In this document: positions 1 through 30,430 of the stretch, one piece after another
How the letters are laid out: each line of letters begins with the position of its first letter
Numbering within the stretch: position 1 is the first letter of the stretch
Source: a virus
DNA: 30,430 bases
IMG/VR virus record: IMGVR_UViG_3300008267_000325
Location: 1-30,430 of that record
Strand: one strand, 5' to 3'
The notes under the pieces: model-generated
What the model saw: the letters and a program-made list of their open reading frames with translations, nothing else
Database searches by the model: none
What the model was told of the DNA's origin: nothing
Translations under genes and position numbers: made by a program

Positions 1-554
1 GGAGAAAGAGCATTTGAAATTAATCCACCAACTGCTCCTCCAATTCCTCCACCAATTAAATTAGCCAAATTATTAGCTGTATTTTGAGTGGCGTTGTTAC
101 TAGATAAGGTCAAGCCCACAGCATCAAAAGTATACTGTTCAGATCTATAAACCTCATATAAAGCATTGATACCTTCAATTCCTGAACTTCCAGTTGTCCC
201 TGCAATAGTAATGGTTTCTAGCTCTTCTCCCCAGTATTGTAAAGAGAAGCCTCCTTTGGTTTTAGTTGGGGTGACGGACTTGGTGCTTTTAATTGTTAAG
301 CTCTCTGGATTAACAAACATCTTTACAACGCCCATATTGGGTACAAACCAATGAATTAAATGGCGCTTGCTAGTGGGTGGGGTAGTGGCTCCGTAGGGTA
401 CTTTAGAAAATGGTAATCCAACGTCTGAAGCTGGAACGTTGGGGGCGCTAAAGCCTTTAGAAGAAGAGCCTCCGGAAAGGGCGCTTGTAAGATCGTTAAG
501 ACTATTGGTCGCTTTATCTAAAAATTTACCTGATTTATCTAAAAAATTTACCAT
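1..554 (-). CDS. Baseplate/tail hub-like virion protein (partial, N-terminal part)
   Basis: The reading frame starts at an ATG at 554 and stays open to the window edge, so about 184 N-terminal residues are visible and the C-terminus is missing. The N-terminus is a flexible Ser/Gly/Lys stretch (residues 1-60). It is followed by a compact beta-rich domain containing FVNPESLTI, TKTKGGFSLQYWGEEL and TITIAGTTG, and then a Gly-rich helix (LIGGGIGGAVGG). Similar 'NPQS..., TKGGW..EEWG' blocks occur near the N-terminus of proteins encoded just after the tape measure in contractile-tailed phages, where the products belong to the baseplate hub or tail tip. It begins 15 bases after the stop of the tape-measure candidate, probably in the same transcript. 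The ribosome site is weak (AGAG). The hub assignment is inferred from gene order and this motif only. Confidence 0.6.
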   Translation of the reverse strand, partial: MVNFLDKSGKFLDKATNSLNDLTSALSGGSSSKGFSAPNVPASDVGLPFSKVPYGATTPPTSKRHLIHWFVPNMGVVKMFVNPESLTIKSTKSVTPTKTKGGFSLQYWGEELETITIAGTTGSSGIEGINALYEVYRSEQYTFDAVGLTLSSNNATQNTANNLANLIGGGIGGAVGGLISNALS

Positions 555-569
555 TTAATTACTCTATTT

Positions 570-2609
570 TTATGAACTTGATGTTGGTAAAGCGAGGCTA
601 GCTCCGGCTGCGGAGGCGGCTTGAACTATACTTTGCTTTATATCTGATAGCTTTCCTTCCATTTTTGCTTCATATTTTTGCTGACAGTCAAGGCACCTGA
701 ATGGAATTGCGTCAATTTGGCTTCCAGAACCTCCGCTAACAGCTCCCTGAGCAGAGGTTGACGCTGAGGTTGAAGTAGGAGCTCCTACCGCAGCAACTGC
801 TCTTACTGGAGCTTTTAGACCATCAGAAGTGGACGCTGCGGCATCTGACTTTATACTAGCTATTCCTTTTTTTAAACCATCAGTCATTAGATCGACAACT
901 GGTTTAAATATGGAAATCAATTCTTTCTTATAAGTCTCGGCACTTTTCTCTGCAGTTGCTCTAGAGAGGTCTGGTCCATAGGTGCCACGCTGAGTTATGT
1001 CAGTAGCTTGTTGCTCTAAATCGTTAAATTTACCAACCTTTGTCTTAAACTCTTCTCCGGGTGCATTTCCACGAAACCTTTCTGCCATAGCATAAGCTGA
1101 TGGAGCTGCATCGGCTGTAGCTTGCATTTCAGCCAATTTTTCCATTGAATCATATCCAAAGGCGCGAGATAGACCTAATCTTCCTTCAGCAGTCACTTTC
1201 GTTAAAGAGTCTGTAGCGTCAATTGTATCACGCTCACCTACATTTCTTCTTGCCATACCCTCAAGCATTCTAGAAGCCTCTGTGTCACTTAAGCCCTTCC
1301 CCAAAGGAGTTGCCTGTAAAAGTCTTAATTGCTCTAATCTTTTACCAGCAGCTTCCGCCCCTCCGGATCTAGCATCGGCTAAGGTAACTATTTCTCCTAG
1401 CTGCTGCTGTAGGGCGTCTTGCATCTTGGAAAAAACTTCTCCTCCCCTACCTTCTGTAAACATGGATTCAATTTCAAAGGCACCTTCGGCACCTCCAGGA
1501 CCACCAGTCAATTCAGAAATCCACATTTTTTGAGACATGGTTAATTGACCTAAATTTTGAGTAAATTTAGTGGATAAATTTGCTGCATTTTCGGCGCTTA
1601 AACCAGACTCTCTTAATCTTTTAGAAAGGTTGGACATTGGCCCCAATAAACTTTGAGCATTATCACCCATAAGTTGAAGACCGGCGGATACACTTCCAAC
1701 ATTTCTAACCATTTGATCATAAGATAAGCCAGCAATATCTGCAGCCGTTCTTAAGCTAGCGGCAAACTTCATAGCTTTAGTGGCGTTTTCTTGACCGGCA
1801 AGAGTGTCAACATTGGACTGTTCTTTAAGAGTCCTTAGAGCGCCCATAATTGATTCTGAAGATACGCCAGCACCTTCAGCAACTTCTTGTACAGAGGTTA
1901 TTAAACTTCTATTTTTTTGAGTACCAGCTTCGGTGGCAGATACTACGCCACCTAAGGCTCCCTTTAAACTACTTAATGAATTAACTAATCTATATGTTTC
2001 ATCAACATTTCCGGTAGTGAGAGCAGATTCCCTTATTTGTTGAAAAGTATCTTGGACTAGGGCTGCCTGCCCCATTCTATCTTTTCCAAGAGATTCTCTA
2101 AATTGAGACCTCTCTCCTCTTGCCTCAGCTCCAGTGGCTAAAACTTGAAGTAAGCTTCTGGCGATGGCTGCTTGTTCTGCCGCCCTCTGAGTAAATTCTA
2201 CTCCCTTAGGTAATATTCCGCCTAAAAACATTTGAGCTGGGTCTTTAGCGTCCGCCAATTTTTGATAATTGGCACGCTCCGACATCATTCCGGGAGATAG
2301 TCCAGAGTATCCATAATTAGCGAATGGATCTGTTTTACTTCCACCAATAAGCATGCCTAAGGCAAATGGAGCTACGGTTGGATAATTAGAATAAGCTCCA
2401 ATTGCCTTTGATGTACCCGATTCCATAGATCCAGACCCGCTGACCCTATCTGCAACACCTCTATTAGAAACAATTTGAGAAAGTACAACCGTCAATTGTT
2501 CAAGCCTACCGCCCATTAACTGTAAAGTATCGGTAATTTTACTTGTTTCCGTTGATGAAAAAGTAGGCTCTTTAGCAGGTTCAGTAGTAGTGGTGGTAGT
2601 TGGCGCCAT
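570..2609 (-). CDS. Probable tail tape measure protein
   Basis: This is a 679-residue, Ala/Gly/Gln/Ser-rich, mostly helical protein with no enzyme motif. A Thr-rich N-terminus leads into long helical segments with many Met-Ala and Gln-Leu repeats. Near the C-terminus there is an isolated FRCLDCQQK motif (CxxC), then a helix and a low-complexity Ala/Ser tail. The position is the main argument: it comes directly after the tube gene and the frameshifted chaperone pair, where the tape measure sits in nearly all long-tailed phages. Tape measures set tail length at roughly 1.5 angstrom per residue, which would predict a tail of about 100 nm. The ATG at 2609 has an A-rich leader with no Shine-Dalgarno sequence, so it may rely on translation arriving from the chaperone gene 17 bases upstream. 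A different tail-interior protein is possible. Confidence 0.65.
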   Translation of the reverse strand: MAPTTTTTTEPAKEPTFSSTETSKITDTLQLMGGRLEQLTVVLSQIVSNRGVADRVSGSGSMESGTSKAIGAYSNYPTVAPFALGMLIGGSKTDPFANYGYSGLSPGMMSERANYQKLADAKDPAQMFLGGILPKGVEFTQRAAEQAAIARSLLQVLATGAEARGERSQFRESLGKDRMGQAALVQDTFQQIRESALTTGNVDETYRLVNSLSSLKGALGGVVSATEAGTQKNRSLITSVQEVAEGAGVSSESIMGALRTLKEQSNVDTLAGQENATKAMKFAASLRTAADIAGLSYDQMVRNVGSVSAGLQLMGDNAQSLLGPMSNLSKRLRESGLSAENAANLSTKFTQNLGQLTMSQKMWISELTGGPGGAEGAFEIESMFTEGRGGEVFSKMQDALQQQLGEIVTLADARSGGAEAAGKRLEQLRLLQATPLGKGLSDTEASRMLEGMARRNVGERDTIDATDSLTKVTAEGRLGLSRAFGYDSMEKLAEMQATADAAPSAYAMAERFRGNAPGEEFKTKVGKFNDLEQQATDITQRGTYGPDLSRATAEKSAETYKKELISIFKPVVDLMTDGLKKGIASIKSDAAASTSDGLKAPVRAVAAVGAPTSTSASTSAQGAVSGGSGSQIDAIPFRCLDCQQKYEAKMEGKLSDIKQSIVQAASAAGASLALPTSSS

Positions 2610-2626
2610 GTTTTTATTTTTTTATA

Positions 2627-2974
2627 TTATTGTATTTTTTTATGCCTTCTTCTCTTTAAAGATGTCTTATTTTCCGTATTTTTTCTAGAACTTTTAACAA
2701 TTTCAAGAGATTTCTCAAACGCTTCATCAGAGCTTTCGATTGTATTATTATCTTTATCAAGAATTTTACTTAACATAGCCGGATTAGCGAATCCGCCTAT
2801 CAAATAGGCGTGGTTTTTTTGAAATTCAATATTTTCTTTTCTGTCTTCTATCCAGCTATTAAACATCCAAGATCTTTGAACCGGATCCATCTCTGTAATT
2901 AAAGGATCATCTGGCATGACTCCAAAAGTTTTACAAAGATACCAAATAAACTTATGATCCGGCTCAGTTACTAT
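2627..2974 (-). CDS. Tail assembly chaperone, frameshift-expressed C-terminal part (lambda GT-like)
   Basis: This frame is entered by a -1 shift at the end of the preceding chaperone gene. It is open from 2974 to the TAA at 2627-2629 and adds 115 residues, giving a fusion of about 317 residues spanning 3579-2627. The first residues after the shift read IVTEPDHKFIWYLCKTFGV and lead into MPDDPLITEMDPVQRSWMF. An ATG exists at 2917 (96 residues), but starting there would cut off the conserved-looking YLCKTFGV part and it has no good ribosome site. In lambda, the analogous T segment is made only as the G-T fusion and recruits tail tube subunits to the tape measure. The order tube, G, T, tape measure matches that arrangement. 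The C-terminus is strongly basic (KRRRHKK). Confidence 0.85.
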   Translation of the reverse strand: MVTEPDHKFIWYLCKTFGVMPDDPLITEMDPVQRSWMFNSWIEDRKENIEFQKNHAYLIGGFANPAMLSKILDKDNNTIESSDEAFEKSLEIVKSSRKNTENKTSLKRRRHKKIQ

Positions 2975-3579
2975 TTTTTTAGTTCTTCAGATACCTGTTC
3001 CAAATCTTCTGTTGTTTTAATGGAAAATTTTTCTTTAATTTCTTTATTTAGCAATAGATACTCTTGATAGATTCTTTCTACTACAACTTCATCTAACTCA
3101 TCAAGAAAGTTTAGTTTAGCCTGAAGAGAATCATCTCCTAAAAACATATCGACTTCTATATCAGAAACAAAGGTAATGGCTCTAGATAGGATTTGCCTTC
3201 TAATTTCAAAAGGAAACTCTATTGTACCATCAAATTTCATTGCTTCCGCAAGGGCTTGTCTATTATGTTTATTTTTTAAAGATTGAACGACGAACTTAGT
3301 CTCTCCAATTTGGATTTCTCTACTCAATTGAGTCATGCCACAAAGAATTTCGATTCTTTTCTTTGCACCTTCTGAAATTTTATCTTGTTGAAGGTTTTGG
3401 GCATTTCTCGTTCTTAGATGCTCCCTATAATCAATTTCAGATGATTGAGGCATGTGCTGAGTAGCACTTGCACTATGAGAATAATGCTGATGATCTTGCT
3501 CGCTATAATCATCAACCACAAATTCCCTCATTGGTTGTTGGTATGTCTTAGAGCCTATTGCACTACTAATCTTTGCCAT
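2971..3579 (-). CDS. Tail assembly chaperone (lambda G-like)
   Basis: This 202-residue protein starts at an ATG preceded by a strong AAGGAGAG ribosome site and ends in LKK-stop at the slippery sequence. The N-terminus (about 1-75) is polar and probably disordered, rich in His, Gln and Ser. The remainder is helical and acidic, including a segment resembling tail chaperones and T4-type structural helpers: a beta strand (TKFVVQSLKNK), then helices (ALAEAMKF, IRRQILSRAITFV, LNFLDELDEVVVERIYQEYLLL). Proteins of this type bind the tape measure and keep it soluble until the tube polymerises around it. It lies between the tube gene and the tape measure and probably gives two products, this short one in excess and the frameshifted fusion. 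Confidence 0.8.
   Translation of the reverse strand: MAKISSAIGSKTYQQPMREFVVDDYSEQDHQHYSHSASATQHMPQSSEIDYREHLRTRNAQNLQQDKISEGAKKRIEILCGMTQLSREIQIGETKFVVQSLKNKHNRQALAEAMKFDGTIEFPFEIRRQILSRAITFVSDIEVDMFLGDDSLQAKLNFLDELDEVVVERIYQEYLLLNKEIKEKFSIKTTEDLEQVSEELKK
2974..2980 (-). promoter_or_regulatory. Programmed -1 ribosomal frameshift site (A AAA AAA)
   Basis: Seven A residues on the minus strand overlap the final codons of the first chaperone, read CTA AAA AAA TAG. This is the canonical X XXY YYZ slippery heptamer in the correct phase, followed at once by a stop codon. Slipping back one base turns AAA TAG into ATA GTA and opens the second chaperone frame. A possible upstream helper is an AGG about 13 bases before the site. 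A possible downstream stimulator is the 7-base pair of complements CCGGATC (2962-2956) and GATCCGG (2887-2881), with a long loop. Both helpers are speculative; the heptamer and its phase are seen directly. Confidence 0.87.
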
Positions 3580-3652
3580 CTTACTCTCCTTTAAAATTTT
3601 AAATAATTTAAATCTAAATGATATATATCTTAATTATTTAAGATTTAAAATT

Positions 3653-3686
3653 AAAGAGCAATTACTCAAAAGAATAATCGCCCTTT
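3653..3686 (-). terminator. Hairpin between tail tube and chaperone genes (terminator or attenuator)
   Basis: On the minus strand a 15-base left arm (AAAGGGCGATTATTC) pairs with GAGTAATTGCTCTTT around a TTTT loop, using three G-U pairs and no mismatch. It lies 27 bases after the tube stop codon. The following bases are AATTTTAAATC, a modest U tract, so it may be a leaky terminator or an RNA-stabilising end. The expected result is high expression of tube and sheath with reduced read-through into the chaperones, which are needed in low amount. Confidence 0.65.
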
Positions 3687-3712
3687 TAAATTAATTATAT
3701 TTTTATATAATA

Positions 3713-4354
3713 TCAGAAGAGATCGTCGCCAGCTAAATCAATTAGACCAGGGGCATCGAGGGCACCTCTACGACCGCCAACATCAGCTTGTTTCTCATAT
3801 CCGCCTGGATCAACGAAAGTAGGAATGTTTCTGGGCGTAATAAGGTCTCCAACAGGAGAGCCATTTCCTAAGAAGCTATAAATAAATTCTACAGAAAAAG
3901 ACATGTTTTCGCTAACGATCCAGTCAGTAGAGTTATACTTATATCCAATTTTGGTAATCCAGCAATTTTTTAAAACTGTAGTAACCCAATTGCTACTATC
4001 TTCAGATTGCTGGTCGATCACATGGATATCGAAAGGATATCTTTGAGATCCGACGTGAATGAAGCTTCTTCCAAAGGCTTGAGCAGCTCTCATTTTATCA
4101 AATCTAGTTCTGGTTGCACTTACGGTATAAGTTACTGGTTTGCTAGGTGCAGAATCAACTGTGCCGTCAGTACCAACTTCATATACTTGTTTTACTTCCC
4201 TATTCTCATCAATGCTTAAATCTTGAATCGCTCCAACAGGAGTGTTACCAACCATAATAAGAATATTGGTGCTTAAGGCAGTGCTGGTTTTGTTTTTACC
4301 GTTTGGTAAAGTTAATGTAGATTGAGTGTTAATTCCGGATGATATTGTTGCCAT
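3713..4354 (-). CDS. Tail tube protein
   Basis: This 213-residue protein follows the sheath gene by 26 bases and has an AAGGAAA ribosome site. After a flexible N-terminus it shows a beta-sandwich pattern typical of myophage tube subunits: ILIMVGNTPVGAIQDLSIDENREV, then a GTDGTVDSAP loop, VTYTVSATRTRF, and WVTTVLKNCWITKIGYKYNS with ENMSFSVEFIYSF near the end. The 'VGAIQDLSIDENR...EVG' and 'S.T..R.RFD' blocks are characteristic of T4 gp19-like and similar tubes. The C-terminal 30 residues are Gly/Asp-rich and probably disordered. Subunits stack as hexamers inside the sheath. Neighbours on both sides (sheath upstream, chaperones and tape measure downstream) agree with this. Confidence 0.85.
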   Translation of the reverse strand: MATISSGINTQSTLTLPNGKNKTSTALSTNILIMVGNTPVGAIQDLSIDENREVKQVYEVGTDGTVDSAPSKPVTYTVSATRTRFDKMRAAQAFGRSFIHVGSQRYPFDIHVIDQQSEDSSNWVTTVLKNCWITKIGYKYNSTDWIVSENMSFSVEFIYSFLGNGSPVGDLITPRNIPTFVDPGGYEKQADVGGRRGALDAPGLIDLAGDDLF

Positions 4355-4380
4355 AAAATAATTTCCTTATTATTAAATCT

Positions 4381-7149
4381 TTAAATTAACCCAACACCAA
4401 CTTTAATATAAATCCAATTGACTGGGTAAGTGGGCTGAACCTTGACGGTAACATTCCATTGCCTTGGATCAGAGGCATCTCTTTGGACGGTTAAGTTTGC
4501 ATAGGCGGTAATTAGACCTTGACTGACAAAGGAATTTAGAGCGCTAATTGCCTGGGCTACCAAGGTAACCTGAGTTGTTTTGCTTTCAGCTTGACCAATG
4601 TAGCCAGCAAAGCTGCTTCTTAGGGTCTTAGCAATCCTATCACGAATAAAGATGATGCTAATCTCCTGCTCTTCAGCAAATCCGCTTTGAGAGGTGGTTA
4701 TGCCCCAAACAACCCTACCGCCACCAGAAACTGGCTGTAGGGTACATACGCCAGAAGAAGCTAAAGATTCTAGAGTTAATTGAGAGTAAAGCTTGTCTCT
4801 TAAGATTGAGAATCCGGAAAGAATCTTGTTGGTGAGAGGAACTTCAACTCTTGGCTGGGCTGACATGTGACCGGCAGCGGCGGCGGCAATATAGAAACCG
4901 TCAACGAGAGCATTGCTGGTCCCAGCTTGAACTACTATTTGATCTGGATAGAAGTATACGCATCTGTAGGTGGAGCCAAAGGCGTCTGATACGGAGTAAT
5001 TAGCAATGTCTTCTCCATCAAGAACCTCTCCAGGATTATCTCCTTGAATGCCTTCTAGAATGCCGATGTCTTCAACGGCTACGGGCTCATTTGTCCCATC
5101 AGAAGAGGAGCCAATAAGATTTACTGGCTTTAATCCAGCAATTGCTCCAGTAAACAAAACTCTCTCTTTTCTATTGCGAATGCTGCTCATTGATAAGCAG
5201 TGAGCGAGGGCGTTTTGGAAAATTACAGAGATGGTTGATTTGGGCAATGGAACAACTATATCAACATTTACTTTCTCTAGAGTCTCAAGGGCATCAATCC
5301 AACCGGGATCGTAAAAGTCCTTATCTTTATTATCAACAAAGCTAACTCTTAAAGAGTTTCCATCTGGAACAACGTCTTGAGTTACGACGACGTAATAGCT
5401 ATCTAAATCTGGGTCTAAGATAGAGTAATTTAATGAGCTTTCATGCTCTACAGATTTTTTAATTTCCAATCTGCCATTGACATCTAAATTAGAGACTTCC
5501 CAGATCCCTTGAACATCTCCAGCAGAGACGATTTCTATTTTAGCGCCAAGCGTTATGATGGCTGCGTCAAATGGAGCATCATTTCTTCCCAAAAGAGCAT
5601 TTCTATTATCACTATTAACAATTATATAACCATCAGTGCTGGAATATCCGTCTCCTGTAACATTGGTTATAGGTAAATTTGTTAAAGGATCTACGGCACG
5701 TAAAACTAGTCCAGAGGTTACATTGGTTGATGGTTCATATGCATACTCTGACCCGTTTTGTATTACCGTACAATAAGCCTTTCCTGAATTTACAGAGTTT
5801 ATTCTATACTCAGCATTATTGCTAACGTTGCTAGAATCTTTAATTTTTAAAATTTTATTTACATATTTATTTGTAAAAGTAAATCCTGAAATTTCAAATA
5901 TGCCAGCCATTCCTGAATTTGGTGACGCGGTGTTTCTAGAAATCTCTCCATTAAAGCCAAACTTAATAGTGGCATTATTTTCATAATTTTTAATTACAGA
6001 ATAGCTAAACTCTTCTCCAAAAATAAATGCAGATAGATCTTCATCAACTGTATAGAAAGGTGTTTTATTGGGGGTAACTTGCTTTTCTTCGTTGCTGGTA
6101 TTGGTTACAAAGAAGTGAACTTGAGAATCTAGATCTGGTTGATATCCAAGTGGTAGGGGAAAGATAAAATCATCTTCGCTTAAAGAGTTAGATTGTACAG
6201 AATCTGAAACTTTAACATAAGTTCTTCTTGGCATTGGGGGCTTGCATTGCAAGGCGACGATAGATGATGCTTGGTTAGCAAAGGCTAATTGAGCTCCTAA
6301 GCTTAAAGTGTTATCAGTGCTTGGAATACCGTAACGAAGGACCACGTCATTTAGAGCTTGTAACTGTATAGGATCGTTAATAAAACTTTCTGGTATGTAG
6401 GTAGCGGTTAAAGAGTCGTTAGGATTTAATTGATTGCTCTGAACCTTAACGGTAAAGGTATCTCCTATTCTTAGTAAATCTCCCGTTCCTTGATTGATGG
6501 CAAATTCTAAAAATCCATTATCTCTTTTTACGCCATCAGACATCCACACTACGTCATTGCCTAATGAATCTTTTTTTCTACCAGAAATGCTACCAACAGC
6601 GATAAACTTAGCTGTATTGATAATTGGGTTAGAGGAGCTATCCAATCTAACGTCAACGCATCTAATATTCCAAGTTTCTCTGGGAGCATTTTGACTAATT
6701 AAAGATAGGTCGGTCATGTACCCATCATGTTGAGGGGGTATATATTCAGAACCTCCAAAATCTTGGAGGAAGGCTCCCTGCATTTCAATCTTTCCGGTGG
6801 TAGGATCTAAGCGATAATCATATTTATTATCAAAGGGAAGTTCATTAATAGATTGCTCAATTCCAACTAGAGGGGCTCCATTTCTAAAAAGAGTTGTTCT
6901 ATTGGGAACAACGGGGAAGAGTCCAAGTGAAAAGCGTCTTCCATTAGGAACTCCAGAAGCTGTATAGTTTGGACCAAGACCATCTTTGGATTTTCCAATT
7001 GCATAAGAAACTAAAGTTTGATTGGTTATGCCTTCACCCATAATTGCAGGGACGCGTAAACCACCAGCAACCGCTGTGCCTCTTGAATCAGTTACCACAT
7101 CGGTAAATACGCCTGGAAGAACATTTGTTGCGCCTGGGATATTGCTCAT
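4381..7149 (-). CDS. Tail sheath protein
   Basis: At 922 residues this is long for a sheath subunit. The start ATG has an ACGGAGCG ribosome site. The N-terminus (ATNVLPGVFTDVV, AGGLRVPAIMGEG) matches the opening of sheath proteins, which lends a strand to the neighbouring subunit. The C-terminal part, from about residue 620, carries the conserved sheath core: VNVDIVVPLP, then GFYIAAAAAGHMSAQPR, LTNKILSGF and GVCTLQPVSGGGRVVWGITT. It ends with EISIIFIRDRIAKTLRSSFAGYIGQ and the final strand NVTVKVQPTYPVNWIYIKV. The middle, about residues 150-600, is a variable beta-rich insertion likely exposed on the tail surface. It identifies the phage as contractile-tailed. It is followed closely by the tube gene. 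Confidence 0.92.
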   Translation of the reverse strand: MSNIPGATNVLPGVFTDVVTDSRGTAVAGGLRVPAIMGEGITNQTLVSYAIGKSKDGLGPNYTASGVPNGRRFSLGLFPVVPNRTTLFRNGAPLVGIEQSINELPFDNKYDYRLDPTTGKIEMQGAFLQDFGGSEYIPPQHDGYMTDLSLISQNAPRETWNIRCVDVRLDSSSNPIINTAKFIAVGSISGRKKDSLGNDVVWMSDGVKRDNGFLEFAINQGTGDLLRIGDTFTVKVQSNQLNPNDSLTATYIPESFINDPIQLQALNDVVLRYGIPSTDNTLSLGAQLAFANQASSIVALQCKPPMPRRTYVKVSDSVQSNSLSEDDFIFPLPLGYQPDLDSQVHFFVTNTSNEEKQVTPNKTPFYTVDEDLSAFIFGEEFSYSVIKNYENNATIKFGFNGEISRNTASPNSGMAGIFEISGFTFTNKYVNKILKIKDSSNVSNNAEYRINSVNSGKAYCTVIQNGSEYAYEPSTNVTSGLVLRAVDPLTNLPITNVTGDGYSSTDGYIIVNSDNRNALLGRNDAPFDAAIITLGAKIEIVSAGDVQGIWEVSNLDVNGRLEIKKSVEHESSLNYSILDPDLDSYYVVVTQDVVPDGNSLRVSFVDNKDKDFYDPGWIDALETLEKVNVDIVVPLPKSTISVIFQNALAHCLSMSSIRNRKERVLFTGAIAGLKPVNLIGSSSDGTNEPVAVEDIGILEGIQGDNPGEVLDGEDIANYSVSDAFGSTYRCVYFYPDQIVVQAGTSNALVDGFYIAAAAAGHMSAQPRVEVPLTNKILSGFSILRDKLYSQLTLESLASSGVCTLQPVSGGGRVVWGITTSQSGFAEEQEISIIFIRDRIAKTLRSSFAGYIGQAESKTTQVTLVAQAISALNSFVSQGLITAYANLTVQRDASDPRQWNVTVKVQPTYPVNWIYIKVGVGLI

Positions 7150-7345
7150 TTTATCGCTCCGTTAAAATTTTTATATATATTGGTCATAATTTTTGATAAA
7201 TTTACCATATTTTGCCCGACTCTAGAGACATTAAATTAATCTTATTTAATATTTACATGGAGTTGTTATATATTGCAAAATATTTACTTGCTTTTGCACA
7301 AAGAGATATTTTATTATGCATAGTTTTTATAGATGAAAAAAATAA
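7150..7345 (-). other. AT-rich leader upstream of the sheath gene
   Basis: This 196-base gap is the longest non-coding stretch in the window and precedes one of the most strongly expressed late genes, so a late promoter is expected here. On the minus strand it holds two copies of GTAAATATT and two of CAATATATA. A T4-like late motif TATAAATA lies just outside, at 7358-7351, inside the preceding gene. None of these is convincing in such AT-rich sequence. The only firm element is the ACGGAGCG ribosome site next to the sheath start. Confidence 0.3.
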
Positions 7346-8140
7346 TTACATATTTATAATACTTTCCGCAAGCGAAACTTTAGTATTAATAGTAAAGTTG
7401 GGATCTACTGGATTAGAATCTGGGCTCTCTACATTTGCCAAATCTACGGAAAATACTATTGTATCAATAATATTTTTGATTGGAATCTCTCTTCTCCATT
7501 CGGTTCTAATATCTATGGTAAGAGTTTGTTTAAATAATTTATCATTTCTATCATCTGACTCTGATGGAGAGGAAATGCTTGGAGGCTTTACCATTACTCC
7601 AGCCTTGACGAGAGTATCAAACATAATGTCTGAAAAGCAGATGGCTAATAACTCTACCAAATCGTCTCTGGCTCGAAGAGATCTGGTAATTACATCAATA
7701 GATAATTGACCTTCCCAGATGCCAGCAAACAAAAATGATTTTGGGGTATTAATTATTTTTTTATTACCATTAGCATCTTCGTACACAGTAGACTCGTACA
7801 CCGTAGCTCCGCCTTCTCTATAAGCCGAAATTGGTACATATTTAAAGCTATTTGACTTTACTAAAATGGCTGGATAATAAATGCTCTCGTATCTAAAATA
7901 CTCTCCAATATACAATCTAGTTGTAGTGTTATCAAATAAGCCAGCATTTAGGGGAAGGTCTGTATGATCAATGGTTTTAGCAAAACCAAACTCATCTTTT
8001 ACATAATGATAATAGCTATCTTTAGAGAAAAAATCTCTTAAAATAGCTATGACAATTTCTTTTGGATAAACAACCGCAGAAGACTGTACAATATTATAAA
8101 TATTATAAAGGTCGCTGCGAAAGAAATTATTAGTTGCCAT
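7346..8140 (-). CDS. Probable tail terminator / neck protein
   Basis: This 264-residue protein is encoded between the fibre block and the sheath. The N-terminus is helical (LYNIYNIVQSSAVVYPKEIVIAILRDFF), followed by a beta-rich part with RLYIGEYFRYESIYYPAILVKS and FAGIWEGQLSIDVITRSLRARDDLVELLAI. The last pattern, a 'W.G...IDI.t.s...R..L..l' strand-helix, is common in phage tail terminator and tail completion proteins, which cap the last ring of the tube. The C-terminus adds another strand region with an ELRTEW-type motif (IDIRTEWRRE). The gene lies where many myophages place neck or terminator genes, just before sheath and tube. There is no visible Shine-Dalgarno sequence before the ATG. The assignment is by pattern and context rather than a clear family signature. 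Confidence 0.55.
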   Translation of the reverse strand: MATNNFFRSDLYNIYNIVQSSAVVYPKEIVIAILRDFFSKDSYYHYVKDEFGFAKTIDHTDLPLNAGLFDNTTTRLYIGEYFRYESIYYPAILVKSNSFKYVPISAYREGGATVYESTVYEDANGNKKIINTPKSFLFAGIWEGQLSIDVITRSLRARDDLVELLAICFSDIMFDTLVKAGVMVKPPSISSPSESDDRNDKLFKQTLTIDIRTEWRREIPIKNIIDTIVFSVDLANVESPDSNPVDPNFTINTKVSLAESIINM

Positions 8141-8165
8141 AATAGTATGGCAAATTATGCAGTTA

Positions 8166-9836
8166 TCATTGTACGCCTAGCGTAAGAGCAGCGTAAGAAT
8201 AAGCTTGCTTAGCATAAACTTCATCTCTAATGGTGTTAGAAATTCTTATATCAGATACCCCGCCAGCAATTCTATTAGTCTCAGATCCGGCTCCATGACC
8301 TAAATAAATTGTCATTCCTTGCCAACAAGAATCTTCCACTCCGCCCGGTAAAAGCTCATAAGATTTGTTTTCTGAATTTAAAAATAAATATCTTCCATTA
8401 GCTGCGTCAACTCTATTAACTAAAGTTCCATTTATGTAAAATTTAAATTCTGCGGAACTTGCGGCATCTATACTATTACTATATTTAGGCAAAACCGTTA
8501 ACATAAAATGATTTACCTCAAATAAATTACAGTAGAAGCTACGCTCAAATGACCAATTGTTTGTTTCTATGGCGTTTTCGGCGGAATTAGTCCCCCTTAA
8601 ATTTTTATAAGTAACTAACCACTTATTTATATTACCGTCATCATCATTATTGCTTCCCAATAAAATTTCAAATCTTCTATTTAAATTAGCCTCTGACTCT
8701 TTTACTACTTGAATTAGCGGAGCTCCATTCATTTGCAGGGAGGCTTTAAATGTAGTCTCTATAGTAATCCCAGTTCTATGTATTGCGCGGGAATTTTCTT
8801 TTGGACCATTTAAGTAAGTGAGATCTATTACATTAGTAATTCCTGTGCAATTGCTATTATTTTTAAATTCAAATCTTTTGGCATTTTCATTAAAAATATT
8901 TGATTGAAAAGAATTTTCAGTTGCATTAGTCATGATAATAGTAGATTGTTGCGCGGTCTGACTTCCATCATCTGGATCTGCGCTTAATAGTCCTGGCGAG
9001 TTTGAAAGACTGTTGTCACATTTAAAATAAATAACTGTATTACCATCATCATTGGTATATGGATTTCCAGTAGATGAAGAACTTAAAGACAAAACTTGTT
9101 TAGATAATCTATCTAAGGTATCTGAGAAAGTATATTTATAGTCCGGAAGATTTCTTTCTACTAACCAACTTACGGCTGGTTTAATTATTTGAGAGTTCAC
9201 TCCATTTGTAGAATGACTAAATATATTATCTACTACAAATGTGTCAAAGGTATTACCTCTAGGTATATTCTCATCATTAACATCTTTGTTAATAGCGGAC
9301 ACAAAAGCTGTAACTTCAGTTTCGGAACTTGCCTTTGAAACTATGTTAGATTGAAAATTTCCCCTGACAAATCTAACTCCAATTCCAGTAAAATTTTTAA
9401 TTGTATTATTGGATATATTAGCGGGATTAATGGAATTACAATTAATTCCATTCTGAGTGGCAGCTGTAAAAATATTTTCACTAATAGAATAATTACCAGT
9501 ATTCTTTCTAATTAACAGAGAATTAAATTCAACTTTTCCAATAATAGAGTTAGAGTTAATGGTAGATGGATAATAACTAGAAGAAGGGTTTTCACCCTCA
9601 TCAATGTCAATTCCATTATTTGTAGTAACGGAATCTGTCTCCAATAAATTAACTTTATTTCCAGTAATATTTGATGATGGACCTTCTGACTTGATCCCCC
9701 ACAAAGAGTATGGACCTTTAATCTGATTATTTTCAATTAAACAGTGTCCCCCAACGACTCTAATTCCCCCAGACGCATAGAGGTAATTGCCGGATTGATA
9801 ATTAAGAGTATTATTAATAATTTTAACGCTAGCCAT
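8166..9836 (-). CDS. Tail fibre/spike: beta-helix end plus LamG-like lectin domain
   Basis: This 556-residue protein begins abruptly inside a right-handed parallel beta-helix: residues 1-180 are short Asn/Ile/Ser-rich rungs such as IINNTLNYQSGNY, CLIENNQIKG, ITGNKVNLLE and ANISNNTIKNF. After a linker, residues about 260-556 resemble a concanavalin A/laminin G-like jelly roll, with VIYFKCDNSLSNSPG at its start and MTIYLGHGAGS and GGVSDIRISNTIRDEVYA at its end. Such domains bind sugars on the host surface. The gene lies 17 bases after a giant fibre that ends in the same kind of helix, and a stop in its own frame lies shortly upstream. The ATG at 9836 has only a weak ribosome site. Either it is a separately made subunit or it was split from the upstream gene. 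Confidence 0.75.
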   Translation of the reverse strand: MASVKIINNTLNYQSGNYLYASGGIRVVGGHCLIENNQIKGPYSLWGIKSEGPSSNITGNKVNLLETDSVTTNNGIDIDEGENPSSSYYPSTINSNSIIGKVEFNSLLIRKNTGNYSISENIFTAATQNGINCNSINPANISNNTIKNFTGIGVRFVRGNFQSNIVSKASSETEVTAFVSAINKDVNDENIPRGNTFDTFVVDNIFSHSTNGVNSQIIKPAVSWLVERNLPDYKYTFSDTLDRLSKQVLSLSSSSTGNPYTNDDGNTVIYFKCDNSLSNSPGLLSADPDDGSQTAQQSTIIMTNATENSFQSNIFNENAKRFEFKNNSNCTGITNVIDLTYLNGPKENSRAIHRTGITIETTFKASLQMNGAPLIQVVKESEANLNRRFEILLGSNNDDDGNINKWLVTYKNLRGTNSAENAIETNNWSFERSFYCNLFEVNHFMLTVLPKYSNSIDAASSAEFKFYINGTLVNRVDAANGRYLFLNSENKSYELLPGGVEDSCWQGMTIYLGHGAGSETNRIAGGVSDIRISNTIRDEVYAKQAYSYAALTLGVQ

Positions 9837-9853
9837 ATAGTTCCATTTAAATA

Positions 9854-12800
9854 TTATGTTTTAGAGTAAACGTCAATAAAATTAGTTTTATTATTGGATA
9901 TAGTAAGAGATTCGGTTGTACTGGCAGTGTCAGTAATTGATCTTCCTAAGATGCTTAAAGTTAAAATGGCATCGCATACGTTATCATCAATTATAATATT
10001 ACCGCCAGTAGAAGTTGGGCTACCATAGGCGCTTATGTATCTTGATTTATTTTTAGAGATTTGTAAATTCTTCACCCTTAACCTACTCTCTCCCTCTTTA
10101 CCAGCAATTAAAATACCGTTATTTCCATTGAGAGAATTATTTAATATATAAACGTCATTTAATTCAGTAATGCCATCGTCTGTGGAGCCGGAACCAAAGA
10201 AAACGGCTGCGTGATATTCATTACCATTATTATCATCTTTGAATTCATTAAAATAACAATTTTCTATTTTTATATTTTTAATTATTGGGTGGTCATTATA
10301 GTTATAAAAATTAATAAAAGGAGGAATGTTAGAGGAGTGCTGGGTATTAAAGTTAATGTCCCCTACATCGCTTGATGAAAGCATAACATTCATGCTATTA
10401 GGCAAATATGAGGCAAAGTTCTCTTCGCTATAGAATTTACAATTTGTAATTTCAAGATTAGAAAGTCTTAGTGTTGAATTTAGAACTTGATTTTGAGAAT
10501 CGCCTTTAAATAATATTGCTCCGCCGGCAGATGCTTTAATCCTAGATTCAGCATCGACTTCCTCTCCATTAATTTTAATAAATGAATGATTGATTAAATT
10601 ATTATTAATAACGGTATTTTTAAGCAAATGACTATTTGTAGTTAGAAAAATTCCAACTTTAGATTGCAATCTCATAAAATTATTATTTATGATTGAATTT
10701 CCGCTGGTCATTCTAATACAGTTTTCTTTAGAAAAGATATTGTAAATGGTGGAGTTTGATAAAACGTTTTCCGTTCCAGAAAAATTAATAGCTGCAACTC
10801 TATTAGAGAGCGAAGATGAATTCTTAACAAGAATGCCCCTACATTTTAAATTATTTAAAGCATTGTTATTGCCTTCCATATAGATAGCGTCTACGGACGA
10901 CTCTCCATCATTATAGTCGCCATTGCAAACAATATTTTTCCAAGTAGAATGGTCACTATCTTCTGTTCCAAAAAGGATATTGTCTAACAAATTGTTATTT
11001 TTAAATCTAAATAATCTTTTTTTAAATTTAAAATCAGTTATAAACTTACAGTTCTTTATTACGTTGCTATTTGATAACTGAAATCCTTCGTAAAAGTACT
11101 GCTCTGGATCTCTGGCTTCAAAAATACAATTTTCAAATAAATTACCATCTCCGGATTTGCCGGTTTGATTTCTTAAAAGATAAAATTCAGAATTAGATCT
11201 TAACTGAAAAAATTTAGAATTAATAAATTTATTACTATCTCCTATAGCAATTAAACTTGCCTCATAGTCAGAGAAGCTGTAAATCTCTTGAAAAATACAG
11301 TTTTCAAAGTGATTAAAGTCATAGATTTTTAGTGTCTTTAAAGAGGTGGGGAAATTACAATTAATAAATTTATTATTACTATTAATGGTTACAGATAGCT
11401 TATGACCGCTATAGTTAGTTCCTTGAGAAAAAGTTACATTTTCAAAGATGCAGCCAGAGTCTTCAGATCCTTGATATAAGGTAATATCTGATGGGTTAAT
11501 AAAAGTAATATCTAAATTTTTAAAAGTAATAGAAGAGCCTACATTAAATTCAGTATTCCATATGTTAAAACCAGCTGATGTGCCATCTCCTTCAAAAACA
11601 ACGGCTCTATTAAATTTTGTAAAGTTATTAGATCCATCAGTATCGTCTAATCTAATTGTGCCTCTAATTTTTACAACATTAGATTCAGAGCCGTAAAAAT
11701 TAATCCAATTTTTAATTGCATTAAAGCTTTTAAAGTAAGAAATAGAGGTGCTAGATTCATCCGACCAAACAAAGGCGTCATTTAGCGATTCATTTCCAAT
11801 AAACCTTCTAACGTCCATTAAAGATGGGTTATTATAGCTTGGGCTCGATGAAGTTCCTGTCATATTTAAATTAATTAAATATAATGGAGTAATTTTCTTA
11901 TAAGATTTTATTAAATCTTTAAAATAATACGACTTAATAAAATATGTATTAGAGGTTCCAGTTAAATAATTATACACCTCAACGCTTCTATTTCCATTAA
12001 CATTTCCAAAAGAAGAGTCATAGTCTAAAATTGCAACAAATTCATACTCCAACTGATCGTTAACGCATAAGCATAAAGTTATTGGTTTAGATGATGATTC
12101 GTAATATTCTTTAATTGAAGGAATGGTTATTTTTTTGTCATTTATTTGAACCATTCTTCCATTTACAAGAGCCGTCCCTCCGGAAAGATAGATAGATGGA
12201 GTTGATTGATTTCTAACGTCAAATCCACTAATAACTCCATTAGAATGAATCATTCTCTCTGCGACATTAATGTAGTTAATTAAAGAGTTAGAAATGTCTT
12301 TTTCAGAAATATTACCAAAATCTCTTAAATCATTTATTTTATTAATTGAATTGGTTAGACCATTTAATTGGACCGAAGATAATAGCATCACTTCTTGGTC
12401 TAATGATAAGGTTGGAAATAGTTGTATTGCTATTTTTTTCTCAGAAGAGAATTGATCTATATTTGCATTATAATCAATAATAAAATCTATATAATCTATA
12501 TTAGACTGATCATAAACCCTAACCACTTCTCCTTTTTTACCTTTTACAATTTTTCCTTCATATTGATCTGGCACAGAGCTAGAGGTAGAATAATAAGATC
12601 TTAAATAGACATCAAATTCACCGTACTCGTCATAGTTACTTATGACTAAGTAAATTAAATTAGTCAAGTTATTAGTGTGCCCTCTTAATTTTGAGGAAAC
12701 CTTTACTAAATTAATTTCAGATAAATTATTATCATGATTTAAAATAGTATCATCCTCTAAGGTGATATTATTAGAAGATATATTGAATCTAGCTCTTTCA

Positions 12801-15175
12801 AGGGAAAAAGTTTTTCCCTGCTTGTCTACATAGACCTCAAAGTATCTCTTAAACGATGTAGAGGATGAGTTACCGGAAGAGTGTTGTAAATTTAATCCAA
12901 CAGAATCTTCACAGAAATAAATTTTACACTCACTTCCGGCACTTAAGCTATTAATTGGCAGAGTGCTTGGTGGAGTAGCAATTCCAGTATCATGAATTCC
13001 ATTAAGGACAGTTATGAATGTTTGATCTTCTGCACCTTCACATATATTGAATTGAATATTGGAAATAATAAATCTTCCAAAATTAATATTATCTCCGGTA
13101 GACGATGATGGTTGGACAACTATTGTTTTTCCTACGGCTAGCCCGCTGGATTTAAGATCTTTATTTATTTTATATGTAAAGCTGCCATCATTATAAGAAA
13201 CAACTTCTGCGAGCCAGTAACCATCTTCAAACTGAGTAGGCTCCTTCGCAAGCTTATCTGACTCTATTCCAACACCATCGACATAATAATTATTTCTTCT
13301 TAATGTGGTGAAAATTTTAACTGGATGATTAAAAGCGTCTTCTTTATCAAAAACATTATTGTAATAATAAGGACTTGCTATATTTCCCTTCCCCTTTCCA
13401 AAGCCCAAGGGATCGGTAGTTACATTTCCAGAAGAATCGTACTGTATAATATTAAATGGCCTGCTATGATTGCCATCGCCGCTATCTTGCGTGTATTGAT
13501 GGTCCCTTAACTCTCCGGCAACAATTGAGAAAGATGCGTTGTTGTAGGGATCGGAAAGCATAACTCCAAAATTACCATTATAAGAGAATGCAGAAAATCT
13601 ATGATTAAATCCCTTCTTTCTAAAAGCATTATTAGTTGCATTTACAATATACTCTAAAGTATACTTACCGGGAGTTGTTCCTTTATTGCCAGTAATATCT
13701 ATGGCTTTCATTTCAACTTTATTATTTAAATTGCCATCTGGATATAAAATTAAATAAAGATAATAATTTGTTTTATTGATTTGAGAGGCATCAAATCCAG
13801 AACCTATGGTAACCGCGCCTCTTGGCTGGTTAACAATTAAGCTAGGAATAAAATTAGTAATATTATTACCGTCATTATCCAAACATTGAGCTGCGGATAC
13901 TGATAGGACGCCTCCCTTATTAACATTTAATAAAGATCTATCTACCCTTACAGTTGCGGTTGTAGTATGAAGTAAATTTTTACCATCAATTCTAATTGAA
14001 TAATTTGGACTACCGGCTCCATTTGATGGAATATACTTTTTTTCCTTGACTAAAAATTGAGACTCTACAACTCCGAATCCAGTAACATATCCATAATTTA
14101 CCCTAACAATATCTCCAATTTTAATTAAAGAAAAGTTATTATTAAATGTTTTTAACTGCTCCGCATCTGTTGGCGGTTTAAATTTAATAATATCATCTCC
14201 ATTAGTTGGATTATCTTGTGGGGTAACTATTGAAGTAGAGCCTTGTAACAAATATGTAGTAGCTCTATTAGGGGGAAGGACAGAGGGTCCATATCCATCC
14301 AATAACATTGAACTAGATCTGGAAGTTCTAGAAATTCCAGTTGAGAATAAATTATAAGGTCTTTTACCAGCTAACAAATCATTGTTTTGATCTATATAAT
14401 CCGCAAAGCTTTGAACATTATCTATAGTGGTTGGAAATACTGTATAATTTGAAGTATTTAAATGTACTCCGGCTGCGGTGTGAGCAAAATTAGATGGATA
14501 ATTTTTTCCAGAAAGAGTTTTTACAATATAGGTTGATTGATTTAACTTGTAGCCATCTGATTTTTGGTGAATTACATAGTCAGAATTAATATCGTTTAAC
14601 AAGTTAAATAGACTAACGCTGCTTCTAAAAGAATCTCCATTGGATGAAGGATCTGTTGGATTGAGCGTAGTAAATCTATTCTTTAATTTTTCAGAATTGG
14701 CTATATGAATTTGAGTTAAAAAGTGATTAAATTGCCCGGTAATAGGGTCCGTTCCAGAAATATGATTTTGTAGTTTATTTCCCTCGGTAAAAATCCAATT
14801 AGATGCAGTTTCCGCTACGGAAGATACAGCTAAGTAGTTATTAAACAATACCTCTGTTCCGCAAAATAAATCTAATTTGCTTTCTTGAATTCCAGCATTG
14901 TTAGCAACATTATTGTCGTAAATTTGACTTAGATATAAGAAAGCTGAGGGCTTAATATTTCCATTAGGCTCCAAAGATACATTTAATCTTTCTGCAATTG
15001 ACAGGCAAGTGCCACTAGCTTTTAATGTAGGATCTGAAGATGCACCAATTTCATTTTCAATATTAAAAACAGCTTCTCTTAATGAATTAATAGCATCAGA
15101 ACCTATTTCTGTAATATTGTTATTTACAGGTGGCAAAGTAAAATCATTATCTATTGTATTGGGAAAGGTACTCAT
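9854..15175 (-). CDS. Giant tail fibre with C-terminal beta-helix
   Basis: At 1773 residues this is the largest gene here, with an AAAGAAGTG ribosome site. The N-terminus (FPNTIDNDFTLPPVNNN, then INSLREAVFNIENEIGA and SIAERLNV) is the anchoring segment seen in many phage fibres and baseplate-attached structural proteins. Residues about 80-1140 are a mosaic of beta domains, including a putative coiled or knotted region (LFPTLSLDQEVMLLSSVQLN) and a 'HSNGVISGFDV' segment common in fibre and appendage proteins. From about residue 1145 to the end there is a long right-handed beta-helix with repeated rungs such as CIFENVTF, NKFINCNF, NLFENCIF, NVIKNCKF and NNALNNLKC. These helices make spikes that recognise or cleave surface polysaccharide. 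No catalytic residues could be assigned. Its C-terminus continues in style into the next gene. Confidence 0.8.
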   Translation of the reverse strand: MSTFPNTIDNDFTLPPVNNNITEIGSDAINSLREAVFNIENEIGASSDPTLKASGTCLSIAERLNVSLEPNGNIKPSAFLYLSQIYDNNVANNAGIQESKLDLFCGTEVLFNNYLAVSSVAETASNWIFTEGNKLQNHISGTDPITGQFNHFLTQIHIANSEKLKNRFTTLNPTDPSSNGDSFRSSVSLFNLLNDINSDYVIHQKSDGYKLNQSTYIVKTLSGKNYPSNFAHTAAGVHLNTSNYTVFPTTIDNVQSFADYIDQNNDLLAGKRPYNLFSTGISRTSRSSSMLLDGYGPSVLPPNRATTYLLQGSTSIVTPQDNPTNGDDIIKFKPPTDAEQLKTFNNNFSLIKIGDIVRVNYGYVTGFGVVESQFLVKEKKYIPSNGAGSPNYSIRIDGKNLLHTTTATVRVDRSLLNVNKGGVLSVSAAQCLDNDGNNITNFIPSLIVNQPRGAVTIGSGFDASQINKTNYYLYLILYPDGNLNNKVEMKAIDITGNKGTTPGKYTLEYIVNATNNAFRKKGFNHRFSAFSYNGNFGVMLSDPYNNASFSIVAGELRDHQYTQDSGDGNHSRPFNIIQYDSSGNVTTDPLGFGKGKGNIASPYYYNNVFDKEDAFNHPVKIFTTLRRNNYYVDGVGIESDKLAKEPTQFEDGYWLAEVVSYNDGSFTYKINKDLKSSGLAVGKTIVVQPSSSTGDNINFGRFIISNIQFNICEGAEDQTFITVLNGIHDTGIATPPSTLPINSLSAGSECKIYFCEDSVGLNLQHSSGNSSSTSFKRYFEVYVDKQGKTFSLERARFNISSNNITLEDDTILNHDNNLSEINLVKVSSKLRGHTNNLTNLIYLVISNYDEYGEFDVYLRSYYSTSSSVPDQYEGKIVKGKKGEVVRVYDQSNIDYIDFIIDYNANIDQFSSEKKIAIQLFPTLSLDQEVMLLSSVQLNGLTNSINKINDLRDFGNISEKDISNSLINYINVAERMIHSNGVISGFDVRNQSTPSIYLSGGTALVNGRMVQINDKKITIPSIKEYYESSSKPITLCLCVNDQLEYEFVAILDYDSSFGNVNGNRSVEVYNYLTGTSNTYFIKSYYFKDLIKSYKKITPLYLINLNMTGTSSSPSYNNPSLMDVRRFIGNESLNDAFVWSDESSTSISYFKSFNAIKNWINFYGSESNVVKIRGTIRLDDTDGSNNFTKFNRAVVFEGDGTSAGFNIWNTEFNVGSSITFKNLDITFINPSDITLYQGSEDSGCIFENVTFSQGTNYSGHKLSVTINSNNKFINCNFPTSLKTLKIYDFNHFENCIFQEIYSFSDYEASLIAIGDSNKFINSKFFQLRSNSEFYLLRNQTGKSGDGNLFENCIFEARDPEQYFYEGFQLSNSNVIKNCKFITDFKFKKRLFRFKNNNLLDNILFGTEDSDHSTWKNIVCNGDYNDGESSVDAIYMEGNNNALNNLKCRGILVKNSSSLSNRVAAINFSGTENVLSNSTIYNIFSKENCIRMTSGNSIINNNFMRLQSKVGIFLTTNSHLLKNTVINNNLINHSFIKINGEEVDAESRIKASAGGAILFKGDSQNQVLNSTLRLSNLEITNCKFYSEENFASYLPNSMNVMLSSSDVGDINFNTQHSSNIPPFINFYNYNDHPIIKNIKIENCYFNEFKDDNNGNEYHAAVFFGSGSTDDGITELNDVYILNNSLNGNNGILIAGKEGESRLRVKNLQISKNKSRYISAYGSPTSTGGNIIIDDNVCDAILTLSILGRSITDTASTTESLTISNNKTNFIDVYSKT

Positions 15176-15195
15176 AAATCACTTCTTTACTTAAA

Positions 15196-15543
15196 TTATT
15201 CTGCTAAATTTTGATTTTTCTTTTGTGTTAAAAAAGATTTTACTATTTTATATACCAAGCCAGAAAACATACCAGCAACTATGCCAAAAAATACTCTACT
15301 GGAGGTATCATTAGCTTCTGGAGGAAATGGATAGCTAGTTAAAATATATGACATAAATCCGCCCATAATAACAGGTATGGTTGGCATTAAAACTTCCATC
15401 CAAAAGTCATTAAATTTCTTTAAAACGCGAACTTTTTTTACACCATAAGTAATAAATTTTTTGAAAACAAAAGTTACCGCAGAAACGGATAAACAGAACA
15501 TAATTAGCTGCCAGCTTAAAAAAGTTTCAATAAATTTTTCCAT
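15196..15543 (-). CDS. Holin-like small membrane protein
   Basis: The protein has 115 residues and three likely membrane helices at about 10-28 (SWQLIMFCLSVSAVTFVFK), 50-69 and 83-103 (VFFGIVAGMFSGLVYKIVK). It has a basic loop (KKVRVLKKF) and a charged C-terminus (TQKKNQNLAE). The size, helix number and hydrophilic tail suit a phage holin, which opens the inner membrane at lysis, but no holin family signature was recognised. The start codon lies one base after the stop of the upstream fibre gene (TGA T ATG) and its GGAGTG ribosome site is inside that gene, so translation is coupled. A lysis protein between two fibre genes is unusual; the cell-wall hydrolase candidate is at 23623-24219. A virion membrane protein is the alternative. 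Confidence 0.5.
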   Translation of the reverse strand: MEKFIETFLSWQLIMFCLSVSAVTFVFKKFITYGVKKVRVLKKFNDFWMEVLMPTIPVIMGGFMSYILTSYPFPPEANDTSSRVFFGIVAGMFSGLVYKIVKSFLTQKKNQNLAE

Positions 15544-15544
15544 A

Positions 15545-17413
15545 TCACACTCCGTTTTCGTAAACTTCTAAATATAAAGTCCAATTTATTACCCTACCGT
15601 CAGAATAACCGCTGGTAATTACTAAATTATTTGGAGAGGCTAAAGAAATTGTTGGTTGCATTATTTCAGGAGCCACAGCCGGATAAGTGGAAACCAAAAG
15701 CATGTAATTCTGAGGATCTCCGCTATCTACATATCTTAATACCCCAATGCTTCCGGCACCGGTCGCATCCGTTCTTTCATAAGCAGCCTCCATATTATAA
15801 TAATATGTACTAGCTTGCAAATCATCTAGATCAAACTTTAAATTTTTATCTGCTGATAAATTTTGAACGTCAGAATCTGGATTGGGCATGTAGATTACAG
15901 GAACATCTTCTGGTGGAGGCACAAAATCTTCATTAATAACTCTGCCAATAATTTTTCCAGTAAAAATTACCGAAGTATTATCAGGTATAGAATAACTAAG
16001 GAACGTTCCAGGGCTAGAGCCATAAGAAACAACGCTTAATTGGTATTTTTTGTAAGTATTCCTAACGTTTGAGTTATAAAACGTTTTAACTTCTGGATTT
16101 CCATATTGAAGACTGGAGCCATTATTTAATATCCATTTATTTCCATCATAGACTGGAGTATCTCCAGCTACAGCTTCGGAGAAGGATTCATCTAATTCCT
16201 TGCCATACCAACCAACGCACAGTTGAGAGTCTACGCTACCTGAGAGATCTCCTGAAAAATTAATTGCAGAATTTAAAGAAACGGCGGTCCATCTTCCATT
16301 CCCAGCCCCTTCAAAAGAAATATATTGCATGATTTGTTTATGATAGGGAGACGACATGTTTGGGTCAAGGGGATTATCATATAATCCCAGCACGACCGGA
16401 TTATTTGCAGAGCCCCCTAAATCATTTCTTAATTTTAAATTACCAAACTGACTTGCAGTGGCATTTGGAATTTGCATACCTTGCCAATAACCGTTATAAT
16501 AAGTTAAAATGTCATAATTTTCATGCCAGTCTTGGTGGAGGATTGGTATTTTATCTAGTCCAACAACTTTAACTCCGCCACTGGTTCCAGGGGCAACGTC
16601 TTCGCTAAGGGTAAAGCCAATTCCTGGAGTGCCGCACGTCCAAGAATTGGTTTCATAATTATAAACAATTGCATCTCCATCATTAGCGCAAGATACATCT
16701 ATTGGAGTTCCTTGAATGGCAATTAACTCTAGCGCACCGGCAGACCCGCCAATATCATGACCTAACTTGACCACACCATATTGTGAAAGGGATGCTTTTG
16801 GTAAATATGAATTTATCCAATTAGATCCATTCCATTTCAAAAATTGATCTGGATAAACTGGATTCTCTGCATTTTGCAAATCTAATGGATAGGACTGTAG
16901 CCCTCTAATAGTTAAATTTCCGGCAGATCCGCCAATATCTCCTGGATAAAAACCATCCGATAATCTCACTATTCCATACTGATAAGGGGTAGCGTATTGA
17001 TATCCGCCTCCAGAGCCTGATTTTGGCATCCACCAACCATATTCACTGTCCCAGGTTAGCACATCCCCATCTTCTGGAGGCAAATTAGCAACTGGAAAGC
17101 CCTGTATTCCTCTGACTCTTGGAATAGTAGCATCTTCTTGATTGGCTACCCCACCAAGATCAACATTATTATTCCTTAAGTCTCCAGATATTTTTATAAT
17201 ACCTTTTACATTTTCCGTAGCTTCTGGAATGGTTGGAAAAGCCACATCCTTTAGCTTATCTAAAGCGGCTTGAACATTGGTAATCTCATCTCCAAGAATA
17301 ATTAAACTTGGCTCTAGATCAATTTTATCAGCCTTGTGATGATCTAAGGTACCAACACCATCAATGTGCTCTTTTAATTGTTGTAAATTAACTAATGTTG
17401 TATTATCTGGCAT
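15545..17413 (-). CDS. Tail fibre with repeated GG-SA modules
   Basis: This 622-residue protein starts with a helical segment (about 1-60, LQQLKEHIDGVGTLDHHKADKID and NVQAALDKLKD) likely to trimerise or anchor. Residues about 70-430 contain five or six degenerate copies of a fibre repeat: a strand (YGIVRLSDG, YGVVKLGHD, FGNLKLRND), a DIGGSA/DLGGSA turn, a VxGLQ-type strand and a YNGxxW end (WNGSNW, YNGYW, YDGNKW). This repeat is typical of phage tail fibre shafts. The C-terminal 180 residues form a separate beta-rich domain with YYYNMEAAYERTD and SGYSDGRVINWTLYLEVY and probably make the tip. It precedes the holin-like gene by one base and follows the Cys4 virion protein by 26 bases. No ribosome site is evident at the ATG. 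Confidence 0.8.
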   Translation of the reverse strand: MPDNTTLVNLQQLKEHIDGVGTLDHHKADKIDLEPSLIILGDEITNVQAALDKLKDVAFPTIPEATENVKGIIKISGDLRNNNVDLGGVANQEDATIPRVRGIQGFPVANLPPEDGDVLTWDSEYGWWMPKSGSGGGYQYATPYQYGIVRLSDGFYPGDIGGSAGNLTIRGLQSYPLDLQNAENPVYPDQFLKWNGSNWINSYLPKASLSQYGVVKLGHDIGGSAGALELIAIQGTPIDVSCANDGDAIVYNYETNSWTCGTPGIGFTLSEDVAPGTSGGVKVVGLDKIPILHQDWHENYDILTYYNGYWQGMQIPNATASQFGNLKLRNDLGGSANNPVVLGLYDNPLDPNMSSPYHKQIMQYISFEGAGNGRWTAVSLNSAINFSGDLSGSVDSQLCVGWYGKELDESFSEAVAGDTPVYDGNKWILNNGSSLQYGNPEVKTFYNSNVRNTYKKYQLSVVSYGSSPGTFLSYSIPDNTSVIFTGKIIGRVINEDFVPPPEDVPVIYMPNPDSDVQNLSADKNLKFDLDDLQASTYYYNMEAAYERTDATGAGSIGVLRYVDSGDPQNYMLLVSTYPAVAPEIMQPTISLASPNNLVITSGYSDGRVINWTLYLEVYENGV

Positions 17414-17439
17414 ATTACAATGTTATTTTATTGCTTATT

Positions 17440-19026
17440 CTATAAAATTAAATCATGGGTATGGCCTAAAGTTTCTAAAACCTCTAATCTTCCAGTATTT
17501 GAATTCCAAACAACCTCGTGATTATGACCCTGATTGACACTGGTTAATTGATTAAATTGATAAATGGGCTTATTGGTAGTGACTATTTCGTGCTTATGTA
17601 AACCTAAACCAACAGCATTAGTAATGGAGGTATTTATTTTTTCAGGCAAGGTAGAGGTATCTCTGAAAACTTTAATTTGATAAGCTTTATCAAATTTTCT
17701 GATTCTTTGAACCTTTATTTTTTGAGCACCTTGTAATTGGGTAACGGTTTTATTTCTGTTAACAGAAAGAACTTCGTATCTGTACTCTTCATTGCCATCC
17801 TGGTCAAATCTAACTAAAATGTCCCTATCTTTAACGGTAGGTACAGTCAAGGTCCAACAATCTGTGCTAAATTCAGATTCTAATCCAGCCTCATTCATTT
17901 TTACATCTTCATCGGTATTGCTAAATCTGACCATAATTCTACCGTCAGATCTTCTGGGGTTAAAATACTGATCATAACCCATAACAAATTTACCGCCATA
18001 ACAGTAAGGGCACCTATCATCTGGATATTCGCTAGTTGGCAAAACGCACTTGCAAATTACTCCAGTTCTTTTTCTCCTTAGCAAAACGACTGGCTCTCCG
18101 GTAATAGAAAGAAGATATTCCTGTCGCTGCATGGCTCGTTCCTGTAAGGGTATACCTCTAACCATCCTACCAACTCCGCCATAACCATCAGCGCAGAACT
18201 GCTCCCCGCTTAAATAACTTCCAACACATTCTCCGCTAACCAGTTTGACCGGGTCGGTCCTATGCCACCCATCATAATCATAAGAGTTAAAGTCTTCATT
18301 ATACTCATCGCTGCCGGATAAATCAGAAGTTAGCAAATCTTTTTCTATCTGTTTGTAACCGTCTGTTTCGGTATAAGAATAATTTGGAACATCTATTCTG
18401 TTCTGGCAAGCATAGACACGATCATAAATTAAACTTTCCTTGCCTAGGGAATAAGTTACTGATGGGCTCCAATAAGCATAACCATCATATCCATCCATTT
18501 GATGGATAGTAACCGAAGTTTCATAAGCGCCTCGATTAGAAATATCATTTAAAATTAAATCATGATTCACTCTATCAACAGATAAATATTGAATTAATTC
18601 AGTTCCAATTTTAACAAATCCATAATCTGGAAATCCATCCGTATCTAAAAGAGGAATAATTAAACTTTCATCAGTAATATCTTCTCTCAAAAGAGATTCT
18701 GGAAAAAATTTTAAATTACCGTAAGCGATTGGTAAACTAGATAAATCAACTAAAATATCATCATATTCAATTGGTCTAACGGAAAAGTAGTATAGCTGCC
18801 CTGGATCTAAATCAACTATATCAGCCTCTGTGTAACCATCAAAAGAAATAAATTTAACGCCATCAGAAAAAACATTTTCCTTTTCAGTACTATAATACAA
18901 ATAATAAGCAATTGGCTGATCGGTAGATGACCAAGCTTTATACCATTTTAAATTAACAGTATAACCATCGCCCTTGGAAAAAGCAGAGTCCAAACCAACG
19001 TCAGAAGTAAAAGTATAGAAAATCAT
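17440..19026 (-). CDS. Virion protein with FnIII-like domain, Cys4 motif and HxH tail
   Basis: This is a 528-residue protein with a strong AGGAGA ribosome site. Residues about 20-90 resemble a fibronectin type III domain (VNLKWYKAW, IAYYLYYST, LDPGQLYYFSVRPIEY). The centre holds a possible zinc ribbon, Cys325-x-Cys327 and Cys339-x2-Cys342 (ICKCVLP...RCPYCYGG), next to a conserved-looking basic segment (LLRRKRTG). The C-terminus has three His-x-His pairs, at 477/479, 501/503 and 522/524, ending GHTHDLIL. HxH pairs bind iron in the T4 long tail fibre tip, so these may too. The N-terminal half is rich in DGY/DGW. It lies between a metallopeptidase candidate and a fibre gene. Baseplate, neck or fibre-attachment roles are all possible; I do not recognise an exact family. 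Confidence 0.6.
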   Translation of the reverse strand: MIFYTFTSDVGLDSAFSKGDGYTVNLKWYKAWSSTDQPIAYYLYYSTEKENVFSDGVKFISFDGYTEADIVDLDPGQLYYFSVRPIEYDDILVDLSSLPIAYGNLKFFPESLLREDITDESLIIPLLDTDGFPDYGFVKIGTELIQYLSVDRVNHDLILNDISNRGAYETSVTIHQMDGYDGYAYWSPSVTYSLGKESLIYDRVYACQNRIDVPNYSYTETDGYKQIEKDLLTSDLSGSDEYNEDFNSYDYDGWHRTDPVKLVSGECVGSYLSGEQFCADGYGGVGRMVRGIPLQERAMQRQEYLLSITGEPVVLLRRKRTGVICKCVLPTSEYPDDRCPYCYGGKFVMGYDQYFNPRRSDGRIMVRFSNTDEDVKMNEAGLESEFSTDCWTLTVPTVKDRDILVRFDQDGNEEYRYEVLSVNRNKTVTQLQGAQKIKVQRIRKFDKAYQIKVFRDTSTLPEKINTSITNAVGLGLHKHEIVTTNKPIYQFNQLTSVNQGHNHEVVWNSNTGRLEVLETLGHTHDLIL

Positions 19027-19128
19027 ATTTTATTCTCCTAATTATTATTAATTATTCTTGAACTCTTACTCGACAAACTCTTGGGACATATGGTAGGGAG
19101 AGTGTAGTAGATCTCTTATCTAGTACTT

Positions 19129-19647
19129 CTAGATCTTGCTCATGAGAGAATCTTTTTTATCTTCTCTTTCTTCTTTTTCTACTTCATGATGATCCATTAG
19201 CTCTTCTACATACTCTTCTGCTTTATCATCTCCAAATTCATCATGAATGTACTTAATTTGATATTGGAAACCTTCTTTTTCGTCTGGATTATCCAGATAA
19301 TCTCCATCTTCTGCGCCCTGTGTGGGATGATCTCTAAAGCATTGCTGTAAATAGTGAGTAATTTCATGAACTAGATAACCATAGTCTTCAAAAAACACTC
19401 CATCTAGCAGCAATTTGTAATTTAAAGCTATTACTCCACCAACCGTGGTAGCGCTTACCTTGATTTTTCCAAACTTAACTGGAATAAAGTCAAGAAATTC
19501 CATATCCACGTCATGGTCTTTAAATACTTTTTTCATTACAGAATCTTTCTTTAATTCATCCTTGGCTTGTTGGATTAAATTTAAAAAAAATTCAGGGGGC
19601 TTTCTTTTTATTTCTTCGATGGTATATTTCTTTTTACCCTGGATCAT
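19129..19647 (-). CDS. Putative HExxH zinc metallopeptidase
   Basis: The protein has 172 residues. A gluzincin-like active site is visible: LVHEITHYLQQ at 92-102, with His94, Glu95 and His98, and a possible third ligand Glu123 or Glu125 in PDEKEGFQYQIKYI. The helix carrying this second motif resembles the 'E..A' ligand helix of SprT and ImmA/IrrE-type peptidases. The N-terminus is helical and basic, and the C-terminal 40 residues are very acidic and lysine-rich, probably disordered. No signal peptide or membrane segment is seen. It lies among neck and fibre genes, so it may act on virion proteins during maturation or on the host envelope. The substrate is unknown. It has no clear ribosome site and starts only 29 bases from the divergent HNH gene. 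Confidence 0.65.
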   Translation of the reverse strand: MIQGKKKYTIEEIKRKPPEFFLNLIQQAKDELKKDSVMKKVFKDHDVDMEFLDFIPVKFGKIKVSATTVGGVIALNYKLLLDGVFFEDYGYLVHEITHYLQQCFRDHPTQGAEDGDYLDNPDEKEGFQYQIKYIHDEFGDDKAEEYVEELMDHHEVEKEEREDKKDSLMSKI

Positions 19648-19676
19648 AATGTTAATGTCATTTAATTAATAGAACT

Positions 19677-20354
19677 ATGCAAAAGCAGTGTCGTTCATGT
19701 AAGATTTTAAAAAATAAAGATCAATTTTCTCCATCTCATTTTCAACAAAAAAATCCTAAATGCAAATTATGTAATGCCACATATATGAAAGATTTTAGGC
19801 TTAAGCATGATTCTACTGATAGGAAAAGGTACGATCAATCCTATTATTTACAAAATAAAGAAAAAATTCTTAAACGCAAAAGAGACCGCTACCAATCTCT
19901 TTTTAAAAAAGATAAAGTTAAAAAAACCAGAACTGAAGTCTTGCTAAGAAGAAACGCCTATTATAAAATAAAAAGAAGAACAAATATTAATTTTAAATTA
20001 CGCTGTTGCGTTTCTTCCGGTATAAATTTTTATTTAAATAAAAATAAAAAATCATATTTAAAATATCTACCTTACTCCATTGAAGATTTAAGATCTCATT
20101 TAGAGAGTATCTTTGAGCCATGGATGAACTGGAAAAATCATGGAAAATATAATCCAAAATCTTGGAACGATGAAGATCCTGCAACTTGGACCTGGCAAAT
20201 AGATCACATCATCCCGCAGTCTAGTTTTAAATACAATTCCATGGAAGATGTCTCTTTTCAAGAGTGCTGGGCTTTATCCAATTTAAGACCGTATTCGGCT
20301 AAAGATAATTTTTTAGAGGGGGTTAAGAGGATTAGGCACCCCAAACCTACTTGA
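19677..20354 (+). CDS. HNH homing endonuclease with N-terminal zinc finger
   Basis: The protein has 225 residues. The N-terminus has a Cys4 finger (Cys5, Cys8, Cys29, Cys32: QCRSCKI and KCKLCNA), as in many phage HNH enzymes. A long, very basic helical region (about 40-105) should bind DNA. The HNH core is at the C-terminus: WQIDHIIPQSSF with Asp176-His177, CWALSNLRPY with Asn202, and AKDNFLEG with Asn211. Such free-standing enzymes nick or cut related phage genomes lacking the gene and copy themselves in. It is on the plus strand, against the late genes, 29 bases from the start of the metallopeptidase gene. Its 3' end overlaps a LAGLIDADG gene by 8 bases. No ribosome site precedes the ATG, suggesting low expression. 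Confidence 0.88.
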   Translation: MQKQCRSCKILKNKDQFSPSHFQQKNPKCKLCNATYMKDFRLKHDSTDRKRYDQSYYLQNKEKILKRKRDRYQSLFKKDKVKKTRTEVLLRRNAYYKIKRRTNINFKLRCCVSSGINFYLNKNKKSYLKYLPYSIEDLRSHLESIFEPWMNWKNHGKYNPKSWNDEDPATWTWQIDHIIPQSSFKYNSMEDVSFQECWALSNLRPYSAKDNFLEGVKRIRHPKPT

Positions 20355-21822
20355 TGGCGTTGTGAAAGCCTTCTTTAAAGTGGCTTAAGCAATTGCCTTG
20401 CTCTATGGCTCTAGGAATGAAATTGCCCATTACAGAATATAGGTTAAAATTATTTATTAAATCTTCCTTTATTTTTCTGCTAAAAATTATAAAGTAGTAT
20501 TTAGACTTTTGTTGTCTGATTTTTCCATTATATTTTAAAATATTTTTTATCTTTAATATTTCTTGTTCTCTTTTGGCGCAAAATTTTATTCTTGGCTCTT
20601 TTTTGTCAATTCCGCCAAGAGCAATTAAGGAACCAATTAAATAAGCGCTATCTTCGCTTAAGTTTTCAAATAAATTTTCATCAAAATAATTTTTTTCTTT
20701 CTTAAGATAGCTTATATTGTGTAATTTAAAAAAACTTCTCAATCTAGACGTGCTAGTCTTAAGCTCTGAAGCCAAGGCGGTCAGGCTTTTATTTTTACTA
20801 TAAAGTCTGGCAAGCTCATCAATTCCTATTTTATTTAATCTTTTTAACCCAGAGGCGCAGTTTTCGGAGTTTATTTTGGCTTGCTGGGCTATTAAATATT
20901 TTCTTTCTAAATAAACGGTGGCATCTTTGTACAGGAATTCTTTGATTGAGGTAATAGCTCCGTTACCTCCATAATCTAAAACTCCTATATTTGAATTTTT
21001 CCTTATAGGAGATGTCCTTTTAGAGATGTTGCAATTTTTTTCTAAAATTTCTCTGTATTTTTCTAGAAACCAAGTGGTACCGCGCAAAGAAAAGAAAACT
21101 TGTTTTGTTTTTTTATTTTTCTTTAACGTATTAAAGAAAAAAGAACCATCGCCATCATTATACCCCCTCATGAAATGATGTATTAAAGGGCTATCTTCTA
21201 TCTGTTTTGGAAACTGATAAATTAAACTTTTCCTGGGAACAATGTTGAATCTATTAAATAGATCATCTGCCATTTTTTTAGACACTATTGTAAAGGAGGC
21301 TGATTTGGTTCCATCCTTAGACTCCATGTGCCTGACAGGATTATTTGCCTTGAGTAAGTTTTTTATTTTATAAACAATATCTCGATCCCTCTCGGCTAAC
21401 CCGATACATATCTCATATGTAATAGACCCTGTTTTATTTTTTCTATGCTTCACGCACCCGTCTGCCGCAATAAAACCAGCTACATAAAAAGCCTCTTCCG
21501 TATCTCTGCTAAAAAAATCATCATCGCAGGTATATCTTGTTAATGGTTTGTATTTTATTCCATGTTTTTTCATGGCATATAGGGCACCCTGCTTTGATAC
21601 GGAAAGCTCTTTAGCCACTAAGCCAATTGTTTTTAATCTTCCATAAGCTTCCTCTAATAATTTTTTACTAGGCAGAGGTTTCCTATTTAATTTAAAAAAT
21701 ATATTGTTAGTTCTAACAAAATAATACAAAGAAGAATAACTTATTTTGAGTTCTTTTGAAGTTAGAGAAATATTGCCATTGTTTAATTCTAAGTGTTTTT
21801 TAATTAAATCTAGATCTAGCAC
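20347..21822 (-). CDS. LAGLIDADG homing endonuclease, duplicated with decayed second half
   Basis: The 491-residue protein starts with GTG at 21822; an overlapping ATG two bases upstream reads straight into a stop, and no in-frame ATG comes before about residue 74. Residues 1-95 hold one or two helix-turn-helix units. The first nuclease unit has both LAGLIDADG helices, 114-122 (VAGFIAADG) and 216-226 (HFMRGYNDGDG), and ends with FLYKDATVYLERKY. Residues 330-370 are another helix-turn-helix, followed by a second unit at 395-404 (LIGSLIALGG) and 481-490 (HFKEGFHNAI) in which the catalytic aspartates are lost and the C-terminus is cut short. This suggests a tandem fusion in which only the first half can be active. 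It is on the same strand as the late genes, and its stop overlaps the HNH gene. Confidence 0.87.
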   Translation of the reverse strand: MLDLDLIKKHLELNNGNISLTSKELKISYSSLYYFVRTNNIFFKLNRKPLPSKKLLEEAYGRLKTIGLVAKELSVSKQGALYAMKKHGIKYKPLTRYTCDDDFFSRDTEEAFYVAGFIAADGCVKHRKNKTGSITYEICIGLAERDRDIVYKIKNLLKANNPVRHMESKDGTKSASFTIVSKKMADDLFNRFNIVPRKSLIYQFPKQIEDSPLIHHFMRGYNDGDGSFFFNTLKKNKKTKQVFFSLRGTTWFLEKYREILEKNCNISKRTSPIRKNSNIGVLDYGGNGAITSIKEFLYKDATVYLERKYLIAQQAKINSENCASGLKRLNKIGIDELARLYSKNKSLTALASELKTSTSRLRSFFKLHNISYLKKEKNYFDENLFENLSEDSAYLIGSLIALGGIDKKEPRIKFCAKREQEILKIKNILKYNGKIRQQKSKYYFIIFSRKIKEDLINNFNLYSVMGNFIPRAIEQGNCLSHFKEGFHNAIK

Positions 21823-21887
21823 ATATTAATATATAACTATATTTAAATCTAACTTTCTCTAATTTAATGGTAACTAGCTAACTTTCG

Positions 21888-22787
21888 CTACAGTATCTTA
21901 CGTTCTCTAAGGTGTCTTAGCCTTCTCACGGCGGGGTTAACCCCTGCCCCCATTGACCAAACTCCCAGCGATTTGGGATGAGGTCTTAAGCTATTTTTGA
22001 TATATTTTAACTTTTCCCAGTAGTTACTTAGAGTAGTACTCCACTGAGTTCCCAAAACTTCTGATACAGTAGGTAAATTAAAGCTAATTCCATTATCGGT
22101 GATACTTAATTCGTTACCTTTTTCTATTAAAGCTCTAGAGGTTAGCGAGTATAAGGTAGCTCCTTCGACTATAATTTCTCCAAATTGGTTAACAAAGGCG
22201 TCATCGTCAAATTGAAAAAATGTAAAGTAGGGAGTTTGATTGAAGTCCCAAAGAGCTCCTGCCAGGAATGTTACTAACTGATCTACCGAAAAAATATCAC
22301 AGTCCAAATAAACAGTATTTCCATAAGCATCTTTGCTTTTTACCTTACCAGAACTATTTAATCTTCTTTTTAAAAGTTTTAATAATTTGTTAATATTGGC
22401 AATGGCTGTTTGTGAGTATTGGGTTCCGGGATCATCCCCAAGATGGAGATATCCATCAGAATTAAAATTAGGCAGATCTGTATGACTAACCACAAAGCTG
22501 AACGTTGTTTCTACTCTGTTTCCGCCAATACTAGCGGACCAGATGTCCTGATATACTCCGTAAGGTGGCGCATAAGCTACGTTATATAAAAAAGAATACT
22601 TTCCTATACTCACCCTCTCTACGCCGGTAGAGGTGGGTCCAAAGGAAACCAAGCCCGTAGGACTCATAACAGTTACCGTAGGAAAAGAATCGGCATCAAC
22701 TAAGTTGCCGTTAGCGTCTTTATATTGCACGGTCAAACTTACCTGATCATTAGGTTCTAATAGCTCTCCGCGTGCTTTTATTGACAT
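21888..22787 (-). CDS. Neck / head-tail connector-like structural protein
   Basis: This 299-residue protein has a strong CGGAGA ribosome site. Residues 1-105 form an Ig-like beta-sandwich (QVSLTVQYKDANGN, PTVTVMSPTG, SFGPTSTG, WSASIGGNRVETTFSFVV). The second half is mainly helical: NINKLLKLLKRRLN, then SVDQLVTFLAGALWDFNQTPYFT and LYSLTSRALIEKGNELSITDNGISF. It ends with NYWEKLKYIKNSLRP and a basic C-terminus. The 'AL.DFN.TP..T' and 'ALIEKG..L...D.G' helices are typical of neck or head-completion proteins in large myophages. Here an added N-terminal Ig domain may decorate the particle. Homing genes lie on both sides, 28 bases from its start and 65 bases after its stop. The assignment to the neck is inferred; the Ig domain is visible. 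Confidence 0.6.
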   Translation of the reverse strand: MSIKARGELLEPNDQVSLTVQYKDANGNLVDADSFPTVTVMSPTGLVSFGPTSTGVERVSIGKYSFLYNVAYAPPYGVYQDIWSASIGGNRVETTFSFVVSHTDLPNFNSDGYLHLGDDPGTQYSQTAIANINKLLKLLKRRLNSSGKVKSKDAYGNTVYLDCDIFSVDQLVTFLAGALWDFNQTPYFTFFQFDDDAFVNQFGEIIVEGATLYSLTSRALIEKGNELSITDNGISFNLPTVSEVLGTQWSTTLSNYWEKLKYIKNSLRPHPKSLGVWSMGAGVNPAVRRLRHLRERKIL

Positions 22788-22815
22788 AAAAAGTCTCCGT
22801 TGTTATATTTTATTT

Positions 22816-23631
22816 ATGACTATAAAAAATAGTTTATCTAAAGATATGCTAGAATATTGGTATGAAGAGCTTGGATCTTTGCAAAAGGTATCGGATCACC
22901 TATCAATACCAATTGATACAATCTATGGATATGCTAAAAAATTTAATTTAAAGTACTCTAAAAAATATAAGGGAGTTTATTCTTGCAATCAAAATTTCTT
23001 TGAGCAAGATACCCCTGAAAGCTTTTATTTAGCTGGCTTTGTTGCTGCAGACGGATCTGTTCAATATAGAAAATATTCAAAAATATTAAAAATAACATTA
23101 TCAGAAAAAGATTTTGCACATCTAGAAAAAATAAAAAAAACATTAGATAGCACTCATCCGATCAAAAAGTATTTAGTTAAGAAAAGCAAGCTGGTCAATA
23201 AAGAATCTAATTCCGTAGAGTTACAGATAGCCAATTCAAAGCTAGTGGATGATTTGAAGAGATTTGGTATTATTCCAAACAAAACTAAAATATACCAAAT
23301 GCCAGAATGGTTAATTAATCACGATCTTATTAGTCATTTTATGAGGGGCTATTTTGATGGCGATGGCACCATTTCCTATTCTGGTCTTGGAAAAGGTAGA
23401 ACCGTTAAGCAGCTTAGTTGGAGTATCCTCGGTACAGAAGCCTTTATAGATCAATATAGGAAGATATTTTCAAGGGCTCTTAAAATTAAAGAGTTTAAAA
23501 TTTTAAAGCATAAAAGCGTTTTTAAAATTTCAACAAGTGGAAATAAATCTGTATTAAAAATAAAAAATTATTTATATAAGGATGCTACTCTCTATTTAGA
23601 TAGAAAATTTAAAAAAATAAATTTATTGTAA
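22816..23631 (+). CDS. LAGLIDADG homing endonuclease
   Basis: The protein has 271 residues and a complete single-chain architecture: an N-terminal helix-turn-helix (about 8-48), the first LAGLIDADG helix at 72-80 (LAGFVAADG) and the second at 174-184 (HFMRGYFDGDG), both with the catalytic Asp. The end shows YLYKDATLYLDRKF. It is clearly the sister of the first unit of the 491-residue endonuclease: both share 'FY.AGF.AADG.V', 'KIYQ.P', 'HFMRGY.DGDG' and 'YKDAT.YL.RK'. It runs against the late genes, starts 28 bases from the neck gene and overlaps the 3' end of the cell-wall hydrolase candidate by 9 bases. No ribosome site is visible, and the 28-base gap cannot hold both a promoter and a leader, so its promoter must lie inside the neighbouring gene. 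Confidence 0.9.
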   Translation: MTIKNSLSKDMLEYWYEELGSLQKVSDHLSIPIDTIYGYAKKFNLKYSKKYKGVYSCNQNFFEQDTPESFYLAGFVAADGSVQYRKYSKILKITLSEKDFAHLEKIKKTLDSTHPIKKYLVKKSKLVNKESNSVELQIANSKLVDDLKRFGIIPNKTKIYQMPEWLINHDLISHFMRGYFDGDGTISYSGLGKGRTVKQLSWSILGTEAFIDQYRKIFSRALKIKEFKILKHKSVFKISTSGNKSVLKIKNYLYKDATLYLDRKFKKINLL

Positions 23632-24219
23632 TATTTTTTCAATATCTCCCCAACCAATTACCCTTCTACCACCAGGGGCATTAGATCCAGGATCGGACCC
23701 TTTAGCGGAAACATCCCAAAAGGCACCATTTCTCCAGGTCCAACGACGAGATTTTTCAAAGATGGCTTGCTGACCCTGATCATCTCTTTGACCGCCATCA
23801 ATGGAAGTGATGGTTGCCCCTCCATTCTCATCGGGCTCACAAGAAATTACCGTAAAAACGTGCTCTACACCGCCATCCTTAACCTTGTCCCCTCCAACCA
23901 AAACAAAGTCTCCTGGTTTGGGAAAGGTTTTTTCTTTAGAGGCAATCCAAGCCCCTTTATCTCTGGCTATTGCAACCAACCAAGAAATTGCTTTTCCAAA
24001 AACATAGTTTGGCTTAACTCTTTTATCGTCAAGACCTAAGATTCTCCAAAGACCTCTAATAGTTAGAGCGCATCCGCTAGTTTTAGGATCGCAAAAATAA
24101 TCCCGCATTGCCTTTGTTTCATCGGGACCAAGTAACTCTACATACTTAGACCTATTGGAAGATACGGATACTCCAGAATATTCTTTTACTAATTGTAAAA
24201 CTTTTTCTCTATTATCCAT
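23623..24219 (-). CDS. NlpC/CHAP-like cysteine peptidase, endolysin candidate
   Basis: This 198-residue protein has a GAGG ribosome site. It shows the core of a papain-like cell-wall hydrolase: a catalytic Cys50 in SGCALTIRGLWRILG, then PKPGDFVLVGG (101-110) and a catalytic His120 in GGVEHVFTVIS, followed by TITSIDGGQRDDQGQQAI. Enzymes of this class cut the peptide part of peptidoglycan, or the amide next to it. There is no signal peptide, membrane helix or separate wall-binding domain, as expected of a small endolysin that relies on a holin or of a virion-associated lysin. It lies between a collagen-like fibre and a neck gene rather than beside the holin-like gene. Its last 9 bases overlap a convergent homing gene. 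The fold is well supported; the lysis role is inferred. Confidence 0.65.
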   Translation of the reverse strand: MDNREKVLQLVKEYSGVSVSSNRSKYVELLGPDETKAMRDYFCDPKTSGCALTIRGLWRILGLDDKRVKPNYVFGKAISWLVAIARDKGAWIASKEKTFPKPGDFVLVGGDKVKDGGVEHVFTVISCEPDENGGATITSIDGGQRDDQGQQAIFEKSRRWTWRNGAFWDVSAKGSDPGSNAPGGRRVIGWGDIEKILQ

Positions 24220-24253
24220 TTTTTTGCCTCACATTATAGAGTTAATTATTTGA

Positions 24254-25732
24254 TCAATAAAATCTCAATCTTGCCATGTTGCAAGATACACTGGTGGATG
24301 CATTACTGGTGTATAATCTGGCTTCGTAAATAGTTGCAGTCCCTGGTATTGATAGGGAAGAGCTATTTTGAAAAGTGGTCGTACCCGAAGATGTAGAAAT
24401 AGAGGTGACCAATGTGTTAGTGGCGGGATTATATAATTCAAGGGTGACAGTGTCAGATCCATTAGAGGATAACAATCCTTCAAATTTCATGGATGTATAG
24501 GAAGATAACAGTGTGGGATCTATGTAAGTCTTGCCTATGATAAGGGGTAATCCGGAGACAGAATTTGTAGAGGCGGTTCCAACAAATATGGAATCCACCC
24601 CAACTGCAGATGATAAGGTTCCAGAAGTTAATTTTAAGCCAGGACCAACTGTAACGTTAGATCCATTACCGGCAGCTAATTGAGAGCTCGTTCCGGTAAA
24701 AGAGGCGCCAGTAGGTCCGGTGGGTCCAGTAGGACCGGCATAGCCTCCTGAAGTATTAAGGACCGCAGAGAACCAAGAAGTAGCGCCCGCCGCCTCTCTC
24801 ACTAGCCTTCTAACTCCTCCAGATGTTTGATAGGTAACAAATTGAATATAATCAGTGGTTCCATTGAGGTAAATTACTCTAGTTCCTGTAATGGTAGTTC
24901 GATATTCTCCAATTGCCTCTGCTAAATATACGGTGGTAGCCCCATTCTTTTTTATTTGACAATTAGACCAACCGGGATTGCCTCCAGCGGAAGTGGCTTC
25001 ATATAGGGCACAAAAAGAAACTGTATAGTATCCAGGAATATTTGGTTGAAATTTATAAGTACCTTGATCCCACCACCCATTTGGATCATCCTGATCTATA
25101 AAGTGAATAACCGTATCCTCTGCATCTTGTATGAATTGATAATCTGCGTAACCATCAACGGGCTTTAATGAGCCTTGAACTATATAGTTAGCTGCTGATA
25201 AGTTGGCAGATGGACCTGTAGGTCCAGTAGCTCCGGCATTTCCCTGAGCTCCTGTGGGTCCGGTAGCTCCGGTTGGTCCAGTAGTTCCTGTAGCACCTGA
25301 AGATCCAACAGCCCCTTGAGCACCTGTAGGACCGGTAGCTCCCTGAGCTCCCGTAGGTCCAACAGCACCATCACTCATTGTTTCAATGACAGTTAGATGA
25401 GCACGATCTTGAATATCGACAACAACGGTGGCAGGTATTCTGACCTGTATTGAGTGTAAGCCTTCAGATAAATTTTCAACATTAAATGTACATGGTATGG
25501 TCATGTGCATGTCGGTTTGATTGAAGTAAAATGATGTCGAGGCAGCAACGCTACCATCAATCAATAAATCAAAAACTTTCAAACCAGTCGCAGATGCAAA
25601 GGAGGTAAAGCTAAGATTGAATAGTAATTTACTATCAGAAATAGAGGTGTACGACGTGGTCCACTCAGTGACAATTGCTTGACCGGATCTAGATGTAGCG
25701 GCGACATTATCCAATAATTGGGTACCAGACAT
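24254..25732 (-). CDS. Collagen-like tail fibre with C1q/TNF-like domain
   Basis: This 492-residue protein has an AAGGGA ribosome site. Residues 1-115 are a beta-sandwich ([25 protein letters not shown], then [13 protein letters not shown]). Residues 122-174 are uninterrupted collagen Gly-x-y triplets, and a shorter run lies at 333-343 ([11 protein letters not shown]). Between them residues about 180-330 resemble a C1q/TNF-like jelly roll ([53 protein letters not shown]). A last beta-domain fills 375-492 ([31 protein letters not shown]). Collagen triplets would force a trimer, typical of phage fibres. It follows the small 103-residue protein by 24 bases, and both are probably surface proteins. 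A head fibre rather than a tail fibre is possible. Confidence 0.8.
25211..25369 (-). repeat. Collagen Gly-x-y triplet repeat within the fibre gene
   Basis: The DNA here encodes 53 residues with Gly at every third position, mainly GPT, GAQ, GAT and GSS triplets. At the base level it is a degenerate 9-base repeat of the type ggtcctaca/ggagctcag read on the minus strand. Such repeats can expand or contract by slippage, so the length may vary between related phages. Confidence 0.9.
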
Positions 25733-25756
25733 AAAATTTCCCTTTTATTTAAAGTT

Positions 25757-26068
25757 CTACCAAGCCTCAACTCTAACTGGAATGCTTGGACCTCCAGATT
25801 TTACCCTAAACCATATTAATGATACCGTTCTATTATCAAAAGATAAGCCCTTAGTAGCATCTGCAGAGTTTAGTTCTGTATGCACCGTATTGCCGTTAAA
25901 AGACACTTCGATAATTCCTGTACCCTCATTTAAAAAAATAATTCCGGTAGTTGGAAAGGTAATTACCATATCAGGATGATCGCCAAAGCTAGCGCTGGTT
26001 ATAGTTTTTCTTTCAAAAAAATTATAATCTCTGCCTTGAGTTTTTTTATTAATATTGGTATAAGACAT
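25757..26068 (-). CDS. Small beta-rich virion protein
   Basis: The protein has 103 residues and an AGGTGA ribosome site. It begins with a polar stretch (NINKKTQGRDYNFFERKTITS) and continues as alternating short strands with a jelly-roll look: MVITFPTTGIIFLNEG, IIEVSFNGNTVHTEL, VSLIWFRVKSGG and PVRVEAW. It has no enzyme motif or signal peptide. It precedes the collagen-like fibre by 24 bases in the same direction and probably shares its transcript, so it may be a fibre tip, a fibre partner or a small decoration protein. I do not recognise the family. The first gene of this transcript must have a promoter between 26069 and 26129, or read-through from the methyltransferase unit, but I see no convincing promoter there. 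Confidence 0.65.
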   Translation of the reverse strand: MSYTNINKKTQGRDYNFFERKTITSASFGDHPDMVITFPTTGIIFLNEGTGIIEVSFNGNTVHTELNSADATKGLSFDNRTVSLIWFRVKSGGPSIPVRVEAW

Positions 26069-26129
26069 ATTTCACCTATATTAATATTATTTTATTCATT
26101 TATTTTAACTAATTTTTTAACATATAGTT

Positions 26130-26531
26130 ATGTCTAGAAGCATTCCGTTTATTAAAATTGCTGATTTACCTAAAGTACCAACCGTTAATCCAGCGGCTCT
26201 AAAAACAACTAATCCAATGGATCAGCCAATTAGTCAAGAGACAAAAATTATTTTAATAGACTTTTTTAAAGTTCATCAAAATCTGGTGTCAGAGATGATA
26301 GAAAGATTAAAGGTTATTAACTCTATTTCTCCCTCCATGTCCGGAAACATACCCAATATTACAGAATATCTTTCTAGCTTTAAGACAAAATTAGAAAATC
26401 CAGAGGCTAAAATTACCAAGGGAAATGTTACGCAATTAATTAATATAATTAATTTAATTTCAAATTCTGTTGGTCAATATGCCAAAACATTTCCTCAAAT
26501 AGCAGATAAATTAAGAATTAGCATTAAATAA
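26130..26531 (+). CDS. Hypothetical helical protein
   Basis: The 133-residue product is not recognised. It starts with a Pro-rich segment (KIADLPKVPTVNPAALK), followed by three or four amphipathic helices (TKIILIDFFKVHQNLVSEMIERLKVI, NITEYLSSFKTKLE, NVTQLINIINLISNSVGQYAKTF). There is no membrane helix, Cys cluster or nuclease motif. It is on the plus strand against the late genes, 61 bases from the start of the divergent fibre operon, and forms a two-gene unit with the gene that starts 7 bases after it. No ribosome site is evident. The amino acid pattern and AT-richness match the rest of the phage. A structural helper or regulatory role is possible, but nothing in the sequence decides it. Confidence 0.6.
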   Translation: MSRSIPFIKIADLPKVPTVNPAALKTTNPMDQPISQETKIILIDFFKVHQNLVSEMIERLKVINSISPSMSGNIPNITEYLSSFKTKLENPEAKITKGNVTQLINIINLISNSVGQYAKTFPQIADKLRISIK

Positions 26532-26538
26532 GGTTAAA

Positions 26539-26757
26539 ATGACTCACTCTAAGGTAGAAAGAATAGAAAGAATATTGCAATTGGCAGATAATTTTAAAAA
26601 TAAATCAGACCAATCATTTCAAAAATCTTTGCTAAAAGAAAAAGAAAAGCAAAAAATAAAAAAAGAAGATGATGAGTTGCCAGAACCTGCAGATAAAAAA
26701 GAATCATTTCAAGAAATGCTAGAGCGTCTTTTCTTTGAAGAGCAATTTAAAAAATAA
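26539..26757 (+). CDS. Small charged hypothetical protein
   Basis: This 72-residue protein is almost entirely Lys, Glu, Asp, Gln and Ser (KVERIERILQLADNFKN, then KEKEKQKIKKEDDELPE, then FQEMLERLFFEEQFKK). It should form charged helices, perhaps a coiled coil. An AAGG ribosome site lies just before the ATG, and the gap from the upstream gene is 7 bases, so the two are co-translated. Its stop codon is next to a strong bidirectional terminator. Small charged helical proteins can be scaffold or assembly helpers, but I do not recognise it. Confidence 0.55.
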   Translation: MTHSKVERIERILQLADNFKNKSDQSFQKSLLKEKEKQKIKKEDDELPEPADKKESFQEMLERLFFEEQFKK

Positions 26758-26758
26758 A

Positions 26759-26790
26759 AAAAGGGTTGTAGAATTTTCTACAACCCTTTT
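26759..26790. terminator. Bidirectional intrinsic terminator
   Basis: The perfect inverted repeat AAAAGGGTTGTAGAA and TTCTACAACCCTTTT encloses a 2-base loop (a practical loop of 4-6). It lies between two convergent genes, the small plus-strand gene (stop at 26757) and the methyltransferase (stop at 26809). On the minus strand the stem runs into a seven-T tract and more Ts, an excellent terminator; on the plus strand it ends in four Ts. It should stop both transcripts. Confidence 0.9.
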
Positions 26791-26808
26791 GCATTGGAGC
26801 AGCTGCCC

Positions 26809-27876
26809 TTACTTATTATTGATAAACATATAAATTGATTCGTTCTTGGTAATTCCGGCACCTTTGTTTAAGTGACTGCGAACGGTTCTTAAATAAACTT
26901 CTTCTACTACCGGACCAAATACCTCTTCTGCCATTTGCAACATTCGGGGATAATTTTTAACATTTAATCCAAACCATTTTCCTGGTTTTAACATAAATTT
27001 AACATTTTCTAATGTTTGTTTCCAATAGATATTGTAAAAATAATCCTCTCCTTGATTATACGCCTGAGCTAAATCTTTAGAATATACTTCTTGATCATAA
27101 TAGGGAGGGCTGCTAAAACTAAAATCAATAGAATTTTCTTCCAGCCTAACGTGCTCTGAGCCATTATTGATCAAGGTTATATCTTCTAATTTAAGAGCAC
27201 CTTTCATTGCATCTAATTCGTCTGTGGTCCAGGGATCAGTGCCGATATATTTTCTTCGGCAGGCAGCAGCTCCTAACATTCTACCTCCCCAACCGCAAGA
27301 ATAGTCATAAACGGTATCTCCCTCATTGCTGTATTTCATATACATATATTTGGCAATAGAGGGTTTAAAAATAGAAATGCTGGGAACTACGCGAGAGGAT
27401 CTCATGCCTTGAATCATCATGCGAAAGCAAATGTTGAACGTTTCGTCATTATCAGGATCCTTCCAGTCTAAGCCCAAACGATTTTGAATTAGCTTTCTTA
27501 GCTTATCATCATCGTTAAAAATTTCTTTCATGGTAGGGTAGCCACTTTCTGTGGCTTCATAAAATTTATGGCAAAAATATTTGCAAATATCGGTTGCCAG
27601 GGAGTCATTATTAAATAGTTCATTTTTACTGAGATCAGGTTGAAACTGACACAGTCTTTTCCAACTAGAAATTACTTTAGTTAAATTGTCAGGATAAATC
27701 CAGCCAGTAGATCTAAAATGTTGAAATAAAGGTTCAATTAAAGCAAATCTCTCTTCCCTGGAGAGGGAGTCAATATACCCGGTAGTGAGTAGGTTTCCAT
27801 TAATAGAAACAATTCTCTCAAAATCTGATTGAGATCTTTTTTCAGACTGCTTCTGAGTTCTAACTTTAGCTGACAT
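26809..27876 (-). CDS. DNA methyltransferase (adenine-N6 / cytosine-N4 type)
   Basis: The 355-residue protein has an AGAAGG ribosome site. It carries the AdoMet-binding motif I at about 190-200 (VYDYSCGWGGRMLGAA), a motif II-like acidic end of strand 2 (YIGTDP, 211-215) and the catalytic motif IV SSPPYYD at 255-261, followed by a helix and MLKPGKWFGLNVKN. Motif I comes before motif IV with no large domain between them, so recognition probably relies on the N-terminal helical region or the C-terminus. The SPPY tetrad indicates methylation of an exocyclic amino group, N6 of adenine or N4 of cytosine. No restriction enzyme gene is near, so it looks like an orphan phage methylase, probably guarding the genome against host restriction. 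It ends at a bidirectional terminator. Confidence 0.85.
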   Translation of the reverse strand: MSAKVRTQKQSEKRSQSDFERIVSINGNLLTTGYIDSLSREERFALIEPLFQHFRSTGWIYPDNLTKVISSWKRLCQFQPDLSKNELFNNDSLATDICKYFCHKFYEATESGYPTMKEIFNDDDKLRKLIQNRLGLDWKDPDNDETFNICFRMMIQGMRSSRVVPSISIFKPSIAKYMYMKYSNEGDTVYDYSCGWGGRMLGAAACRRKYIGTDPWTTDELDAMKGALKLEDITLINNGSEHVRLEENSIDFSFSSPPYYDQEVYSKDLAQAYNQGEDYFYNIYWKQTLENVKFMLKPGKWFGLNVKNYPRMLQMAEEVFGPVVEEVYLRTVRSHLNKGAGITKNESIYMFINNK

Positions 27877-27890
27877 AACCTTCTTTCTAA

Positions 27891-27919
27891 ATTATAATAA
27901 CAAGTTCTTGACAAGATAA
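27891..27919 (-). promoter_or_regulatory. Possible sigma70-like promoter before the methyltransferase
   Basis: On the minus strand a perfect TATAAT (27896-27891) follows a TTATCT (27919-27914) by 17 bases. The -35 is poor but the spacing is right. The expected start would be only about 8 bases before the ATG, overlapping the ribosome site, which weakens the case. The gap to the upstream gene is 72 bases, enough for a separate promoter. Confidence 0.35.
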
Positions 27920-27948
27920 CCACTGACAAGGCGATTGTTAAGATGACG

Positions 27949-28596
27949 CTATTTTTTTAATAAATAAAAGCACTCCAAAAAAGCCTTCTTGGCTTGCCGA
28001 TGGGCATCAGTATCGGGAGTATTCCAATCGCTTTCTTCCCCAAGCATTTTATCGGCTTCACTTAAGCGGTCTTTTGTTTGCTTTACCTGCTCCTCTGCCT
28101 TAGATTTAGACTCTTGCGCTTTTCTCTTGGTTTCCTCCTCTATAAACTCCACAGCCTCTTCTCTGGTCATGTCTAGAGCTTCCATCATCATATTAATTGC
28201 CTTCTCCCTACTTGCTTGCCTTGCCGCCTCAATCTCTGCATCCATCTCTTGTTGAGTCTTGGTAGGTCTTGCTGGTTGCCAGGCGGATTGGCTCGAAGTT
28301 GAGGGACTTTGAGCTGGTGATCTGCCAAAAGGATAGGGAAATTCTTCTGCGTCCCGAATGTAATCCATGGGTTTGTGATGAGGTCTATGAGCCATATCGC
28401 TGTCAAGTTCCGATCTTCTTTTATCCTGCTCCGTTCTTCGGCGGATATAATCGGCAGCTTCTTGAACTGTTTCAGGTGGCTTATCATCTAGATCGTACAC
28501 TCTTCCGAAGTGATCTCTTGTCGGTCTAGATAAACTATCCCAGCTTCTTGATCCAGAAAATTCACTGCCTGCCCATTTATATTTTTTATTTTTCAT
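27949..28596 (-). CDS. Charged hypothetical protein, disordered N-half and helical C-half
   Basis: The 215-residue product is not recognised. The first 115 residues are polar with many Arg, Asp, Pro and Ser (SRSWDSLSRPTRDHFGRVYDLDD, PFGRSPAQSPSTSSQ), with a short helix (TVQEAADYIRRRTEQDKRR). Residues 116-195 form a long charged helix, probably a coiled coil, containing INMMMEALDMTREEAVEFIEEE, which has the look of a UBA-like three-helix motif. It ends with a short hydrophobic helix (KKAFLECFYLLKK). It lies between the capsid gene and the methyltransferase, where scaffold, head vertex or decoration proteins can occur, but the homing gene now separates it from the capsid gene. It has no ribosome site near its ATG. 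Confidence 0.6.
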   Translation of the reverse strand: MKNKKYKWAGSEFSGSRSWDSLSRPTRDHFGRVYDLDDKPPETVQEAADYIRRRTEQDKRRSELDSDMAHRPHHKPMDYIRDAEEFPYPFGRSPAQSPSTSSQSAWQPARPTKTQQEMDAEIEAARQASREKAINMMMEALDMTREEAVEFIEEETKRKAQESKSKAEEQVKQTKDRLSEADKMLGEESDWNTPDTDAHRQAKKAFLECFYLLKK

Positions 28597-28644
28597 AATT
28601 AATATGGCAGATTATGCGCATTTTTATTTTAAATTGGGAGGTAA

Positions 28645-29655
28645 ATGATTGATTATTGGTACAAGGGTGATTATCATGTTTTTATGATTGAAGCACAAAT
28701 AAAAGAAATGGTAGAGAGGGGGTTATCTCTAAAAAGGATACAGTCTAAAATTAATCTTCCCTTGGAGAATTTAAAGAAAATTATTAAAGATAATAATTTT
28801 TTCTTAAAAAAAGAAGAGTTCTCCAATGATAAAATAGACTTTATTTTAAAGTTATACGCAGAAGGTGTATCAGCAAAAAATATTTCTTGTAAATATGGAA
28901 TTGACAAGAGGAGAATTATTTCATGGGCAAAAAGTTCTGGTATTTTAAGGGATAAAAATCAATCTCATAGATTTACAGACTTTAATCAAAAAATATTTGA
29001 CTGCATTGATTCAGAGGAAAAAGCATACTGGTTAGGCTTTTTCTACGCAGACGCCTATAACAATAATTCAACCAATACAGTTTCCATTTCATTGCAGGTA
29101 AGCGATCTAGACCACTTAAAAAAATTAAGTAAATTTTTTAATCTACCCGAAAGTAAAATTAAATTATATAAAAACAAATACAATCATCAATATTATACTT
29201 TAAAGATTTATAGCAAGCATCTATGCCAAACCCTAAATAAATTAGGGTGTCCGCAAGCCAAAAGTTTTATTATCAAATATCCTGATTGGCTAAGTGAAAC
29301 TTTAAGGGTACACTTTATAAGAGGAATGTTTGATGGTGACGGTAGTTTAGCCTGCAGATCTAATAAAGAGTGGAAGTGGTCATTAGTCACCACACAAGAA
29401 TGTGCTAAAGATATAATCTCTATTATAGAGAAAGATTTAAATCTAAAAGTTAATCTCTCTTATATCTCTAAGAGTGGAAATAATACATACGAAATAGAGT
29501 CTAATGGAAATAAAAAAGTATTATTATTGTCCAGTTGGCTATATTCTAAATCTAGCCCATTTGCGAGACTGGATAGGAAGTATGATAAATTTTTAGCCCT
29601 CTTAGAGCAGCAGCAAAATGTAAAAAAGAGAGCCGCGAAATGCGACTCTCTTTAA
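28645..29655 (+). CDS. LAGLIDADG homing endonuclease next to the capsid gene
   Basis: The protein has 336 residues and a GGGAGG ribosome site, the only homing gene here with a good one. Two helix-turn-helix units fill residues about 14-100 (GLSLKRIQSKINLPL and GVSAKNISCKYGID). The first LAGLIDADG helix is at 129-137 (LGFFYADAY) and the second at 223-233 (HFIRGMFDGDG), both with the catalytic Asp, and LDRKYDKF lies near the end. It belongs to the same family as the two other LAGLIDADG genes but is more distant. It is convergent with the capsid gene, and its last ten codons (KKRAAKCDSL) are encoded by the stem of that gene's terminator. A second in-frame ATG at residue 14 could be the real start, but the ribosome site favours the first. 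Confidence 0.88.
   Translation: MIDYWYKGDYHVFMIEAQIKEMVERGLSLKRIQSKINLPLENLKKIIKDNNFFLKKEEFSNDKIDFILKLYAEGVSAKNISCKYGIDKRRIISWAKSSGILRDKNQSHRFTDFNQKIFDCIDSEEKAYWLGFFYADAYNNNSTNTVSISLQVSDLDHLKKLSKFFNLPESKIKLYKNKYNHQYYTLKIYSKHLCQTLNKLGCPQAKSFIIKYPDWLSETLRVHFIRGMFDGDGSLACRSNKEWKWSLVTTQECAKDIISIIEKDLNLKVNLSYISKSGNNTYEIESNGNKKVLLLSSWLYSKSSPFARLDRKYDKFLALLEQQQNVKKRAAKCDSL
29625..29653 (-). terminator. Intrinsic terminator of the capsid gene, inside the homing gene's 3' end
   Basis: On the minus strand AAAGAGAG, an A-C mismatch, three C-G pairs and a wobble pair close a three-base loop, followed by six Ts partly in the stem. It lies 29 bases after the capsid gene's double stop (TGA TAG). In the plus direction the stem ends in TTTAAAA, a poorer U tract. 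A second near-palindrome (AAAACTAACTT / AAGCTAGCTTTT, about 29655-29677) lies between the stop and the stem. Confidence 0.8.
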
Positions 29656-29681
29656 AACTAACTTAAGCTAGCTTTTAACTA

Positions 29682-30430
29682 TCAGGTCTCAGGACCAACG
29701 ACGGCTGATTTGCGACCAACGGAAACGCCACGAGGATTGACGATCCCAATTCCAATTATTTCTGAAACAACCCAACCAAGTTTTAATTGCTTAGGCTCGT
29801 CAGCAGGAAGAACTTCGATGTCCTGGCGAACGGGCATAACGCCTACGAATTCGGGATCGGCGCAACCGTAAACGGTGCCGGGGGGAACGATCTTGCTTAC
29901 CATGATGTCAGAACCCCAGATGTGGGCATAGAGACCGGTCTGGAGGACTTCGCGCATGGTAACGGGATCTACATCACCGCCGCCTACGCCTTGACCACCA
30001 CCGGAACCCCACTTGAGGATATCGGTGAATTCAACGATGTTCATGAAGAATTTGGTGGTTACGAGGTCCCAACGATCAATTTGTTGCTTGAGTTCAACGA
30101 GGTCTCTCTTGAGAAGACCAGCGTCGGCAATGTCTTGAACAGAGTTTTCAACTTGAGCAGCAGAATCAAGGGCGGCGAAGACGTTGGCATCTTCTTGAGC
30201 CATGATTTCTTGACGAGCCTTCTGAACGGCACGGTCAATGACGTTGAAACGGCGGCGCTTAACTTCGGCAATACGAACGGTGGGGTTGGCGAAGATTTCG
30301 AATTCAGGAACAACAACGCGATCACCGAAAACACGGCTCTCGGGACCGGTACCGTTGGAAGAGATAACGACGGCAGCAACATCGATATCGCGGTCATAGA
30401 CGGCGAGGGCTCCGGTGGGGAGGGGATCGA
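29682..30430 (-). CDS. Major capsid protein (partial, C-terminal 248 residues)
   Basis: The frame is open to the window edge, so the N-terminus is missing; ATG codons inside it (30203, for example) are internal. Visible segments include VVVPEFEIFANPTVRIAEVKRR, FNVIDRAVQKARQEI, TKFFMNIVEFTDILKWG and TGLYAHIWGSDIMVSKIVPPGTVYG. It ends with a VMPVRQDIEVLPADEP strand and EIIGIGIVNPRGVSVG, the C-terminal motif ('G.ai.NPRav') of HK97-fold capsid proteins of myoviruses. The codons are strikingly C- and G-ending compared with the AT-rich genes around, as expected for the most abundant phage protein. It terminates at a double stop and a strong hairpin. A capsid-like vertex protein would be the alternative. 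Confidence 0.8.
   Translation of the reverse strand, partial: DPLPTGALAVYDRDIDVAAVVISSNGTGPESRVFGDRVVVPEFEIFANPTVRIAEVKRRRFNVIDRAVQKARQEIMAQEDANVFAALDSAAQVENSVQDIADAGLLKRDLVELKQQIDRWDLVTTKFFMNIVEFTDILKWGSGGGQGVGGGDVDPVTMREVLQTGLYAHIWGSDIMVSKIVPPGTVYGCADPEFVGVMPVRQDIEVLPADEPKQLKLGWVVSEIIGIGIVNPRGVSVGRKSAVVGPET

Follow-up and report, generated by a model that had tools for sequence, protein, structure and literature searches.

The question raised by this locus is whether two overlapping reading frames among the tail genes of a phage are two genes, each with its own start codon, or one gene from which the ribosome makes two products by changing frame near the end of the first. The window analysed here is the whole IMG/VR contig, 30,430 bases in length, and the chaperone frames and the tail genes lie on its minus strand, which the first-pass annotation of this DNA had not stated. 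It is considered here that one gene almost certainly gives rise to two tail assembly chaperones by a programmed −1 ribosomal frameshift. This reading draws on the comparison of relatives, in which the slip site, its phase, the coding character of the −1 frame beginning at the slip point, the lack of a conserved second start, the selection on codons of a Shine-Dalgarno (SD)-like element and a compensated stem can be seen.

The locus and its two predicted proteins

In the window the genes are in the order sheath, tube, G, T, probable tape measure and tail tube initiator (Table 1), and the two overlapping frames lie between the tube and the tape measure genes, as in a pair of the lambda G/GT type. 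The earlier claim that the order is that of lambda G/GT is borne out with related phages. The probable tail tube protein of the window is matched by gp180 of Bacillus phage G, the gene of which is directly upstream of the phage G chaperones. The tape measure protein is so named because of its position and a PHROG family match in one relative (E 1.4e-7); the window's own copy gave no match in the family searches. The phage is uncultured and contractile-tailed, of a myovirus lineage.

Table 1. Features of the window with their coordinates, strand and the evidence for each
Feature	Position	Strand	Basis
ORF1, short tail assembly chaperone (G-like), 202 aa	2971..3579	−	ORF calls, hhalign, Foldseek
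Slippery heptamer A AAA AAA, in phase	2974..2980	−	sequence and 124 relatives
TAG stop directly 3' of the heptamer	2973..2971	−	sequence
−1 frame extension (T-like), 115 codons and stop, read after a slip alone	2627..2973	−	homology, hhalign
Position of SD-like element (consensus AAGGAGGT; weak GAACAGGT in the window)	2993..3000	−	codon bias, anti-SD duplex
Downstream stem, 5' arm, U GAGCCGGAUC, start 7 nt past the heptamer	2956..2966	−	folding
Downstream stem, 3' arm, GAUCCGGUUC A, codons D-P-V-Q	2877..2887	−	folding
Probable tape measure protein, 679 aa, adjoining the fusion gene 3'	570..2609	−	position conserved in relatives
Tail tube initiator protein, truncated at the contig end	3..554	−	Pfam PF23980, E 5.7e-7
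Probable tail tube protein	3713..4354	−	PHROG 985 virion structural protein, E 6e-10; phage G gp180 match
Tail sheath protein	4381..7149	−	Pfam PF17482, E 1.5e-6; PHROG 279 tail sheath, E 4e-18
LAGLIDADG-like and HNH genes together	20347..21822; 22816..23631; 28645..29655; 19677..20354	−; +; +; +	Pfam

Among the structural genes there are also homing endonuclease-like genes, three of them LAGLIDADG by Pfam and one with a weak HNH match. A protein with collagen-like repeats, probably a fibre, is encoded at 24254..25732 (−), and one with a weak DNA methylase match and an SPPYYDQE motif at 26809..27876 (−).

As judged by profiles and a predicted fold, G and T are tail assembly chaperones related to gp181/gp182 of Bacillus phage G. 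The search against chaperone families, which had been suggested earlier as a check, led to known tail assembly chaperones for both G and T by hhalign, Foldseek and PHROG. With hhalign, G matches gp181 of phage G at E 1.7e-10, and T matches both the gp182 extension, i.e., the T part of phage G (E 3.4e-7), and the T part of the chaperone of SPO1-like Adastra (E 1.2e-8). The predicted fold of G, with a mean pLDDT of 78, matches Gp181 in a viral structure library at a Foldseek E of 1.5e-6 and several other tail assembly chaperones there as well, and members of both the G and the T alignment have hits to tail assembly chaperone families of PHROG, each single hit being weak. Among solved structures no convincing relative was found by profile for G and T or by fold for G, and tblastn of ORF1 against isolated phages gave no match. 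PHROG 1316, an RNA polymerase beta subunit family by name, matches T over a short stretch; the name is likely a misannotation and the match was disregarded.

The slip site

ORF1 ends with GAA GAA CTA AAA AAA TAG (protein ...EELKK), and thus the in-phase heptamer A AAA AAA, which had been pointed out earlier, is seen on the minus strand at 2980..2974 with the X XXY YYZ pattern of −1 programmed ribosomal frameshifting. A −1 slip at the heptamer leads into 115 codons without a stop, up to the one at 2627, and the resulting fusion has 202 + 115 = 317 aa and reads across the junction as ...EELKKIVTEPDHK; the lengths given before are reproduced. We infer the slippage in vivo and its rate, the pathway being as follows. 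The majority of the ribosomes would terminate at TAG, with the G-like protein of 202 aa as their product, and the minority that slip by −1 on A AAA AAA would go on to the GT-like fusion of 317 aa. If the analogy with lambda is followed, G would coat the tape measure protein and the T part of GT would recruit the tail tube subunits. In E. coli A AAA AAA is less slippery than A AAA AAG (PMC5009743), which may not be the behaviour of the host here, and the efficiency measured at an HK97-like chaperone site is about 6-7% (PMC3711429), because of which a low frameshift rate would be expected at this site.

It is noted that the heptamer alone is weak evidence, because in the AT-rich window (36% GC) A AAA AAA occurs in phase 9 times in 9455 codons, i.e., about once per 1000 codons; it is the comparison of relatives that settles the question. 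As a negative control, the gene at 28596..27949 also ends with LKK and a stop on A7, and there the −1 frame closes at once.

The relatives, lying on well over 100 contigs, were found by scans with the two halves of the fusion and with the alignments of these halves. We examined 111 of them together with 13 from a scan with search patterns that are independent of the junction (taken downstream of it), 124 in all; the codon and folding statistics use 86 representatives, sequences with less than 90% DNA identity. In the aligned set the identity of the T protein to that of the window is 37-69%. Exactly seven A are present at the slip point in 125/125 sequences (the window and the 124 relatives), each with a T as the next base and a zero-frame stop right after A7 or one codon later, and therefore the site is not there by chance. 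Among those examined, no relative was found to be without the heptamer or to have a −1 frame stop at the junction, which is the outcome of the alignment proposed earlier as a check. In the 86 representatives the A7 run has T on both sides. Both Lys codons are AAA in 86/86, with AAA making up 70% of the background (p ~1e-26, the relatives being treated as independent), and the Leu or Ile codon before the Lys pair always ends in A in the 86 (p ~4e-23, again with relatives treated as independent).

Of the ways to read the site other than tandem slipping, the one that survives best, though we consider it unlikely, is that a single tRNA slips while the A site holds a stop codon (AAA followed by TAA or TAG). 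The stop follows the heptamer directly in about 93% of the representatives, as such a slip would have it, and the protein cannot tell the two mechanisms apart because product and frame are identical. In 6/86 representatives, however, TCG or TCA precedes the stop and the full heptamer is kept, and the first A of the heptamer, which is needed for tandem slipping only, is invariant.

Two further codon preferences are seen in the relatives shortly before A7. The Asp codon there is GAC in 47/80 relatives, with a background of 17%, and just before A7 CTA is favoured over TTA; the two codons lie 8 and 5 nt ahead of the point where the frame switches (2978..2985 in the window). The bias may have its cause in the E site or in a weak pairing to the SD.

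Many of the relatives are on contigs of 200-480 kb, and thus the lineage includes jumbo phages. One relative (L153) is on a contig of 383 kb that had been assigned in binning to a Chitinophagales bacterium; this may be a jumbo phage contig and may hint at Bacteroidota hosts.

Elements on both sides of the slip site

The probable stimulators, an upstream SD-like element and a downstream RNA stem, were absent from the first-pass annotation. The slip would probably be helped by an internal SD-like sequence about 13 nt upstream and probably also by an RNA stem 7-8 nt downstream.

The SD-like AAGGAGGT is located 13 nt 5' of the heptamer in many relatives and is partial in most others. Of the representatives, 47/86 have GGAGG at about 13 nt upstream and 11/86 have no recognisable element. 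The Glu codon of the element is GAG in 66 and GAA in 7 sequences, while at the Glu position nine bases further on GAG is found in 4 and GAA in 67 (p ~1e-28 for the contrast, with the relatives treated as independent). From this codon usage, the element is selected at synonymous sites in the relatives. The predicted duplex with an anti-SD, which may not be that of the host, has a median of −11.0 kcal/mol over 86 sequences against a background mean of −1.7, and for the element of the window it is −4.8 kcal/mol only; the element is probably weak in this phage. SD-like stimulation of −1 frameshifting is known for elements 6-17 nt upstream (PMC4066793), and the element of the lineage, weak as it is in the window, falls in that range. 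RNAalifold also predicted a small upstream hairpin, in which AGGU of the SD would pair with ACCU immediately 5' of A7. We do not claim it, because the mismatches show no clear co-variation and G-U pairs make such pairing almost automatic.

Downstream, with positions numbered from the first base of the post-slip codon, the Pro codons at +15 and +93 are CCG in 76% and 78%, against 10% in the background, and the Val codon is GTT in 98%, against 47%. Pairing was suspected because of the bias at the Pro codons. A pairing of GAACCGGA (+12..+19) and TCCGGTTC (+92..+99) is found, the stem of the window being formed by UGAGCCGGAUC with GAUCCGGUUCA. The first paired base is +11 or +12 in 85/86 representatives, so that the stem starts 7-8 nt after the heptamer, a distance within the about 5-9 nt expected of a downstream structure. 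RNAalifold recovers the stem unaided; Rfam gave no match in the window.

It could be argued that the pairing is the by-product of a constraint on codons or protein rather than an RNA stimulator, since the arms encode the conserved residues E-P and D-P-V. We regard this as very unlikely, on account of the codon preferences just given and of the following results. When synonymous codons are permuted with the protein and the codon usage held fixed, the segment +12..+107 folds at −24.7 kcal/mol compared with −17.7 kcal/mol in the shuffles, with a combined Z of −20.8, which is extreme here only and far beyond the other folding windows, one control window in G also being more stable than its shuffles to a lesser degree (Z −8.3). 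The window sequence alone folds at z −3.44. Moreover, changes are compensated across the arms in separate clades: C-G has become U-A in L144 and L175, a change for which L164 and L171 have the intermediate U.G, and in L219 G-C has become U-A at the cost of an amino-acid change from DPV to DQV. The column covariation of the far stem is modest because the arms are nearly invariant. By these folding and compensation data, the downstream stem is conserved as an RNA element.

While the 5' arm, formed by the Glu-Pro codons, is constant, its 3' partner is at one of three places depending on the lineage. With Pro CCG the partner is the far arm (61/65), with Pro CCA it is a local UCUGGUUC at about +31..+38 (8/13), and with Pro CCT a local AGGUUC at about +26..+31 (5/6). 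Because of the individual compensatory changes, this correspondence of codon and partner, and the shuffle test, we think it probable that this myovirus lineage has a rewirable frameshift stimulator, in which a constant 5' arm is used with three 3' partners that are switched with the wobble base of the Pro codon, the protein sometimes being altered. In the open-access literature we found neither the signal of this lineage nor a switch of stem partners at a chaperone site described.

The same fusion could also arise from ordinary decoding if the polymerase slipped on A7 and made mRNAs one base longer or shorter. Polymerases can slip on homopolymer A runs (PMC4066793), and the run here always has exactly seven A. 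Such transcriptional slippage has no need for the phase, for an SD-like element at 13 nt or for a stem, however, all of which appear to be selected. Moreover, phage G and two relatives (L155, L156 and L157, around position 3000) use A AAA AAC, where the run is shorter and the ribosomal heptamer rule is kept, and the window has many other A7 runs, so that such runs are common here. We thus hold slippage of the polymerase to be highly improbable, and the ribosomal −1 frameshift is retained.

Finally, that ORF1 and a 96-aa protein started from the ATG at 2917 are two separate genes, as a mechanical ORF list has them with an ATG that does exist there, is scarcely credible and is rejected because this ATG is not conserved: it is absent in many relatives, some of which have no ATG, GTG or TTG at all within 30 codons of the beginning of that frame, the SD-like element has no start codon of the −1 frame at initiation distance, both A7 and the stem are kept in the relatives, and the homology of the −1 frame begins at the slip point (KIIxEPEHRFxWyLCK), the residues between it and the ATG being among the best conserved. 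The segment preceding the ATG in the window reads KIVTEPDHKFIWYLCKTFGV in the −1 frame. The first-pass annotation had held that these residues look real and that a two-gene call misplaces the second start, and had named as contrary evidence a conserved start at 2917 without conservation upstream; the opposite is found, and both of its claims stand.

Implications and comparison with known systems

With the joined reading, the annotation of the chaperone gene is corrected in a large group of uncultured phages, where a plain ORF call places a false start and misses the fusion protein. Moreover, the group supplies about 90 natural variants of a single frameshift signal, with three stem layouts and natural compensatory mutants included. 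These are direct test material for how stem position and SD strength relate to the ratio of the two assembly proteins.

Among the nearest known systems is Bacillus phage G, where gp181/gp182, annotated as a joined tail assembly chaperone, has homologous G and T parts and the same gene order. Its G is shorter and its T tail much longer than in the window, and at the homologous junction it has A AAA AAC directly before TAG, in place of the A AAA AAA of the window. It has an SD-like AAAGGA 12 nt upstream, and on the downstream side a small hairpin follows after 6 nt, a spacing close to that of the stem here but with a different sequence. The short downstream hairpin GACACUUAUAGUC of phage G and L156 is a parallel version of the same signal. 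In the SPO1-like Bacillus phages SP8 and Adastra, the tape measure chaperone has a homologous T part that is joined by a frameshift at a similar place, but the frame offset is +1, not −1, and there is no A7 (L011 8001..8117, L012 8001..8117); the direction of the shift differs and the protein pair is kept.

In lambda, a −1 frameshift shortly before G ends yields two chaperone products, G and GT, from a locus between the tube and the tape measure genes (PMC5009743), which is the same arrangement as here; lambda is a siphovirus, and the likeness is one of products and gene arrangement. E. coli dnaX has, as here, an SD-like element, an A-rich Lys-Lys heptamer and a 3' stem-loop (PMC3711429, PMC5009743); unlike here, it is a host gene with A AAA AAG, and its −1 product is the short one whereas here it is the long one. 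IS911 shares with the present signal an SD-like GGAG upstream and a 3' structure, which there is branched with a three-way junction (PMC5009743, PMC4066793) and which we count as a likeness, but it is a transposase gene. It also uses AUU-mediated initiation, according to the title of a reference cited in PMC4066793, whereas here no ATG, GTG or TTG stands at initiation distance. On the best reading of the sequence comparisons, the signal would be a −1 frameshift of the lambda G/GT type with stimulators of the dnaX and IS911 kind on both sides (PMC5009743, PMC3711429).
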